A stretch of 64,000 nucleotides of DNA, taken from the NCBI GenBank assembly GCA_018812715.1, contig JAHJCT010000027.1, positions 1-64,000 of the forward strand. Reading direction: 5' to 3'. Position numbers and translations under genes: made by a program. Below, piece by piece: positions 1 through 64,000 of the stretch (position 1 is its first letter; each line of letters starts with the position of its first letter). The notes under the pieces are model-generated. The model made no database searches, had not been told where the DNA came from, and was given only the letters and a program-made list of their open reading frames with translations. Source of the DNA: Microcaldota archaeon (GTDB lineage: Archaea; Micrarchaeota; Micrarchaeia; Anstonellales; Bilamarchaeaceae).

Positions 1-1
1 G

Positions 2-286
2 CCAAACAATGCAGCATCAGTTAATGTTGCAACATACAGCAACTTTGGCAGCCTTGTTATCCTTGATACAGATGCAGTAGGTGTAGGAACACTTGTATCT
101 GTTGGTGGTGACCAAGTCAACTCAGTAACTGCAGATCTTCTTTCAGGTGCACCAGTAGACTGGGCTACTGAAACAACTGTTGTAAGAGAAGTTGTGGCTG
201 GCTCTAAGATTGTAGTTGCCGGTGCAGAAAAAGAAGACACTCTTCAAGCAGCCAAAGACTTCGTGTCTCAACTACAAAAAGCCTAA
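2..286 (+). CDS. S-layer protein, C-terminal fragment (5' end outside window)
   Basis: The reading frame is open from the window edge to the TAA at 284-286 and gives 94 residues of the C-terminus. It contains LVILDTDAVG, a VGGDQVN segment and a final VVAGAEKEDTLQAAKDFV segment. This resembles the conserved C-terminal domain of archaeal S-layer proteins of methanococcal type, where 'VGG..VN' and 'VVAG....DT..AA' motifs end the chain. The encoded protein would be the exported cell-surface lattice subunit. The start, signal peptide and outer domain are not in this window. A T-rich run follows the stop directly. Family assignment is from motif memory; the partial length keeps confidence moderate. 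Confidence 0.7.
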   Translation, partial: PNNAASVNVATYSNFGSLVILDTDAVGVGTLVSVGGDQVNSVTADLLSGAPVDWATETTVVREVVAGSKIVVAGAEKEDTLQAAKDFVSQLQKA

Positions 287-304
287 TTTTTTTCTTTTAT
301 TTTT
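284..304 (+). terminator. T-rich archaeal terminator after the S-layer gene
   Basis: A run of T broken only by single C and A bases follows the stop codon (seven T, then TTTT, then TTTTT). Archaeal RNA polymerase terminates at such U-tracts without needing a hairpin. The position after a probably highly expressed S-layer gene fits. No inverted repeat precedes it. Confidence 0.55.
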
Positions 305-358
305 GTGGCATTAAATAGTCTTATAAGCATTTCTTCTTATGATAATATATGGATTATT

Positions 359-1195
359 ATGAATTTTACTTATAAAAATCCAAATACATCAAGAAAACCT
401 GAAAAACCACCCAAAGCTTTTGCAGCTGCTTTTGTTACATCTGCCCTTCTTTTTGTCCCTCAATTGGCTAGCGCACAAGATGTATGTTCTGCAAAAACTG
501 TTAAAGGAACGACAAGTCGTTTTGCACAGCTTACAGATCGATCCATTAAGATTAATGTTCCTACAATGACTGCCGGAGACCACATTCAAATTTCTCTACC
601 TTCTTCATATTCCGCGCGTCTTTTAGAAAAAACAAGAGGATTAGAACCATCCGCAAGAAGACAATTCCTTCAAGGAGTTCTGTTATCCAATATCAGAGAA
701 GGCATCTCAGCTCTTGGTTCTGCTAAAACATTTGATTGTGTTTCCTTAGATCCAGCAATACCAGCAAGAAGAACTATAAATCCAGATACTTCAAGAAAAG
801 CAAAAGACCTTCCTCCACTTCCAAGACAAATCAAAGGTGGAAAAGGAACTGAAAAAAGGCCCTATGTTGTACGTCTTGAAAAAGGAAGAGAAAAAGGCGA
901 GAGTCTAGGTGCTATGCCAATTATATTTCCTGTAAAATTTGATATAGCTGAAGGTCCAACAGTATATTTTAAAGTTTCACTTACCCTCAGCCAACTCAAA
1001 ATAAATATACGAGATAAAACAGCTAGCGAGTTAAAAGGTGTAATGCGTGCAGCTACTGTTCGATATTCCTTAGAACATGATACAAGCATTGGCGGAAAGG
1101 TCGATGTTAATACTGGCCAGCTTCTTCGCTCACTTGCTCAAAAAGTCGGAGCACAGGATGCAGAAGCAGATACCTATATGTATCAAAGAGATTGA
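359..1195 (+). CDS. secreted protein of unknown function
   Basis: 278 residues from the ATG at 359. An in-frame GTG at 305 would add 18 residues but leaves the signal peptide buried, and a TTATAA box at 321-326 suits the 359 start. A basic n-region of about 20 residues rich in Lys and Pro precedes a hydrophobic segment (AAAFVTSALLFVPQLASA) ending at an ASA-QD cleavage site, so the protein is probably exported. The mature part has two cysteines near its start and middle, Pro/Lys-rich linkers around residues 145-190, and a beta-rich C-terminal half. No family was recognised. The 3' end overlaps the convergent gene by 13 bp. Confidence 0.65.
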   Translation: MNFTYKNPNTSRKPEKPPKAFAAAFVTSALLFVPQLASAQDVCSAKTVKGTTSRFAQLTDRSIKINVPTMTAGDHIQISLPSSYSARLLEKTRGLEPSARRQFLQGVLLSNIREGISALGSAKTFDCVSLDPAIPARRTINPDTSRKAKDLPPLPRQIKGGKGTEKRPYVVRLEKGREKGESLGAMPIIFPVKFDIAEGPTVYFKVSLTLSQLKINIRDKTASELKGVMRAATVRYSLEHDTSIGGKVDVNTGQLLRSLAQKVGAQDAEADTYMYQRD

Positions 1196-2163
1196 CCCCT
1201 CTCTCTGCACACATCTCTATATTGTTCTATTGTTGCTCTTTCATCTGCACTAATTCTTTCTCCTGAATCAAGTGCATTCTGGAAATGTCTGACGCAATCA
1301 TCCCATCTTCCTTCTCTATAGGCGCGTTCTCCTTGTTGAAGCTCCTCATTATAACTTCCTCTTGTTACGTCTCTTCTATATTGGGGATCCAACTCAACAG
1401 CCCTTCTGAAGTGTGAAGATGCCTGCTCCATATCACCTTGGCTTTCATATAAAATACCGAGATTTTGATGAGCATATGCACTTTCATAAATCGCCAGAGA
1501 TCTTTCGTATGCAGTAATAGCATCAGTTGTTCTTCCCTGATCCCTAAAATAGTCACCCCATTCACTATGATAGACCGAAGCAGCTTGCGAATAACTAAGC
1601 GTCATTATTGTACTATATCCCCCATCTGCCGTTTCTCCAAGTCTAGAACTCTGCAAATCGATTATCACTCTTTCATTTCCTATCTGCGCATAAGGTATCA
1701 TGTGGTGTATTCCTGCCGGTGCACTACCAAAATGTACAACAAGTACTCCGCCAGGAATGTTCATTTCCTGAAGTATAGCCACAACTATATTTGCGAGATC
1801 TGTACAGTCCCCCCCATCTTCAAGGGTTTCTATAGCTGTTCTTGGTGGCCTACCACTCATATTAACTACACTTATTGTTCCATTGAGCGTTCTATGCATT
1901 TGCTCTATTTTTTCTCTCGTTGTTCCTTGTGAATTAAATCCAGTAATTAGTGTTCTCATCCTATCATTTAGAGTAAATGGATTCGCATCTGGATTATAAG
2001 CAACTGATCGAACGGTTTGAGCATAAGCTGTTTCAAAAATTCCTTCGGTTGCTGGCACACCAAGAGTAAATGCTGCAAAACCAATGGCGGCTAAGGAGTT
2101 TCTCATGTGATGCCGATTCTTTGGTTCCTTTGAACAATTTCTCCCCAGAGTTAACTCTCTCAT
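1183..2163 (-). CDS. secreted transglutaminase-like / TPR protein
   Basis: 326 residues. A long n-region precedes a hydrophobic stretch near residues 22-38 and an AYA-QT signal-peptidase site near residue 48. The central part has GGDCTDLANIVVAIL, then H-H in GIHHMIPYAQIG, then Asp in VIIDLQ, which is the Cys-His-Asp order of transglutaminase/cysteine-protease-like folds. The C-terminal half has at least two TPR repeats (Y-x-R-S-L-A-IY and HFRRAVELDPQY). The role could be extracellular peptide processing or binding, but the substrate is unknown. The mature chain contains only one lysine but more than 25 arginines, very unlike most neighbours. It is divergent from ileS across a large inverted repeat. 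Confidence 0.65.
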   Translation of the reverse strand: MRELTLGRNCSKEPKNRHHMRNSLAAIGFAAFTLGVPATEGIFETAYAQTVRSVAYNPDANPFTLNDRMRTLITGFNSQGTTREKIEQMHRTLNGTISVVNMSGRPPRTAIETLEDGGDCTDLANIVVAILQEMNIPGGVLVVHFGSAPAGIHHMIPYAQIGNERVIIDLQSSRLGETADGGYSTIMTLSYSQAASVYHSEWGDYFRDQGRTTDAITAYERSLAIYESAYAHQNLGILYESQGDMEQASSHFRRAVELDPQYRRDVTRGSYNEELQQGERAYREGRWDDCVRHFQNALDSGERISADERATIEQYRDVCRERGQSL

Positions 2164-2178
2164 GAGGTAGTAAGTGAT

Positions 2179-2223
2179 ACAAAGTGTTTTTAATCCTCCT
2201 GCTCAAAGTTAAAAATACTTTGT
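2179..2223. promoter_or_regulatory. 15-bp inverted repeat in the divergent promoter region upstream of ileS
   Basis: The left arm ACAAAGTGTTTTTAA (2179-2193) and right arm TTAAAAATACTTTGT (2209-2223) are complementary except for one position, which would be a G-U pair in plus-strand RNA. They are separated by 15 bp. Each arm ends in an A/T tract that could serve as the TATA element of the gene facing outward (minus gene starting at 2163, ileS at 2263). It may be a dimeric operator or an RNA hairpin; the sequence alone does not decide. Confidence 0.45.
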
Positions 2224-2262
2224 GAGAATTCCTATCATTCTTCTTATTTAGAGGTATTTTCA

Positions 2263-5088
2263 ATGTATGACCATCGCAAGATAGAAAAAGAAGTCTTAGA
2301 CTTCTGGAAGAAACACGATATATATCAAAAAGCAAAGGAACAGAATAAAGGTGAAAAAAGCTTTTATTTCTGTGATGGCCCTCCTTATGCTACTGGCCAG
2401 ATACATCCAGGCACAGGTTGGAACAAAACCATAAAAGATTCAGTTTGTCGTTATCATCGTGCCTGCGGAAAAGATGTACGCGTGCAAGCTGGTTATGATA
2501 CACACGGTCTTCCTATTGAGGTAAAAGTAGAGCAGGAACTCAAATTCAAGCACAAAGGAGATATAGAAAAATATGGCATAGAAAAATTTGTAGAAAAATG
2601 CAAGACATTTGCAACAAAATATATTGGTGTTATGGGAAACCAATTTCTTTCTCTAGGAGTATGGATGGATTTCGATACTCCATACATTACATATCATGAT
2701 AGTTATATCGATTCATCTTGGAAAACTCTTCAGATGGCCCATGAAAAAGGGCTTTTACATGAAGGCGTATATGTACTTCCTTACTGCTATCGTTGCGAAA
2801 CAACCATGGCAAATTATGAATTAGAATATGATGATGAGACTGATCCAAGTATTTTTGTTAAATTTCAACTTAAGGATAAACCAAATGAATACCTGGTCAT
2901 TTGGACTACTACTCCTTGGACTTTGGTATCCAACATGGCAGTCATGGTACACCCACTTTACTCTTATGTAAAGGTGCAAGTTCATGACGAGGTTTGGTTG
3001 CTAGCCAAGGATCGTTTAGATTATCTCATGAATCTACTGGATACGAGCGCAACAGTTCTTGAAGAAATCCCTGGCCGCAAACTCAATGGCCTAGTCTATC
3101 TTCATCCATTCCAGGATAAAATTGAGAAGGAATATGAACGCAAAATAGTTCTGAGCGATGAATTCGTAACACTTGAAGAAGGTACTGGGTTAGTGCATAC
3201 AGCCCCGGGTCATGGTCCTGCAGATTTCATTATTGGAAAACGTTATGATATAGAGGCATTTTCTCCCGTAGATGACAAAGGCAATTATACAAAAGAAGCA
3301 GGTGAACTTAAAGGTAAGAATGTAAGAGAAGCAAATCCACTTGTTGTTGATATTCTCAAGGAGAATGGCACATTAATTCATGAATCACGCATAAAACACC
3401 GTTACCCCCATTGCTGGCGTTGCAAAACGCCATTGATTTTCCTTACTACCAATCAATGGTTCATAACAATCTCAAAAATAAAAGATCAAATGGTTAATGA
3501 AATCGATAAAACTACTTGGCATCCTTCTTTTGCCAAGGATCGCTTCAAAGAATTTGTTTCAAATGCTCCTGACTGGTGCATTTCACGACAGAGATATTGG
3601 GGCATTCCATTGCCAATTTGGAAATGCGAATGCGGCAAAATCAAGGTAGTTGGTTCTAAAACCGAACTTCCAGAAGTTAAGGAACTCCATCGGCCTTACA
3701 TAGATGATATTGAATTGAAATGCGAATGTGGAGAAAAATCAAAACGCATCCCAGATGTTCTTGATGTTTGGTTTGATTCGGGCAATGCTATTTGGGCCTC
3801 ACTTACTCCGGAAGAAGCTAAGGTATATGGCGAAAAAGCAGATGTTATTATCGAAGGCCAAGATCAGATAAGAGGCTGGTTTTACTCTTTACTTGGTTCT
3901 GGTGTTGTTCGTTACGGGGCATCACCGTACAAAGAGCTCCTTATGCATGGCTTTTTCGTTGATGAACATGGAGAAAAGATGAGTAAATCTGTCGGTAATT
4001 TCATACCTTTGGAAGATATTCTTGACAAGTATGGTGCAGATAGTTTTAGATTATGGGGACTGAGTAATACTGTTTGGGATGAACTAAAGTTCAGTTGGGA
4101 TGAACTCAAAAAAGCAACGTCTGATCTCAACATCGTCTCTAATATGGTAGTTTTCTTAGAGCGTTTCTATCCACAAAGCACAATAGAAGATGTTGATCTA
4201 GAACCGATAGATGTATGGATGATAAGCAAACTGAATTCTACCATAAAAGCTTTCAGAAATTCTTTCGAGTCATATGAACTTAATAAGGCTGTCAAAATTT
4301 TACGTTCTTTTATAGTGGAGGATCTAAGCAGATTTTATATGAAAATAGCGAAAGATCGCATTTCTGCCAATAGTAATGCTGCAGCTGCTCTTTGGACAAT
4401 TTATCATGTAATGTTCTCCTCAATCAGGATGCTTGGATGCATTACTCCAATGCTAAGCGAGCACCTTTACCAAAAATTCTTTAGAAAATATGAGACTGAG
4501 GAATCAATTTTCTTATTTCGACTTCCAGAAGCAGATGTGGGCAGAATAGATGGCATAGCTGAAAAACAAATGGAAACAATACAGGAAATTGTTTCAACTG
4601 CATTACTGGTAAGACAGCAAGCTGACATAAAAGTCCGTTGGCCTATACAAAACATTTACATTGAGACCAAATCGCATGAAGCAACAGATGCAGTAAATGC
4701 ATTCAAGGAAACATTGCTTTCGCTTGTTAATGCAAAAGAAGTTCAGATTGTTGAAAAAGTACCGCATGGTGAAATCTGCACTCGAGAATTCTCAAAAGGC
4801 GCAGTCCATCTTGATAAGAGAATAAATGAGGATCTTTATGAAGAAGGCATGATAAATGAAATAAAGAGAAGAATACAACTCATGCGCAAAGAAGCTTCTT
4901 TGGTCGAAGATAATACCATACAAATACATATTGATACTGAAAAAGAAATCGAAGCGATATTGAAAAAACACGAAAACGAACTACTAAAACAAGTGAATGC
5001 AAAAAAACTCGATTATAAAGTAGCAAAAGATATGAAAGAGTATAAAATTGACGGGAGAATCGTAAGAATCTTAATAAAAAAAGACTAG
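2263..5088 (+). CDS. ileS: isoleucyl-tRNA synthetase
   Basis: 941 residues, a full-length class Ia synthetase that charges tRNA-Ile with isoleucine in the cytoplasm. The HIGH-type signature lies in PPYATGQIHPGTGWN near residue 41, and the KMSKS loop is intact in GEKMSKSVGNF near residue 572. A CP1 editing insertion with the TTPWTL motif is present, and the Cys pairs (CECGKIK and CECGEKS) suggest zinc binding in the middle. The anticodon-binding and C-terminal regions are complete. The start is supported by GAGGT at 2251, 8 bp before the ATG. The last 4 bp overlap the convergent zinc-finger gene. Confidence 0.97.
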   Translation: MYDHRKIEKEVLDFWKKHDIYQKAKEQNKGEKSFYFCDGPPYATGQIHPGTGWNKTIKDSVCRYHRACGKDVRVQAGYDTHGLPIEVKVEQELKFKHKGDIEKYGIEKFVEKCKTFATKYIGVMGNQFLSLGVWMDFDTPYITYHDSYIDSSWKTLQMAHEKGLLHEGVYVLPYCYRCETTMANYELEYDDETDPSIFVKFQLKDKPNEYLVIWTTTPWTLVSNMAVMVHPLYSYVKVQVHDEVWLLAKDRLDYLMNLLDTSATVLEEIPGRKLNGLVYLHPFQDKIEKEYERKIVLSDEFVTLEEGTGLVHTAPGHGPADFIIGKRYDIEAFSPVDDKGNYTKEAGELKGKNVREANPLVVDILKENGTLIHESRIKHRYPHCWRCKTPLIFLTTNQWFITISKIKDQMVNEIDKTTWHPSFAKDRFKEFVSNAPDWCISRQRYWGIPLPIWKCECGKIKVVGSKTELPEVKELHRPYIDDIELKCECGEKSKRIPDVLDVWFDSGNAIWASLTPEEAKVYGEKADVIIEGQDQIRGWFYSLLGSGVVRYGASPYKELLMHGFFVDEHGEKMSKSVGNFIPLEDILDKYGADSFRLWGLSNTVWDELKFSWDELKKATSDLNIVSNMVVFLERFYPQSTIEDVDLEPIDVWMISKLNSTIKAFRNSFESYELNKAVKILRSFIVEDLSRFYMKIAKDRISANSNAAAALWTIYHVMFSSIRMLGCITPMLSEHLYQKFFRKYETEESIFLFRLPEADVGRIDGIAEKQMETIQEIVSTALLVRQQADIKVRWPIQNIYIETKSHEATDAVNAFKETLLSLVNAKEVQIVEKVPHGEICTREFSKGAVHLDKRINEDLYEEGMINEIKRRIQLMRKEASLVEDNTIQIHIDTEKEIEAILKKHENELLKQVNAKKLDYKVAKDMKEYKIDGRIVRILIKKD

Positions 5089-5273
5089 TTCTCCCCTTTG
5101 TATACCTTTCTCTTTTTCATGTTGCTCCAGCAGCTTTTGCAGATATACCTCTTACCTATCCTCTTTCTTTTTGAACTTTTTATGCATAAATAACATATCT
5201 TACCTGTGCAATAATCGCATTTCTGCAATTTAGCTGTTTGTTTGCCACATCGTGTACATGTCTCAATAGCCAT
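5085..5273 (-). CDS. small zinc-finger protein
   Basis: 62 residues from the ATG at 5273; a TTG five codons upstream is possible, but GGGAGTGG sits 7 bp before the ATG. Eight cysteines occur as four CxxC pairs (CTRC, CDYC, CYLC, CKSC), enough for two structural zinc sites, with a very basic region (KRKRIGKRY) between the last pairs. Small Cys4 proteins of this type in archaea usually bind nucleic acid or partner proteins; no specific family was recognised. It overlaps the ileS stop by 4 bp, tail to tail. Confidence 0.65.
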   Translation of the reverse strand: MAIETCTRCGKQTAKLQKCDYCTGKICYLCIKSSKRKRIGKRYICKSCWSNMKKRKVYKGEN

Positions 5274-5347
5274 TAATTCCACTCCCAATTAATTAGTGGT
5301 TATAAGCATCGAAAGCTATTTAATAGATATCCAGAGAATGCTACTCT

Positions 5348-5833
5348 ATGAGAGGTCAAGCAGCAGTAGAATATCTTACGACTTACGGTTGGGCTATTTT
5401 TGCCTTGTTGATAGTCATAGCAGTCCTATTTTCCAGTGGTATTCTTTCCCCAAATTACCTGATCTCTGAAGAGTGTACTTTTGGTACAAATCTTCAGTGT
5501 AATTTTGCACTTTTTAATCAGGGTGCATCAACAAAAATCCTTTTGAATGTCTTCAACGGCTTTCCATACAAGATCAAAATAATAAGCGTAAATATCGAGA
5601 CTCAGGATGGGAAGCAATACTTTTCAGGATTCCCTACTGATATCGAACTTGACAGCGGGGGAAACGCAACATTTGATGCTATTCTTAGCGGACCACCATT
5701 GGGTGAGGGTTCTGTTAAAAGATTTGTTGGAAACGTCACCTATGTTTCATGTGCCCCAGAACTTGGTCCTGACTGTACTACATCGCAACATGTAATAACT
5801 GGCAGGGTGGTTGGCCGCGTTATACCACAATAA
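5348..5833 (+). CDS. class III signal-peptide pilin-like protein
   Basis: 161 residues. The N-terminus MRGQAAVEYLTTYGW is a class III signal: a short basic leader, Gly before Gln, and Glu at position +5 relative to the predicted FlaK/EppA-type prepilin peptidase site, followed by a hydrophobic helix (AIFALLIVIAVLFSSGIL). That helix would form the core of a type IV pilus-like filament. The remainder is a beta-rich ectodomain with four cysteines, probably two disulfides, and N-glycosylation sequons (NAT, NVT). The 3' end overlaps valS by 14 bp. Confidence 0.8.
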   Translation: MRGQAAVEYLTTYGWAIFALLIVIAVLFSSGILSPNYLISEECTFGTNLQCNFALFNQGASTKILLNVFNGFPYKIKIISVNIETQDGKQYFSGFPTDIELDSGGNATFDAILSGPPLGEGSVKRFVGNVTYVSCAPELGPDCTTSQHVITGRVVGRVIPQ

Positions 5834-8120
5834 CAGAAAATTCGCCTTTGTTTGTTTCTATTTCTTTTATTTTACTTATCTCTTTTAATTCGTCAAGAAG
5901 TTCTTTGCTCATTTCTTGAGGAAGAGAAAGACGTATTTTTTCAAGCTCTGCATTTTGGGCCATTTTATTGTTTGATTTGTATTGTCTCAGCTGGCTTACA
6001 ATTTCTTTAAGTGTTTCCACTTCTTTTACTTCTTGCTCTTCACCAGCTTCTGGCCAGTTTCCATCAACCCCTCCAAATAATTGCTCTTGTATTTCATTGC
6101 TGATATGCGGAGTTATTGGTGCCATTAATTTTGTACAATCCAACAATACTTTGTTTAATGTGTACAAAGCAGCTTTTTTACCTGGAGAATCCGTGTAAAC
6201 CCGGTGTTTTACATACTCAAGATAATGATCGCAGAAATCATGCCAGAAAAATGAATAGATTTTGTTCATTGCATGATGATATTCATATTTTTCCATGGCT
6301 TCTGTGCATTCAATTATTAGTTTATTCAGTTTTCCTAGAATCCACCTATCTATAGTGTTTAATTCTCCTGATTCTGCCTTGCCCAAATTTTCTACAAAGC
6401 GTGCTGCATTCCATAGTTTTGTAAGAAAACTTTTTGCGTATTTGATGTCTTCATAGCTGAATGGCCTATCTTTTGCCATTGCCCCACTCAATGCTGCCCA
6501 TTGTCTTATAGCATCAGTTGGATAATCTCTCAACAGTTCGGTAGGAGAGATAATATTACCCAGACTTTTACTCATCTTCTTTCCATCTGGCGCAAGTACA
6601 TTTCCATTGAGTAATATTTCTTTGAATGGAGGTATTTTTGTTAATGCAACTCCACTTCTATAAATGGTGTAAAATGCCCAGGTTCGTACTATTTCAACTC
6701 CTTGCGGCCTTAATGTAATCGGATATAACTTTTTCATCTTTTTTTCATCAGGCCAACCCGCTATTACCAATGGAGTAATACTTGAATCAACCCAACAATC
6801 ACATGTGCTTGTCTCTGGCTGCATTTTCTTTCCACATTTGCATGTTTTTTCCTTTGCTTTTTCAGGATAAAATGGTAATTCATCTAAATCAACCGCAGCA
6901 GTAATCCCACATTCACAATAATAGAATGGCAATGGTGTTCCAAATACCCTCTGCCTTGAAATAACCCAATCCCATTCTGCTCCTTCTACCCAATCTATGA
7001 GGTAACTGATTCCAAATTCAGGTATCCATTTTATTTTTTCTGCCATTGCTTTGATTTCTTTTGCAGTTGTTCTGATATCAGCAAACCATTGTAAAGATGG
7101 AAGCAATTCGACCGGTCTTTTGCAGCGGTCATGAACCTTAACCATTTGTGTAAGCTTTTTTTCTTTTACTACTCTGTCGCCTAAAATCTCAATGATTTTT
7201 TCTTTTGCCTCTTCTGTTTTCGATCCATCTAATTCTCCGGAATTTATCATTCTTCCTTTTTGATCTATAGCTTCGTACAATGGAAGTTTGTGCCTGTGCA
7301 TCCAGACAACATCCATCTTGTCTCCAAAGGTACAGACCATCACCAACCCACTGCCGAATTCCTTGTCAACTTCTTTGTCTGGCAGTATTGGGATTTCTTT
7401 TCCTAACGGCGTTTTTACTTTTTTTCCTTTTAGGTTTTTGTAGCGTTCATCATCTGGATGGAATAATACTGCTTCGCATGCATGCAATAATTCAGGTCTT
7501 GTTGTTGCTATAATTAAATCCCCATTTGGCCCACTAAATTTTACATCATAAAGTGTTCCTTGTTTTTCAATCTCATCAAGCTCAGCCTTTGCTACAGCTG
7601 AAACACATCTTGGACACCAATAAACAGGATATTTATCTCTGTAAACAAGCTTATTTTCATACATCTTTATAAGAGAAAGCTGGACCTTTTGATGGTACTC
7701 TGGGTCCATTGTACGGTATTCATAGCGCCAATCTGGACTAAAACCCATTTCTGTCATTTGTGCTTTCATTCTTGCTATCATTTCTTTTGTCCATTCTACG
7801 CATTTTTGCCTGAATTCTTCAGGTGGCAATCTTCCATGTTTTTTCTCCACTTTCACCTCAGTTGGAAATCCTTGCGTATCCCAGCCTTGAGGATAATAAA
7901 CATTAAATCCTCTCATTCTTTTGTAACGTGCAGCAAAATCAAAATAGCTGTAAGAGAGAACATGGCCCATATGCAGTTCTCCACTTGTAAAAGGAGGCGG
8001 AGTATCTATTGAGTAGATAGGTTTGTTTGTATCATTTTCATCAAACCTATATGTACCATCTTTTTCCCAGTGGGCTTGCCATTTCTCTTCAATGGCTCTT
8101 TCGAATCTTTTTTGAAGCAT
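5820..8120 (-). CDS. valS: valyl-tRNA synthetase
   Basis: 766 residues, class Ia synthetase for tRNA-Val. The HIGH-type signature is GELHMGHVL near residue 49 and the KMSKS loop is DGKKMSKSLGN near residue 517. The editing domain (TTRPELL), a Cys-rich zinc region (CECG, CKCGKK) and an anticodon domain are present. It is shorter than the roughly 850-900 residues typical of ValRS, with a reduced C-terminal region. The start at 8120 immediately precedes the conserved RFERAIEEKWQAHWEKDG segment. It lies 7 bp downstream of the minus-strand gene 8128-9147, so co-transcription is likely. Confidence 0.95.
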   Translation of the reverse strand: MLQKRFERAIEEKWQAHWEKDGTYRFDENDTNKPIYSIDTPPPFTSGELHMGHVLSYSYFDFAARYKRMRGFNVYYPQGWDTQGFPTEVKVEKKHGRLPPEEFRQKCVEWTKEMIARMKAQMTEMGFSPDWRYEYRTMDPEYHQKVQLSLIKMYENKLVYRDKYPVYWCPRCVSAVAKAELDEIEKQGTLYDVKFSGPNGDLIIATTRPELLHACEAVLFHPDDERYKNLKGKKVKTPLGKEIPILPDKEVDKEFGSGLVMVCTFGDKMDVVWMHRHKLPLYEAIDQKGRMINSGELDGSKTEEAKEKIIEILGDRVVKEKKLTQMVKVHDRCKRPVELLPSLQWFADIRTTAKEIKAMAEKIKWIPEFGISYLIDWVEGAEWDWVISRQRVFGTPLPFYYCECGITAAVDLDELPFYPEKAKEKTCKCGKKMQPETSTCDCWVDSSITPLVIAGWPDEKKMKKLYPITLRPQGVEIVRTWAFYTIYRSGVALTKIPPFKEILLNGNVLAPDGKKMSKSLGNIISPTELLRDYPTDAIRQWAALSGAMAKDRPFSYEDIKYAKSFLTKLWNAARFVENLGKAESGELNTIDRWILGKLNKLIIECTEAMEKYEYHHAMNKIYSFFWHDFCDHYLEYVKHRVYTDSPGKKAALYTLNKVLLDCTKLMAPITPHISNEIQEQLFGGVDGNWPEAGEEQEVKEVETLKEIVSQLRQYKSNNKMAQNAELEKIRLSLPQEMSKELLDELKEISKIKEIETNKGEFSVIVV

Positions 8121-8127
8121 AAGTAGG

Positions 8128-9147
8128 TTACACCATTCTTTCTTCCGTGTCAGGCACTACCCCGGCGAGTTCACCAGTGTGAAGTCTTCTTGATAATTCT
8201 ATTTGTCTTTCTAAGATTTGTTCTATCAAATCGCTTGTTTCTCCACCTTGTCTTTCCATCTCTTCCCTTGCTTCTCTTGCATGCCTTCCACCTACAAGCC
8301 TTGCAAGTCTTAGTTCGATTTCATCGGCTCTTCTTCTGTATTCTTCATCATTACTTCTCCTTTCCAAAAGTCCTCTTAATTCTTGCAATTGCTGTGCCAT
8401 TAACTCTCTTATGTATGGTTGCAATGGTTGGTTCCCACCTCTGCCAGCCGTTTCATCTTTAGTATCAGTAGTTTCTTGTTGTCCACCAGTTTCCAATCCC
8501 CATTCTCTTGCAAGGCGGAAAGCAACTGATGCTGAAACTCCGCCTCCACCAAGATCTGCAGGAACTACTGCTGCAGCAAGCATATCTTCACTAGATGTTG
8601 TTAATTGCGCTTCAGTAATTCTACCTTCTTCATACGCATGTTGAAGTGCCTCACGACCAGCTGTAAGAAACATAGTCGATTGCTTGTCCCTGTACCTATC
8701 TTGATCTTCAGCATCATACAAGGCAGCGAATAGGTCACGCACCCTTCCAGTTTCATGTACTAATGCGTTTGCTAATACATCATCTCCTGTTGTTCGTGCT
8801 TCAGCATGTGCCTCTCCAAATATTGAATACCATTCATTAAGATATATATCGGCAACTTGGCGTTGTATATCAGTATATTGCTCTCTTGCGATTTCAGCAT
8901 TAGCTATGTGATTATTAAACTCAGTCCAACTTCCTTCTAGTGCCGCTACTACGATCTCGTTTCTTTCCTCTTCGCTGCTATTTGGCATTAATCTCAGTAT
9001 CTCTTGATTGTTTGCAGCTTGTTGGACTGCTATATCTCTTCTACTCTCAATACTAGTTGTCACATCTCGTTCTACAGTTACCTGTGGTGTTTGAACTTCT
9101 GGTTGAATTTGCTGTTCTTCTTCCGGTTCTAAAAATGCTCCGCCCAT
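8128..9147 (-). CDS. unknown helical, lysine-poor acidic protein
   Basis: 339 residues with no signal peptide or transmembrane segment. It is predicted mostly helical by eye, rich in Glu, Arg, Gln and Ala, with a Gly/Gln/Thr-rich linker near residues 200-245 and a charged, coiled-coil-like C-terminal half (ELRGLLERRS, RADEIELRLARL, EREEME-like runs). Only two lysines occur against nearly forty arginines. No domain was recognised. It sits 7 bp upstream of valS and 31 bp downstream of the secreted-protein gene at 9179-9934. Confidence 0.6.
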   Translation of the reverse strand: MGGAFLEPEEEQQIQPEVQTPQVTVERDVTTSIESRRDIAVQQAANNQEILRLMPNSSEEERNEIVVAALEGSWTEFNNHIANAEIAREQYTDIQRQVADIYLNEWYSIFGEAHAEARTTGDDVLANALVHETGRVRDLFAALYDAEDQDRYRDKQSTMFLTAGREALQHAYEEGRITEAQLTTSSEDMLAAAVVPADLGGGGVSASVAFRLAREWGLETGGQQETTDTKDETAGRGGNQPLQPYIRELMAQQLQELRGLLERRSNDEEYRRRADEIELRLARLVGGRHAREAREEMERQGGETSDLIEQILERQIELSRRLHTGELAGVVPDTEERMV

Positions 9148-9178
9148 AATTAGAATATTTATAAATAAAGTTTAAATG

Positions 9179-9934
9179 TTATCTCATTGCTACAGCAACA
9201 GTTGAAGTGGTTGTTGGTTCTGCTAAAACAACAACTCCGCCACGTAAAGTATCTCCATAATATGTGGCCCCAAACACTACGTATTCCCCACCACCAAGAC
9301 TTGTCAATACTCTTCCTTGCTGATCCACAGGAAGAACGTAAATATCAGTATAAGTTGTTTCAACGCCTCTTAACTCAAATGTCCCTGTTTCAAGTACAAT
9401 TCTAACTCTTTGTAGTTCCTGACCAGTGAATTCTTGTACAATTGCTGCGAATCCGTTTAAATCTAATCCTCTTACACCAACCACTACTCCTGGAGTTATT
9501 TCGACCGGAGCTCTGGTGCTTTCTCTTTCAGCTGGGAAAACAACATCTAATCCTTTATTATCTCCTTGAGAAGCCAAAGTAATAGTTATATCTACTTCAC
9601 CAGGAATAACTGCCGCAATTGAATATGTATGGTTATTATGAGATGCTGGGAAAAATTCATCCTCTCTATATCTTTCTGTTTCTCTATCCAATTCTCCTAA
9701 CGTTCTATTTAATCTAACAACAGTAAGATCAATTGTCCTTCCATTTATCACTACATCTTGTGCTCTAGCAATACCTGGAATAATCAAAGGAGCTCCAATT
9801 CCAAACGCTAAGCCTAAGGCAACTACTCCTGCCTCACCCACACGTTTAAATTTCCTTAAAATCTCTGAAGAATTAGTTTTACGGCTGGAAGTCTCTGGCC
9901 TTCGCATCGTATCTTTATGCGTTAACTCCTTCAT
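9179..9934 (-). CDS. secreted protein of unknown function
   Basis: 251 residues. An unusually long basic n-region of about 35 residues precedes a hydrophobic core (AGVVALGLAFGIGAPLIIPG) and an ARA-QD cleavage site near residue 59, so the mature protein starts with QDVVINGRTIDL. The mature part is beta-rich with many Val/Thr residues and only one lysine. The layout (long n-region, AxA-Q cleavage, QDV start) matches the genes at 359-1195 and 1183-2163. No family was recognised. A TATA-like element is present at 9966-9976 on the minus strand. Confidence 0.6.
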   Translation of the reverse strand: MKELTHKDTMRRPETSSRKTNSSEILRKFKRVGEAGVVALGLAFGIGAPLIIPGIARAQDVVINGRTIDLTVVRLNRTLGELDRETERYREDEFFPASHNNHTYSIAAVIPGEVDITITLASQGDNKGLDVVFPAERESTRAPVEITPGVVVGVRGLDLNGFAAIVQEFTGQELQRVRIVLETGTFELRGVETTYTDIYVLPVDQQGRVLTSLGGGEYVVFGATYYGDTLRGGVVVLAEPTTTSTVAVAMR

Positions 9935-10176
9935 GCTTCCACCCCATTTTTATTATGCCCAACCTTATATAAAAAGCTATCTTTTTTGTGAAAATTTACA
10001 CAATTGACGAAGTTTTTGATACTTTTAAACTTTAATCTAAAAAATTCTTCACAACATGCAATTTTAAAGTTATTGACTCTGCCATTGTTGTGTTTATCTT
10101 AGGTAAATTACCTCTAGGACAAATGGCTATGCGCATCAAATATTACTAATTACCAGAACTAGTTGATTTTGAAAAT
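9935..10176. other. 242-bp intergenic region
   Basis: It holds the promoter of the 9934 gene (TTTTTATATAAGG on the minus strand, about 9964-9977) and a 13-bp perfect dyad AGGTAAATTACCT at 10101-10113. Otherwise it is A+T-rich sequence with only very short open frames (the longest is a 17-codon minus-strand frame around 10070). No RNA gene was seen. Confidence 0.5.
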
Positions 10177-10932
10177 TTAGATTGTGAATCGCATCCCATC
10201 TTTTGCAGCTACAGTTCTTACTCCAGTTTCTTTCTCAATTTTTTGTGCCTGAGAGTTTGGCCCAACTCTCATCATCTTCATCCCCAAATGGGTTATTATG
10301 CATGTTTTTGGCTTTGCTTTTTTCACTATTTTAATCACTTCATCCGTCTTAAGATGCCCCAAATATTTGTCACTTTCAGGTTTTATACAATTCACTATAA
10401 GGCAATCACAGCCAGCAAAGTCTTCTCCCAAACTTTCCATATAATCAGTATCTGATATATGTCCTATCACCATTCCATCAATTTTCAGTTTAAAGCCAAA
10501 AGCAGTTTCTTCATCATGCTTCATTTCAATTATCTCTATCTCAAATGAGCCCTTCTCACTTTCAAATTTCTTTTTCTCTCTAAATTCAGCAGTATAAACA
10601 ACCCCTGCCTTGGATTTATGCCATTCACTAATACCATTTTCAATAGTTTTCCTACTGCCTATCAAAACCCCTCTTTTTTTGAGTGCATATCCAGTCATAC
10701 CCTCTATCATGGCCTCAATATCACTAACATGGTCTACATGATTATGCGTTACAATCACACAATCAAGTTTGAGTGGATCTTGTTTATATTTTACTGAAGC
10801 TACGAGGGCACCAGGCCCAGGATCAACTTGGATGTTTGCAGAATGAGAATTTATTCTAAATCCACCTGTTCCACGCACCTGTTTTATCAGATTTATTCTG
10901 CCCCCACCTGTACCCAGGAAAACTATTTCCAT
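10177..10932 (-). CDS. MBL-fold metallo-hydrolase
   Basis: 251 residues. It opens with MEIVFLGTGGGR and carries the signature THNHVDHVSD near residue 61 (HxHxDH), which binds the dinuclear metal centre of the metallo-beta-lactamase fold. Further metal ligands are likely in GHISDTDY and ITHLGMKM. The architecture resembles single-domain MBL proteins related to RNase Z/PhnP, but the His and loop features that define tRNA 3'-processing enzymes are not clear, so the substrate is unassigned. The start codon is 52 bp from that of enolase, divergent, around one central AT box. Confidence 0.8.
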   Translation of the reverse strand: MEIVFLGTGGGRINLIKQVRGTGGFRINSHSANIQVDPGPGALVASVKYKQDPLKLDCVIVTHNHVDHVSDIEAMIEGMTGYALKKRGVLIGSRKTIENGISEWHKSKAGVVYTAEFREKKKFESEKGSFEIEIIEMKHDEETAFGFKLKIDGMVIGHISDTDYMESLGEDFAGCDCLIVNCIKPESDKYLGHLKTDEVIKIVKKAKPKTCIITHLGMKMMRVGPNSQAQKIEKETGVRTVAAKDGMRFTI

Positions 10933-10949
10933 AATAGAAAATTAATAGG

Positions 10950-10961
10950 CAAATTAAATAA
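10950..10961. promoter_or_regulatory. shared bidirectional TATA box, MBL hydrolase / enolase
   Basis: The A/T tract AAATTAAATAAG lies midway between the ATG at 10932 (minus) and the ATG at 10984 (plus), about 26 bp from each. This is the distance expected between an archaeal TATA box and a leaderless start. No other TATA-like element is available within the 51 bp. Confidence 0.55.
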
Positions 10962-10983
10962 GGTTGACTTCGCAATAAATTTT

Positions 10984-12201
10984 ATGAGAATAACTGCTGT
11001 TTGGGCACGTGAGATACTTGACTCTAGAGGCAATCCAACTGTAGAGGTAGATATTGTTGCTGAGACTGTTTTTGCCAGTGCTGCAGCGCCTAGTGGTGCA
11101 TCTACAGGAAAACACGAAGCAGTTGAACTTCGTGATAAAAACAAGCGCTATCTTGGCAAAGGAGTATTAAATGCCGTAAATAATGTCAGAAGTGTTATAG
11201 CACCTGCACTTGTTGGTATGGAAATAACTGATCAGGAAGCAATAGATAGAAAACTCAGAGAGTTAGATGGTACAAAAGATAAGAGCCATCTTGGTGCAAA
11301 TGCAATGGTTGCAACGTCGATGGCTGCAATGAAGGCTGCAGCGGCATCACAAGGAAAGATGCTCCATGAATATCTTGGCGGCACTATATTGCCAAAACCA
11401 ATGTTCAATATACTGAATGGTGGGCTTCATGCAGGAAATGAATTAGCTATACAGGAATTTATGATTATTCCGGATGCAGATCAATTATCTGAATGCATTC
11501 GTATGGCTAGTGAAATATATCATGTACTAGGAAAACAACTAGTAAAAAAATATGGCAAATCTGCAAAAAATGTAGGTGATGAAGGTGGATACGCCCCTCC
11601 AATGAAAACTAGCAATGAAGCATGCGATGCTATAATGAAAGCCATAGAAGAAACAGGATACAAATGTTCACTTGCACTTGATGCAGCGGCCTCTTCTTTT
11701 TGCAATCCAAAAGGCCGTATCTACACAATAGATGGCCAAGAATTCAAAGAAGCAGAGTTCAAAGATTACTATTCACAGCTTGTAATGTCTTACCCAATAA
11801 GAAGTATTGAAGATCCATTTTATGAGGAGAGCTTTGGTGCATTTGCTGCATTAAAAGAAGATCTTCATGAAATTCAGATTGTAGGTGATGATTTAATTGT
11901 TACCAACGCCTCACGCCTAAAAGAGGCGATTTCAGAGAATTCTATTACTGCTCTTCTATTAAAAGTAAATCAAATAGGAACTGTTTCAGAAGCTTTAGAA
12001 GCAGTAAAAATATGTAAAGAGCATGATATTAACATTGTAGTGAGCCATCGATCTGGTGAAACAGAAGACTGTTTTATAGCTGATTTTTCAGTTGGTATTG
12101 ATGCCGGGCAAATCAAAACAGGCGCCCCAGCGAGAGGTGAAAGAACTGCAAAATACAATCAGCTGCTTCGTATAGAAGAGAGAATGCAGATGCAAGACTA
12201 A
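10984..12201 (+). CDS. eno: enolase (phosphopyruvate hydratase)
   Basis: 405 residues, glycolytic interconversion of 2-phosphoglycerate and phosphoenolpyruvate. The chosen start gives MRITAVWAREILDSRGNPT, the canonical N-terminus; upstream in-frame codons overlap the divergent gene and are not conserved-looking. Signature elements: DSRGNPTVEVD, SGASTG, GGLHAGN, the metal ligand region in SIEDPFYEE, GDDLIVTN, LLLKVNQIGT with the catalytic lysine, and SHRSGETED. The product supplies PEP, a substrate of the DAHP synthase encoded near 37.5 kb. Confidence 0.97.
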   Translation: MRITAVWAREILDSRGNPTVEVDIVAETVFASAAAPSGASTGKHEAVELRDKNKRYLGKGVLNAVNNVRSVIAPALVGMEITDQEAIDRKLRELDGTKDKSHLGANAMVATSMAAMKAAAASQGKMLHEYLGGTILPKPMFNILNGGLHAGNELAIQEFMIIPDADQLSECIRMASEIYHVLGKQLVKKYGKSAKNVGDEGGYAPPMKTSNEACDAIMKAIEETGYKCSLALDAAASSFCNPKGRIYTIDGQEFKEAEFKDYYSQLVMSYPIRSIEDPFYEESFGAFAALKEDLHEIQIVGDDLIVTNASRLKEAISENSITALLLKVNQIGTVSEALEAVKICKEHDINIVVSHRSGETEDCFIADFSVGIDAGQIKTGAPARGERTAKYNQLLRIEERMQMQD

Positions 12202-12247
12202 GGTTAAAAACTTACCTTCAATAACATTATAACAAAAGTGACCTATT

Positions 12248-13984
12248 ATGGCAGGAAGAAAATCCAACCCTACAGACGCTAAAACATATTACCAGATGGG
12301 CAATGAGTATTACGAAAAAGGGGATTATGACAAAGCAATAGAAAATTACAATATGGGAATCCTCCTAAATCCTGTTTTCTCTGAAGCATATTTCAATCGA
12401 GCACTTTCCTATTATCAGCTAAAGAATTTTGATAAATCAATATCTGATTATACAAAATCTGTAGAATTAGACCCTCAAAATCCTATTATTTATAATAATC
12501 GTGGTGATGCATTTTACCGCAAGCAGGATTTCCAGAGTGCCATCAAAGATTATGATAAAGCCATAAACCTTAATCCAAATTATCTCAAAGCATTCTACAA
12601 CCGCGGACTTTCATATGCTTCTGTAGAGGAATATGAAAAAGCAGTTGAAGATTTTACCAAAGTAATAAAACTAAAACCTGATTTTGCAGAGGCTTATCAT
12701 CTTCGTGGTCTTGCATATGAATATGCCGGGTCACTCTCCAATGCCGTAGTTGATTATGAAAAGGCATTAGAGCTCAACCCAGAACTTACTGAGGCAAAAA
12801 CACATTTGGAAAGTGCAAGGGCAAAAAAAGATCAGGAAGGCAAAGGCGGAAAAGAAGGTGGAACAGCTGACATAAAAATGCTTACCAAACCCAACATGAA
12901 CTTTGAAGATGTTGCTGGTATGGATAAGATGAAAGAAGAAATTCGTGAAGCAGTTGTTTATCCAATGATGAACCCTGATCTAGCACGTAAATACGGCAAA
13001 CTTGGAGGCGGTGGTATCTTGATGTATGGCCCTCCAGGTTGTGGAAAAACTTTCATAGTAAAAGCAGCAGCGGGTGAATGTGGTGCTGGTTTCATCAATG
13101 CCAAACTATCTGATCTTCTTGACATGTATGTAGGAAATACAGAGAAAAATATTCACAAAGTGTTCGAACTTGCCAGAAAAAATACACCATGCATTCTTTT
13201 CTTTGATGAAGTTGATGCTATTGGTGGAAGAAGAGATCAGGGAGAAGGAGCACAATACATGAAGATGGCCGTCAACCAGATGCTCTATGAAATGGACGGT
13301 GTTGAGGCAAACAATCAAAATGTTCTTATCATTGCAGCAACCAACGCACCATGGGATGTTGATCCTGCGTTAAGAAGATCTGGCCGTTTTAGTAAAACTA
13401 TTTACGTGCCTGAACCAGATTATTCTTCTCGTGTTGCAATATTCAAAATGCATGCAAAGAAAAGACCTCTTGCAAATTTTATCTCATTCCGCATTCTCGG
13501 TGTTGCTACAACTGGTTATGCTTCTGCAGATCATAAAGCCATAGTAGACGATGCCGCCACAATCCCCTGGAAAGAGGCATTTATGGGCATTGAGAAAAAA
13601 ATCGAAGGTTTTGTGAAAGGTGGCATGTCACGTGAAGAGGCAGAAGGTTTAGCTAAAAAACAGGTAAAACAAAGATCTCTTACTCTTGGTGATTTTGTTA
13701 AGGCGATTTCAAAGAAACGCTCTTCGCTTCCTCCATGGTATGAACAGGCCAAAAAGCAGATAGGTAAGCAGGAAGAGGTCACAATTATCGACGGAAAAGA
13801 GCACAAAAAAGTAACAGACAGTAAGATGGGAGCTGGTGAAAGAGATGCCTTCAAAGATCTCTTAGGAACAATAAACAACAGGAATCAATGGTATGTTAAA
13901 ATCTACTTGAATGCACTAAAGCTCATCGCCCTTACCTTCCTTAGAATCATTGTCTTTATTACTGAAAAAGGCAGAATAGTCTAA
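12248..13984 (+). CDS. TPR-AAA+ ATPase
   Basis: 578 residues. Residues about 10-185 are five to six TPR repeats (for example AIENYNMGILLNPVFSEAYF, AIKDYDKAINLNPNYLKAFY). After a Lys/Gly-rich linker a classical AAA module begins at NFEDVAGMDKMKEE: Walker A GPPGCGKT near residue 262, Walker B CILFFDEVDAIGG near residue 318, sensor-1 IIAATNAPWDVD, and SRH arginines in RRSGRF. The C-terminal tail ends with a hydrophobic segment (ALKLIALTFLRIIVFI) that may contact the membrane. The fold is close to Vps4/proteasomal AAA proteins. Remodelling of TPR-captured clients is a reasonable inference, but targets are unknown. Confidence 0.85.
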   Translation: MAGRKSNPTDAKTYYQMGNEYYEKGDYDKAIENYNMGILLNPVFSEAYFNRALSYYQLKNFDKSISDYTKSVELDPQNPIIYNNRGDAFYRKQDFQSAIKDYDKAINLNPNYLKAFYNRGLSYASVEEYEKAVEDFTKVIKLKPDFAEAYHLRGLAYEYAGSLSNAVVDYEKALELNPELTEAKTHLESARAKKDQEGKGGKEGGTADIKMLTKPNMNFEDVAGMDKMKEEIREAVVYPMMNPDLARKYGKLGGGGILMYGPPGCGKTFIVKAAAGECGAGFINAKLSDLLDMYVGNTEKNIHKVFELARKNTPCILFFDEVDAIGGRRDQGEGAQYMKMAVNQMLYEMDGVEANNQNVLIIAATNAPWDVDPALRRSGRFSKTIYVPEPDYSSRVAIFKMHAKKRPLANFISFRILGVATTGYASADHKAIVDDAATIPWKEAFMGIEKKIEGFVKGGMSREEAEGLAKKQVKQRSLTLGDFVKAISKKRSSLPPWYEQAKKQIGKQEEVTIIDGKEHKKVTDSKMGAGERDAFKDLLGTINNRNQWYVKIYLNALKLIALTFLRIIVFITEKGRIV

Positions 13985-13985
13985 T

Positions 13986-14129
13986 TTAACCTGATCTCGC
14001 CACTTCCGTTTTTTCTAATATTACATCAGTCGCGTTTGAACCAGGTAATGCTTCATTAAATAAAGCTCTACGACGAAAACGCGGCTCAGGTGACGAAATC
14101 AGGTTTTTAAGTATTATTTTTGAATCCAT
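13986..14129 (-). CDS. possible 47-residue protein (or structured RNA)
   Basis: A minus-strand open frame runs from the ATG at 14129 to the TAA at 13988-13986 and fills exactly the gap between the TPR-AAA+ stop and the pyrC start. It begins MDSKIILKNLISSPEPRF and has a protein-like composition with a basic RFRRRALF segment. A TATA-like TTTTTATAAC lies about 25 bp upstream on the same strand. Against this, the same DNA contains two nested inverted repeats (13988-13995 with 14098-14105, and 14028-14037 with 14077-14086), so a folded RNA is an alternative. No family was recognised. Confidence 0.4.
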   Translation of the reverse strand: MDSKIILKNLISSPEPRFRRRALFNEALPGSNATDVILEKTEVARSG

Positions 14130-14132
14130 TTC

Positions 14133-15320
14133 ATGAGTTTAGTTATAAAAAACGGTACAGCATTTATTAATGGCCATTTTGAGAAAAAAGATATTTGCAT
14201 AGAAGATGGCATCATCACCAATATTGGGTCTAATCTAAAAGCAGATGAAAAAATAAATGCAACTGACATGCTCGTTCTTCCTGGTTTGATCGATCCCCAT
14301 GTTCATCTAAGAGAGCCAGGACAAGAATACAAAGAGGATTTTGTTACTGGAGGCCGGGCAGCCATTGCTGGTGGGTTCACTACTGTTATTGACATGCCAA
14401 ATAACCTTCCACCCATCGTGACAAAAAAAAGATTTGAAGAAAAGGCAAAACTAGCTAAAAAGGCATTGTGTGATGTTCTTCTCCATTTTGGCGGTACTGA
14501 TAAAAACTTCGATGAAGTGAAGAAAGCAGATCCGCTTTCTCTCAAACTTTATCTTGCAAAAACCACTGGTGAAATGATGCTTCACAATCCTGATTCTCTT
14601 GAGCACCATTATGAAAACTTTCCTTCTAATCGGCCCATTGTTCTGCATGCATGTGGTGATTCTTCAGATCCAGAAACCAATGTCAAACAAAGTTGTGAAA
14701 AAACAGAACATGCGATTTCTTTGGCAAATAAAATGAAGCGCCATATCCACTTGGCACATGCATCAACAAAAAGTGAAGTTCTCATAGCTCAAAAATGCAA
14801 GACCTGCACCGTTGAAGTTGCCCCACATCATCTTTTCTTATCTGTAAGGGATGAATCGCGTCTTGGACCATTTGCAAAGGTCTACCCGCCTTTACGTTCA
14901 GAGCAAAAGAGAATCTATCTTTGGCAATCTCTTGAAATGGTTGACTGTATTGCTACTGACCATGCTCCTCATACAACTGAAGATAAAGAAAACGGAGCAG
15001 CGGGGCTTCCAGGCCTTGAGACAAGCCTCTCTCTTATGCTTACTGCCTGTGATCAAGGTCTTTTGGATAAAATTTGGGTTGTTCAGCGAATGAGTGAAAA
15101 TATTGTAGATATTTTTAATCTAAAGAAAAAAGGCAGGCTCAAGAAAGGTTATGCTGGAGATATCACCATTGTTGATCCTAAAAGAGAATGGGAAGTATGC
15201 GGTTCAGATCTCGAAACAAAATGTAAATGGTCTCCTTTTGAAGGAAAAAAACTAAAAGGGAAAGTCCATACCGTAATAAGGAATGGAAATCCCGTATATC
15301 TAGAGTATTGTTTTATTTGA
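14133..15320 (+). CDS. pyrC: dihydroorotase
   Basis: 395 residues, cyclising N-carbamoyl-aspartate to dihydroorotate in pyrimidine synthesis. The metal-binding DPHVHLREPGQEYKEDF (near residue 51) marks the amidohydrolase family and the PyrC/allantoinase group. Further ligands are HACG, HLAHAST and the Asp of ATDHAPHT near residue 275. GGFTTVIDMPN is the conserved segment after the metal site. Allantoinase is the main alternative; dihydroorotase is far more usual in archaea. The lysine carboxylation site seems to be replaced in the KLYLAK region, typical of some subclasses. It overlaps the convergent pilin gene by 8 bp. Confidence 0.88.
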   Translation: MSLVIKNGTAFINGHFEKKDICIEDGIITNIGSNLKADEKINATDMLVLPGLIDPHVHLREPGQEYKEDFVTGGRAAIAGGFTTVIDMPNNLPPIVTKKRFEEKAKLAKKALCDVLLHFGGTDKNFDEVKKADPLSLKLYLAKTTGEMMLHNPDSLEHHYENFPSNRPIVLHACGDSSDPETNVKQSCEKTEHAISLANKMKRHIHLAHASTKSEVLIAQKCKTCTVEVAPHHLFLSVRDESRLGPFAKVYPPLRSEQKRIYLWQSLEMVDCIATDHAPHTTEDKENGAAGLPGLETSLSLMLTACDQGLLDKIWVVQRMSENIVDIFNLKKKGRLKKGYAGDITIVDPKREWEVCGSDLETKCKWSPFEGKKLKGKVHTVIRNGNPVYLEYCFI

Positions 15321-15759
15321 TTTGTTCTACTGTTAGAGTGGCCCGGCCTCCTTCATATGTTGAAGTAACTTTGATTCTCATCCAGCCACCAGCAGCTGAT
15401 GAATCTGCCAATTCAACATCTGCTTCTAGAGGATATTTTATAACCTCAACAATCTCAGTTGATCCCTGCGGTGTTTCCAATTCTAGACTTATCTCCGAGC
15501 CACCGCCAGCATTGGTTATGCTTAATCTCTCCGTATTTTGTGGTATGAAAATGTCTGTTGTTACTGATGTATTCGTTCCAAGACTTCCAACAGAATTGGA
15601 AAGAGAAGCTATTCTTGAAACCGAAAGTTCTGCTTGATAAGATGCTATTTGCTGATTTGCATCGTTGGCCTTGAAATAAACAAGCACAAGTAGCGGAATG
15701 AATATCAGCAACACAAGTGCTACAATGACTAAAAGCTCAGTACTTACCTGTCCTTTCAT
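15313..15759 (-). CDS. class III signal-peptide pilin-like protein
   Basis: 148 residues. The N-terminus MKGQVSTELLVIVALVLL has the class III pattern (basic leader, Gly-Gln at the cleavage site, Glu at +5) followed by a single hydrophobic helix to about residue 28 and a beta-rich ectodomain rich in Ser/Thr and Glu. The product is probably processed by the archaeal prepilin peptidase and assembled in a pilus-like filament, or kept as a minor pilin. Its start overlaps the stop of the CBS-protein gene by ATGA, so the two are co-transcribed; that pairing has no obvious functional reason. Confidence 0.78.
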   Translation of the reverse strand: MKGQVSTELLVIVALVLLIFIPLLVLVYFKANDANQQIASYQAELSVSRIASLSNSVGSLGTNTSVTTDIFIPQNTERLSITNAGGGSEISLELETPQGSTEIVEVIKYPLEADVELADSSAAGGWMRIKVTSTYEGGRATLTVEQIK

Positions 15760-16877
15760 TTTTTACCCCTCCCATATTTTTTAGTACCACTATAACTAAT
15801 TGTACGAGGCTTGGCCTTACGCATCTCTTTTTTCTTCTTCAAAACTTTACTTAATTCTACTGCAAGTTCATCAACAGTTTCTTTGATAGTTGCGCGTTCT
15901 CCTTGAAGAGATACATGCCCCTCGTCAGTATCAAGATAAATGCTAACGTTAAATGCTTTCTTTCCTTCTTTTACATGTATTTTTGCATTTCTTATATTGA
16001 AACTTCCACTAAATTTATCTAAAATTTGGCCTATTTTTTCCTGTATTTTCTTATAGTATTTCATATTTTCTTCATCTAACCCTGAAACTCTTACCTCAAC
16101 ATTTTCCTCTAAAACATCCTTGATATACTTGAATATATCAAGTGCAGAAAGCACACCAACCGCTTTATTATCAGACATCACTACTAATGCTGAAACTTCC
16201 TTTTTTATCATCTTTTTTGCAGCATCTTCTATAGTTGTAGTTCTGTCAATTGTTGTTATGTCTGGTCTTACAAATCCAGACAAGTACATACTATCATAAT
16301 CAATTGGTTCAGATAAATGCACATCCTTTCTTCCACCAGCCAGATTATGCCTGTCCTTCCATGCACTTATATCAAAAGTAGAAACTAGACCGACCGGATA
16401 TTTGCCCCTTGTTACTACCAACCGTCTTACATTTCTTTTTTTGAGTTCGCTTTTGATGTCTGATATTTTCTTATTTTCCTCGATTGTGTAGACAGGAGCG
16501 CTCATAAGATCTTCTACATTTCCTTTCGGCATAATTCCCTCATGGACCATATCCTTGAGAAGCTCTACTCTCGTTGTTATTGCAATTGGTTTGTGATCTT
16601 CGTCCACCACTGGCAGTGCTTTGAAATGGCCATCAAGAAAATAGGCGACTCTCTCAGCTATATTCGCTGTTTTGACTATCACCGGCGGTTTCACAACAGC
16701 ATTTTCACACTTGATATTATATGATTTCTTGAATCCATCCGTCACACTTCTGTGATCTATCACTCCGTAATATTTTCCATTTTTTGTTATTATCACAGCA
16801 GGCATCTCGCTAAGATGAGACATTACTTTCGAAAGACTCTCAGAACCATCCAAAATTAAGGTATTTTTTAATTCCAT
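15756..16877 (-). CDS. four-CBS-domain protein with basic C-terminal extension
   Basis: 373 residues. Four CBS motifs form two Bateman modules over residues about 1-255 (for example AERVAYFLDGHFKALPVVDE, DIKSELKKRNVRRLVVTRGKYPVGLVSTFDI split across strands, SALVVMSDNKAVGVLSALDIF). These usually bind adenine nucleotides. Residues about 260-345 form a separate alpha/beta domain (KIHVKEGKKAFNVSIYL, then a long helix) that by eye resembles the S30AE/HPF ribosome-hibernation fold. The end is strongly basic (KKYGRGKK). A nucleotide-sensing, RNA- or ribosome-associated role is inferred. It is the first gene of a two-gene unit with the pilin gene. Confidence 0.75.
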   Translation of the reverse strand: MELKNTLILDGSESLSKVMSHLSEMPAVIITKNGKYYGVIDHRSVTDGFKKSYNIKCENAVVKPPVIVKTANIAERVAYFLDGHFKALPVVDEDHKPIAITTRVELLKDMVHEGIMPKGNVEDLMSAPVYTIEENKKISDIKSELKKRNVRRLVVTRGKYPVGLVSTFDISAWKDRHNLAGGRKDVHLSEPIDYDSMYLSGFVRPDITTIDRTTTIEDAAKKMIKKEVSALVVMSDNKAVGVLSALDIFKYIKDVLEENVEVRVSGLDEENMKYYKKIQEKIGQILDKFSGSFNIRNAKIHVKEGKKAFNVSIYLDTDEGHVSLQGERATIKETVDELAVELSKVLKKKKEMRKAKPRTISYSGTKKYGRGKK

Positions 16878-16952
16878 AACTACACATCCCTTCGTCTGTT
16901 TCCAACACTTTAGGCCTTAGGTAATTTAAAATAAATAGGTATAAAAACAATT

Positions 16953-17648
16953 ATGGCAGACCAGATGTTTCATTCCTTTAGTACACTAGAGACCATGGTG
17001 TCTAAGCCCACCTGGAAAGATATTCTCCTAGACCTTATGTCTTCAAACACTTTTGATCCCTGGAACATTGATTTGATCATAATTGCTGATGCTTTCATAA
17101 AAAAAGTAAGAGAAATGGAAAGCATGAATTTTGTTTTGCAAGCAAACGTCATCCTTGCTGCATCCATACTCCTAAAGTATAAAAGTAATTATCTGAGATA
17201 TTTTGGTACAGAACAATCAGAACTTCCAGATTTTATTCCAGATGAAGCAGACCCTGTTATTGCAGATGAGCTTCCTTCTCTTACGCTTTCTTCCCGCATT
17301 CCTCCAAAACGCCAGATAACCATAGATGAGCTCATTCACGAAATGGAGCGTGTGATAAAATACGAAGATATAGAACGCGTGCATGTTCCAAGAGGCTCTA
17401 TTGTCGAAACAATTGATCTAGAGCTTCCAGAACAGAATATAGAAAATGATATGCGGGATTTATTGGAAAAAATAAAAGAAAACACAGATGATGAAGGCTG
17501 GTCTCTTTTCTCAACCATTACCGATGGTTGTGATTTCCAGCAAACTGTTTACACTCTTCTGTGCCTTTTACATCTAGTCCAAACAGATTCAATTGATTTG
17601 AGACAAGATAAGATGTTTGGGGAGATTTTTATATATAATAAAAATTAA
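16953..17648 (+). CDS. scpA: segregation and condensation protein A (kleisin)
   Basis: 231 residues. The N-terminal helical domain has the ScpA signature: DPWNIDLIIIADAFIKKVREM followed by LQANVILAASILLKYKS. A Pro/Glu-rich linker and a winged-helix C-terminus (QTVYTLLCLLHLVQTDSIDL then FGEIFIY) complete the kleisin. The protein bridges the heads of SMC dimers in chromosome organisation. No smc gene lies in this window. An A/T box (ATTTAAAAT, about 16924) is 25 bp upstream of the ATG, consistent with a leaderless transcript. It overlaps sepF by 4 bp, tail to tail. Confidence 0.85.
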   Translation: MADQMFHSFSTLETMVSKPTWKDILLDLMSSNTFDPWNIDLIIIADAFIKKVREMESMNFVLQANVILAASILLKYKSNYLRYFGTEQSELPDFIPDEADPVIADELPSLTLSSRIPPKRQITIDELIHEMERVIKYEDIERVHVPRGSIVETIDLELPEQNIENDMRDLLEKIKENTDDEGWSLFSTITDGCDFQQTVYTLLCLLHLVQTDSIDLRQDKMFGEIFIYNKN

Positions 17649-18025
17649 GAAAGAGAATCGCCGCGCTTTGGTTTAGGCTTTGATTTTACTATTTTTACAT
17701 TTGTGGGCGTAAGAATAATTGTGTCATGACTCAAAAGAGCAATGTCACCATTTATCTTCCCAGTATGCATCTTCAACCTTGCCAAAATTTCCTTAAGCCT
17801 TTTTGGCTGTTTTGAAAGAGGTACAACATTTAGAATTATTATATTCTTTGATGCTAGCTCATTCAGTGCCAGTTCACCATCACCTTCGTTCCTTAGGTCA
17901 ACTCTCTTGACATAAAAGTCCGCTGGCGGGCTTACAACATCCCCTTCGGATTGCATTAGTTCTTCCAAATCAGGTACATCGCTCTCTTCACTTTTTCCAC
18001 CTAAAATTTTGTCAAACAGTCCCAT
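17645..18025 (-). CDS. sepF: cell division protein SepF, archaeal type
   Basis: 126 residues from the ATG at 18025, which has GGTGG 5 bp upstream; longer in-frame versions lack the conserved start. The N-terminus MGLFDKILGGKSEE is an amphipathic membrane-targeting helix followed by an acidic linker. The C-terminal domain (YVKRVDLRNEGDGELALNEL, NIIILNVVPLSKQP, INGDIALLSHDTIILTP) matches SepF, the membrane anchor of FtsZ in many archaea. It would tether the division ring at midcell. The tail is basic (KSKPKPKRGDSLS). Confidence 0.88.
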   Translation of the reverse strand: MGLFDKILGGKSEESDVPDLEELMQSEGDVVSPPADFYVKRVDLRNEGDGELALNELASKNIIILNVVPLSKQPKRLKEILARLKMHTGKINGDIALLSHDTIILTPTNVKIVKSKPKPKRGDSLS

Positions 18026-18168
18026 TAAACCACCATTGCATGGAGTATTTTTTCTCGTCACATTTCTTTGATACATTCCGTTTTTAAATCTGAGTAAGCC
18101 TTGCATCTCCACTTAGTTTTTAAATATTTACTTCATTTAGTTTCCTGGTCAAATTTTAAGGTGAATTG

Positions 18169-20157
18169 ATGGATGTTATTCAATTAGCTTTAGGCGCTGG
18201 TATACTGACGTTATTATACGCATTATACCTTGTCTTTAGGGTGATAAAATCGCCTGCTGGAGACACTAAAATGCAGGATATATCAAAGGCAATTCAGGAA
18301 GGTGCTAATGCATTTCTTTTCAGGCAATACAAAACATTGGCGCCCATCGTAGTAATACTAGCTATTATAATCGGCTACGGCGTCAATGTACCAACTGCAA
18401 TAGCATTCTTTGCTGGTGTGCTATCATCTGCTCTTGCCGGTTATATTGGCATGCAAATTTCTGTTCGCACTAATGTTCGCGTAGCAGAAGCAGCAAAGAA
18501 AGGACTTAAACCTGCGCTGGATCTTTCTTTTAAGGGAGGTGCAGTGACTGGAATGGCATTGGCTGGACTTGGTCTCTTGGGTGTATCTATATTGTATGTG
18601 TATTACGGTGACCTTGCACCTTTGATAGGTTATGGTTTTGGTGCTTCTTTGATTTCTCTCTTCGCTCGTGTTGGTGGCGGCATTTACACAAAAGCTGCTG
18701 ACGTTGGTGCTGATCTTGTCGGCAAAGTAGAGAAGGGAATACCAGAAGATGATCCACGAAACCCTGCAGTAATTGCAGATAACGTTGGTGATAATGTTGG
18801 TGATTGCGCTGGTATGGCAGCAGACGTTTTCGAATCGTTTGTCGTAACAGTGATAGCAGCCATGCTTCTTGGCCTTACTCTCTCTGCAACTGTTTTTGTA
18901 GAGATTCCATTGGCTATAGCAGCTATTGGTACAATCTCAGGTGTCATAGGTTCCTTTTTCGTTGGAATAGGGCCTGTGAAAAAGATTATGTCTGCTTTTT
19001 ACAGAGCATTACTAGTCAGTGTTATCATCATGGTGATAGGCACATATGTATATCTTACTGGCTTATCAAATCTCGATATTCCAGCAACGTCGCTTTTCAC
19101 TGCTGTAATCATGGGAGTAGTAACTACGTTGTTACTTTTCATGATATCAGAGTACTATACTTCAACAGAACACAAACTTGTTCGTGAAGTGGCCAAATCA
19201 TCACAAACAGGTGCAGCTACAAATCTCATATCCGGACTTGCAATTGGTATGGAATCAACAGCACTTCCTGTGTTGCTGATTACTGCCGCCATTGTAATTT
19301 CGTTTAAGGTGGCTGGGTTATATGGCGTAGGTCTTGCAGCAGCTGCAATGCTTTCCCTTAGTGGAATTGTGATTGCAATTGATAGTTATGGTCCAATTAC
19401 TGATAACGCCGGCGGCATAGCTGAAATGTCAGGTCTTCCTGCTAAAGTCAGAAAAGTTACTGATGCATTAGATGCTGTTGGAAATACTACAAAAGCAACT
19501 ACGAAATGTTATGCTATAGGAGGTGCTGCATTAGGTGCACTAGCGCTTTTTGTTGCATATGCAGAAGCAACACATCTAACTATCATCAATCTTCTTGATA
19601 CGCCTGTAGTAATTGGGCTCTTTATAGGAGCACTCTTGCCGTTCGTATTTTCTAGTCTTCTTATGCTGGCTGTTGGAAGAGCAGCATTTGAAATAGTAGA
19701 GGAAGTAAGAAGGCAGTTCAGAGAAATAAAAGGTCTTATGGCAGGAACAGGGCGAGCAGATTATGCAAAGTGTGTTGATATCTCCACTGCTACGGCGCTT
19801 AAGGAGCTTGCTTTGCCAGGCGCATTAGCTGTCCTTACACCACTTGCGGTTGGTTTCCTCTTTGGTCCAGCAGCACTAGGTGGTCTTCTTGCCGGCGTAA
19901 TAGCGAGCGGCCTTATGCTTGCTTTAACCATGACAACTGCTGGAGCCATCTGGGATAATGCCAAGAAATACATAGAAGAAGGCAATCTTGGGGGCAAAGG
20001 AGGGGAAACCCATAAAGCAGCAGTTGTTGGTGACACAGTAGGAGATCCGCTCAAGGACACTGCAGGTCCGGCACTAAACGCCCTGATAAAGGTAGTAAAT
20101 ACAGTTTCACTTGTATTTGCAAGCATAATCGTTGCCCAAAGCATTAGCGTTATCTAA
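18169..20157 (+). CDS. hppA: membrane-bound pyrophosphatase, K+-independent H+-pump type
   Basis: 662 residues with about 16 transmembrane segments. The substrate-binding loop is intact (DVGADLVGKVEKGIPEDDPR, then DNVGDNVGDCAGMAADVFES), as are the second DNAGGIAEM motif and the C-terminal DNAKKYIEEG / DTVGDPLKDTAGPA region. The GNTTKATTK segment carries Lys and Thr at the two positions that in this family distinguish K+-independent proton pumps from K+-dependent enzymes (Ala and Gly there). PPi hydrolysis would energise the membrane. The ATG at 18169 was preferred to the adjacent TTG at 18166; AAGGTG lies 6 bp before it. Confidence 0.95.
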   Translation: MDVIQLALGAGILTLLYALYLVFRVIKSPAGDTKMQDISKAIQEGANAFLFRQYKTLAPIVVILAIIIGYGVNVPTAIAFFAGVLSSALAGYIGMQISVRTNVRVAEAAKKGLKPALDLSFKGGAVTGMALAGLGLLGVSILYVYYGDLAPLIGYGFGASLISLFARVGGGIYTKAADVGADLVGKVEKGIPEDDPRNPAVIADNVGDNVGDCAGMAADVFESFVVTVIAAMLLGLTLSATVFVEIPLAIAAIGTISGVIGSFFVGIGPVKKIMSAFYRALLVSVIIMVIGTYVYLTGLSNLDIPATSLFTAVIMGVVTTLLLFMISEYYTSTEHKLVREVAKSSQTGAATNLISGLAIGMESTALPVLLITAAIVISFKVAGLYGVGLAAAAMLSLSGIVIAIDSYGPITDNAGGIAEMSGLPAKVRKVTDALDAVGNTTKATTKCYAIGGAALGALALFVAYAEATHLTIINLLDTPVVIGLFIGALLPFVFSSLLMLAVGRAAFEIVEEVRRQFREIKGLMAGTGRADYAKCVDISTATALKELALPGALAVLTPLAVGFLFGPAALGGLLAGVIASGLMLALTMTTAGAIWDNAKKYIEEGNLGGKGGETHKAAVVGDTVGDPLKDTAGPALNALIKVVNTVSLVFASIIVAQSISVI

Positions 20158-20184
20158 TTATTTCCTTTCTTTCTTATTCTTTTC

Positions 20185-21444
20185 ATGTGTTATGCTATTC
20201 CTGGTAAAGTAGTTTCTGTAGATAACAAAACAGTTACTGTAGACTATTTTGGAGAATTAAGAAAAGCACACATTATTGATACCATGGTCCAGCCAAGAGA
20301 ATATGTTTATGCTCAAGGCGGCATTGTTGTAGGTAAAATATCAGAAAATGAAGCACTCCCAATTCTTGAAACATGGAAAGATCATTTTTTTGAGCTTAAG
20401 AAAATCGATGCTGGACTATCAATCTTAGATAAAGTCTCCTTTCCTATCCTAAAAAAAGTTGAAACATTGACTAAAAATGAAATGCTTACACTTCTTGCTG
20501 TTGAAGATAAAAGCGAATTAGATTCGTTTTATCACACAGCAAACAAAATCCGAAAAGAAAGATTAGATAATGCATGTTGTGTGCATGGAATATTGGAATT
20601 CTCTAATTATTGCAGTAACAACTGTCTTTATTGCGGCATTAACTGCAGTAATAAATCCATAGAACGCTATCGCATGAGCGAAAAAGAAATTTTAGATGCT
20701 GTTGATTATGCAGTACAACTTGGTTTCAAAGCACTTGTTCTTCAATCTGGTGAAGATTTGTATTACACAGATGGCATGCTCGTCAATATTGTGAAAAAAA
20801 TACGTAAAAAGCATGGAATTCTACTTTTCATGAGTATTGGAGAACGCAGTAAAGATTCTTACAAAAAACTATATGAAGCAGGAGCCTATGGTGCACTTTT
20901 ACGTTTTGAAACAGGGAACTCTAAACTCTATACCCATTTGCGGCCAGGCAAAAAGCTCGAAGATAGATTGCAGCTGATATGCGAATTGAATAACATTGGA
21001 TTTGTAATAGCTACCGGTTTTCTCATTGGCCTTCCAAATCAAACTAAAAAAGATATAATCAATGATATTTTGCTTACCAAATCCTTGCAACCTGACATGT
21101 ATTCATTTGGCCCGTTAATTCCGCACCCAGCAACTCCATTAACCTCGGTCCCAAAACCGACTTTGGACGACATACTTAAAGTCATTGCACTAACTCGAAT
21201 TGTTGATCCTGAAGCAAAAATATTAGTTACAACTGCTCTTGAAACACTTAGTTTTGATGCAAAAGAAAAAGGTTTGATGGCGGGTGGAAATTCTTTAATG
21301 ATAAATATAACTCCGCAGAAATTCAAAAAATCATATGATCTTTATCCGGGCAAAGTGATTGACGAGCCTTTGGAGGAAACCGTCAAAAAGACAGTGGGCC
21401 TATTACATTCACTAGGCCGAGCACCAACAGATCTTGGGGTATGA
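20185..21444 (+). CDS. hydE: HypC-HydE fusion, [FeFe]-hydrogenase maturation
   Basis: 419 residues in two parts. Residues 1 to about 75 are a HypC/HupF-type domain: MCYAIPGKVVSVDNKTVTVD, with Cys2, which in HypC carries the Fe(CN)2CO unit during [NiFe]-hydrogenase maturation. From residue about 100 follows a HydE-type radical SAM enzyme: the CSNNCLYC (CX3CX2C) cluster site, the IERYRMSEKEI segment, LQSGEDL, LRFETGNSKLY and IATGFLIGLP. HydE helps build the dithiolate bridge of the H-cluster. The stop overlaps hydG by ATGA. No other reading frame start separates the two domains. BioB or PylB are less likely given the strong HydE segments. Confidence 0.88.
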   Translation: MCYAIPGKVVSVDNKTVTVDYFGELRKAHIIDTMVQPREYVYAQGGIVVGKISENEALPILETWKDHFFELKKIDAGLSILDKVSFPILKKVETLTKNEMLTLLAVEDKSELDSFYHTANKIRKERLDNACCVHGILEFSNYCSNNCLYCGINCSNKSIERYRMSEKEILDAVDYAVQLGFKALVLQSGEDLYYTDGMLVNIVKKIRKKHGILLFMSIGERSKDSYKKLYEAGAYGALLRFETGNSKLYTHLRPGKKLEDRLQLICELNNIGFVIATGFLIGLPNQTKKDIINDILLTKSLQPDMYSFGPLIPHPATPLTSVPKPTLDDILKVIALTRIVDPEAKILVTTALETLSFDAKEKGLMAGGNSLMINITPQKFKKSYDLYPGKVIDEPLEETVKKTVGLLHSLGRAPTDLGV

Positions 21445-22799
21445 AAATGATTGATGAAAAAAAAATAAACGATATTTTGAACTCTACTTCTGCTCCAGAT
21501 GATAAAAGATTGGATGAGATCCTTGCTAAAGCATTGCAGAAAAAAGGAATTTCCATTGAAGAAACCGCAGAACTTCTCCATGTTTCAGGCAACCAATTAC
21601 ATGCAGTTTTCCGTACTGCATGGAAAGTAAAACATGAAATCTATGGAAATCGTCTCGTTCTTTTTGCTCCTCTCTATCTCTCAGATTTCTGTATAAATGA
21701 TTGTGAGTATTGTGGATTCCATTGCAGAAACAAAGAACTCAAACGACAGCGTTTATCAATGGAAGAAATACGAAAAGAAACAGAATTGATAATCAAAATG
21801 GGGCATAAGCGCATTCTTGTTGAATCTGGTGAACATCCAGATAACTCAGTTGATTATGTTTGTGATGCAATTAGAACTATTTATGATACAAAAATAGAGA
21901 ATGGAGAAATCAGAAGAGTAAATGTGAATATAGCCGCTACAACAGTTGAAAATTATAAAAAATTAAAAGAAATTGGGATAGGCACATATCAGCTATTCCA
22001 GGAAACATATCACAAGAAAACATATGAAAAATTACATAAAGGGCCAAAGTCTGATTATCATAGACAAATCACTGCACATGAACGCGCTTTTGAAGCTGGA
22101 ATAGATGACTATGGAATAGGTGTTCTTTTTGGTTTATATGATTACAAATTTGAAGTTCTAGCCCTTCTCTCACACGCAAGATATATGGAAGAAAAATATG
22201 GTGTTGGTCCACACACTATTTCTGTTCCAAGATTCAAGAATGCGCCATCTGTATTCTACAATCCAGAGTTTCCTGTTTCAGATTCTGATTTTCTGAAACT
22301 GATAGCAGTAATTCGTTTATCTGTTCCTTACACTGGCATGATTATTTCAACAAGAGAATCGCCAGAAATAAGAAAAAAAGCATTTGAATTAGGCATTTCT
22401 CAAACGTCGGCTGCTTCAAAAACATCTCCTGGTGGCTATTCTACAAAAGAGAATGTACAGTTCCAGCTGTCTGATCATCGACCAGTTGATGAAGTTTTGA
22501 GAGATATGTGCAACCAAGAAATGCTACCAAGTTTTTGTACTGCATGCTATCGCAGCAAAAGAACAGGAGAAACATTCATGAAACTTGCAAAAGCAGGCAA
22601 TATCCATTTCTTATGTCATCCAAATGCAATTCTAACTTTCAAGGAATATCTAGAAGATTATACCTCAGAAGAAATGAAGAAAATAGGCGAAGAAACTATT
22701 CTAAAAGAACTTGAAAAAATAGAAGATGAAAAAAGAAGAAAAGAAACAAAGAACAGACTAAAAAGAATTGAAAAAGGAGAAAGAGATCTATTTTTTTAA
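21441..22799 (+). CDS. hydG: HydG, radical SAM tyrosine lyase of [FeFe]-hydrogenase maturation
   Basis: 452 residues. The radical SAM site is CINDCEYC near residue 84, in the context LVLFAPLYLSDFC typical of HydG/ThiH. Further conserved blocks are VNVNIAATTVENYKKL, TYQLFQETYHKKTYEKLH, GIDDYGIGVLFGLYDYKFEV and GPHTISVPRF. The C-terminal auxiliary [4Fe-4S] motif of HydG is present exactly as CX2CX22C (CTACYRSKRTGETF... then Cys before HPNA), which excludes ThiH. The enzyme cleaves tyrosine to supply CO and CN- for the H-cluster. It is translationally coupled to hydE. HydF and the hydrogenase HydA are not in this window. Confidence 0.95.
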   Translation: MKMIDEKKINDILNSTSAPDDKRLDEILAKALQKKGISIEETAELLHVSGNQLHAVFRTAWKVKHEIYGNRLVLFAPLYLSDFCINDCEYCGFHCRNKELKRQRLSMEEIRKETELIIKMGHKRILVESGEHPDNSVDYVCDAIRTIYDTKIENGEIRRVNVNIAATTVENYKKLKEIGIGTYQLFQETYHKKTYEKLHKGPKSDYHRQITAHERAFEAGIDDYGIGVLFGLYDYKFEVLALLSHARYMEEKYGVGPHTISVPRFKNAPSVFYNPEFPVSDSDFLKLIAVIRLSVPYTGMIISTRESPEIRKKAFELGISQTSAASKTSPGGYSTKENVQFQLSDHRPVDEVLRDMCNQEMLPSFCTACYRSKRTGETFMKLAKAGNIHFLCHPNAILTFKEYLEDYTSEEMKKIGEETILKELEKIEDEKRRKETKNRLKRIEKGERDLFF

Positions 22800-22820
22800 T
22801 TTTATATCTAACTTGATAGC

Positions 22821-23783
22821 ATGGGAGATGACGAACCACGGCGCATAGTCCTGGAATCAGTTACAATTGAAGCAAGTATTATTCCTAATATGGTGGCAAT
22901 TGAAGGAAGGGTTTTGTTCTTTGCAGATGCCGAATTTAATGCTGGCGAAGAGATCACCGGCACAAATAGAGTAGCAACCCGAATCCGTGAAATTGTTAGA
23001 CCGGGAGATAATATTGTTTTTCTTGGAGATATATTTGATCTTCCAAATGGATCAAGAGATGAAACAAGAATACGACAAGCGTGGGATGCTCTTCTTCCTT
23101 TTCTACAAGAACTTGAAGCCAGTGGCGTAAATGTATTTCTTATTCTTGGAAATCATGATGGTACACACTCTGTAGCTTCAGACGTTGTTGGTGATTATTT
23201 TGGGGAACTCTATGGAACTCCTGGGGAACTTCCAGCTAATTTTACTCTCATTGATGGTAATGGCGCTCTAATTTGCATGTCTGGAAGAAATGTTGATAGG
23301 CTTGATGCAGAGTACCTAAGAAATGAACTAGAAACACTAGAATCAATGGGCATAACCCATGTAACAATTGCCAGCCATTTCCCATTAGACAGTATTGCTG
23401 GGTTGCAACCAAACAGTGGAAGAATACGAAGTACTATTGTTAGTGAAGATGGTCTACTTCAAATTCTTCAAAACTTTCAAAATACATTAGATATAACTGT
23501 AGTTAGTGGCCACCAACATGTTCCATACATTGGAAGGTATACTGGCTCAGGGCTAAATAGTTTATTGGCAATTATGGTCCCATCAATCAAACGTGCGTAT
23601 TACTATTGGGGGGATTCGCAACGTACTGAAACTGGCCATGTGGTTCTCGATTCATTAGAAAGAAATCAACACCCAACTCTTGTTGGTGTAACAAATACTC
23701 CAAGTTCTATTCCAGCAGAAAATGGGCAATTAATATCTATCACTACAAGAGCGGAGAGAAGCAAACCCCAACTTGTGAGGTAA
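22821..23783 (+). CDS. calcineurin-like metallophosphoesterase
   Basis: 320 residues. Ordered metallophosphoesterase motifs are visible: FFADAEF (first metal ligand Asp; the usual DxH histidine is Glu here), FLGDIFD (GDxxD), ILGNHDG (GNHD), ASHFP and SGHQHV (GHxH). The spacing fits a UDP-2,3-diacylglucosamine-hydrolase or generic phosphatase fold. No signal peptide or membrane segment. Two lysines against about 20 arginines is far from the genome norm. A box TTTTATATC about 23 bp upstream suggests its own leaderless promoter rather than strict co-transcription with hydG. Confidence 0.78.
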   Translation: MGDDEPRRIVLESVTIEASIIPNMVAIEGRVLFFADAEFNAGEEITGTNRVATRIREIVRPGDNIVFLGDIFDLPNGSRDETRIRQAWDALLPFLQELEASGVNVFLILGNHDGTHSVASDVVGDYFGELYGTPGELPANFTLIDGNGALICMSGRNVDRLDAEYLRNELETLESMGITHVTIASHFPLDSIAGLQPNSGRIRSTIVSEDGLLQILQNFQNTLDITVVSGHQHVPYIGRYTGSGLNSLLAIMVPSIKRAYYYWGDSQRTETGHVVLDSLERNQHPTLVGVTNTPSSIPAENGQLISITTRAERSKPQLVR

Positions 23784-23852
23784 TTATCTTCTCTCACCAT
23801 ATGCCTCAGAAGGACTAGAAAAGAATAAACAAAATAGAAAAAGAGGCACTTT

Positions 23853-25094
23853 CTAGCGAATTCTTACTCCTCCCTCGAGCTCAGACGGATTAATTCCACC
23901 TTCAGTCCATATTTGAAGTAAGACATATGAACTTTGATTCTCTTGTGTCCAGCCAGCTCCAATTACTTTTAGAAATACTGTTCTACCAGAATCGCTATGG
24001 ATTTCTTGTTCCATGAAATCTCCATCGTCTATCATTTCTTCTTCAGCTCCAGTAAGATGCATTATCATCGTATGGAGTACACCAGTGTTATACACTATCA
24101 GATTTGGTGTCATACCTATACCTGATGAATGTGTGAAGGTATATCCATCGCATAAGCTAATACTTCTATCTCCCCCTTCAAGATCTTTACATATTTCTGC
24201 ACTTTCATATTCAGAACTGTCGATACATGCACCATCAAGACACTTTGTGCCAGCCGGGCATTCTGTCATATTGCTAGCAGCAATCCCTCCACCTGTGACT
24301 GGACAATATTTTTTTACTACTTCATTTTCTGATCTGCAATGGTCATCCCACCTAACAAGATAATGTCCTTCTGCATATGTACCTTTTGTATATATGACAT
24401 AGGTAGCTGTTTCAGGATCTCTAACATCTCCGAATTCCCAACATCCTGTTTCACTAATTGGTTCAAATTCCAATTCTTCAGTTTCATTTTCTTCGGTCAC
24501 TTGTTCAAGAATTTCCTCTTCTGGCTCAGTAGGTTCTTCCTCAGTTTCATTAATTTCTTCTTTATATTCACAGTCAATTGTATCAAGAACTTCTTCATAT
24601 TTATTCCAATTACTCTCAAATTCTTCAGGTTGTGCTGCTACGTCTATGCCAAACAATGTGTTATTGCAGGATATAACAAATATTTTTCCTATTTGATCAA
24701 AGTTATCATCACTTGCATCTACTAGGTACTCTCCTTCAAATGCGGGTATTCCATTGAGCTCAGACTCCTTCATTGTTGGTTTTTCAAATGTACCACCCAT
24801 TGCAATGTATATTGCTTTGCTTCCCAATGTCTCATCAGCAATTTCATCTGGCGATAATGCAGGACCATCAAAAATTCTTATTCTTATTCGGCCCATGCCA
24901 TCTTCTGATTTACAAGTGATGTTCTCATTATCTACATGCCACTCCTTTTGTTCGCTTTCCCAAGTGGCAGGACATGTGAATCTGAAACCCTTGATATTAT
25001 ACTCTTTAGACTCCGCGTTAAGAATTTTCTCTTCCCCTCCTAAACATCCAAAAATCAAAATTCCAAAAACAATTATTAATGCAAAATATTTCAT
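23853..25094 (-). CDS. secreted lipoprotein with acidic linker
   Basis: 413 residues. The N-terminus (MKYFALIIVFGILIFGCLGG) is a lipoprotein signal with Cys17 as the likely lipidated residue. Residues about 30-180 form one globular domain, followed by a Glu/Thr-rich acidic linker near 185-225, a six-cysteine region (CRSENEVVKKYC, CPAGTKCLDGACI) and a C-terminal beta-rich domain with several His/Met (TMIMHLTGAEEEM). No family was recognised. Its ATG overlaps the stop of the membrane AAA+ gene, so the two are translated as a unit. The lipoprotein would face outward while the ATPase acts inside. Confidence 0.65.
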   Translation of the reverse strand: MKYFALIIVFGILIFGCLGGEEKILNAESKEYNIKGFRFTCPATWESEQKEWHVDNENITCKSEDGMGRIRIRIFDGPALSPDEIADETLGSKAIYIAMGGTFEKPTMKESELNGIPAFEGEYLVDASDDNFDQIGKIFVISCNNTLFGIDVAAQPEEFESNWNKYEEVLDTIDCEYKEEINETEEEPTEPEEEILEQVTEENETEELEFEPISETGCWEFGDVRDPETATYVIYTKGTYAEGHYLVRWDDHCRSENEVVKKYCPVTGGGIAASNMTECPAGTKCLDGACIDSSEYESAEICKDLEGGDRSISLCDGYTFTHSSGIGMTPNLIVYNTGVLHTMIMHLTGAEEEMIDDGDFMEQEIHSDSGRTVFLKVIGAGWTQENQSSYVLLQIWTEGGINPSELEGGVRIR

Positions 25095-28000
25095 CTTCTC
25101 TCACCATATGCTTCAAGGAATCTCTTGTACTCCTGAAGTAATTCATTTGTAATCGATGGTCTTCTTCTTTTTATTATATCCGCCAGCAGCTGTGTTGTGA
25201 CTTGTATTGGTTTTCCTTCAAGTTTTGATCTAAGGGCATCCATCTTAGCGCTTTGGCATATTGCCCCTATATCAGCACCACTGAATCCTGGCGTTATCTT
25301 AGCCAGTGCTGCCAAATCCACATTTTCTGCAAATTTCCCCAAATGTATCTTAAAGATTTCTGCTCTTCCTTTTTCATCTGGGGGCGGAATATAAAAAATC
25401 TTGTCAAATCTTCCAGGACGCATAATCGCAGCATCCATAAGTTGTGGTTTGTTGGTGGCTGCTATAACTACTACTCCTTTTTGACTTGATGTTCCATCCA
25501 TCTCAGTAAGGAACTGGCCGATTATTTCTGCTGATCCACCAGAACCTCTTCCTGGTGCAAATGTTTCTATTTCATCAACAAAAATTATTCCAGGTGGATT
25601 TTCTCTTGCCCTATTAAATGTTTCCTTAATTACAGTAACTGCTTGTGTGTACCCCTTTTTCATGGCCTCTGCTGCACTTAATGCCTGGAATGATGCATTG
25701 AGTTCATTTGCGGCAGCACGTACAATAAGGGTTTTACCAGTACCTGGTGGCCCAAATAACAGAATTCCTTTACTTGGCTTTACTTTGAAGTTTTTCATTT
25801 CTTCTTCATGAAGCAATGGCAGTTCTATTGCCTCAAGAAGTGCTCGTTTTACATCATCTAGTCCTGCAACATCTTCCCATTTGATTGCACTTTCTTTTCT
25901 CCTTTCTTCTTCTTTTCGTTCTGTTGCACCACTAACACGGCGTTCAAAATCAAGTCTGAATTGTTCGTACATATCAAGTTGAGAAAGACCAGTACTTGGT
26001 TTTATATTTTCAAGAGTTCTAAGGATGTGGTTCATACCAATTGGAACAACTACACCTTTTTTTACTGCTTCTTCTGCAGCAAGTCTTTTTGCTTCTGTTA
26101 TAACGTTTTTCAAATCAGCTCCAGAGAATCTATCTGTTTTCTTTATGATTGTAGCAAAGTCGAGGTCATCTGCTAATGGAAGTCCCTTTGCATGCACTTT
26201 GAGTATTGCCTCTCTTGCTTCTGGATCAGGAAGATGCATATAAATTATTTTGTCTAGTCTTCCAGGTCTAAGAATTGCAGGATCAAGTTCATTGGGCAGG
26301 TTAGTTGCGCCTACAACCATAACTGTAGCCTTTGTTTTGCTTGCACCATCTATCTGCTGTAACAGTTCACTAAGTACCCTTGGTCCTACCTGGTCAAGAC
26401 CACCAGCAGTTCTTTTCTTTGCTACCCCATCTATTTCATCAAAGAAAAGCACTGTAGGCGCATTCTTTCTTGCATTATCAAATACCTCAGCTACATTTTT
26501 TTCACTATTATGGGCAAATATACCTCCAAAACCAGCAACAAAATTCTGACATGGTTTTACTGAAATATCATACACAAATTTCTCATTATTAACTCGTTTT
26601 ACCTCTTCTACACGATCAAAGTATATATCGTTCTCAATTTCTTCTAATCCTGCATCTTCCAGGACATCTCTGCCGATGCTGTCTGAATGATTCCATTTTG
26701 GGAGCTGCTGTTCAATAATTGTCTTAAGCCTTCCTGTAATTGGAATCTGTTCATTTCTAAACCAACCGACTCTGCTGATTGAATTTTCTAATCTTTTCAT
26801 TCTTTCTGCATCAAGAAATCCTATTTCTTTAAAGTTGGTTAACTGTTTGCCTCCCATCATGCAGATTCTATATGAATTAGTTCCATTCCATTCTTTTTTT
26901 CTATAAACTTTAGCTACTATCCCAAAATACAACAACATATAAAGAATCTGATCTGTCAACCCTCTGCTCGTAGTGGATCCTTCTACTGTTGCCACCCCTC
27001 TTTGATTTTCATATATTGTTCCATCGCCACTAAAGTATCCTCTAAGTAAAGCCTTCATATTCTCTCTGTTGAAATTAAATGCAATCTTCGGTATCTTCTT
27101 TCTTTTTGCTCCACTTTCCAGACCAAGCACATCTCTAAACAATACATATAATGGCCTTGAACCAATGTATACATCCCTTCCTTTGCTGTTTTTCTTCTTG
27201 TATAAAGTTACTTTACCAAATAATGTTCTGCATAATTTAGCAATTTTTTTAATTTCCTTATCCGAAACACTAATTCTTATTGTATCTTTTCGATTATAAC
27301 TGCCTTCAGCGATCCATAATCCAATGAATGTTGCAAGTTTCTCATCGATTTTCATTACTCCTGGCAATGTTTTACTTCCAGCCCCAATCAAAATTTTCTC
27401 TTTATCAATTTGTATTCCACTCACTTGCATGAGCCGAAGGAATCGACTAACTCTCACACCAACGTCGTCATTTATTACCTGGTCAATGTAATGCTCTCTA
27501 TTATACCTAAGGACCTTTGCAACTTTTTTTCTTCCAAGTTTTGTTACTGCTTTGTTTAGATATCTAGCAGCATTCTTCACAAAGAGTCCATGATCATCCT
27601 TTTCTAATGCTGATATGAAATCTATTTCATTAGTTGGTTTGTAGACAAACTGTATTCTATTAGGAATTGCAATGTATGAAGATTTTGGTATGAGTTTTGA
27701 TGTCGGGATACTTTCTATTTTTGTTCCATTAAGTGTAAATAAGGAATGATAATCTGTTACGCGAATTCTTCTTCCAGTTCTTGTTCTAATCTCATAAATT
27801 GGTGAAGTACACCTATGTTTTATCCAATCCCCGATATTAGCGAAAACTGCTTTTCCATAAATGTCAAAACTTAGAACTTTCACTCTTTGTTTTTCTTCTA
27901 CAATCTTTTCTATTTCAACAAATTTTATTTTTCCTTTTTCATCTTTTACTATTAGTTTCTCATTACCGGGAAGAGATTCACCATACCATTGAGATAAAAT

Positions 28001-29251
28001 CTGGGAACATTTAACCTCTATAAAATTATATTTCAGGTCTTTTGCAAGGGCCCTCATGAGCATTGTTTTACCAGTACCAGGAGGACCAAATAACAGAATA
28101 CCTGCCGGCGGTTTTATTCCATAAGTAAAAGCTATTTCTTTTTTCTCAAGCGGTAGCATTATTGCATTTCTTAATTCGTCTTTAACATCAACATAACCAC
28201 CAACATCATCGAGTCCTTTCTCATCTCCACTAAGTGAAATGTCTGCCATGCCAAATTTTCCATATGCCTTCATCTTTTCTTGTCTTCCAATTACTGACTC
28301 TCTGCTTATGTTAAGACCAATATGCTCAAGTGCTCCTAACACGCCTATAGCAAATATGATTCCTCCAACAAACTCAATTTTGAATGGTGTTCCATATATT
28401 ATTGATACAAGAAAATGGAACGGTATAGTAATTAGCAATGCAAGTGATGAAAACAATTGAGGTCTTTTCTTAATGCGTGGCGGAAGATAACCAAGAAGAT
28501 ACAGTGCGATTCCCCATCCAATAAGCTGGAGTATAAGTGAGTCATTTGTCATTAAGAGTACAACATTACCGAGTATCCAACCTACTGATTCCCACACTCT
28601 TTGTAGATTATCTAAGCTAAGAAATCCGCCAATAGCACCGCTTATTTCAGGTGCTATTTCTGTGATACCGACGGCAGCTTTAGTGAATTGAAGCTCTGCT
28701 TTTCCAGGTTGATAAAGATCCATTTTCAGAGGCATATAAGCAGTATTTTCAACCAACCAAATAGATGACAATATCAGTATCAGCATTACCGAAGGAATAG
28801 AAATAGCAACGCTCTTTTTGGAACCAAAATAAAGAGCCCCCATCCCCATTCCAGCTAGTCCAATCCATCCTACAAGAGGGAAACCACCGAAAGCAAATGG
28901 TGCAAGAATAAGCACTTCAAGCACAGCAACCACTTTCCAATTTTCAAAGACTTCGAATAATATTACAGTAGCTAATAGCAGATAGAACCAGCCAAATATT
29001 GCAGATTGGTATATAATTGCAGGGAATGCAAGTAACACTCCTATAATAATTCCCATTGGCGGTTTTTTGTATGCTACTGCTCCGCATGCTGTTGCAAGTA
29101 CAAAAACCAGATAAATTGGATAAAATGGAATTGTAGATAAAAGAAACAATGCACCAAAAAATACTAACAAGGCAGCAGATACGCTTTCATCTTTTTGCAA
29201 AGTTGATACATATGCTGCTACTTTTTGTCCTGCAAGTGATTGCTGTTGCAT
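25091..29251 (-). CDS. membrane-anchored tandem AAA+ ATPase (Cdc48-like) with intein
   Basis: 1386 residues before splicing, 896 after. Residues about 24-310 carry roughly ten hydrophobic segments, an integral membrane N-terminus absent from ordinary Cdc48/p97. The first AAA module has Walker A GPPGTGKT at 389-396, is interrupted at WYGE|S by the intein, and resumes with FFDEID near 936-941 and RPGR near 995. The second module, near residues 1130-1360, has GPPGTGKT, IIFVDEIETFA, ATNKPQLMD and RPGRFD. Both ATPase sites look intact. Unfolding or extracting membrane proteins is inferred. The gene is 25 bp downstream of the aminotransferase gene and is coupled to the lipoprotein gene. Confidence 0.88.
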   Translation of the reverse strand: MQQQSLAGQKVAAYVSTLQKDESVSAALLVFFGALFLLSTIPFYPIYLVFVLATACGAVAYKKPPMGIIIGVLLAFPAIIYQSAIFGWFYLLLATVILFEVFENWKVVAVLEVLILAPFAFGGFPLVGWIGLAGMGMGALYFGSKKSVAISIPSVMLILILSSIWLVENTAYMPLKMDLYQPGKAELQFTKAAVGITEIAPEISGAIGGFLSLDNLQRVWESVGWILGNVVLLMTNDSLILQLIGWGIALYLLGYLPPRIKKRPQLFSSLALLITIPFHFLVSIIYGTPFKIEFVGGIIFAIGVLGALEHIGLNISRESVIGRQEKMKAYGKFGMADISLSGDEKGLDDVGGYVDVKDELRNAIMLPLEKKEIAFTYGIKPPAGILLFGPPGTGKTMLMRALAKDLKYNFIEVKCSQILSQWYGESLPGNEKLIVKDEKGKIKFVEIEKIVEEKQRVKVLSFDIYGKAVFANIGDWIKHRCTSPIYEIRTRTGRRIRVTDYHSLFTLNGTKIESIPTSKLIPKSSYIAIPNRIQFVYKPTNEIDFISALEKDDHGLFVKNAARYLNKAVTKLGRKKVAKVLRYNREHYIDQVINDDVGVRVSRFLRLMQVSGIQIDKEKILIGAGSKTLPGVMKIDEKLATFIGLWIAEGSYNRKDTIRISVSDKEIKKIAKLCRTLFGKVTLYKKKNSKGRDVYIGSRPLYVLFRDVLGLESGAKRKKIPKIAFNFNRENMKALLRGYFSGDGTIYENQRGVATVEGSTTSRGLTDQILYMLLYFGIVAKVYRKKEWNGTNSYRICMMGGKQLTNFKEIGFLDAERMKRLENSISRVGWFRNEQIPITGRLKTIIEQQLPKWNHSDSIGRDVLEDAGLEEIENDIYFDRVEEVKRVNNEKFVYDISVKPCQNFVAGFGGIFAHNSEKNVAEVFDNARKNAPTVLFFDEIDGVAKKRTAGGLDQVGPRVLSELLQQIDGASKTKATVMVVGATNLPNELDPAILRPGRLDKIIYMHLPDPEAREAILKVHAKGLPLADDLDFATIIKKTDRFSGADLKNVITEAKRLAAEEAVKKGVVVPIGMNHILRTLENIKPSTGLSQLDMYEQFRLDFERRVSGATERKEEERRKESAIKWEDVAGLDDVKRALLEAIELPLLHEEEMKNFKVKPSKGILLFGPPGTGKTLIVRAAANELNASFQALSAAEAMKKGYTQAVTVIKETFNRARENPPGIIFVDEIETFAPGRGSGGSAEIIGQFLTEMDGTSSQKGVVVIAATNKPQLMDAAIMRPGRFDKIFYIPPPDEKGRAEIFKIHLGKFAENVDLAALAKITPGFSGADIGAICQSAKMDALRSKLEGKPIQVTTQLLADIIKRRRPSITNELLQEYKRFLEAYGERR
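26507..27976 (-). mobile_element. intein with LAGLIDADG homing endonuclease, in the AAA+ ATPase
   Basis: 490 residues (426-915 of the precursor). The first residue is Ser in block A (SLPGNEKLIVKDEKG), block B is RIRVTDYHSLFTLNG, and the end is VYDISVKPCQNFVAG then GGIFAHN, followed by Ser as the +1 nucleophile. Removal restores WYGESEKNVAEVF, the unbroken AAA sequence. Two LAGLIDADG motifs (FIGLWIAEGS and LLRGYFSGDGTI) lie between the splicing blocks with acidic residues kept, so the endonuclease may be active. Insertion between Walker A and B of a conserved AAA site is a common choice for inteins. Confidence 0.95.
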
Positions 29252-29276
29252 GGAACGCTTTCTCGTGTTTCTTTTT

Positions 29277-30326
29277 TTAATCTAGCGCATTACACATTAT
29301 TCCTATCGCTTTTTCTAATACATCTTCACTCCTATTAACACAAATTCTTACAAATTCGTTATACTCTCCAAAAACATCGCCAGGAGCGACAGCAATCCCC
29401 TCCTCCAATAGCCTCATGACATATCTGTTTGCATCTGTTATTTCGTTATGAGTTGCAAAGATGTAAATGCCAGCTTGAGGTCTTGCAAATCTGAATCCTT
29501 CTTTTCTCAATGCCCTCTGTGCCACATCACTTCTTTTTTTCCATATCTCTACATTTTCTTTTAGTATGTCCTTCTTATTCTCAAGACATGCAATCCCAGC
29601 TTTTTGTACAAAAGAAGGCACACATGTTATTGTTATTTGGTTAAATTCACTGATTTTGTTTACTATTTCTTCAGGTGCAATGGCATAGCCCAATCTCCAG
29701 TTGGCCATATTGAATTCTTTTGAGAACGATCTGACACGTATCACTCCTTTGTAATGCGGAGCTTTTTCAAATGCAAGATCTTTGTAAGCTTCATCAATTA
29801 TTACAGTAACTCCTTCCTCATTTGCTTCTTTTATTGCATCGTCTACTCTTCTTTTTTCGTATATTGTACTTGTCGGATTTCCTGGATTGCACAATATCAA
29901 TAATTCTGCTTTTTCAAAATCCAATTTCTCAAAGTTCCAGTTGTCTTCAAGCCTTGTTTTTATCTGGCGATATTTGAACCCAAGTTGTTCGCATGCCAAT
30001 CTGTAGGCAGGCCAAGTTGGAGTGGGAAGCAAAACTTCACCTTTCTTTGCAAATAAGCTCAGAAGGGCATGAATTAAGTGTTTCGATCCAGGCCCGATAA
30101 CAACATTTTCAACTTCACATTGTTCTCTTTCAGCTATTTTCTCTCTGAGTTCTTGCATGCCTATTGATGACCCGTAATTAGCTTTTCCGTGTTTAATTTC
30201 TTTTATTACTGCCTCTATTGCACATGCTGGCGGAGAAAGATTTGTATCTCCTACATTGAGTCGTATTATCTCCTTTCCTTCTCTCTCCAATTGCAATGCC
30301 TTTTCAGCAAGCTCATAGAACTTCAT
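29277..30326 (-). CDS. class I/II aminotransferase (aromatic/aspartate type)
   Basis: 349 residues, a PLP-dependent fold-type I enzyme. Visible features: LNVGDTNLSPP, GSSIGMQELREKIAERE, CNPGNPTSTIY (PLP-ring and substrate contacts), IIDEAYKDL with the PLP-stacking Asp-Tyr, RVRSFSKEFNMANWRLGY with the Schiff-base lysine, and the substrate-binding Arg in VRICVNRS. As the last enzyme of the aromatic operon it probably transaminates phenylpyruvate and hydroxyphenylpyruvate, though aspartate or histidinol-phosphate activity is possible. It starts 4 bp after tyrA with GAGTGAG upstream. Confidence 0.88.
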   Translation of the reverse strand: MKFYELAEKALQLEREGKEIIRLNVGDTNLSPPACAIEAVIKEIKHGKANYGSSIGMQELREKIAEREQCEVENVVIGPGSKHLIHALLSLFAKKGEVLLPTPTWPAYRLACEQLGFKYRQIKTRLEDNWNFEKLDFEKAELLILCNPGNPTSTIYEKRRVDDAIKEANEEGVTVIIDEAYKDLAFEKAPHYKGVIRVRSFSKEFNMANWRLGYAIAPEEIVNKISEFNQITITCVPSFVQKAGIACLENKKDILKENVEIWKKRSDVAQRALRKEGFRFARPQAGIYIFATHNEITDANRYVMRLLEEGIAVAPGDVFGEYNEFVRICVNRSEDVLEKAIGIMCNALD

Positions 30327-30330
30327 CTTC

Positions 30331-31104
30331 TCACTCTATATTCTTTCTTAATTTATCAAAAAATTTCCTGGCTTCATCGTAATCTTTGTCCCTTATCACA
30401 TGCTTAAGGAACTCAAGACGACTGGTTATCCTTTCGAGTTGGCCGATTGATTCAGGATTGAACAGCACCTCTGCCAACAGATGGTCATCTTCTGAAAGAA
30501 GCCCTTTTGCTAGTTTTCTGTGCCTTGCAAAAGTTGTTCCAGGAACTGTAGTATCATCAACACATGCAGCAAATACAAGAGATGCTGCAAAAGGGGTTGT
30601 CAACGAATAAGCCATCATATTGTCGTGTTCTTTAAATGTGTACTCAAACAATTTCAGTCCTAATCTTCCAAAAAACCATCTGAAAAAATTCGCTGCTTGC
30701 CCATCAGATTCTTTTATTATTACCAAACTTTCCTCCTTCAAACTATCCATATTAGCAAATGTAGGGCCAAACATTGGATGTAAAGAAGCGAATTTTCTTC
30801 CACATTTTTTATAGTATCCAGGTAGGTCTTTTTTTATTGAAGCAACATCACAGATGACGCATTCTTCCGGCGTATATTTTACTGTGCTTTCAAATGCCTC
30901 GATAGTATTCTGCAAACTCACTGCATTTACCAACATCTCTGGCCCGAACTCTTTGATTTCTGACAGCTCTGACAGTACTTTTGCATTTTTTACTTTGGCA
31001 GTCTTTTTCTTGTCTTGGTCGTATATGGCAATTTCATTTTCTTTGCTAAGCTCTTTAGCAAGCCATGACCCCATATTGCCAATTCCTAAGATCACAATTT
31101 TCAT
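30331..31104 (-). CDS. tyrA: prephenate dehydrogenase
   Basis: 257 residues from the ATG at 31104, which overlaps the pheA stop as ATGA. The Rossmann signature VILGIGNMGSWLAKEL is at the N-terminus, followed by VNAVSLQNTIEAF and DVASIKKDLP. The catalytic-histidine region ASLHPMFGP is present. It converts prephenate to 4-hydroxyphenylpyruvate with NAD(P). No regulatory ACT domain is attached. An arogenate dehydrogenase cannot be excluded from sequence alone. Confidence 0.88.
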   Translation of the reverse strand: MKIVILGIGNMGSWLAKELSKENEIAIYDQDKKKTAKVKNAKVLSELSEIKEFGPEMLVNAVSLQNTIEAFESTVKYTPEECVICDVASIKKDLPGYYKKCGRKFASLHPMFGPTFANMDSLKEESLVIIKESDGQAANFFRWFFGRLGLKLFEYTFKEHDNMMAYSLTTPFAASLVFAACVDDTTVPGTTFARHRKLAKGLLSEDDHLLAEVLFNPESIGQLERITSRLEFLKHVIRDKDYDEARKFFDKLRKNIE

Positions 31105-32159
31105 CTTTGTGCCTCCCTGTAACATCCAAGGAATTTGTACATTGAAGTTTTCTCCTTGGTTTTTTCTAAAATTTCAATAACTTTTCCATCCTCATCAGAT
31201 CCTTGGAAATCAAGAAGAAATGCATAATTCCCTGGATCTGTCCTTATAGGCCGCGATTCTATTCTGGTAAGATTTATCTCAGCTTTTGCAAATAGCTCCA
31301 GTACGGAAAACAAAGCGCCGGCCTGATGCTTTGTTGAGAAGATTACGGAGCATTTATCTCCCTTTTCACTGCTCTTTTCTTTAGAAAGCAGAATAAATCT
31401 GGTTGAGTTTGTGTCGGTATCCTCAATATTTTCTTTAATAATCTCAAGATTGTATAGTTCTGCACATAATTTGCTTGCAACTGCTGAAGCTGCCCGCGGT
31501 TTTTCTTTAGAAAGCATTTTTGCTGCACCAGCCGTATCATAGAAAGGCCTTGGCTCAAGCTTATTCCTTGAAATGAACTTCCTGCATTGGGCAAGTGCTT
31601 GCGGGTGCGAGTAAACAACCCTTATCTCTCTATAATCTGTTTCTGGCAATGCAAGAAGACAATGTGTAATAGGCGTATTTATCTCTCCGACTATGCTGAG
31701 ATCAGTTTCAACTAAAAGATCATTCACTTGCGTGACTGCACCTTCAAGTGAATTTTCTACCGGAACAAGACCAAAGTCCAGTTGGTTCTTCCGCACCCCT
31801 TCAAAAACATCAATAAATTCCATGCATGGAATCGGCACTAGTGATGCATCGTATTTTTTTATTGCCACTTCACCAAAAGCTCCGTGTTCCCCCTGAAATC
31901 CTACAAGTTTCTGGTCAATTTCTTGAAGCCTCACACTTTCTTTGATAATTTCATCGAACACTTTCCCTGAGAATTCCGGCCTTATCAACCCCTGAGAATA
32001 TTTGCGTATCTGCCCGAATACTTCTTCTTCTCTTTTTGCATCTACAATATTCTCCTTTAGTTTTTTTGTTCTTAATGCAAATTCCATTCTTTCATTAAGT
32101 AGTTTGACAATCTCAGCATCAATAAAGTCTATTTTCTTTCTAATTTTTTCCAAATCCAT
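31101..32159 (-). CDS. pheA: bifunctional chorismate mutase / prephenate dehydratase
   Basis: 352 residues from the ATG at 32159 with GAGGTGA 5 bp upstream. Residues 1 to about 80 are an AroQ-class chorismate mutase helix bundle (LEKIRKKIDFIDAEIVKLLN, RTKKLKENI). Residues about 85-265 are prephenate dehydratase (GFQGEHGAFGEVA, VPVENSLEGAV, TDTNSTRF). Residues about 270-350 form an ACT domain with ESRPIR and GNYAFLLDF, the site of phenylalanine feedback. The protein therefore converts chorismate to phenylpyruvate, and also supplies prephenate for TyrA. The fusion is common in bacteria and some archaea. Confidence 0.95.
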   Translation of the reverse strand: MDLEKIRKKIDFIDAEIVKLLNERMEFALRTKKLKENIVDAKREEEVFGQIRKYSQGLIRPEFSGKVFDEIIKESVRLQEIDQKLVGFQGEHGAFGEVAIKKYDASLVPIPCMEFIDVFEGVRKNQLDFGLVPVENSLEGAVTQVNDLLVETDLSIVGEINTPITHCLLALPETDYREIRVVYSHPQALAQCRKFISRNKLEPRPFYDTAGAAKMLSKEKPRAASAVASKLCAELYNLEIIKENIEDTDTNSTRFILLSKEKSSEKGDKCSVIFSTKHQAGALFSVLELFAKAEINLTRIESRPIRTDPGNYAFLLDFQGSDEDGKVIEILEKTKEKTSMYKFLGCYREAQR

Positions 32160-32163
32160 TTTT

Positions 32164-33108
32164 TCACCTCTGATCAATCAACATCAAATCTGCAAGAACT
32201 ATTGCAGTAATTGCTTCAAGCACTACCGGAACTCTCAGTGCTATGCACGCATCATGTCTTCCGCGCGTTTCTAATGAAACCTGCTCTTTGGTTTTTACAT
32301 CCACTGTGTTCATCGGTTTGTTTATGCTGGAAGCTGGTTTTACTGCAACTCTAAAGACAAGTTCATTTCCATTTGTTATGCCACCGTTTATTCCACCTGC
32401 ATTGTTTGTTTTTGTTGTTCCTTTGATGTCAATTATCTCATCGCTGAATTCGCTTCCGCGCATTTTAGCGCATGCAAAGCCGGCGCCAAACTCTATTCCT
32501 TTAATTGCTGGAATTGAGAAAGCAGCATGGCTGAGTAAAGACTCTGCTGAATCGAAAAATGGTTCGCCTAAGCCAACTGGGAGCCCAGTCACTATGCACT
32601 CAACAATTCCGCCTATTGAATCCCCTTCTAATTCTTCTATCTCCTGCCCCATTAGCTCTGCCTTGATTTTCACATTATTCAGTATTTTTTTTGCTATCAC
32701 TCCTGCTGCAACCAATGCCACTGTGAGCCTTCCTGAAAAATGGCCCCCTCCCCTGTAATCATTGAATCCCTTGAATTTTTGCATTGCAACCAAATCTGCA
32801 TGGCCAGGCCTTGGCGTATTCTTTATTCTTTCGTAATCTGAAGAATCAACTTCTTTATTCTCAAAAAATATCATTATTGGTGCGCCAGTGCTTTTTCCAT
32901 TGAATACTCCGCTTTTTATCATCGGAATATCTGCTTCTTTTCTTGCAGTGGTGTTCCTACTTCCGCCTTTCCTCCTTTCAAGATCCTTGGCAAAATCATC
33001 CTTGGAAATATCCAAACCTGCCGGGCACCCGTCTATCACTATCCCTACTCCATCTCCATGTGACTCCCCAAAAATACTTACTCTGAATAATCTTCCAAAT
33101 GTGTTCAT
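32164..33108 (-). CDS. aroC: chorismate synthase
   Basis: 314 residues, a little short for the family (about 350-390). The N-terminus MNTFGRLFRVSIFGESHGDG is canonical, with GCPAGLDI, the Arg-rich RRKGGSRNTTARKEAD and RPGHADL segments of the FMN/EPSP site, GGGHFSGR, and NNAGGINGGITNG. It eliminates phosphate from EPSP to give chorismate and needs reduced FMN. The start overlaps the aroA stop (ATGA) and GAGGTGA precedes it. Confidence 0.95.
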   Translation of the reverse strand: MNTFGRLFRVSIFGESHGDGVGIVIDGCPAGLDISKDDFAKDLERRKGGSRNTTARKEADIPMIKSGVFNGKSTGAPIMIFFENKEVDSSDYERIKNTPRPGHADLVAMQKFKGFNDYRGGGHFSGRLTVALVAAGVIAKKILNNVKIKAELMGQEIEELEGDSIGGIVECIVTGLPVGLGEPFFDSAESLLSHAAFSIPAIKGIEFGAGFACAKMRGSEFSDEIIDIKGTTKTNNAGGINGGITNGNELVFRVAVKPASSINKPMNTVDVKTKEQVSLETRGRHDACIALRVPVVLEAITAIVLADLMLIDQR

Positions 33109-34340
33109 TTTGTCACCTCTTCAAGATCCTTGAAAAATTCTGGGTATGATTTTGCTACGCATTTTTCATTGTCAATCTCAACTCCATTTTCTGAATTAAG
33201 TGCTGCTATTGCACCTGCCATTGCTATTCTATGATCCCCATGCGCACTAATTTCCCCCCCCTTCAATTTCTTTCCAATTATCTCCATCCTATTATCTTTC
33301 AGTTTAATCTCAGCACCTAATTTTCTAAGCTCTTGAACCAATACGCTTGCCCTGTCACTTTCTTTGTGTTTGAGTCTTTCCGTCCCGTATATGACGCTTT
33401 TTCCCTTACAGTTGCATGCAAGTACTGCAAGCGGAGGAAACAGATCTGGTGAACCGGTTGCATCATACTCAAAACCACTAAGTTCACTCTTGTGAATTGT
33501 AATATCTTCACCATTAAATTCAATGTCTGCACCGGCATGAAGGAGTACTGTTTTTATACTCTGATCTGGCTGGATTCCACTCCCAAGATTTCTTATTTCC
33601 AAATTCCCGGCTATTGCACCAGCAACAAGCATAAACGCTGCACCTGACCAATCACCATCCACTTTGTATTCTCTTGCTAAGTATCTTTGATTACCATTTA
33701 CAAGAAATCTATTCATTTTCTCGTCAATTCGAATATGTATGCCAAATTGATGGAGAACAGATTCAGTCAAACTAACATATGCATGACTCTTCAAGTCATG
33801 CACTTCAATATCTGAATCTTCTTTGCACAAAGGCAAGGCCATAAGAAGTCCGCTCACGAACTGTGATGTCACAGCACCATTTATTTCAAGTTTTCCGCCA
33901 TGCATTGGCCCTTTGATTTTCAATGGAGGCAACCCATTGTTTGTTTTGCAGGCAACTCCAAGATTTTTCAATGGTTTTTCTATCATATCTACTGGTCTTG
34001 TCATGAGCGATCCGCGCCCAGTTATTGTGAATTCTTTATCATACAGCGCAGCTACTGCAGATATCATGCGCATGCATGTTCCTGATTCTCCACAATCCAT
34101 GTCTGGGCCAAGAGGTTTTCCATTTCCACTGATTTTTACTTTCTTATCTCCCCTCTGAACTTTTGCCCCAAGACTTTGCACTACATTAATAGTTGCCAGT
34201 GCATCTTCACAAAAGCTTGCATTTGTTATTAAGGATTCACCATCTGCTAAAGCTGCAGCTATAACCGCTCTTTGCATTATGCTCTTTGATGGCGGTGCAT
34301 CAATAGCGCCTTCAATGTTCGATGGCCTTATCCACTTCAT
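33105..34340 (-). CDS. aroA: 3-phosphoshikimate 1-carboxyvinyltransferase (EPSP synthase)
   Basis: 411 residues. The start MKWIRPSNIEGAI leads into APPSKSIMQRAVIAAALADG, the PEP/shikimate-phosphate site. Later blocks are DCGESGTCMRM, GRGSLMTRPVDM, AVTSQFVSGLLMALPL, VDGDWSGAAFM, RLKHKESDRAS and AHGDHRIAMAGA. It joins shikimate-3-phosphate to PEP. The coding start lies inside the 3' end of the aroE-aroK gene (29-bp overlap), an unusually long same-strand overlap. A TTG two codons earlier is an alternative start. Confidence 0.95.
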   Translation of the reverse strand: MKWIRPSNIEGAIDAPPSKSIMQRAVIAAALADGESLITNASFCEDALATINVVQSLGAKVQRGDKKVKISGNGKPLGPDMDCGESGTCMRMISAVAALYDKEFTITGRGSLMTRPVDMIEKPLKNLGVACKTNNGLPPLKIKGPMHGGKLEINGAVTSQFVSGLLMALPLCKEDSDIEVHDLKSHAYVSLTESVLHQFGIHIRIDEKMNRFLVNGNQRYLAREYKVDGDWSGAAFMLVAGAIAGNLEIRNLGSGIQPDQSIKTVLLHAGADIEFNGEDITIHKSELSGFEYDATGSPDLFPPLAVLACNCKGKSVIYGTERLKHKESDRASVLVQELRKLGAEIKLKDNRMEIIGKKLKGGEISAHGDHRIAMAGAIAALNSENGVEIDNEKCVAKSYPEFFKDLEEVTK

Positions 34341-35574
34341 ACTCAATCATCTCAGCTGTCTCTTCCGGTGTTTTTCCTTCAGTATCAACTATCACATCAG
34401 CTGCCTTCATGTATAATGGAAATCTTTTTTCCATTAATTCGTCTATGCTTTTCAACAACGGCCTGTTCTTATCATTTCCAATTCTTTCCATTATCGTTTT
34501 TTTGTTTGCCCAAAGCAGGAAAACCAAACATGTGTTCTTGAGCATCTTTACATTATCTTTGTCAATTATGCAGCCGCCTCCACAGGCAATTACACAGTCA
34601 TTTTTGTTTTCTAATTCTGCAATTTTGTCATTTTCCAATTTCCTGAATTTTTCTTCTCCTTCCTCAAATATTTTAGTTATACTGGTGCCAGCGCCTTTCT
34701 CTATTTCTTCATCAATATCTATGGCCTCTCTTTTCTTTGCCATTATTTTGGCCACTGTGCTTTTTCCAGATCCCATAAAACCTGTTAAGGCAATATTTCT
34801 CTTCGCATTTCTTTCACTTTGATAAACTGCCTTTCTCATAGTTTGCACTGGTGCTTTTCGTTCTGTGAATAATTCAAATACTTTCTCTCCTTGGAACAAA
34901 AGCCATTCTCTTCCATCTATTATTTTGCACCCATGCTCCTTGGCATCACTGACAAGAGCACTTTCGCCAGCATAATTTGCATCAAAAATAACCATACCTC
35001 TTCTCAATATTTTTTTTGGAACAATTCTATCCAGTGTACTTACACAGGATACAATCACATCGCATAAGATATCGTCCAATGAACAATATCTGCAATTCAA
35101 TTCTTCTGCCAATTGTTTTGCCTTTTTCTGTGTTCTGTTTGCTATTGTCACTTCAGCGCCTTCTGACATGAGAGCATGAGCTGCTGCTTTTGCTGCTCCG
35201 CCTGCTCCGATTACACATGCTTTTTTCCTTCGTACCTCTACACCATTTGATAAGAGCGCTTGTTTCACTCCATCCACATCAGTATTATACCCGATCCACT
35301 TATCCTTCCGGATAACTGTATTGACTGCGCCCACTGCTTTTGCATCTTCATCTATTTCATCCACAATTTCAAGAAAATCTTGCTTGAACGGTGCGGTTAC
35401 ATTAAATCCTTTCAGACCCAGCTTTTCAGCTGTAGACATTGCATTTTGCGCATTTGCAGCTGTGATCCTGACATACACTGCATCAATCTCCAATTTCTTG
35501 AAAACAGCATTGTGCATTTGCGGACTTTTGCTGTGTGCCACTGGATTTCCAACAATCCCATACACTTCAATCAT
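34312..35574 (-). CDS. shikimate dehydrogenase-shikimate kinase fusion
   Basis: 420 residues. Residues 1 to about 255 are AroE: YGIVGNPVAHSKSPQMHN, GFNVTAPFKQ with the catalytic Lys, NTDVDG, and the NADP loop VIGAGGAAKAAAHAL. Residues about 256-420 are a bacterial-type P-loop shikimate kinase: LTGFMGSGKSTVAKIM (P-loop about 265-273), IDIDEEIEKGAG with the shikimate-binding Asp, the EKFRKLE segment and CGGGCI. It catalyses two successive steps, dehydroshikimate to shikimate to shikimate-3-phosphate. Most archaea instead use an unrelated GHMP-family shikimate kinase. Both parts look intact. Confidence 0.95.
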   Translation of the reverse strand: MIEVYGIVGNPVAHSKSPQMHNAVFKKLEIDAVYVRITAANAQNAMSTAEKLGLKGFNVTAPFKQDFLEIVDEIDEDAKAVGAVNTVIRKDKWIGYNTDVDGVKQALLSNGVEVRRKKACVIGAGGAAKAAAHALMSEGAEVTIANRTQKKAKQLAEELNCRYCSLDDILCDVIVSCVSTLDRIVPKKILRRGMVIFDANYAGESALVSDAKEHGCKIIDGREWLLFQGEKVFELFTERKAPVQTMRKAVYQSERNAKRNIALTGFMGSGKSTVAKIMAKKREAIDIDEEIEKGAGTSITKIFEEGEEKFRKLENDKIAELENKNDCVIACGGGCIIDKDNVKMLKNTCLVFLLWANKKTIMERIGNDKNRPLLKSIDELMEKRFPLYMKAADVIVDTEGKTPEETAEMIEYEVDKAIEH

Positions 35575-36169
35575 TCTGACCCACCATTATGTTGTATATT
35601 TTTTTCATTTCATCCAGTGTCATTTGTCCTTCTGCAGTTTCCTTTCCTTTTTCCAATGCAGCAAAAGTAAACGGACTGCCAATCAATGGTGCAATGATTC
35701 TCGTTATCTTTCCTTTCCCCCCCATTCCCACTACAATAATTTCTTTTTCAGAATCCAAAAGACCAAGCAGTCTTGCGTTGTCTTCTTCAGAATTAATTTT
35801 GCATGCAATTTTTGCTATGTCTGCCTTTGCTTCAAAACATTTTTCTACAATACTCTCCAATTCTTCTCTTTTAGGTGTACCATTGAAGTCATGATGGGAT
35901 ACTATAACTTTACATCCTTGTTTTCTGGCTGCTGTGATAATTTCCTTATCCTCTCCAAGTTCTATATCAATAAAAGCAGCGCCTGCATGAATTGCTTTGA
36001 GCAATTCCTTGCTGTTCCCTCTGCATGTTGCAATAAGTTTCACGGGCATTGAAAATAGTTCTTTTATTTCGCCATCATTCAAATCCATCTTGTCCATTCT
36101 AATCTCTGCCAATTCTAAACTTTTTAGCACCTTTAGATCTTCCTTATTGGCAATGCTAACACATATCAT
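35567..36169 (-). CDS. aroD: 3-dehydroquinate dehydratase, type I
   Basis: 200 residues, small for type I. It has the LAEIRMDKMDL strand, the catalytic pair His in KVIVSHHDF and the Schiff-base Lys in ADIAKIACKI, and the closing PFTFAALEKGKETAEGQM segment near the C-terminus. It converts dehydroquinate to dehydroshikimate. The start lies within the last codons of aroB (14-bp overlap), and its stop overlaps the next gene by 8 bp. Confidence 0.93.
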   Translation of the reverse strand: MICVSIANKEDLKVLKSLELAEIRMDKMDLNDGEIKELFSMPVKLIATCRGNSKELLKAIHAGAAFIDIELGEDKEIITAARKQGCKVIVSHHDFNGTPKREELESIVEKCFEAKADIAKIACKINSEEDNARLLGLLDSEKEIIVVGMGGKGKITRIIAPLIGSPFTFAALEKGKETAEGQMTLDEMKKIYNIMVGQND

Positions 36170-37169
36170 TCACTACAGCCTCCAGATCCTCTACACGCAG
36201 GTCAATGATCTTTGAATCACCTATGCCATTAAGCACAGGCATTTTCACTACATTGCCCCTTCGTTTTTTGTCTTTTCTGATAGCATCGGATATGTTCGCT
36301 TTTAGTGTTGTTGGCAATCCTATTTTCTCAAGCAACCCCTTCAATCTTTCTAATTCTGCCTTCTTCATCATACCATTGGCAACTGAAATCTTTGATTCCA
36401 CGATCATTCCAATGCTTACTGCCTCTCCATGAGAAATTCCAGCTGTTTTCTCTATTGCATGAGCTATTGTATGCCCAAAATTCAGTTTCATCCTCTCATG
36501 CCTTTCGGTTTCATCCTTTTCAACTATCTTGGTTTTTATAACAATAGAATCATGAACTATTTTTTCCATTATTTCTGCTTCCAAAAGCAATGTCTGTTCT
36601 ACATTTTCCTCTAAAAAAGAGAACAATGCAGCATCTCCTATTGCAGCTTGCTTGACTACTTCTGCTAGTCCGTTTCTCACCTCCTTTTCTGGAAGTGTTT
36701 TCAATAACGCAACATCACAAAGAACAAACCTGGGCTGCTGTACTGTCCCAACCATATTTTTGTAACCTTTGAAGTTTACTCCATTTTTTCCTCCAATGCT
36801 TGCATCTACTTGTGCTAAAATTGTTGTCGGCACAAAGCCGAAGTTCACACCGCGCATGTATGTTGTGGCTGCGAATCCTGCCACATCGCAAACTATGCCG
36901 CCCCCTATTCCCATTACGAGTGATGACCTGTCCAACTCCATATCAAGGAATTTTTCATATAGAGTTGACACAGTATCAAGTGTCTTTATCCTCTCTCCCA
37001 GTCCTATCTCAATTATTTCTGCTTCTGGAAATCTTTCTCCATGAAATTTCTTTACATTGCGGTCAGTTATAACAACCAATTTCTCTGCATTGATTTTGAT
37101 ATCTTCTATAGACTGGCCAATTGCTATTTCGCATTCTCCAGTTTTTCCAGCTATTTTCAAAGATTTCAT
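36156..37169 (-). CDS. aroB: 3-dehydroquinate synthase, canonical AroB
   Basis: 337 residues of the NAD- and zinc-dependent family that makes dehydroquinate from DAHP. Motifs: [66 protein letters not shown] and HGEAVSIGM. Many archaea lack this enzyme and use the ADTH/AroB' route, so together with the DAHP synthase it shows the classical pathway here. The start overlaps the DAHP synthase stop (ATGA) with GGAGG 8 bp upstream. Confidence 0.95.
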
Positions 37170-37978
37170 TTTTGAGCCTCCATAAATTTCTGAAGTGCCC
37201 TCACTTTTTCCATCATATCTGCAAATTGCTTTGGGGTCAGAGACTGATCCTTATCGCTAAGGGCTTCTGGCGGATTTCTATGAACCTCAACTATCATCCC
37301 ATCTGCTTCACAAGCAACCGATGCCATGCTCATTGGTGGGATAAGACTCAGCCTTCCGGTTCCATGACTTGGATCTGTTATTATCGGAAGATGTGTTAAT
37401 TCCTTTACTGCTGGTACTGCACTCAAATCAAGAGTATTTCTTGTGTAGGTTTCATGAGTTCTTATTCCTCTTTCACATAGAATAACATCTGGATTCCCTT
37501 CGTTTAGAATATATTCTGCAGAATTCAACCATTCTTCAATAGTTGAGTACATACCTCGCTTCAATAGCACTGGTCTGTTTGCTTTTCCAACTTCTTTAAG
37601 AAGAGCGAAGTTCTGCATGTTTCTTGTTCCTATTTGCAACACATCTGCATATTCGCAAACCCATTGTACATCCTTTGAATCAACAACTTCCGTAACGACA
37701 GGCAATCCTGTTTCTTCTCTGGCCTTTTCCAGTATTTTCAATCCTTTTAGGCCAAGACCTTGAAATGAATACGGAGAAGATCTGGGTTTGAATGCGCCGC
37801 CTCGGAGCATATCTGCTCCAGCTTCTTTCACAGCATGCGCAGTTTCAAGTGTTTGTTCTTCACTTTCAACTGAACATGGGCCTGCAATAACTACAAATCC
37901 TTCACCTACCTTCACGTCGCCTACCCGAACGACCGTTCTTTTATTATCATCCAATGCAGCAAGTTTCAGTCCTTTCAT
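37166..37978 (-). CDS. aroF: DAHP synthase, type I-beta, without regulatory domain
   Basis: 270 residues. It condenses PEP and erythrose-4-phosphate, the first committed step of aromatic synthesis. Diagnostic segments: [62 protein letters not shown] and the final [20 protein letters not shown]. It is a bare catalytic barrel; the N-terminal ACT-like or chorismate mutase domains that confer feedback control in relatives are absent, so regulation must occur elsewhere. The ATG at 37978 follows AAGGTGTGA. A 190-bp leader region with an aromatic-rich leader peptide precedes it. Confidence 0.95.
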
Positions 37979-38014
37979 ATTTCACACCTTTTTAACTCTA
38001 CCTACCTCACATAA

Positions 38015-38054
38015 GCGAAAAACCACCAAAGAAGATTTTTATGCGGTTTTTCAC
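38015..38054 (-). promoter_or_regulatory. attenuator hairpin overlapping the leader stop codon
   Basis: In the minus-strand RNA the arm GUGAAAAACCGC (38054-38043) pairs with GUGGUUUUUCGC (38026-38015) over 12 bp, two of them G-U, around a 16-nt loop. The 5' arm begins with the last base of the leader's final sense codon and includes its UGA stop. The 3' arm contains five consecutive U, the kind of tract at which archaeal polymerase terminates. A ribosome at the leader stop would cover the 5' arm. Confidence 0.7.
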
Positions 38055-38119
38055 TGGTTATAGCTAAAGCTGAAGAAGCCGAACCAGGAATAGTATTTTG
38101 CTTCTCCATTGCTAACCAT
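38051..38119 (-). CDS. aromatic-rich leader peptide of the aro operon
   Basis: 22 codons from the ATG at 38119 to the TGA at 38053-38051. The first eight residues are MVSNGEAK; residues 9, 10 and 20 are Tyr, residue 12 is Trp, and residues 13, 15, 16 and 18 are Phe, with Ser/Gly between. Eight of 22 codons for the three end products of the pathway, placed between the operon promoter and the DAHP synthase gene, is the hallmark of a ribosome-mediated attenuator. GTGG lies 5 nt before the ATG, as in trpE, trpB and sepF of this window. A stable biological function of the peptide itself is not expected. Confidence 0.72.
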   Translation of the reverse strand: MVSNGEAKYYSWFGFFSFSYNQ

Positions 38120-38120
38120 T

Positions 38121-38130
38121 AAAACCACAT
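38121..38130 (-). promoter_or_regulatory. alternative pairing element just upstream of the leader start
   Basis: AUGUGGUUUU in the transcript can pair over 10 bp (one G-U) with AAAACCGCAU at 38050-38041, which is also the heart of the attenuator's 5' arm. The element repeats the GUGGUUUU of the attenuator's 3' arm and contains the leader's likely ribosome-binding GUGG. Pairing with the two partners is mutually exclusive. Confidence 0.6.
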
Positions 38131-38143
38131 TCTTACATCTATT

Positions 38144-38149
38144 TGTACA
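38144..38149. promoter_or_regulatory. TGTACA site (TRP-box-like) near the aro transcription start
   Basis: The palindrome TGTACA equals the published consensus for TrpY binding in Methanothermobacter. It lies about 22-25 bp downstream of the aro TATA box, on or beside the expected start of transcription. The hexamer also occurs by chance in several coding regions of the window, so position rather than sequence is the argument. Confidence 0.45.
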
Positions 38150-38164
38150 CATTTAGATTCTGAA

Positions 38165-38176
38165 AGTATTTATATC
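38165..38176 (-). promoter_or_regulatory. TATA box of the aro operon, fused to the trpA stop codon
   Basis: Minus strand AGATATAAATAC. The last trpA sense codon (ATA) and its stop (TAA) form the centre of the box. The predicted start of transcription about 25 bp downstream (near 38145) leaves a 5' leader of roughly 165 nt before the DAHP synthase ATG. Read-through from the trp operon could also feed this unit. Confidence 0.6.
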
Positions 38177-38946
38177 TTTGTATCAATCGCTCCCTTTATT
38201 TCCTTTGTAAATTTTGCAATCTCTGAAAGTGCTTTTTCTTCATTTTCCAAATATTTGGAATAAATATCAACGATTTTACTTCCAACAATAATTCCTTCAG
38301 CCCCAGCTTTCATATACTCTTTTGCCTGATTTGCATTAGAAACTCCAAACCCAACCACCAACGGAAGCGTCGTTACTTTTTTTGCCCTTTTTATAAGTTC
38401 AAGTGCTTCAGGCCTCACATTTTCTCTTGTCCCAGTTATTCCCAGAACAGCAACTGCATAAAGAAACCCTTTTGATTTTTCTGCAATTTTTTTCAGTCTT
38501 TCATCATCGCAATTAGGGGTTACAAGATAAACCAAATCAACATCATTACCTTCACATTGCCTATGCAATTCTTCTGATTCTTCTAAAGGGACATCAGGAA
38601 CAATAATGGCATTAGCCCCGGCTTCTTTTATAGATTTAATGAACTTTTCACCACCATTGGCATATATGATATTGTAATAAGTCATAACTATCAAAGGAAC
38701 GCCAATTCCATTTTCCCTGAGTTTTTGTATTATCTCAATTGCTTTTTTTGGTGTCATACCATTGTTCAGTGAACGTGCTGAAGCAGCTTGAATTGTTTTA
38801 CCATCTGCAATTGGATCTGAAAATGGAATCCCAAGTTCAACTGCGTCTGCCCCACTAGAAACTAGCTTCTCGACAAGCTTTATTGTAAATTCTGTTGAAG
38901 GATCTCCGCAACATACATATGGCATAAAAGCTGACTTTAATTTCAT
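38170..38946 (-). CDS. trpA: tryptophan synthase alpha chain
   Basis: 258 residues. TIM-barrel segments match Trp[40 protein letters not shown] with the catalytic Glu and Asp, [40 protein letters not shown] and [10 protein letters not shown]. It cleaves indole-3-glycerol phosphate and passes indole to TrpB. The start overlaps the trpB stop as ATGA. The stop codon forms part of the promoter of the next operon. Confidence 0.95.
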
Positions 38947-40106
38947 GATGATTCCCCTAATTTTTTAACATGTTCAACATCCTTGTCTCCTCTTCCAGAG
39001 AGATTAACTATCACTATCTGTTCCTTTTCCATTTTTTTTGCGATTTTTACAGCATAATAAATTGCATGGGCACTTTCCAATGCAGGAATGATCCCTTCTG
39101 TTGATGATAATAGGTAAAACCCCTCCAATGCTTCATTATCTTTTACAGATACGTACTCAACCCTTTTTCTGTCCTTTAAGTTTGAATGTTCTGGCCCAAC
39201 AGCAGGATAATCTAAACCAGCCGATACTGAATGTGTTTCTTTTATTTGTCCATTTTCATCTTCGAGCAAATAGCTCATCATGCCGTGCAATACCCCGACC
39301 TTTCCTTCTCCAGTTAAACGTGCGGCGTGTTTTTTACCATCCCCACCGGCTTCCACACCAATCATCCTTACACATGTGTCAAGAAAAGCATAAAACAAAC
39401 CAATTGCATTACTTCCTCCTCCAACGCAAGCCACCAAATAATCTGGGTTTTTTCCTTCCACACCCATAATCTGTTTTTTTGTTTCTTTCCCAATTACAGA
39501 TTGGAAATCTCTGACCATTGTAGGGTAAGGGTGTGGCCCCAGTGCAGAACCAAGAAGATAATGAGTATTTTGGAAATTAGCAGTATAATCACGAAGGGCC
39601 TCATTTATTGCATCTTTCAATGTTCTTGATCCATTATCAACTATATTTACATTTGCACCTAAAAGTTTCATGCGAAAAACATTCAAGGCCTGGCGCTCTG
39701 CATCTACTCTTCCCATATATACTTCGCATTTCATACCAAAAACCGCAGCAGCAGTTGCAGTTGCCACTCCATGTTGTCCAGCACCTGTTTCAGCTATTAT
39801 CCTTGTTTTTCCCATTTTTTTAGCAAGCAAGATCTGTCCTAATGCATTGTTTATCTTGTGTGCTCCGGTATGCAAAAGATCTTCTCTTTTTAGATAAATC
39901 TTTGCACCGCCAATTTTTTCTGTTAATCTCTTTGCAAAATACAATGGCGTTTCACGACCTGCGAATTGCTTCAAATACCCATCTAATTCTTTTCTAAATT
40001 CAGGATCGTCTTTATACCTTAGGTAGTTCTCTTCAAGTTCTTTCATCGCAGGAATTAGTGTCTCCGGAACAAACTGGCCACCATACTTCCCAAAGTATCT
40101 ATCCAC
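38943..40106 (-). CDS. trpB: tryptophan synthase beta chain
   Basis: 387 residues from the GTG at 40106, chosen because GGTGG lies exactly 5 nt upstream (same spacing as at trpE) and the conserved [16 protein letters not shown] follows; an ATG at 40151 would add 15 residues inside trpC. PLP-lysine site [38 protein letters not shown] and the Ser-rich C-terminal region identify TrpB1, the partner of TrpA. It condenses indole with serine. Confidence 0.94.
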
Positions 40107-40863
40107 TTGCTCCACCTTCCTTGAGTTCACGTATTTTACTTTGGATGTCATTCGCCTTCCAAATAGCAGTGCCGACCAAAACTCCTTTTACGCCAGCTTT
40201 CTTCACAGTCCTCACATCATCAGCATTTTTTATCCCGCTTTCACTTATCACTGGTTTTTTTGTCTCTCCTACTAACTCCAATATTTTTTCTGTTCTTTTT
40301 ATGTCAACTGTCAAGGTTTGGAGGTCTCTATTGTTTATTCCAAGTATATCTGCATCTGTTTCCATTGCTCTTTTCATTTCATTTTCATCATAACTTTCCA
40401 ATAAAACCTCTAGATTATTCTCATGTGCTTTATTGATCATCTCATCAAGATCAAGTTCAAGGCGATCAATAACTTTTACTACTAAGAGCACACAGTCTGC
40501 ACCTGCCGCTGCATTTAATTGTTCATCAGAAAATACAAAATCTTTGAAAAGTACCGGAAGGCCTGCTTTCTTTGCAAGTGGGACATTTGATAATTTTCCT
40601 CTGAATATTTTTGGTTCCACCACTACAGATATTGCATCTGCCCCGCTTTCAAGAAAATCCTTTGCTGTTTTTTCAGCATCAATTTCTCTATAGCTGTATT
40701 CTCCTGAAGGGGATGCATGTTTGATTTCAGCTATTACAGTGAATTGTTCTTCTATTCTATTTTTGAGTGAAATTCTCTTCACATTTTCTTGTGCAATCTC
40801 ATCATAGTAGCCTTCAGCAACACTAATTTTTGCATTCTCTATAAATCTGTCAAGAATGTCCAT
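40099..40863 (-). CDS. trpC: indole-3-glycerol phosphate synthase
   Basis: 254 residues from the ATG at 40863 with GGTGA 5 nt upstream; ATG and GTG codons just before are alternatives. Motifs: [14 protein letters not shown] with the catalytic Lys, [50 protein letters not shown] and GVLVGTAIW. It closes the indole ring from CdRP. The chain is the size of a single IGPS domain, so no TrpF domain is fused. The 5' end lies inside the trpD 3' end. Confidence 0.95.
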
Positions 40864-41848
40864 ATGCATCACCAGTAAACTTTACCACTTCTTCAAGTTT
40901 CTTCATCGCCTCTCCGGAATCAATTGCCTCTTCAGCTAAACGAATCCCTTTATCTAAAGACGCCGCACCCCCTACATATATTGCTGCAGCGGCATTGAGA
41001 ATACAAACATCCCTCGCTGCCCCGCCCTCACCTTTCAATACTTTGTTCACAATCTCTGCACTTTCTTTTCGTGAACTCACCTTTGGGATCTCTCTTTTTT
41101 CAAATCCAAAATCTGCCCCTTCTATACTATAATTTTCAATTTCTCCTTTTTTCAGCTCACTTATTTTTGTTATCCCAAATCCAATTTCATCCATTCCTTC
41201 AGAATGAACAATCAGTCCATGTTCTGTTCCTAATTCTCTAAGAACTTCAGCAAATACCCCAGTTAAATTTGCATCATATACCCCAAGTACCTGTGTCTTT
41301 GCATTGGCCGGATTTGTAAGTGGACCAAGCATATTGAATACGGTTCTAACTCCTAATTCCTTGCGTATTGGCATGATATTTTTCATAGCAGGATGAAAAT
41401 ATGGAGCAAACATAAACCCAAAACCAGTTTTATCAATGCACTCCTCTACTTTTTCCGGCTTTAGCATCTGTACTCCTAATTCTTCAAGCAAATCTGCAGA
41501 GCCGCATTTTCCTGATATGGCGCGATTTCCATGTTTTGCTATGTTAATTCCAGCTCCTGCAGCAATTAAAGCAGATGTTGTCGATATATTGAATGTACAC
41601 GTAGAGTCTCCTCCAGTGCCGCAGGTATCTACAAGATTTTCTTTTACTGGATTTATGAGTGTGGCATTTTCTCTCATTTCCTTTGCAAATCCTGCCAATT
41701 CTATTGTGCTTTCACCCTTCATTTTCAAAGCTATTAGCAGTGCAGCTGCCTGCACTGGTCCTAATTCGCCTTTAATCATCGTTCTGAGCATTTCCCTGGC
41801 TTCATTTTCTGTAAGACTTTTCCTTTCAATAATTTTCTGCAGAATCAT
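40850..41848 (-). CDS. trpD: anthranilate phosphoribosyltransferase
   Basis: 332 residues. The PRPP-binding DTCGTGGDSTCTFNIST, AKHGNRAISGKCGSADLLEELG, FMFAPYFHPAMKNI, RTVFNMLGPLTNPA and VHSEGMDEI motifs are typical of TrpD. It transfers phosphoribose to anthranilate. It begins 1 bp after the trpG stop, so coupling is tight. Confidence 0.95.
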   Translation of the reverse strand: MILQKIIERKSLTENEAREMLRTMIKGELGPVQAAALLIALKMKGESTIELAGFAKEMRENATLINPVKENLVDTCGTGGDSTCTFNISTTSALIAAGAGINIAKHGNRAISGKCGSADLLEELGVQMLKPEKVEECIDKTGFGFMFAPYFHPAMKNIMPIRKELGVRTVFNMLGPLTNPANAKTQVLGVYDANLTGVFAEVLRELGTEHGLIVHSEGMDEIGFGITKISELKKGEIENYSIEGADFGFEKREIPKVSSRKESAEIVNKVLKGEGGAARDVCILNAAAAIYVGGAASLDKGIRLAEEAIDSGEAMKKLEEVVKFTGDAYGHS

Positions 41849-41849
41849 T

Positions 41850-42410
41850 TCAATCCCTCAAAAAATTTTCAAGAATCTTTTCTCCATTCTCAGTCATTAT
41901 GCTCTCTGGATGAAACTGCACTCCATAGACTGGGAGTTCTTTGTGTTGTACAGCCATAATACAATCGTCACTTCTTGCAGTTATTACAAGACAATCAGGA
42001 ATTTCGCTTCCAACTAAAGAGTGGTAACGCATTACACGCAAAGGACTCTGAACATCTTGAAAGATTCCAGTTTCATTGTGTTTTATTTCACTTGTCTTGC
42101 CATGCATAGGCTTGTTCTTTACTATCTTTCCTCCGAAATGATGGATTATTCCCTGATGACCCAAACACACTCCTAATATTGGCACTTTCAAATTGGAAAG
42201 AATTTCAGCACACACTCCAAAATCTTTTTTGTTGCTTGGATTTCCTGGTCCTGGCGAAAATACTATTTTCTTTGGAGACAATTCTTTTATCCCCTCAATA
42301 GTTATTTCATCATTTCTATACACCGCTATCTCTTCGGTTGTGATTCCTCCAATAGACTGGTAGAGATTGTATGTGAATGAGTCATAGTTGTCGATTATTA
42401 GTATCATCAT
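41850..42410 (-). CDS. trpG: anthranilate synthase, glutamine amidotransferase subunit
   Basis: 186 residues, class I glutaminase: FSPGPGNPS, the nucleophile Cys in LGVCLGHQGI, and His-Glu in VQFHPESIMT. The MHGKTSEIKH segment is typical of TrpG/PabA. It supplies ammonia to TrpE. Its start overlaps the trpE stop as ATGA; a second ATG follows directly. Confidence 0.95.
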   Translation of the reverse strand: MMILIIDNYDSFTYNLYQSIGGITTEEIAVYRNDEITIEGIKELSPKKIVFSPGPGNPSNKKDFGVCAEILSNLKVPILGVCLGHQGIIHHFGGKIVKNKPMHGKTSEIKHNETGIFQDVQSPLRVMRYHSLVGSEIPDCLVITARSDDCIMAVQHKELPVYGVQFHPESIMTENGEKILENFLRD

Positions 42411-43732
42411 CCCGCCCCCAGAGCATTGATCAAAGCCATCATCTTGTTTTCGGTTTCTCTATACTCTTTTTCTGGCACAGAATCATAGACAATTCCGGCT
42501 CCAGCCTGGATATATGCCTTCTGCCTTTTTGCAAATAATGTTCTGATGGCAATAGCAAAATCACAATTTCCGTTTGAAGAAAAGTAGCCGACTGCTCCAC
42601 CATATGGCCCTCTCCTAGTGTTCTCAAGCTCTTCAATTATCTCCATGGCACGTACTTTTGGTGCTCCGCTCAATGTTCCGGCAGGAAACATTGCATTGAA
42701 GGCATCAAACCGGTCTTTGTCAGTTCTTAATCTGCCAATAACTTGCGATCCAAGATGCTGCACATGGCTGTATTTATGAACTTTCATCAGTTCCGGTACT
42801 TTTACTGAATTGAATTCCGCCACCTTTCCAATATCATTTCTTGTTAAATCAACAAGCATCAAATGCTCTGCTTTTTCTTTTTCATCAGACAGGAGTTTCT
42901 GTTCCAGTATCTTATCATCTTCTTTTGTTTTCCCACGCTGCACTGTGCCGGCCAATGTGGCATAGCTTTCAATATCTCTTCCTTCGACTCGAATTAGATT
43001 CTCTGGACTGGATCCAATAATCTTTCTATCACCAAATCCCAAATAGTACATGTATGGCGATGGATTTGTTTGTTTTAAATAATTGTAAAAACGCAATGCA
43101 TTCCCTTCAAATGGAAATTCATATCTTCTTGATAATACTACCTGGAATATCTCACCATCTGTTATCTTTTCTTTTGCAATTCTGACAGCATTTTCAAATT
43201 CGTTTTGATTCAGATTTGTTTTTGGTGTTGCTGCTTCAAAAGGGCCAATAAATGATTCTTCTTTCGTTAATGCCAAGATCTCTTCAGATCGATCTTTTCC
43301 TACAGATAAATATTCCACTGCCCTATTTCGGTTATCATAGACTATGCAATCTTCAAATATTCCAAATTCAAAATCAGGAAATTCAATCTCATTTTTTGTC
43401 AAATCAGGGATTTTCTCCAAGCATCTGACATAATCATAAGAAAAATATCCTACTGCCCCACCAGTAAATCCTTCTTTTTTTATGTCTATTTTTGGTATGT
43501 TCTCTGCAAGCTTTCGGATCGGCTCTTCTGCATCTTCCTCTTCCCCATCAACAGAAACCACTTTTTCATTTGCACTTATTTTTTTGGAAGGATCAAAACC
43601 AATTATCGAAAACCTTGCAAGACTTTCTCCCCCTTCCATTGATTCAAAGAGAAATGAGTGCTCATACTCTCTGTTTACAATTGCATAAAGCTGATATGGG
43701 TTAAGTGCGATTTTTAGTTTTTTGAGTATCAT
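42407..43732 (-). CDS. trpE: anthranilate synthase component I
   Basis: 441 residues from the ATG at 43732, with GGTGG 5 nt upstream. The FLFESMEGG segment near residue 30 corresponds to the LLES motif through which Trp inhibits the enzyme. The catalytic chorismate-binding half has GGAVGYFSYDYVRCLE, LSRRYEFPF, SSPENLIRVEG, LAGTVQRGKTKEDD, HLMLVDLTRNDIGKV and PAGTLSGAPKVRAMEII. PabB or isochorismate synthase are unlikely given the operon. First gene of trpEGDCBA. Confidence 0.95.
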   Translation of the reverse strand: MILKKLKIALNPYQLYAIVNREYEHSFLFESMEGGESLARFSIIGFDPSKKISANEKVVSVDGEEEDAEEPIRKLAENIPKIDIKKEGFTGGAVGYFSYDYVRCLEKIPDLTKNEIEFPDFEFGIFEDCIVYDNRNRAVEYLSVGKDRSEEILALTKEESFIGPFEAATPKTNLNQNEFENAVRIAKEKITDGEIFQVVLSRRYEFPFEGNALRFYNYLKQTNPSPYMYYLGFGDRKIIGSSPENLIRVEGRDIESYATLAGTVQRGKTKEDDKILEQKLLSDEKEKAEHLMLVDLTRNDIGKVAEFNSVKVPELMKVHKYSHVQHLGSQVIGRLRTDKDRFDAFNAMFPAGTLSGAPKVRAMEIIEELENTRRGPYGGAVGYFSSNGNCDFAIAIRTLFAKRQKAYIQAGAGIVYDSVPEKEYRETENKMMALINALGAG

Positions 43733-43764
43733 TAGCTCCACCGAGGATATATCTTAGCGCCAAT

Positions 43765-43800
43765 GTAATATTTAAAGCTTTTATGTACAAAAATATACAT
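43765..43800. promoter_or_regulatory. trpE / TrpY-like regulator divergent control region
   Basis: A TATA-like TAATATTTAAAG (43767-43778) can serve both directions: about 30 bp from the regulator ATG at 43802 and about 39 bp from the trpE ATG at 43732. Next to it lies ATGTACAAAAATATACAT (43783-43800), an imperfect dyad whose left half holds TGTACA (43784-43789), the TRP-box consensus of TrpY. The dyad abuts the regulator's start codon, suggesting autoregulation as well as trp control. Confidence 0.6.
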
Positions 43801-43801
43801 T

Positions 43802-44302
43802 ATGTTTCCTATTCTAGAAGATGCATTTATTCGCTTTCCAATGCGCAAAAAAGTGGCCTCACTTTTGTTAAAACAAGGACTTAGAGTTGATAAAAATGGT
43901 AACATTTACTCCGGAAATGTAGAGATGGCGCCATCAAAAATAGCAAAAGCATTACAAGTTGATAGACGTGTCGTCGTCGAAACTGGCCAAATGATTGCTG
44001 ATGTTCCAGAACTTTTTAGTATATTCCACTCTCTTGCACCAACTACATCTATTCGTGGCGTTGCAAGAAGCCTTGGCTTTGAAGTTCTTGAGATAGAAGC
44101 CGAACCGCATGCAGTTGGCATAATCAGTGCAGTAACTACAATTATATCCGAGGCACACATAAGCATACGGCAGATTGTTTCAGATGATCCTGACATCTAT
44201 CCCGATCCCAAACTAGTCATAATTATGGAAAAAAGACTTCCAGCCAAAGCATTAGTTAAAATAAGAGAGTTGAAGTTTATCAAAAAGCTTTCAATCGGAT
44301 AA
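43802..44302 (+). CDS. TrpY-like ACT-domain transcriptional regulator
   Basis: 166 residues. The N-terminal part is a winged-helix-like DNA-binding region (FPMRKKVASLLLKQGLRV, then APSKIAKALQVDRRVVVETG). The C-terminal part (LGFEVLEIEAEPHAVGIIS, EAHISIRQIVSDDPDIYPDPK) is an ACT-like amino-acid-sensing domain with the layout of the archaeal regulator group that includes TrpY of Methanothermobacter. Divergent position next to trpE and a TRP-box hexamer in the shared promoter support a tryptophan-responsive repressor. Ligand and targets are inferred. Confidence 0.78.
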   Translation: MFPILEDAFIRFPMRKKVASLLLKQGLRVDKNGNIYSGNVEMAPSKIAKALQVDRRVVVETGQMIADVPELFSIFHSLAPTTSIRGVARSLGFEVLEIEAEPHAVGIISAVTTIISEAHISIRQIVSDDPDIYPDPKLVIIMEKRLPAKALVKIRELKFIKKLSIG

Positions 44303-44563
44303 TTAACCTATCCTTATGTCCGGCTCTACCCTTCTCCAATCGCCATTCATAAACTGCCATAATTGTCTTATAGTTGAATCATAGACTAAATCGTTTTTAG
44401 AAGCAGAATCTCTTGGTCTGTCTATTTCAATAAGAATAAATCTCCTCATCCAATCTATCTCGTCCCTGAACGGATTTCTTTCTATCACATAAATCCGATT
44501 TCTTTCTGCCTTTACCTTTTCGCACCATTCAATTACTCTGTCTATCTCCTGCTGCGTGACCAT
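44303..44563 (-). CDS. small protein of unknown function
   Basis: 86 residues from the ATG at 44563 (MVTQQEIDRVIEWCEKV), which lies 26 bp from a central TATA box; longer in-frame extensions run through that promoter. The sequence is charged, with helices followed by strands (IYVIERNPFRDEIDW, RFILIEIDRP) and a Trp-rich C-terminus (LWQFMNGDWRRVEP). No signal peptide, membrane segment or known domain was recognised. It abuts the TrpY-like gene tail to tail. Confidence 0.55.
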   Translation of the reverse strand: MVTQQEIDRVIEWCEKVKAERNRIYVIERNPFRDEIDWMRRFILIEIDRPRDSASKNDLVYDSTIRQLWQFMNGDWRRVEPDIRIG

Positions 44564-44585
44564 ATTGAAAACTCTGAAATCTATT

Positions 44586-44593
44586 TTATATAA
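44586..44593. promoter_or_regulatory. palindromic bidirectional TATA box
   Basis: TTATATAA, a perfect 8-bp palindrome, is centred at 44589.5, exactly midway between the minus-strand ATG at 44563 and the plus-strand ATG at 44616 (26.5 bp to each). This gives leaderless starts in both directions from one box. Confidence 0.65.
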
Positions 44594-44615
44594 CTTTTGT
44601 ATCCATATCTTTACT

Positions 44616-44915
44616 ATGTATGCTAATGAATTTCTTATGAGCACTTCTGCCGCTGCTGGTTTTACGGCCATATGGGCTGGGATAATGGGGTTTTTCTGGC
44701 TTTTCTACTGCCTCGCCATTTTAGTATGTATTGTATTCTTTGTCATATGGGTTTGGTTACTTATTGACTGTCTAAAACGCGAAAATTATGATGGCCCAAA
44801 TGATAGACTTCTTTGGGCCCTTGTGATACTCTTTGGAGGAATCATTGGTTGTGCAATCTATTACTTCCTCATCAAACAAAAGAAAGACCAAGTCACCAAA
44901 GAGGACAAATCTTAA
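44616..44915 (+). CDS. small membrane protein, PLDc_N-like
   Basis: 99 residues from the ATG at 44616. Two transmembrane helices (FWLFYCLAILVCIVFFVIWV and LLWALVILFGGIIGCAIYYF) are separated by a short polar loop, WLLIDCLKRENYDGPNDR. The loop plus second helix resembles the phospholipase D N-terminal (PLDc_N) membrane domain found alone in many small bacterial and archaeal proteins. The tail is charged (KQKKDQVTKEDKS). Function unknown. Confidence 0.65.
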   Translation: MYANEFLMSTSAAAGFTAIWAGIMGFFWLFYCLAILVCIVFFVIWVWLLIDCLKRENYDGPNDRLLWALVILFGGIIGCAIYYFLIKQKKDQVTKEDKS

Positions 44916-44920
44916 TTTTT

Positions 44921-45985
44921 CTATCTTTTTATGATTTGAATAATATCTTTATTCTGCAAAACATGGTCTAGACCAACTCGTTGTCCCGGGTATTTTACAC
45001 TTTTTCCCCAGACTAACGCATACCTAAAATTCTTTTTCAAATCACGATGAAGTCTTTCGCACATTTCGCTTACAGTTGTCCCCTGCCTTACTATTAAAGC
45101 CTCCTCAAGATCTGCCCTTTCCCCTCTTCTTTTAGTATAAATATGTATTAAATTTAGTTTTTCGTAAATAGTCTTGCTAAGTTCTTCAATGCCTTCTTCT
45201 TTTTCTGCTGCAACCTCAACATATCCTTTTGGTATTTTTTTTGCAAGATCACATTTTGTAAGTACATAAAGTGCAGGTATGTACGCTCTATTTCCCTCAA
45301 GTACATCTATGAATTGATCAATAGTAATATCCTCATGAAGAGTAACATTTGCATTAAAAATCCTGTATTCACTCATTGCTGCTTTAATCTCATTTTCACC
45401 TATTTTAGTAATTTTTTTGGTGGCGTGTATCTCGATACCGCCCTTGATATTAGTTGATATCGAGACGTTTGGGGGCTTTTGATTTATTCTAATTCCAAAG
45501 CCATACAATTCATTTTCTATTATTCTTTTTTGTTGTGGATTGGTTGCCTCTACTAAAATCAGAAGCAAATCTGCGCTTCTTGCAACTGATATTATCTCTC
45601 TTCCTCTTCCTTTACCATCCTTTGCTCCTTCTATAATGCCAGGAAGATCAAGTATCTGTATCTTTGCATCCTCATACTTCATGATGCCCGGTATGCATTT
45701 CAATGTGGTAAATGCATATGCAGCAGTTTGTGATTTTGCATCAGTTAAAGCATTGAGCAATGTACTCTTACCAACGCTCGGCAATCCTATCATTACAACT
45801 GTCGCATCTCCTGATTTACGTATCTCAAAGCCTCCGCCGCCACCAGTTCCTTTGGGTGCAGTGAGCTGTCTCCTAAGCTTCGCTAGTTTTGCCTTTAATA
45901 TTCCAAGATGATACTCAGTAGCCTTGTTGACCTGAGTGCGGGCCATCTCCTCTTCTATTTCTTTTATCCTTTCTTGAATTCCCAT
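44921..45985 (-). CDS. DRG-family translational GTPase
   Basis: 354 residues from the ATG at 45985 (an upstream TTG is less likely, since a TATA-like box lies 29 bp before this ATG). An N-terminal helical region precedes the G domain: G1 MIGLPSVGKSTLL near residue 70, G2/G3 AYAFTTLKCIPG and ILDLPGIIEGA, and G4 TKCDL near residue 240. A TGS domain closes the protein (DLEEALIVRQGTTVSEM ... LQNKDIIQI). This order is that of archaeal/eukaryotic DRG (Rbg) GTPases, which associate with ribosomes. The Gly run GTGGGGGFEI before the G domain is also typical. Confidence 0.93.
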   Translation of the reverse strand: MGIQERIKEIEEEMARTQVNKATEYHLGILKAKLAKLRRQLTAPKGTGGGGGFEIRKSGDATVVMIGLPSVGKSTLLNALTDAKSQTAAYAFTTLKCIPGIMKYEDAKIQILDLPGIIEGAKDGKGRGREIISVARSADLLLILVEATNPQQKRIIENELYGFGIRINQKPPNVSISTNIKGGIEIHATKKITKIGENEIKAAMSEYRIFNANVTLHEDITIDQFIDVLEGNRAYIPALYVLTKCDLAKKIPKGYVEVAAEKEEGIEELSKTIYEKLNLIHIYTKRRGERADLEEALIVRQGTTVSEMCERLHRDLKKNFRYALVWGKSVKYPGQRVGLDHVLQNKDIIQIIKR

Positions 45986-46010
45986 ATCTAGATTTGATCT
46001 ATTCACCAAG

Positions 46011-46020
46011 CATTTTTAAG
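46011..46020. promoter_or_regulatory. shared bidirectional TATA box, DRG GTPase / Cys-rich protein
   Basis: CATTTTTAAG lies about 29 bp from the minus-strand ATG at 45985 and about 28 bp from the plus-strand ATG at 46043; start codons are 58 bp apart. It is the only TATA-like element between them. Confidence 0.5.
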
Positions 46021-46042
46021 ATCTCAGCTTTTAGTCAATCTT

Positions 46043-46591
46043 ATGTTAAGGTACTTGATTATTGGTTTGTTTGTGTTTGGTCTTTCTTTTGCCTGTAATG
46101 TTGATGAAGATTGTCTCAGTGCTGGCACTGGCAATGTATGTTTGAATGGAACTTGTATTGATGTTGCATTCGATGCATGTCAATTAGATAGTGATTGCCC
46201 TTCAACTGTCCCAGGCCCGGAATATTTTTGTGATGTAATGGCATGTACCGAAACAGGTGCCTATCTTTGTGCAAATGATGATGATTGTATTTCTGCTGGA
46301 AAAGGGAATACCTGTTTAGCCGGCATTTGCGGATTTGTAGAACCGGCAGAATGTCAAGTAGATGCAGATTGCCCACTATCAATTCCCGGCCCAGATTACA
46401 TCTGCGATGAGGGTTTGTGCACACAAACTGGGTTGTACCGTTGCAATGATGATCTTGAATGTATGGATGCAAACGAAGGCAATGAATGTGCCCAAGGAAC
46501 TTGCCTTTATGTTTCTAAGCCCCCACCTAACCCCTGTTCATTTACATTTGCCTTGCTTGGTATGCTAGCCTTTGTTGCTTTCAAACGTTAA
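46043..46591 (+). CDS. secreted cysteine-rich repeat protein
   Basis: 182 residues. An N-terminal signal segment (MLRYLIIGLFVFGLSFA) leads into five four-cysteine modules in A-B-A-B-A order: A modules (DEDCLSAGTGNVCLNGTC, DDDCISAGKGNTCLAGIC, DLECMDANEGNECAQGTC) and B modules (CQLDSDCPSTVPGPEYFC, CQVDADCPLSIPGPDYIC). After a Pro-rich spacer the chain ends in a hydrophobic segment (FTFALLGMLAFVAFKR), probably a C-terminal anchor or sorting signal. The modules should be disulfide-stabilised outside the cell. Function unknown. Confidence 0.72.
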   Translation: MLRYLIIGLFVFGLSFACNVDEDCLSAGTGNVCLNGTCIDVAFDACQLDSDCPSTVPGPEYFCDVMACTETGAYLCANDDDCISAGKGNTCLAGICGFVEPAECQVDADCPLSIPGPDYICDEGLCTQTGLYRCNDDLECMDANEGNECAQGTCLYVSKPPPNPCSFTFALLGMLAFVAFKR

Positions 46592-47004
46592 TTTATTTCT
46601 ATCTTTTCAAATTCTTCTTTAAAGAAATTTTTGATTTTTTCACAAAGATATGTTGCTCGTATAGCATCGTTTTTACTTAGCAACCCATCTTCATATTCAG
46701 CTGGTGTTTTCATTTCTATTAATTGGTACAAATCTCTACATATTTGAGATTTTTTCTTTTCATTAGATGTCTTTGCTTCTTTCAATAAGTTAACAGCTTC
46801 TGCATGATTTTGAGCTGAAGATTTTCTACCTAATTTGTAAACAGTAAACGAATCAACAAAAGCAATTGCGCAATGCACTGCCATTGTAACTGCATTGTTC
46901 GGTCTATTTTTATCAAATTCATCTTTCATTCCTTCATAATATTGTTCTGCTTTTTCTCGAAATCCTCTATATTTCTCTCGTGAAACTTTCTTTATTCTGG
47001 TCAT
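46588..47004 (-). CDS. HEPN-domain protein, putative toxin partner
   Basis: 138 residues, all helical by eye. The pattern YYEGMKDEFDKNRPNNAV, CAIAFVDSFTVYKLG, NHAEAVNLLKE follows HEPN proteins, which pair with minimal nucleotidyltransferases. The strict R-x4-6-H ribonuclease motif is not certain (an R-x6-H spacing occurs at GRKSSAQNH), so nuclease activity is open. Its start overlaps the stop of the HTH-MNT gene by ATGA, forming a two-gene unit. Confidence 0.7.
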   Translation of the reverse strand: MTRIKKVSREKYRGFREKAEQYYEGMKDEFDKNRPNNAVTMAVHCAIAFVDSFTVYKLGRKSSAQNHAEAVNLLKEAKTSNEKKKSQICRDLYQLIEMKTPAEYEDGLLSKNDAIRATYLCEKIKNFFKEEFEKIEIN

Positions 47005-47633
47005 CCATACACCTTTATTCCTTTGTTGGTTGCCTCAGAGAGCCAATCTGGTTTATTCTTTTCTACTGCTTTTTCATCATATATGTGTATTGATGCTCTG
47101 TTACCCATTTTTTCTTGTATTGCCATACCAAGAATACTTTCTATAAATAATTTTAACATTTTATTTTCCCCCTCTCTTTCAACAATAACAAGTATATCAA
47201 TATCACTTTCAGGCCTTGCAGTTCCTTCTGCTACAGAGCCAAAAATATAAGCAGCTTTTATAGGTGGAATTTTATTCTTGCCATATATCTCAATCATGAT
47301 ATTTAGAAATTCTATTGTTTCTTTTGTTATTCTTTTTATGGAGTTTAATGGCGTAATCTCTGATGCTTCAAGAAAAGCTTTGACATAAGGATATGCGAAA
47401 GAATCCGTGTTTAACTTCCAAACCAAAGCATTACCAACAGTTTTTCCTTTTATGACATTAAGATCAAGCAACTGTCTCATTGCTTTATTTACTGCCGTGT
47501 GACTTACTCCCAATACTCTTGCCAATTCTCTCTCACTCAATGATTCTTGCTCTTGTAACAAAAAGTGCAATATTTTTCGTTTTAGCTTTGAACCGAATAC
47601 TTGTTTTGCTATTGATTCATCATTAATTCTCAT
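47001..47633 (-). CDS. HTH-nucleotidyltransferase (MNT) protein
   Basis: 210 residues. Residues about 15-75 form a winged helix (KILHFLLQEQESLSERELAR, VSHTAVNKAMRQLLDLNVI). Residues about 125-200 form a minimal nucleotidyltransferase with GSVAEGTARPESDIDILVI, the GSx..DxD active site. In HEPN-MNT toxin-antitoxin pairs the MNT partner neutralises the HEPN toxin, in some cases by adenylylating it. The DNA-binding domain suggests autoregulation at the repeated element just upstream. Confidence 0.8.
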   Translation of the reverse strand: MRINDESIAKQVFGSKLKRKILHFLLQEQESLSERELARVLGVSHTAVNKAMRQLLDLNVIKGKTVGNALVWKLNTDSFAYPYVKAFLEASEITPLNSIKRITKETIEFLNIMIEIYGKNKIPPIKAAYIFGSVAEGTARPESDIDILVIVEREGENKMLKLFIESILGMAIQEKMGNRASIHIYDEKAVEKNKPDWLSEATNKGIKVYG

Positions 47634-47635
47634 GC

Positions 47636-47690
47636 AAATATTTACAACTGTAAACTTTTAAATATTTACGTTTGGCAACTTTTAGTTTAC
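47636..47690. promoter_or_regulatory. repeated operator-like element upstream of the HTH-MNT gene
   Basis: AAATATTTAC occurs twice (47636-47645 and 47660-47669, 24 bp apart), and TTTAC/GTAAA half-sites recur at 47641, 47650, 47665 and 47686. One copy overlaps the TATA-like GTAAATATTTAAAAG located 29 bp before the ATG at 47633. This layout suits binding by the winged-helix domain of the downstream gene. Confidence 0.45.
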
Positions 47691-47691
47691 A

Positions 47692-48258
47692 TCAATCCAA
47701 TTTTTTCAATCCTTTCCACCAAGAATTCGAATCCTGCTTTTCCACTTGCTTTAGAAGCTTCTTTGCACTTTTTGTTTTAACTCTTTCTTTGATGTTTTCT
47801 ATCCAGGTTCCGGCTCCTTTATATCCACTATCCAAATACTCCTTTGCCTGAAAAGCACATTCAACATAATCAGCATCTTTTAACAGCACTTTTTCTTTTT
47901 CAGAAAGGTCAAGTATCTGTAAAATGGAATCTTTGATTTTTTCAGGCATATTCTTTACCTGTTCATTCTCCACTTTCTTTTCAAGTTCATCAGTCACTTC
48001 AATATACCTTGCCGTAATTTTGTTCAAATCCAATAATCTTGTTTCATGCATATCATGAAATAATGCAGCAGTACATAATTTTCTAGCATCTTCATCCTCC
48101 GCCCCTTCCATCTTTGCCAGTATGAATGCTACAATTCCTGTTCTATATGCATGATCTGCAACACTTTCTGGGTGCTTAATTTTCTCTGCCCACCATCCAC
48201 TTCTTGCAACTCTTTTTAGCATTCCGGCTTCAAATATATATTTTGCTATTTCTTCCAT
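47692..48258 (-). CDS. HD-domain phosphohydrolase (YfbR/HDDC2-like)
   Basis: 188 residues. The early His in ESVADHAYRTG, the HD pair in ALFHDMHETRL near residue 69 and the later Asp in LLKDADYVEC define the HD superfamily, in the layout of 5'-deoxynucleotidase YfbR/HDDC2. It probably dephosphorylates a nucleoside monophosphate. It overlaps the aldolase-family gene by 13 bp and is the last gene of the mtnA operon, which suggests a substrate linked to nucleoside salvage. Confidence 0.83.
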   Translation of the reverse strand: MEEIAKYIFEAGMLKRVARSGWWAEKIKHPESVADHAYRTGIVAFILAKMEGAEDEDARKLCTAALFHDMHETRLLDLNKITARYIEVTDELEKKVENEQVKNMPEKIKDSILQILDLSEKEKVLLKDADYVECAFQAKEYLDSGYKGAGTWIENIKERVKTKSAKKLLKQVEKQDSNSWWKGLKKLD

Positions 48259-48767
48259 TTCATCATCTCTAAAAGTTCTTCTTCATTTTTTGCTATCAAT
48301 ACAAATCCATGTTCCTTTATCATAAATATCCCATGTAACCTTGCCATTTTCGCAGCTGCTTTTGCAAGCTCTTTGCTCCCATAAGAAAAAGGCCCAACAC
48401 TGGCCCCTTCAAATTTTTCCAACAAATTTTCATCATGGAAATGGAGTATTATACTTACTTCAGGTAGCGCTCCATAAATCTCATAGTGCATCCTTGTTTC
48501 TGAAGATGGCACTGCCCCCACTGCAATTACTATATCTTCATCTACCTCCAAAACCAGTGAAACGTCTTCTTTTCCTAATTCTGTCATTTTTGCTCCTGTG
48601 CGTTTTATCAAAAATCCATTTGCAACTCTTATACTCATATTCCCTTCATTCTTTTTTGGATTTAGAAATCCCCTGAGTTTTGCATCTAGTGTTAAATATG
48701 AACTTATCTCTGGAAGTTTTCCCTCTACAAGTCTATAACTGAATTTCACTCCATTGTATTCTTCCAT
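48246..48767 (-). CDS. class II aldolase/adducin-family protein (MtnB- or Ald2-like)
   Basis: 173 residues. Family motifs are GNMSIRV, PSSETRMHYEIY, the metal ligands in ILHFHDENL, and IKEHGFVLIA. The family includes methylthioribulose-1-phosphate dehydratase (MtnB), fuculose-phosphate aldolase and the DHAP-shunt aldolase. Its start lies inside the end of mtnA (22-bp overlap), so the substrate is probably the ketose phosphate made by MtnA. Whether it dehydrates or cleaves it cannot be read from sequence. Confidence 0.78.
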   Translation of the reverse strand: MEEYNGVKFSYRLVEGKLPEISSYLTLDAKLRGFLNPKKNEGNMSIRVANGFLIKRTGAKMTELGKEDVSLVLEVDEDIVIAVGAVPSSETRMHYEIYGALPEVSIILHFHDENLLEKFEGASVGPFSYGSKELAKAAAKMARLHGIFMIKEHGFVLIAKNEEELLEMMKWKK

Positions 48768-49705
48768 ACATCCTCAATGCCCCTAAACACTCCATTTTCA
48801 TTTACAAAAGCAGTTATGTTTCTTGCTGGTGTAATATCAAATGCGAAATTTTTTGCATGTGCACCTTCTGGATAAATCCTCATACCATTTATCTCAAGCA
48901 CTTCTCTTTCATCCCTTTCTTCCACTTTTATATGTTCTCCATTCTGGATGCCGGCGTCAAATGAAGAAAGTGGCGCCAGTACATAAAACGGAATCCATTG
49001 TTCCTTTGCAAGAACAGAAAGTGAATAAGTCCCTATTTTGTTTGCAGTATCTCCGTTTGCTGCAATTCGGTCAGCTCCCACCATTACACTGTCTATTTCA
49101 TCCTTCTTCATAAGAAAACCTGCAGAACTATCACATATTACATGATGTGGTACATTTTCTTTGAGTAGTTCCCAACTTGTTATAGCACCTTGTAACCTTG
49201 GTCTTGTTTCATCAACATAGACGTGGATTTTTTTCCCTTGTTTATGAGCTGTTATTATTGCTCCCAATGCAGTGCCATATGCATCTGCTGCCAGAAAACC
49301 AGTATTGCAATGTGTGAGTATCTTTTGCCCATCTTTAATGAGTGTAGCTCCATTTTCACTAACTTTTTTGCATTTTTCCTCATTCATCTTTTCCCATTGT
49401 GCTGCTGCCTGAATCACATTCATTCCATTACGCAACATATCAAGAACAAAATCAACAGCATGGGCCAGATCTACTGCCGTTGGTCTTGCAGATTTCAAAA
49501 TATCTGCTTCTTTCTCAGGATCTTGTGCAAATACCATTCCATAAGCAGCCGCAACACCTATTGCCGGCGCTCCTCTAACTTTCATTTCCTTTATCGCTGT
49601 TGCAACCCCTTCAACAGTTTTCAGTTCTATCCATTGTTCTTTATGTGGCAAAGCACTTTGATCTATTAACCTCACCGCCTCACCAGTAAAATCGACCGCT
49701 TTCAT
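48746..49705 (-). CDS. mtnA: S-methyl-5-thioribose-1-phosphate isomerase
   Basis: 319 residues from the ATG at 49705; upstream in-frame codons cross the divergent promoter. Signatures: VRGAPAIGVAAAYG, ILTHCNTGFLAADAYGTALG with the active-site Cys, VYVDETRPRLQGA, MVGADRIAANGDTANKIGTY with the catalytic Asp, and PLSSFDAGI. It isomerises methylthioribose-1-phosphate in methionine salvage. The paralogous ribose-1,5-bisphosphate isomerase is an alternative in archaea, but the CNTG and GDTANKIGT blocks favour MtnA. Confidence 0.9.
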   Translation of the reverse strand: MKAVDFTGEAVRLIDQSALPHKEQWIELKTVEGVATAIKEMKVRGAPAIGVAAAYGMVFAQDPEKEADILKSARPTAVDLAHAVDFVLDMLRNGMNVIQAAAQWEKMNEEKCKKVSENGATLIKDGQKILTHCNTGFLAADAYGTALGAIITAHKQGKKIHVYVDETRPRLQGAITSWELLKENVPHHVICDSSAGFLMKKDEIDSVMVGADRIAANGDTANKIGTYSLSVLAKEQWIPFYVLAPLSSFDAGIQNGEHIKVEERDEREVLEINGMRIYPEGAHAKNFAFDITPARNITAFVNENGVFRGIEDVWKNTME

Positions 49706-49710
49706 ACACC

Positions 49711-49728
49711 AATCTTTCTGGAAAGATT
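49711..49728. promoter_or_regulatory. 18-bp palindrome between TATA box and mtnA start
   Basis: AATCTTTC-TG-GAAAGATT, perfect 8-bp arms with a 2-bp centre, sits between the shared AT box (about 49726-49736) and the mtnA ATG at 49705. A dimeric repressor bound here would block mtnA transcription. Confidence 0.5.
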
Positions 49729-49736
49729 TTTTTAAT
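49726..49736. promoter_or_regulatory. shared bidirectional TATA box, mtnA / 5-FTHF cyclo-ligase
   Basis: The A/T tract ATTTTTTTAAT is centred about 26 bp from the mtnA ATG at 49705 and 27 bp from the ATG at 49758. The start codons are 53 bp apart, the same spacing as at 44563/44616. Confidence 0.5.
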
Positions 49737-49757
49737 TCTTTGAATGCATTATGGTTT

Positions 49758-50306
49758 ATGGTTTCAAAAGCAAAGGGAGAGTTAAGAAAAAAATTGTTAT
49801 CAAAAAGAAACTCCCTCACCGAGAAACAACATTCATCCATGGGTGAAGCAATCAAACAAAAGCTTTTTTCATGTCCCAGGTTTCAAAAGGCAAAAACAGT
49901 TGCTTTTTATCTTCATAAAGGAAGCGAAGTGAATACAAAAAATATGATTTCAGAGGCACTATTGCTTGGAAAAGAAGTCATTGTTCCAGTGACAAATGAT
50001 AAGATCACATTCTATCGTTTTACTTCTTTCGAGGATTTACAAGAAGGAAAATATGGAATTTTGGAACCAAAAACCAAAGTCCAACCAAGCAAATCACCCG
50101 ACGTGATTATTATTCCAGGTATTTCCTTTGGTCTTTGCATGCATAGAATAGGCTATGGAAAAGGCCACTATGACAATTATCTAGGCAAATCATTTGCTTA
50201 TAGGATAGGTATATGTTATGATTTCCAAGTAATAGAAAGTCTCCCCAGACATGAGAATGATCAGAGGATGGATGAAATAATCACTGAGAAAAGGATAATA
50301 AGCTAG
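49758..50306 (+). CDS. 5-formyltetrahydrofolate cyclo-ligase
   Basis: 182 residues from the ATG at 49758 (a TTG six codons upstream overlaps the promoter). N-terminal KGELRKKLLSKRNSL binds nucleotide phosphate. Conserved blocks are VAFYLHKGSEVNT, PDVIIIPGISFG and HRIGYGKGHYDNYL, the P-loop-like ATP/folate site of the family, followed by GICYDFQVIESLP. It converts 5-formyl-THF to methenyl-THF with ATP. It is consistent with a folate-type C1 metabolism supplying purM and methionine pathways. Confidence 0.92.
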   Translation: MVSKAKGELRKKLLSKRNSLTEKQHSSMGEAIKQKLFSCPRFQKAKTVAFYLHKGSEVNTKNMISEALLLGKEVIVPVTNDKITFYRFTSFEDLQEGKYGILEPKTKVQPSKSPDVIIIPGISFGLCMHRIGYGKGHYDNYLGKSFAYRIGICYDFQVIESLPRHENDQRMDEIITEKRIIS

Positions 50307-50334
50307 CAGGTTATAATCGATAAGGTGAACAGTC

Positions 50335-50595
50335 ATGACCGATATAAGAAGGACAATAAAATGTTCAAATTGTGGAACAGAAGCTTATGTTCAATTGAGC
50401 AGTGAGCTTGATCTGAAAGAACTCGTATTTGCAGGCACATGCGGCAAGTGTGGCAATACAATACAGGTAAATTATAATATAATCGAGAAAACCCGCACTA
50501 CTGAATCAGAAGAAGAAACAGTAACAAATCTAGATGATAGCATATTTTCTTCAGAAATACAAAACGACACGCTCAAGGATATAATGGAAGATTAA
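50335..50595 (+). CDS. small zinc-ribbon protein
   Basis: 86 residues. Two CxxC pairs (CSNC near residue 11 and CGKC near residue 37) form a zinc ribbon with a short beta hairpin between. The C-terminal half is acidic and Thr/Glu-rich (ESEEETVTNLDDS), probably disordered. No specific family was recognised; a nucleic-acid or protein-binding adaptor is possible. It is 28 bp downstream of the cyclo-ligase gene and overlaps the HAD gene by 23 bp tail to tail. Confidence 0.65.
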   Translation: MTDIRRTIKCSNCGTEAYVQLSSELDLKELVFAGTCGKCGNTIQVNYNIIEKTRTTESEEETVTNLDDSIFSSEIQNDTLKDIMED

Positions 50596-51337
50596 ATTCA
50601 GCCACAGAACTGAGAATGTAATCCGGAATATCCTTCTTTATATCACTTTTTTTATTAACGCCACTAAGAACCAAAACCGATTTTATCCCACAACAATTTG
50701 CAAATTTTATATCAGTGTCAAGTCTGTCTCCAACCACTACTGTCTCTTCATTTTTTAAGCCGTAATCCTCTTTTATCAGCTCCAAGGGATAACAGTTTGG
50801 TTTTCCAACAACCCGTGCCTCTTTTCCTGAAGCTGTTTCTATTGCAGCTACTATGGATCCGGCTCCAGGCATAAAACTATTTTCAGTAGGGAATGTTGGG
50901 TCCTTGTTGCTTGCAATCAATATTGCACCATCCCTCAATTCAGCGAGTGCATGTGCCAGCTTCTCATAAGTAAATTTTCTATCAAGACCCACAACAACAA
51001 TGTCGGCCCTTTCTTCTACACATTCTACCTTTGCTTCTCTAAACTCATCCAAGATGCCCTGTTCACCAACAACAAAAACCTTCTTCCCTTTGTGTTTACT
51101 GCTTATATATCTTGCAAGAAAATATGAGCTTGAATACACCTCTTCTTTATTTGCCTGCAATCCCATATTGGTAAGTTTTTGTGCAACATTTTCTCTACTT
51201 TTTGTAGCAGCATTAGTCAGAAAAAGAACCTTTACACCTGAGTTTCTTAATCTTTCAAGTGTCTCAGCAGCACCATCAATAACTTTCTTGCCTCGGTATA
51301 AAGTGCCGTCTAAATCAAAAATAACTCCTTTTATCAT
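50573..51337 (-). CDS. HAD-family phosphatase, NagD-like (subfamily IIA)
   Basis: 254 residues from the ATG at 51337. Motif I is GVIFDLDGTLYRG with the nucleophile Asp, motif II is FLTNAATKS, the C2 cap lies between about residues 70-180, and motifs III/IV are VGKPNCYPLELI and VVVGDRLDTDIKFA. This is the layout of NagD/phosphoglycolate-phosphatase-like HAD-IIA enzymes. The physiological substrate (a sugar or nucleotide phosphate) is not evident. Confidence 0.88.
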   Translation of the reverse strand: MIKGVIFDLDGTLYRGKKVIDGAAETLERLRNSGVKVLFLTNAATKSRENVAQKLTNMGLQANKEEVYSSSYFLARYISSKHKGKKVFVVGEQGILDEFREAKVECVEERADIVVVGLDRKFTYEKLAHALAELRDGAILIASNKDPTFPTENSFMPGAGSIVAAIETASGKEARVVGKPNCYPLELIKEDYGLKNEETVVVGDRLDTDIKFANCCGIKSVLVLSGVNKKSDIKKDIPDYILSSVAEFNLPLYP

Positions 51338-51369
51338 GTTTTTTATATGGTTTGTCAACTTATAATGTT

Positions 51370-51987
51370 ATGCGCGTAGCAGTTCTTTTCTCCGGTGGCA
51401 AGGATTCAGTCTTTGCTGTTTTCTGGGCGTTAACACAAGGCTTTACTCCAGTATTAGTTACTGTAAGGCCTCCAGATTATTCTATGATGTTCCATCATCC
51501 AAATATCGATCTAACTACAGAGCAAGCCAAGGTAATGAAACTTGAACAAGTTTTTGTGGAAACTACTGAAGATAATTGGGAGGAAAAACTCACCGCGCTT
51601 TTCAAAAAACTAACAATAAATGGCATTGTTACCGGCGCTATAGAAAGTGAGTACCAACGCAGAAGAATAGATGCCATTGGTGAAGAACTTAGTATCCCAA
51701 CCTATGCACCGCTTTGGCATAAAGATGCAGTTCTTGCAGAAATGCTGGAGTATTTTGAGATTTATGTTACTGCTGTTTCTGCAGAAGGTTTGGGTCCTGA
51801 ATTCCTTGGCGAACCTCTGAAAAAACTGGTAAATTCAAAAAAACCAGGCATTCATCCATTCCTTGAAGGTGGAGAGGGAGAAACATTTGTTACCAATACG
51901 CCTTTCTTTAAAGATAAAATAAAAATTAAAGAATGGAAAAAATCCTGGGATGGAATTAGAGGCATAGCATTAGGATTCAAAACTTAA
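51370..51987 (+). CDS. dph6: diphthamide synthase, Dph6 (diphthine-ammonia ligase)
   Basis: 205 residues from the ATG at 51370. The N-terminal ATP-binding loop is VLFSGGKDSVFA of the N-type ATP pyrophosphatase family. Later GAIESEYQRRRID, APLWHKDAVLAEM, SAEGLGPEFLG and the C-terminal HPFLEGGEGETFV are the diagnostic Dph6/MJ0570 blocks. It amidates diphthine on EF2 to complete diphthamide. It is divergent from the HAD gene with overlapping promoters and overlaps purM by 18 bp tail to tail. Confidence 0.93.
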   Translation: MRVAVLFSGGKDSVFAVFWALTQGFTPVLVTVRPPDYSMMFHHPNIDLTTEQAKVMKLEQVFVETTEDNWEEKLTALFKKLTINGIVTGAIESEYQRRRIDAIGEELSIPTYAPLWHKDAVLAEMLEYFEIYVTAVSAEGLGPEFLGEPLKKLVNSKKPGIHPFLEGGEGETFVTNTPFFKDKIKIKEWKKSWDGIRGIALGFKT

Positions 51988-52962
51988 TCTAAGTTCTTTG
52001 CCTTTGTAATCCATCCATACTCCTTTTTTATCTGTTATTTTTCCAATTACACTTGCTTCTACATTATGCTTTTTTGCAATATTTATGACTGTGCCGGCCC
52101 TATCCTCTGGCAATACTACAACCATCCCAATTCCCATATTGAAGGTTCTGTACATCTCTTTGACATCCTTTACTTTTTCCTGCAATGCTTTGAATACTGG
52201 TTTTGGCTTAGGAAGATCCTCAAGACAATATCCAACTTCTTTATTGAGCCTTGTCAATTTTGAAAAGCTTCCGCCAGTTATATGCGCTATTCCATGCACA
52301 TCGCAGGCATCTATAACTTCGAGTATGGTATTTGCATAGATTTTTGTTGGTGTAAGCATTTCGGCGCCCCATTCCTTTGTATCAAGTGCTCTCCTTGCTA
52401 ATGTATAACCATTCGAATGTATGCCAGAGCTTTCGAGCCCTACTATTACATCTCCTTTAGTTATCTCATTACCAAGAATAAGTCTTTTCACTCTTCCAAC
52501 TACAGTAAATGTCAAATCAAATGGTCTTTTTCCTCCCTTTATAATATCAGGTATAATTGCTGTCTCGCCTCCGACTATCGCGCAACCGCTTTCTTCTGCC
52601 CCTTTCACAAGTCCCTCCATTATCTGTTTTACAAGTTCATCATCCTCTTCTGCAAGAGCAATATAATCAACCCCAACAAGAGGCTCTGCACCAACGCATA
52701 ATATGTCATTTACAGACATTGCTACTGCATCAATACCAACGGTGTCATATTTCTCAAGGTCTTGTGCCACCAACAACTTTGTGCCTACCCCATCAGTATG
52801 AATAACTAGATTTTGATCCCCACATTTGAATACTCCGCCATAATGCCCAAAAACAGGAACTGCTTCGCCATAGCCCTTCCTAAAAGCGAATGTGGTTTTT
52901 ATTTTGTCCCAAATAGTACCCTGCATCTTCTTAACATGGCCTATATCGATCTGATACTTCAT
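51970..52962 (-). CDS. purM: phosphoribosylformylglycinamidine cyclo-ligase (AIR synthetase)
   Basis: 330 residues from the ATG at 52962, 26 bp from a TATA-like TTTAAA. Motifs: VIHTDGVGTKLLVAQ, DTVGIDAVAMSVNDILCVGAEP, CAIVGGETAIIPDI, GLESSGIHSNGYTLAR, AHITGGSF and FNMGIGMVVVL. It closes the imidazole ring in purine biosynthesis. No other purine gene is adjacent. Confidence 0.95.
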   Translation of the reverse strand: MKYQIDIGHVKKMQGTIWDKIKTTFAFRKGYGEAVPVFGHYGGVFKCGDQNLVIHTDGVGTKLLVAQDLEKYDTVGIDAVAMSVNDILCVGAEPLVGVDYIALAEEDDELVKQIMEGLVKGAEESGCAIVGGETAIIPDIIKGGKRPFDLTFTVVGRVKRLILGNEITKGDVIVGLESSGIHSNGYTLARRALDTKEWGAEMLTPTKIYANTILEVIDACDVHGIAHITGGSFSKLTRLNKEVGYCLEDLPKPKPVFKALQEKVKDVKEMYRTFNMGIGMVVVLPEDRAGTVINIAKKHNVEASVIGKITDKKGVWMDYKGKELRLSFES

Positions 52963-53042
52963 AATCACTTTAATCTGCGGAGGTTTAAATTGGTTAGTTT
53001 CTGGCATTAATTTATTAATTTTTTGAATCTATCTCTTCTGAT

Positions 53043-53507
53043 ATGAAATTTATAGGATCATTTTTCCAGTTCGCCAGACGAGTTCTTGAAGCCGCAAAAA
53101 AAGGCGGACTGAATGCCATTGATCTAAAAAAATTAGACAATCTTCTTACCCGCACAGGGAAGAGAAATACTATCTTATCCAAAGGCATTCTCTCAGCACT
53201 TGGTGCTGGTGGAGCAAGTCGGAATGATATTAATCGCTTTGGAGAGCTTTTACAAGCTGCGGAATCTAGGATTACTGCAGATAAAGAGCCCTTTACAGAA
53301 GCAGAAACTAAGGAGCTTTCAGACATCTTTAAGCGGGCATATATCTCTGCTAAGGTAGCGAGATGGTTCTCAGCTCAACTAGACGAGCTATTAGCAGAAG
53401 AGATCAATGAATTTATTTCGGGTGCAAGGAGAGTTGACATAGGCGTTCCACGAAAAAAGACTGTTAAATTTGAAACAAATGAGAAAAAAGAAAAAATGAA
53501 AATTTAA
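53043..53507 (+). CDS. small helical protein of unknown function
   Basis: 154 residues, helical throughout by eye, with amphipathic segments (FFQFARRVLEAAKKGGLN, LKKLDNLLTRTGKRN, ETKELSDIFKRAYISAKVAR) and a basic Lys/Glu-rich C-terminus. A Gly-rich turn (LGAGGAS) lies near residue 55. No signal peptide or known domain was recognised. It may be co-transcribed with the LAGLIDADG-like gene 31 bp downstream and with thrS. Confidence 0.55.
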   Translation: MKFIGSFFQFARRVLEAAKKGGLNAIDLKKLDNLLTRTGKRNTILSKGILSALGAGGASRNDINRFGELLQAAESRITADKEPFTEAETKELSDIFKRAYISAKVARWFSAQLDELLAEEINEFISGARRVDIGVPRKKTVKFETNEKKEKMKI

Positions 53508-53538
53508 TCTATCCTTGCATATGCAGGAGGGTTTCCAA

Positions 53539-54042
53539 ATGAAAATCAAACTTACTCCAGAACTTTCGTATATGATTGGTTTGTGGAGAAAGATTCGCTC
53601 ATCAGAAGGGCTTGGGGTTATTGGCAATAAAGATCTTTTGGAAATCTTTTCCTTAGAATCATTAAAGAACGAATTATCTAGCTCCGATAAATTTGTTTCT
53701 GAAGAAGAAAAGATCTATTTTTATCATACTGCATATAGAAAATTCTTTCAACAAATAGAAAAAGAACAGCTCCAAAGATTCAAATATCTGAATGAATACG
53801 CGGCAAACTATCTAGCTGGATTATTCGATGCTGTGGGATATGTTGATGAAAAAGGCATTGTTTCACTTGAAAAAACAAATCGGCAGGATGAAATGATGCT
53901 TCTACGCCTAGGCTTTGGGACAAGAAAAAGAGGAGACCGGCTTATTTTAGAAAGACCTTTGATTTTTCTTGCATTTATAAAAGATTATGTTAAACTTACA
54001 AAAGACCACAAAGTCTTCTCTTATGTAAAGTCAAAACAATAA
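53539..54042 (+). CDS. degenerate LAGLIDADG-type protein
   Basis: 167 residues from the ATG at 53539, preceded by AGGAGGG. Two motif regions are visible: ELSYMIGLWRKIRS near residue 10, and a clear YLAGLFDAVGYV near residue 94, where the catalytic Asp of LAGLFDADG is Val. Following strands (IVSLEKTNRQDEMMLLRLGF) keep the fold pattern. The protein has probably lost cleavage activity and may survive as a DNA/RNA-binding factor. It lies 43 bp upstream of thrS on the same strand. Confidence 0.68.
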   Translation: MKIKLTPELSYMIGLWRKIRSSEGLGVIGNKDLLEIFSLESLKNELSSSDKFVSEEEKIYFYHTAYRKFFQQIEKEQLQRFKYLNEYAANYLAGLFDAVGYVDEKGIVSLEKTNRQDEMMLLRLGFGTRKRGDRLILERPLIFLAFIKDYVKLTKDHKVFSYVKSKQ

Positions 54043-54085
54043 CTTTATAACCCATTTTAGTTACTAATTTGCGGGAGGTATCAAA

Positions 54086-55957
54086 ATGCGTATTCTTACC
54101 ATACATGCTGATTATATAGAGGTTGTTCCAACAAAGAAGGCCATCAAAGAAGCTGAGAAATTGGAATCTGAAGGTCCAGAACGTTATGAGGAAGTACTTG
54201 TAGTTTTCACTGCAGTTGAAAAAGGGGATGAAGATACTGATGTTACTTCGGTGCGTTTAGTTCAGGAAGCTTCAAACATTGCAGAACAAGTAAAAACTAA
54301 GAACATTCTTCTCTACCCACTAGTCCATCTCACTTCCAAACCATCTTCCCCACAAATAGCAAAGAAAGTCATCGAAAAAGCAGAAACCAAACTTAAAGAA
54401 AATTATACTGTTTCCCATTCACCTTTTGGCTGGTACAAAGGTTACACACTAAAATGCAAGGGCCACCCTCTTTCAGAACTTTCAAGAGAGATACACGGAC
54501 CTGGTAGTGTAGATGTGAAACCTAGCGATGTTGAAGAGGTTTCAAAAAGCCTACGTCAGGAAAATGAACTGAAAAGTAAATTTTATATTCTTGATCTTGA
54601 TGGGAAATTTCATGAAATCGATAAATTTAATTTCAAAGGACATGAGAATCTGAAAAAATTCGCCGAATATGAAACCAAAAAGGTTCGCGCATATGAAAAA
54701 GAGCCCCCGCACATTAAGCTGATGAAAGAGCATGATCTTATTGATTATGAGCCTGGCTCTGATTCAGGCAATTTCAGGATTTTGCCAAAAGGAAGATTGA
54801 TGAAAACCTTATTAGAGAGAGCAATAAACAAAGTTTGCATTGATGCTGGAGCAATGGAAGTTGAGACGCCGATTATGTATGACTATGAACATCCTTCTTT
54901 GAAGAAATATCTAAATAGATTTCCAGCAAGACAATATGTTGTTCTCAGTGAGGATAAGAAACTTTTTTTGAGGTTCGCTGGGTGTTTCGGTTCGTTCCTT
55001 ATAAAACATGATATGGTAATTTCTCACAAACAACTTCCGTTAAAAATGTATGAACTAGCAAGGTATTCATTTAGAAGGGAACAAAGTGGTGAGCTTGCAG
55101 GGCTAAAGCGATTAAGGGCATTTACTATGCCGGATATGCACACTGTAGCCGCTAATATTGATCAAGCAAAAGAGGAATTTGAAAAACAATTTTATCTTGG
55201 GTTAGAATGGTTAGTTCCTTTGGGATTAGATACTGAAGTAGGATTCAGAATTCAAGAAGATTTCTATAATGAGAATAAAGACTGGTATATGGAGATGGTA
55301 AAAAAAGCTAGTAAACCAATTCTTGTTGAAATATTCAAAGAGCGCTATGCCTATTTCATAACCAAATTTGAATTCAATTTTGTTGACAGCATGGATAAGG
55401 CAAGTGCATTAACCACAGTCCAAATTGATGTTGAAAATGCAGACACGTACGATATTCATTATGTTGATGAAAATGGAAATAACAAAAGGCCATTAATTTT
55501 ACATGCATCAATTAGTGGTAGTATAGAACGTGTCATCTATGCCTTATTAGAAAATGAAGCAATGAAAATGAATAAAGGAAAGAAGGCAATGTTCCCAGTT
55601 TGGCTTTCACCAACACAGATAAGGGTAATAGCTATTGGGGATAAACACAAGCAATATGCTGAGAATCTCTTGCAAAAACTTGATGTAAGAAATGTGCGCG
55701 TCGATTTAGATGATCAAGATGAACCTTTAGGTAAAAAAATACGTAATGCAGAAAAAGAGTGGATTCCATTTATAGCAGTTGTTGGAGATAAAGAAATGGA
55801 TTCTGGAAAAATGACCGTAACTGTTCGTTCTACTGGTGAAAAAAAGGAAATGGGCGGAGAAGAACTTGCTAAGATCGTAGAAGTAGAAAACCAAGGAAAA
55901 CCATTTGAAAAACTCTCGTTGAGTAAGAGATTAAGCAAAAGACCCTTGTTTAAATAA
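54086..55957 (+). CDS. thrS: threonyl-tRNA synthetase, archaeal type
   Basis: 623 residues. The first 140 or so (MRILTIHADYIEVVPTKKAI ... HSPFGWYKGYTLKCKGHPLS) are the archaeal D-aminoacyl-tRNA-deacylase-like domain that edits Ser-tRNA-Thr. The class II catalytic core spans about 225-500, with METPIMYDYEHPSL, ARYSFRREQSGE (motif 2) and the His/Cys zinc-ligand region RFAGCFGSF. The C-terminal anticodon-binding domain follows (VIAIGDKHKQYA, VRVDLDDQDEPLGKKI). GGGAGGT is 7 bp before the ATG. It overlaps the next gene by 8 bp tail to tail. Confidence 0.96.
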   Translation: MRILTIHADYIEVVPTKKAIKEAEKLESEGPERYEEVLVVFTAVEKGDEDTDVTSVRLVQEASNIAEQVKTKNILLYPLVHLTSKPSSPQIAKKVIEKAETKLKENYTVSHSPFGWYKGYTLKCKGHPLSELSREIHGPGSVDVKPSDVEEVSKSLRQENELKSKFYILDLDGKFHEIDKFNFKGHENLKKFAEYETKKVRAYEKEPPHIKLMKEHDLIDYEPGSDSGNFRILPKGRLMKTLLERAINKVCIDAGAMEVETPIMYDYEHPSLKKYLNRFPARQYVVLSEDKKLFLRFAGCFGSFLIKHDMVISHKQLPLKMYELARYSFRREQSGELAGLKRLRAFTMPDMHTVAANIDQAKEEFEKQFYLGLEWLVPLGLDTEVGFRIQEDFYNENKDWYMEMVKKASKPILVEIFKERYAYFITKFEFNFVDSMDKASALTTVQIDVENADTYDIHYVDENGNNKRPLILHASISGSIERVIYALLENEAMKMNKGKKAMFPVWLSPTQIRVIAIGDKHKQYAENLLQKLDVRNVRVDLDDQDEPLGKKIRNAEKEWIPFIAVVGDKEMDSGKMTVTVRSTGEKKEMGGEELAKIVEVENQGKPFEKLSLSKRLSKRPLFK

Positions 55958-56924
55958 AAACAATTCTTCTAATACCTATTCTTTTGGTCTTTATTCTGTT
56001 TCCTTTTTCTAATTTAGTTATTTGTTCCGAAACAGTCGAATCCTTTCTGTTTATTCTATTTGATAGTTCCTTTATTGTCATTGGTCCATCCCTTTTCAAT
56101 ATTTTAATAACTATTTTTTCAAACTCCCATAAAAAGTAGTAATTGCCATATGACTTAATTACCCAACTTAATTTTCTTCTTCTTTTTGGATGATTGAAAT
56201 TAATCTTTTTAGCAAATTTTCTTATATCATCTCTTCTAGAAATTTGTAAAAAATATGTCTTATTCTTTCTTGCATCTTTGAATATTTTGGAATTAATATT
56301 GAAACGCATTAGACATTCTTTGATATCATGTAAATATCTAGTGCTTGCACCATAGAGTCTAATTCTTTTAGTATCTCCGCCAGTTTTTCTTTTTGACTTT
56401 GTTAATTGAACGCACCCATCCCCATCAAACGCCCCTCTAAGTGCACAAGCCAATAACTTAAGATTAGCATGTTTCATCCATTTCGGCATAGTGCAAATAA
56501 ATGTTTTATTACCTGCCGGTATCTCAAAGATTTTCACTAAAATGCATGCTAAAGTTTTATTATATGCAACTATTCTGTCATATTCCTTTTCTCTTATATA
56601 TCCGATTCCACACCTTCTAAAAAACTGTCTTATTTTTTCTTTTAATTCATTAGTTACACTTGTCAATTTTATATGGTTTAACTCCTTTGAAATATGTCCA
56701 TCAGTTCTTAATAATTCAGACACATAGAACCATTCCTCATCAACCTCAAAAATCAAAGGTAAATAAAGATATTTACCAAATCTTCCAATGTGGAATGCAG
56801 TTATTTTTTCAACTGCATTTAGAGAATGTTTCTTCTTAAACTCAGAAAATTTTACTCCCTTTTCTTTATCATATTTCACATAAATTTCATCTTCTTCAAA
56901 GAACTCTCTTATATCCATTCTCAT
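55950..56924 (-). CDS. free-standing LAGLIDADG protein with C-terminal winged helix
   Basis: 324 residues. Two LAGLIDADG-type motifs are present: VSELLRTDGHI near residue 68, and LLACALRGAFDGDGCVQL near residue 155, both retaining the Asp. Each is followed by the characteristic strand and helix pattern. From about residue 265 a winged helix appears (IVIKILKRDGPMTIKELSNR, KDSTVSEQITKLEKGNRI). A homing endonuclease that became a transcription regulator, as for bacterial WhiA, is one reading; an active free-standing endonuclease is another. It is not inserted in a host gene. Basic and Lys/Arg-rich overall. Confidence 0.78.
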   Translation of the reverse strand: MRMDIREFFEEDEIYVKYDKEKGVKFSEFKKKHSLNAVEKITAFHIGRFGKYLYLPLIFEVDEEWFYVSELLRTDGHISKELNHIKLTSVTNELKEKIRQFFRRCGIGYIREKEYDRIVAYNKTLACILVKIFEIPAGNKTFICTMPKWMKHANLKLLACALRGAFDGDGCVQLTKSKRKTGGDTKRIRLYGASTRYLHDIKECLMRFNINSKIFKDARKNKTYFLQISRRDDIRKFAKKINFNHPKRRRKLSWVIKSYGNYYFLWEFEKIVIKILKRDGPMTIKELSNRINRKDSTVSEQITKLEKGNRIKTKRIGIRRIVFI

Positions 56925-57134
56925 CTGCTCTTCATCCCCCGTCTATACTCTTACAGATTGTTTATAAAGAAGAACTAGCACAGTTCATTTCTGCGGAAGT
57001 ATCAAGAACTTAAACTCAATCAATTAATGCCTAGATTTAAAAAATTGAATTATATTATCTACTCCTATGATTTCTTCTTCAGTCCAAATTTGTCCAATTT
57101 CGTTTTCTAAAGAACTTTCCAAGAGGCCAGTCAT
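56925..57134. other. 210-bp divergent intergenic region
   Basis: It carries CTTTATAAAC-type boxes on the minus strand near 56960 for the LAGLIDADG gene and TTTAAAAAATTG near 57037 on the plus strand. Two very short open frames exist: 57067-57138 (+, 23 codons) and 57024-57134 (-, 36 codons). No RNA gene was recognised. Confidence 0.5.
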
Positions 57135-57138
57135 ATGA
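57067..57138 (+). CDS. possible 23-residue upstream ORF
   Basis: An ATG at 57067 lies 30 bp downstream of an A/T box (TTTAAAAAATT, about 57037), the leaderless spacing seen elsewhere. It opens a 23-codon frame beginning MISSSVQICPISF. Its TGA overlaps the ATG of the next gene (ATGA at 57135-57138), the arrangement of translationally coupled genes here. It is too short to judge coding character. Confidence 0.28.
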   Translation: MISSSVQICPISFSKELSKRPVI

Positions 57139-58712
57139 CAGGTTCAAGATTACGTTGCATAGTACATGATGGCGAAAAGGTAATTGGCAATAAGGCAGTA
57201 CCTTCTAGTTTTCATGGCATGTCTGTCCCTGAAATTACAAAAAAACTTTACAAAACAAAAGATTATACTTATAAAGAAGGTGAACTTGCTGGCAAGACTG
57301 AAATAACTGCAATAGAAGGAAAAAGAAAGCAAGGAAAAGACGGCTTTCAAGTTTATCTGGCATTTGTAAAAAATGGAGAGGCAATTGAGATGGGCCTTTC
57401 AAGGAGCCCTCTTGATACAGATTATTTCCAATCTGCTTATGGTGTGTCAGTTAATATGAATAAACTTGCAGAGTATCTTAAGCATCTTCCTCCTGATGTT
57501 GAACTTGCTATTGTTTGGCGTTATGATAAAGGAATGACTCAGGATATTGTCCTCACTGAAAATTCAATGACTGCTAGATTTGGTCCTGAATCACCAAATA
57601 ATTTTTCTCTTTTGGATAAAAAACCTGTACTTGGTTGTGGTGGGGCTTGCAATGGAAAAGAAGAATTGGTCTTTGATATAACTGAAGTTGTTATTTATAC
57701 AGGTGAAGAGAGCAATCCAATCCGTATGTCAACTATTGCTGTTGCAGCACCTCCAGAAACATTCCAGTGGGATGCATTTACATATATTGAACCCCCCCGT
57801 CCTCAATCACTAAGCATCCAAAATCAAGCTACTGAATTCAATGTAAGAATGTGTTGGCAAGATGACATTAAACAGAATCCTATTTCTATGACCTCGTTTG
57901 CTAACCCTCCAAATACTTCTTTGCCTGCTGAGGCAACAATTATGCTTGTTTGTGCAAAACCCAAGAACCAATCTAAATTTGAACCAGATGATAATCCAAT
58001 AATTAGAATGATAATGAACCCCACAGAGAGGAAGTTGTGGGGCAAATTATATGGTTTCCCTGATGAAGATGTCAAGCCATTAAAAGTCCACCGATCAAGA
58101 ATTTTACCAACATTTAGACATGCCCCTGCGCTAGAATCACCAATTCCTTTTCAATTCGTTCGTTCTAAAACACCTGTAGCTAAACCAATGCCGCCCACTC
58201 TATTCAAATCTAAACAAAATACATCCATACAATTAACAAATCTGCCTCAGGAAAAAGCTCCAGAGACAAGTTTTGTAAAAGATAAATCACTTGTAAATCC
58301 AAGTCCATTACCAGAAGTTGCTAGCCAAAAGACTGAAGAAACCCCAAAAATCAAATCTAAAAAACTTTCAAGAACTAAGAAAAGATCAACCAAAAGCTCC
58401 AAAGTAAAATTCAAAAAGCCAAAGATGATTCCAAAATTCCCGCCCGAAACTTCAGAAAAAATCAAAAAGCCACAAACCATCTCTCAAAAAGAACCAATTA
58501 AATCAAAAACTCAAAAACCAAGAGAGTTAACATCAGAAAAACCAAAAGTTTCAAAATCTAAAAAAGAGAAACTAAAATCACAAAAAAGAAAATTAGACAA
58601 ACTACAAAAGAAAAAACCAGCAAAAAGATTGCATTCTTATTTCAAAAAGAAAATGCTTGGCCTTACCGGAAAAGCCAAGGCAAGAAGTTCAAAACGAAGA
58701 AGAATAAGGTAA
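57135..58712 (+). CDS. unknown protein with long basic disordered tail
   Basis: 525 residues. Residues 1 to about 310 look globular and beta-rich (MTGSRLRCIVHDGEKVIGNK, FQVYLAFVKNGEAIEMGLSR, ELVFDITEVVIYTGEE) with several Cys and a CGGAC motif. Residues about 350-525 form a Lys/Pro/Ser-rich low-complexity tail with many KKP, KSK and KKRS repeats ending KARSSKRRRIR, strongly basic and probably nucleic-acid binding. No signal peptide or known domain. Its last 50 bp overlap the convergent protease gene. Confidence 0.6.
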   Translation: MTGSRLRCIVHDGEKVIGNKAVPSSFHGMSVPEITKKLYKTKDYTYKEGELAGKTEITAIEGKRKQGKDGFQVYLAFVKNGEAIEMGLSRSPLDTDYFQSAYGVSVNMNKLAEYLKHLPPDVELAIVWRYDKGMTQDIVLTENSMTARFGPESPNNFSLLDKKPVLGCGGACNGKEELVFDITEVVIYTGEESNPIRMSTIAVAAPPETFQWDAFTYIEPPRPQSLSIQNQATEFNVRMCWQDDIKQNPISMTSFANPPNTSLPAEATIMLVCAKPKNQSKFEPDDNPIIRMIMNPTERKLWGKLYGFPDEDVKPLKVHRSRILPTFRHAPALESPIPFQFVRSKTPVAKPMPPTLFKSKQNTSIQLTNLPQEKAPETSFVKDKSLVNPSPLPEVASQKTEETPKIKSKKLSRTKKRSTKSSKVKFKKPKMIPKFPPETSEKIKKPQTISQKEPIKSKTQKPRELTSEKPKVSKSKKEKLKSQKRKLDKLQKKKPAKRLHSYFKKKMLGLTGKAKARSSKRRRIR

Positions 58713-59814
58713 CATACATCAGTGCCTTCACTGCTGTCTTATTCTTAATATTAATATCTATTACTCTGAATCCATCGAAAAGAGGAAGTGGCAATAGATT
58801 CACCGCCCCTACAATGAAATTGAGTGCGAATGTAAGGCCAAGAGTATAATAGACAAATTTAGCTGCACTACCAATAACACCCACTTGAAGAATTTCCAGA
58901 TTATTTATCAAAACAACTAATCCTATGAAAAGTATGAAGAACACAACACTAGTCAGCAGATTAGCCGCTGGACCTGCAACAAGCACACGTGTCTGCCTTA
59001 GATCATCTACTCTGTTAAGTTTCTTTTCATCTGGTTCAATGAATGCACCTACCGGTATTATCCCAAATAAGACAATTCCAGAAGAGAGTAAAGGTATTTT
59101 TGCTATTCTTGTCAATACTGCATGTGCTCCTTCATGTGCAACTAACACTACAAGGAGTGCCAATATCCCTTCAAACAACGGCAGGTTAACACCAGGTAAG
59201 AGAAATGTTCCACCTGGACTTATTCCCGAAATCGTATCAGCACCAAACAAAAACGTCTGAATAATCGCACTGAGAACTACCCCACCATAAAATATGACTC
59301 CTGCAAGAATGAATAAAGAAAGTCCTCCAACAAGCAATATGAGTGTTATCAAAGCCAGACCAAAATCAACGCCATCTGTCAAAGTTGAAACTGATTTTTC
59401 TACAGTACCAATCTGCATAACTTTGAAAAGAAAGACGAATGCCGTTGGCGCTACTAAAAATGAAATAACCCCGAGTAAGAAAAGACCAGTTACAAGACTT
59501 ACAATTGAGCCTTTCTTTATGATTACCTTGCTTAACAATCCATAGGCCATTGCATTTCCAACATCACTCATAAAATTGAAAAGTTTCTCTTTTTTTGCCA
59601 AACTTTCTATTATAGTCAAACCTTTTTTGCTTTTAACTAGTATCAATCCCATCTCAGATGGCAATTTATACTGCTTTATCAATCCCCATCCTATAAAAGC
59701 CATTTCAGCAAAGATAATGAAAAATTTCCATGTTCCTGATATCTCAAGCTGCAGTACACTGTAAAACAACCCTATAGCTAATGCAACGATTAATAGGAGT
59801 AAAAGCATGAACAT
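58663..59814 (-). CDS. site-2-protease-like membrane metalloprotease (M50)
   Basis: 383 residues from the ATG at 59814, 23 bp from the central TATA box; upstream codons cross that promoter. About eight to nine hydrophobic segments. The zinc-protease motif is VAHEGAHAVL (HExxH) in one transmembrane helix, and the third ligand Asp is in LLPLPLFDGFRVI (the NxxPxxxxDG-type motif) near residue 345. No PDZ domain is obvious. It would cleave membrane-embedded substrates. Divergent from mbf1. Confidence 0.88.
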   Translation of the reverse strand: MFMLLLLLIVALAIGLFYSVLQLEISGTWKFFIIFAEMAFIGWGLIKQYKLPSEMGLILVKSKKGLTIIESLAKKEKLFNFMSDVGNAMAYGLLSKVIIKKGSIVSLVTGLFLLGVISFLVAPTAFVFLFKVMQIGTVEKSVSTLTDGVDFGLALITLILLVGGLSLFILAGVIFYGGVVLSAIIQTFLFGADTISGISPGGTFLLPGVNLPLFEGILALLVVLVAHEGAHAVLTRIAKIPLLSSGIVLFGIIPVGAFIEPDEKKLNRVDDLRQTRVLVAGPAANLLTSVVFFILFIGLVVLINNLEILQVGVIGSAAKFVYYTLGLTFALNFIVGAVNLLPLPLFDGFRVIDINIKNKTAVKALMYVTLFFFVLNFLPWLFR

Positions 59815-59829
59815 AGGATGATAGGTTAG

Positions 59830-59845
59830 TATTTTTATAGCTATG
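59830..59845. promoter_or_regulatory. shared bidirectional promoter, site-2 protease / mbf1
   Basis: GTATTTTTATAGCTAT contains a box readable on both strands, about 21-24 bp from the protease ATG at 59814 and about 25-27 bp from the mbf1 ATG at 59861. The start codons are 47 bp apart. Confidence 0.5.
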
Positions 59846-59860
59846 GAATAATAGAGACTT

Positions 59861-60319
59861 ATGGTCGAATTATCATGCGATATTTGTGGCAATACGCCTA
59901 TCAGAGCACAGATATTTCTTGAAGGTGCAAAACTATTAGTTTGTGGACGCTGTATGAAAAGCGGTAAAATAATCCACAAATTCTATGAAGATGAACCAGT
60001 AGAAGAAGCTCCACAGCCAAGATCCCGGGCGACTGCTACAGAAGAAGTGGTTGAAGGTTTTGCAAAAATAATTAAAGAAGGCCGTCAGAAATTGAAACTT
60101 CCTCTTGCTGTTGTTGCCGAACGCATAAGTGAAAAAGAAAGTTATCTTCAAGCAATAGAGGGTGGCCGTCTTACACCTACCATGGAAGTAGCAAAAAAAC
60201 TGGAAAAAGAACTCGGTGTACAACTTATAGAAAAAGCAGAAAAAAGTATTGCTCCTTCACGCATGTCTTCCGGACGATTCACTGAACCTACGCTTGGTGA
60301 TATGGTGGGAGATGACTAG
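59861..60319 (+). CDS. multiprotein bridging factor 1 (MBF1)
   Basis: 152 residues. The N-terminal zinc ribbon has CDICG and CGRCMKSG pairs. After a Pro/Arg linker, residues about 65-135 form an XRE-type helix-turn-helix (AKIIKEGRQKLKLPLAVVAE, KESYLQAIEGGRLTPTMEVA). This is the architecture of archaeal MBF1, which associates with the transcription and translation machinery. The fen gene starts directly after its stop codon, so the two form one operon. Confidence 0.92.
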   Translation: MVELSCDICGNTPIRAQIFLEGAKLLVCGRCMKSGKIIHKFYEDEPVEEAPQPRSRATATEEVVEGFAKIIKEGRQKLKLPLAVVAERISEKESYLQAIEGGRLTPTMEVAKKLEKELGVQLIEKAEKSIAPSRMSSGRFTEPTLGDMVGDD

Positions 60320-61354
60320 ATGGGAGTTGACCTTGGCGATCTTACTGTAAAAAATGCCATATCTCTTCAATCACTTTCTGATAAAGTAATCGCTATAGAT
60401 AGCTTCAATATGCTTTACCAGTTTCTTGCTTCTATAAGACAAGAAGATGGAACCCCTCTTATGGATTACAAAGGCAACGTTACAGCCCATCTATCAGGAT
60501 TGTTCTACCGTACATGCAAGCTGCTTGAAAACGGTATCAGACCAGCATTTGTTTTTGATGGCAAGTCACATCGACTTAAAGAGAGAACACATAAAGAACG
60601 CTCATTTGCCAAAAAATCTGCTGAAAAAAAATGGAAAAAAGCACTTGAAGAAGAAAAATATGAAGATGCAAAGAAATATGCTCAGGCCACATCGCGTCTA
60701 ACTTCTGAAATGGTTGAAGAAAGCAAGCTTCTTCTAGATGCCATGGGTTTGCCAGTGGTACAAGCTCCAGGAGATGGAGAAGCACAGGCTGCTATAATGG
60801 TTCAACAAGGATTGGCATATGCCACTGCTTCTCAAGATTATGATGCCTTAATGTTTGGTTCTCCTTTGCTTGTTAGAAACCTTTCAATAACCGGAAGAAG
60901 AAAAGTGCCAAGACAAAATCGCTACATCATGGTAGAACCAGAACAAATAAGTCTAAAAGAAACCCTTGATTCTCTCACTATTGATCGTTCTGGCCTTATT
61001 TTTATTGGCATTCTTACTGGAACTGATTTCAATAAAGGAATAAAAGGAGTTGGGCCAAAAACTGCTCTGAAAATTGTAAAACAAGTAAAAAATCTAGACG
61101 AACTTTTAGATTATGTAAAAGAAAAATACGACTATCAATTTGAGGTTGACATCGAAGAAGTTTTCAATCTTTTCCTTGATCCACCATACGAACCCGTGAA
61201 ATTAAAATGGAAAGATGTTGATCCAGATGCAGTAATTGAAATGCTTGTTGAGAAACATGATTTTTCAGAAGAAAGGGTGGAAAAAAGCCTTTCAGATCTT
61301 ATAAAAGTAACAAAAGAGCATGCTGCACAAAGCAAGCTTGACAATTGGTTTTAA
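60320..61354 (+). CDS. fen: flap endonuclease 1
   Basis: 344 residues, structure-specific 5' nuclease for Okazaki-fragment maturation and repair. N domain: MGVDLGDLTV, VIAIDSFNMLYQFLAS, PAFVFDGKSHRLKERTHKER. I domain: APGDGEAQAAIM, SQDYDALMFGSPLLVRN, and GTDFNKGIKGVGPKTALKIV, the helix-hairpin-helix. Catalytic Asp/Glu residues are present in each. The C-terminus QSKLDNWF is a PIP box for PCNA. A ribosome-binding GGAGATGA lies upstream inside mbf1. Confidence 0.97.
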   Translation: MGVDLGDLTVKNAISLQSLSDKVIAIDSFNMLYQFLASIRQEDGTPLMDYKGNVTAHLSGLFYRTCKLLENGIRPAFVFDGKSHRLKERTHKERSFAKKSAEKKWKKALEEEKYEDAKKYAQATSRLTSEMVEESKLLLDAMGLPVVQAPGDGEAQAAIMVQQGLAYATASQDYDALMFGSPLLVRNLSITGRRKVPRQNRYIMVEPEQISLKETLDSLTIDRSGLIFIGILTGTDFNKGIKGVGPKTALKIVKQVKNLDELLDYVKEKYDYQFEVDIEEVFNLFLDPPYEPVKLKWKDVDPDAVIEMLVEKHDFSEERVEKSLSDLIKVTKEHAAQSKLDNWF

Positions 61355-61962
61355 TATTCGGGCAATTCAATCAAGCTTATTGCTTCTCCGCCAGAACGCA
61401 GAACAGTTCTATCAACAAGATCAACAATGAGTGAAGCTGCCTGATATTTTGTCGGCCCTCCGTCTATTGCAATTTTCACATTATTCAATATTTTTTTATC
61501 AATTTGATCAAATGTTACTGGCGAATCATTTCCGCTGATATTCGCACTTGTTGTTATTATTGGTCTTCCAAATTTGCGACAAAGTGCCTGGCAAAATACA
61601 GATTCCGGATATCTTACTCCAATCTTTTCAGTTTGTGATGCTGGCAATGGCCTTCTTTTCTTTAATATAAATGTATAAGGCCCGGGCAGATATTTGTTGA
61701 GTATCATATCCTCCCAGATGCCAGTTTCACAGTAATATTCAACCATACTTGCATCAGATACCATTATTGAAAGAGGGCGCGGTTCTTTGATCTTTTTTAT
61801 TTTTAATATTTCTTTTACAACTATTCCTGATGTTGCGTCGCCACCAATTCCATAAACAGTGTCAGTTGGGTATATTATGGTGCCCCCTGATTTGAGAAAT
61901 GTGCTAGCTATGTCAACAGCACTTTCAAAATCATCCTCTGTTATTTTGAGTATGGTAGTCAT
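61351..61962 (-). CDS. threonylcarbamoyl-AMP synthase (Sua5/TsaC)
   Basis: 203 residues. YrdC-domain motifs: GGTIIYPTDTVYGIGGDA, KIKKIKEPRPLSIMVSD with substrate-binding basic residues, YLPGPYTFILKKR, IGVRYPES, and PIITTSANISGND. It makes TC-AMP from threonine, bicarbonate and ATP for t6A37 of tRNA. The length matches the TsaC form, without the extra Sua5 domain. The start overlaps the lysS stop (ATGA). Confidence 0.93.
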   Translation of the reverse strand: MTTILKITEDDFESAVDIASTFLKSGGTIIYPTDTVYGIGGDATSGIVVKEILKIKKIKEPRPLSIMVSDASMVEYYCETGIWEDMILNKYLPGPYTFILKKRRPLPASQTEKIGVRYPESVFCQALCRKFGRPIITTSANISGNDSPVTFDQIDKKILNNVKIAIDGGPTKYQAASLIVDLVDRTVLRSGGEAISLIELPEY

Positions 61963-63482
61963 ATCCCCAAATCTTTTTTCACTTTTTCAATACCAAGAGC
62001 AGTAATGAGTTTTCCCATTCTTGGACCTCGTTCTTTCCCCAAAAAGGCCATATAAAGTTCCTTAAACATCTCTTTTGGTGCTATTGAATTCTCTTTTGCA
62101 AATTCAAACACTGCATTATGAACTGCAATAGCATCCATCCCATCTTTAAGTTCTGCAACAAATTTCTTCACATTTTCACTGGATTCCTTGGAAGGTTGAT
62201 ACTTAAAGCGATAATCGTCTGGAAGGTATTCTTGCTCTATCCATTCTTGCATGTATGGTTTCAGATATTCCACTCCTTCTAAATCTTGACTTAGTTCTTT
62301 TACTTTTTCCCAGTCATGATACAACTGATAATAAAGAATCATATCAAGGAAAGGAGCATTCCACTTCATTTTATCTGTACTGAGATTGAATGCTGTAGCT
62401 CTTTTTCTATCAGAACGTGCCAGATCTTCTTTAGAAAGATCTATTTTAGTTGCACCTTCAAAATCTTCGATAGTGCGCAGTAATTTTTCACTTGTTGGGT
62501 CAATATCTACATTTTCTTCCAAATCTGGTTTGAGAAGCATATATTTGATTATCTCAGGTGGAATTAGCTTTATGACATCACTGATACCCATTCCCCTGCC
62601 TTTTGATTTAGAATATTTTTTCCCTTTGAAAAGTATGAAACCATATCTGTATGGTATGTGATAATCTTTCTTCATTAGACCTAGGGTTATTGCCTTGCAT
62701 GTATCCTCTGAGCCACCTTTAGTATGGTGATCTATTCCTGCTCCCTCGATACTACTACCAAATATCTGTTTCCAGGCTGGCCAATGCAATCTCCAAACAA
62801 TTTTGTATTTATGATCACTTATGCTGCCTTTTCCTTCGTATCCACAGCCTTTGGTATACTTCACATCTTTATCACAAATGTATGTATAATTCTCTCCATC
62901 TTGACTTAGCACTCTTGTAGTTGCTATCTTTCCACATTGTTCACAAATAGGCATGATTGCAGACCAATCTTTTTTCTCCTGCTTTCCACTTGTTTCTTCT
63001 ACAATTTTTCTTGCTTCATCTTCATGTTTAAGGAAAAAGCGTGCCCATTCGTCAAATTTGCCAGCTTCATAATATTCATTTACACGGATTACTTCTGCAT
63101 CGACTTCAAATCTTTTCATAAGTTCAATTGCTTCGTCAAGGTAATGATCTCCAAAACTCCTGCTTTTTCCTGTAGGATCTGGGACATTGCATAATGGCTT
63201 GCCAAGGTGTGGTTCTAGCTGATCTTTGTACTCTTCCATTGCCAAAGGTACGGAGTCAAATGCATCCAGTATATCTGCTACAAAATAATACTTGCATTTC
63301 TTACCATTTTTCTCAATTGCCTTTTTTATTGCTGAAGGAAAAAGAAATTCACATAAAGTTCCGTAATGAACTGGGCCAGAGGTTGTCATTCCTCCAGATA
63401 TAACATATGGCTCTTTCTTTTCTTCAATTACTTTTTCTGCTAGCCATTCTGACCAGTGCATATGCTTTTCAGTCATTCTCAT
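61959..63482 (-). CDS. lysS: lysyl-tRNA synthetase, class I
   Basis: 507 residues. Class I signatures: ISGGMTTSGPVHYGTL (HIGH type) near residue 31 and FKGKKYSKSKGRG (KMSKS type) near residue 286, with a zinc site (CEQCG, CDKD, GCGYEG). The C-terminal helical domain is complete. This LysRS-I is the usual form in archaea. The start may be the ATG at 63482 (ATGA with the upstream gene) or that at 63476, which has GAGAGGT at better spacing. First of a lysS-sua5 pair. Confidence 0.96.
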   Translation of the reverse strand: MRMTEKHMHWSEWLAEKVIEEKKEPYVISGGMTTSGPVHYGTLCEFLFPSAIKKAIEKNGKKCKYYFVADILDAFDSVPLAMEEYKDQLEPHLGKPLCNVPDPTGKSRSFGDHYLDEAIELMKRFEVDAEVIRVNEYYEAGKFDEWARFFLKHEDEARKIVEETSGKQEKKDWSAIMPICEQCGKIATTRVLSQDGENYTYICDKDVKYTKGCGYEGKGSISDHKYKIVWRLHWPAWKQIFGSSIEGAGIDHHTKGGSEDTCKAITLGLMKKDYHIPYRYGFILFKGKKYSKSKGRGMGISDVIKLIPPEIIKYMLLKPDLEENVDIDPTSEKLLRTIEDFEGATKIDLSKEDLARSDRKRATAFNLSTDKMKWNAPFLDMILYYQLYHDWEKVKELSQDLEGVEYLKPYMQEWIEQEYLPDDYRFKYQPSKESSENVKKFVAELKDGMDAIAVHNAVFEFAKENSIAPKEMFKELYMAFLGKERGPRMGKLITALGIEKVKKDLGI

Positions 63483-64000
63483 ACCTCTCTTATTTTATTC
63501 CAATAAATGTATTGTGCAGAAAATACTAAAGCAGTTGTAACAGTTACATAAAGTAGATATAGAATAAGTATTGCAATTAAGGCTATGAGAACTAATGGTA
63601 TCATCATAATTGGAGAAATTGTTCCAATGAACCCCATTACAAATAAAAGTAAGACTGCCCCGCCTACCCCAACTATGATGAACGGCACCTGGACTGCAGT
63701 TTCAACAGTCCATAATACAAATGAAAACACTATTGTTTCTATTGGATTTTTCTTTACTATTGAAAAGCTGTTTCCGAAACTTTCAATTATGCCTCTTTTT
63801 CCAATAAGCAATTCAAAGATTGCAAACTGAGTAAAAAGATAAACTACTGCGGCCACAACAGCTATTACCAACCTGAATATGATCTCAGCCAAACTCGTAG
63901 CAATAAGGCCAGTTGTTTGTGAAGTACCAAGGCTAATTGCCCCAGTAAATGCAAGGTAAGCCAATATGAAAGGACCAAAAGTAACAATGCATATTATCGT
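63479..64000 (-). CDS. multi-pass membrane protein (5' end outside window)
   Basis: The frame is open to the window edge, giving 173 residues. Four to five hydrophobic segments are visible (TIICIVTFGPFILAYLAF, LVIAVVAAVVYLFTQFAIF, PFIIVGVGGAVLLLFVMGF, LVLIALIAILILYLLYVTV) with a polar GKRGIIESFGNSFSIVKKNP loop between. Segments of that kind occur in uncharacterised archaeal membrane proteins with repeated pairs of helices. Function unknown. Its stop overlaps lysS as ATGA. Confidence 0.6.
   Translation of the reverse strand, partial: TIICIVTFGPFILAYLAFTGAISLGTSQTTGLIATSLAEIIFRLVIAVVAAVVYLFTQFAIFELLIGKRGIIESFGNSFSIVKKNPIETIVFSFVLWTVETAVQVPFIIVGVGGAVLLLFVMGFIGTISPIMMIPLVLIALIAILILYLLYVTVTTALVFSAQYIYWNKIREV

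Follow-up and report, generated by a model that had tools for sequence, protein, structure and literature searches.

Comparative evidence that a HypC-HydE fusion, with HydG, probably replaces HypD, HypE and HypF in [NiFe] hydrogenase maturation

What is a carrier domain of [NiFe] hydrogenase maturation doing at the front of an enzyme of [FeFe] hydrogenase maturation? In the textbook view the two systems, HydEFG for [FeFe] and HypA-F for [NiFe] enzymes, are strictly apart, each with separate CO/CN machinery (PMC6802093). A 64,000-nucleotide stretch of DNA from a Microcaldota archaeon (the window, for its whole length) encodes a HypC-HydE fusion protein directly followed by HydG. A sequence-only reading of the window had rightly said that the fusion joins the two maturation systems; it went on to suggest that the protein serves an [FeFe] hydrogenase, where HypC might do some of the scaffold work of HydF. 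Comparison across many genomes leads us to a different client: it is highly probable, on comparative sequence evidence, that the fusion and HydG replace HypD, HypE and HypF in the maturation of [NiFe] hydrogenases.

The two genes and their ATGA overlap are as first described (Table 1). Residues 1 to 64 of the fusion are recognized as HypC in a profile search (38.5 bits; the cut-off of the HupF/HypC family, PF01455, is 28.5), and this domain, modelled alone with moderate confidence (pLDDT 65), finds its best structural match in the HypC crystal structure 2z1c. Residues 89 to 392 score 292.8 bits against the HydE model TIGR03956 (cut-off, 254.6), in line with the sequence match to HydE in the PDB. 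For the entire fusion, AlphaFold gives a model with a pLDDT of 92.9 and a pTM of 0.92, whose best structural matches are Thermotoga maritima HydE with Fe(CO)2CNCl bound or with complex-B bound. The following protein exceeds the HydG cut-off of 312 bits (558.5 bits) and keeps both the radical-SAM motif and the auxiliary cluster motif attributed to it at the outset.

Table 1. Positions in the window of the fusion gene, hydG and their functional sites
Feature	Position	Strand	Basis
hypC-hydE fusion gene, 419 aa	20185..21444	+	PF01455 and TIGR03956 matches, AlphaFold model
HypC domain, residues 1-64	20185..20376	+	PF01455 E=1.3e-9; sequence and fold match to solved HypC
Cys2 of HypC, expected Fe-binding residue	20188..20190	+	Invariant in 52 aligned fusions; role per PMC11565642
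Gln44, at the position of His in solved HypC proteins	20314..20316	+	Near-invariant in fusions
HydE (radical SAM) part, residues 88-419	20446..21444	+	TIGR03956; PDB HydE E=2e-71
Cys132-Val-His134, signature of [NiFe]-associated HydE clade	20578..20586	+	Residue comparison across HydE clades
CX3CX2C radical-SAM cluster site of HydE	20611..20634	+	Invariant in 52 fusions
hydG, 452 aa, ATGA overlap with fusion gene	21441..22799	+	TIGR03955, 558.5 bits
HydG radical-SAM motif CINDCEYC	21690..21713	+	Motif intact
HydG C-terminal auxiliary cluster motif CX2CX22C	22536..22616	+	Motif intact

Two other genes of the window may be recorded here. A membrane H+-pyrophosphatase gene (18166-20157, + strand) lies directly upstream of the fusion, an order that is also found in a related genome (G005, locus L004). 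Further downstream, the opposite strand (25091-29251) encodes an AAA ATPase that has two domains, membrane-like segments at its N terminus and a LAGLIDADG intein (PF14890, PF14528).

Fusions from other genomes have the same architecture. The HypC and radical-SAM domains were both found in all 52 aligned fusion proteins, with a PF01455 match in every one. In the VxVHxGF strand, where HypC/HupF proteins have a conserved His, the window fusion has Gln44; the conservation of this residue among fusions, like that of the MCYAIPG and YAQGG motifs, partly reflects search bias, YAQGG having been a search pattern.

The fused HydEs form one clade with signature residues of its own. In the HydE tree, classical and [NiFe]-type sequences separate with 99% SH-aLRT support, and the fused clade has 95%. 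Fused and unfused [NiFe]-type HydEs have in common Cys132, His134, Phe241, Glu353 and Ser370 (Phe241 also occurs in one classical HydE). The Cys132-Val-His134 signature is present in 84 of 84 fused and both unfused [NiFe]-type sequences and in none of 10 classical ones; at position 134, on the first barrel strand, all 10 classical HydEs have Arg, and the [NiFe]-type proteins, that of the window included, have His. The HydG tree showed no separation between [FeFe] and [NiFe] routes, as expected if the same HydG product feeds both.

The genome from which the window comes (1.27 Mb, 90% complete) holds a candidate client. A single large subunit of the [NiFe] type passes the cut-off there, and the group-4-like operon around it (L070) also encodes the maturation protease HycI (PF01750, E=1.3e-11), a small subunit, an antiporter-like subunit and subunits resembling NuoC, NuoH and NuoI. 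The ligand motifs of the large subunit, RTCGIC and DPCISC, are intact. This operon is at ~75 kb on contig C36, and the fusion is on a different contig. At the stated completeness, no HydA or HypD was found in the genome, nor any HydF, HypE or HypF over the cut-off, and the window itself is without HydF and HydA, as the sequence-only reading had correctly noted. HypA was not seen in the roughly half of the genome examined for it.

Among 99 related genomes compared, eight carry a full-length fusion (the window's own and G001, G005, G006, G009, G022, G037 and G092), and two more have fragments (G030 and G024). A [NiFe] large subunit passes the cut-off in every one of the eight, and in G037 it shares a single 8.5-kb contig with the fusion; none of the eight has HydA, HydF, HypD or HypE over the cut-off. 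A relative that lacks the fusion (G074) has HypD, HypE, HypF and a [NiFe] enzyme, so the searches for these proteins do work. HydE without HypC is found alongside HydF and HydA in G039 and G044, which are classical [FeFe] sets, and also in G060 and G064, which have a [NiFe] enzyme and neither HydF nor HydA. Within the window's genus, the fusion and a group-4-like [NiFe] enzyme occur together in four genomes, with one discordant genome in each direction (Fisher p=0.01, for a small sample with assignment by frame length).

Many relatives have an intact-looking [NiFe] enzyme of the group-3-like kind but lack HypDEF and HydE/HydG alike, so that in this lineage the absence of HypDEF alone is no proof that HydE and HydG have taken their place. 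Near such loci we find HypC, DUF6390, EamA and a protease-like gene. The DUF6390 proteins (L074:4804-5547, L082:4741-5478, L084:6715-7449 and L083:14894-15595) have a weak C-terminal HypC-like match, are fused behind HypC in one case, and have EamA transporters nearby in several; the group-3-like [NiFe] operons near them are without HypDEF and mostly without HydE/HydG. These loci are possibly another maturation route, and searches of the open-access literature gave no earlier report linking DUF6390 to hydrogenase. Two more arrangements were seen among the relatives. In G091 (L016:1175-2203), HypA-like and HypC genes precede a third gene whose product ends in a HypC-like domain (PF01455, E=1.6e-8), and this set adjoins a [NiFe] hydrogenase and is without HypD. 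In G005 (L072:5229-7292), a LAGLIDADG intein splits the [NiFe] small subunit between GGC and NGCTLE, in the proximal-cluster motif.

Across 84,980 scanned species genomes, 190 stretches are related to the fusion, which is not a one-off, and this recurrence rules out chance or artefact as its origin. Taxonomy and neighborhoods were taken for the best 80 of the 190. In these, the archaeal hosts include Micrarchaeota, Woesearchaeota, Nanoarchaeota and Aenigmatarchaeota, and the bacterial ones include Omnitrophota, Margulisbacteria/Saganbacteria, Elusimicrobia, Planctomycetes, Lentisphaerae, Nitrospirae, Spirochaetes and others, together with MAGs labelled Gammaproteobacteria. Most of the fusions found are bacterial; the original description of the system as archaeal is true of the window and too narrow for the family. 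The fusion genomes all appear to be MAGs, mostly incomplete drafts with many short contigs.

At least one [NiFe] marker lies within 10 kb of the fusion at 43 of these 80 loci, often as the adjacent gene. Neighbors include the [NiFe] large subunit (39 loci), HycI (37), the small subunit (34) and Pfam-confirmed HypA (21), and a frequent order is large subunit, HycI and then the fusion, with HydG and HypA nearby. HydG is in the flanks of 49 loci and absent from those of 31; in the one such genome examined, in part (G111, a MAG labelled Gammaproteobacteria), HydG is on another contig. A Nitrospirae locus (L137) has a single 943-residue HypC-HydE-HydG triple fusion behind a [NiFe] operon. Neither HypD nor HypE was found in the flanks of the fusion loci, and no conserved candidate gene emerged there beyond [NiFe] subunits, HycI, HypA and housekeeping or redox genes. 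The [NiFe] ligand motifs are intact in essentially all of the fusion-associated enzymes.

Whole-genome searches covered 58 fusion genomes, namely, 50 wider carriers and the eight DPANN genomes listed above; Omnitrophota, Margulisbacteria and Elusimicrobia are among the groups represented. A [NiFe] large subunit is present in 57 of the 58 (49/50 and 8/8), the one genome with no [NiFe] match being G132. HypD was found in none (0/50 and 0/8), nor was HypF over the cut-off. HydA is absent from 49 of the 58. Weak matches to HydF, HypE and HypF were not accepted as real, since they fall far below the curated cut-offs, cover only those parts of the models common to generic GTPases or other families, and are given by the same models in all 14 named control genomes. 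Four of the 14 controls have both a HypD match and a [NiFe] match over the cut-off.

These counts bear on the suggestion that the fusion matures an [FeFe] hydrogenase, HypC replacing part of HydF. The clear homology to HydE and HydG speaks for such a role, as does HydA in nine of the 50 wider carriers, yet no [FeFe] hydrogenase was found in the window's genome, in the seven other fusion-bearing relatives or in the remaining 41 wider carriers, an outcome that the sequence-only reading had itself named as speaking against its proposal. Where HydA and linked maturases do occur together (G115, G130 and G145), HydA comes with its own second HydE, free of HypC, and with HydF, apart from the fusion; in G115 HydF stands with the second HydA of that genome, and in G115 and G130 the fusion sits behind the [NiFe] large subunit. 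The consistent and often adjoining partner of the fusion is the [NiFe] enzyme, in whose operons it is located, and we regard [FeFe] service as very improbable and that part of the sequence-only reading as probably wrong. Even less credit goes to the idea that HypC-HydE and HydG build an organometallic cofactor for an enzyme other than a hydrogenase, the [NiFe] link being secondary. The pocket residues are indeed unlike those of classical HydE and G132 is without a detected [NiFe] enzyme, but the near-complete co-occurrence with the large subunit speaks against it, as do the adjacency of HycI and the presence of a HypC domain. An assembly or annotation artefact, or a non-functional remnant, would have to explain a full open fusion with invariant catalytic Cys residues in independent assemblies from many phyla, and a triple fusion besides; even with every genome involved apparently a MAG, we give this practically no weight.

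Another reading is that HypC receives from HydG and HydE no more than a portion of the unit, such as CO or a carrier of Fe-CO, with cyanide coming from another, unrecognized source. The synthon that HydG makes and passes directly to HydE is a mononuclear Fe(CN)(CO)2 species (PMC12752695); the usual unit of [NiFe] enzymes is Fe(CN)2(CO). This mismatch in CN:CO favors partial supply and counts against our main proposal, and the group-3-like [NiFe] enzymes with neither HydE/HydG nor HypDEF suggest that another source may exist. Against this, HydG makes cyanide itself, HypE and HypF over the cut-off are absent, and the fusion neighborhoods offer no other conserved candidate gene. We consider partial supply improbable. 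The mismatch has another conceivable outcome, in which the HydG synthon itself is installed, giving a [NiFe] active site with Fe(CN)(CO)2 in place of Fe(CN)2(CO); this seems to us rather unlikely, but if it were true, the active site would stand midway between those of [NiFe] and [FeFe] hydrogenases.

In the route that we favor, with HydG and the fusion replacing HypD, HypE and HypF, HydG would cleave tyrosine and make the Fe-CO/CN synthon, a step established for HydG elsewhere and suggested here by its intact motifs. The synthon would then move from HydG to the HydE part, as is established for classical HydE. There, the changed pocket (the five signature residues) may hand a mononuclear Fe unit to Cys2 of HypC, avoiding the dimerization for HydF that occurs with classical HydE; it is at this step that the CN:CO mismatch would have to be reconciled. 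HypC carries Fe(CN)2CO on Cys2, paired with Cys41 of HypD, and has been proposed to deliver the Fe unit alone to the large subunit (PMC11565642). The fusion puts the HydG/HydE synthon step and the HypC carrier step in one chain, and HypC as holder of the Fe-CO/CN unit, as first suggested for this locus, is the natural reading. What HypD supplies elsewhere would come from the altered HydE barrel, with Cys132 and His134 as candidates. Like an ordinary HypC, the fused domain would next place the unit in the apo-large subunit, after which HypA would add nickel and HycI would trim the tail, both genes being present in relatives or in the window's own genome. In that genome the client would be the group-4-like [NiFe] hydrogenase.

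To our knowledge, the Fe-CO-cyanide half of the [NiFe] site has until now been credited only to HypD, HypE and HypF, which are unrelated to HydE and HydG, and we know of no settled answer to the question of a general anaerobic CO source for [NiFe] maturation. Searches of the open-access literature, with subscription papers and preprints mostly outside its scope, gave no earlier report of HypC with HydE/HydG or of HydG in [NiFe] maturation. Judged by that literature, what would be new is the system as a third hydrogenase maturation route, not the protein families, which are known. If the proposal is true, the active site of a hydrogenase can be built in a third way, fed by HydG and delivered by HypC. 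Such a path would account for [NiFe] maturation without HypDEF in these DPANN archaea and candidate-phylum bacteria, give them a defined CO source for anaerobic [NiFe] maturation, and allow [NiFe] hydrogenases to be produced elsewhere with fewer genes. The proposal also carries a warning, that annotation of HydE and HydG does not imply an [FeFe] hydrogenase.

The fusion system resembles HydEFG in its HydG and HydE families, in the tyrosine-derived CO/CN chemistry expected of them and in their intact cluster motifs. It differs in being without HydF and usually without HydA, in having a [NiFe] enzyme as its probable client, and in a HydE that is joined to HypC and has, in its first barrel strand, His for Arg and an added Cys. 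With HypA-F it has in common the HypC carrier, HycI, HypA (in relatives) and a putative client whose large subunit has its four Cys ligands intact, but it is without HypD, HypE and HypF, its HypC has Gln for His, and its ligands would come from a radical-SAM pair rather than from carbamoyl phosphate. The HypX route (PMC6802093) is similar in that an alternative ligand source feeds a HypC scaffold; HypX, however, makes CO only, from formyl-THF, and acts on the HypC/HypD complex with cyanide made by HypE/HypF. HcgA and HcgG of [Fe]-hydrogenase cofactor synthesis are likewise radical-SAM enzymes in the synthesis of an organometallic Fe cofactor (PMC10100467), but they belong to another family (HmdB model, 78 bits against a cut-off of 321) and serve another cofactor.
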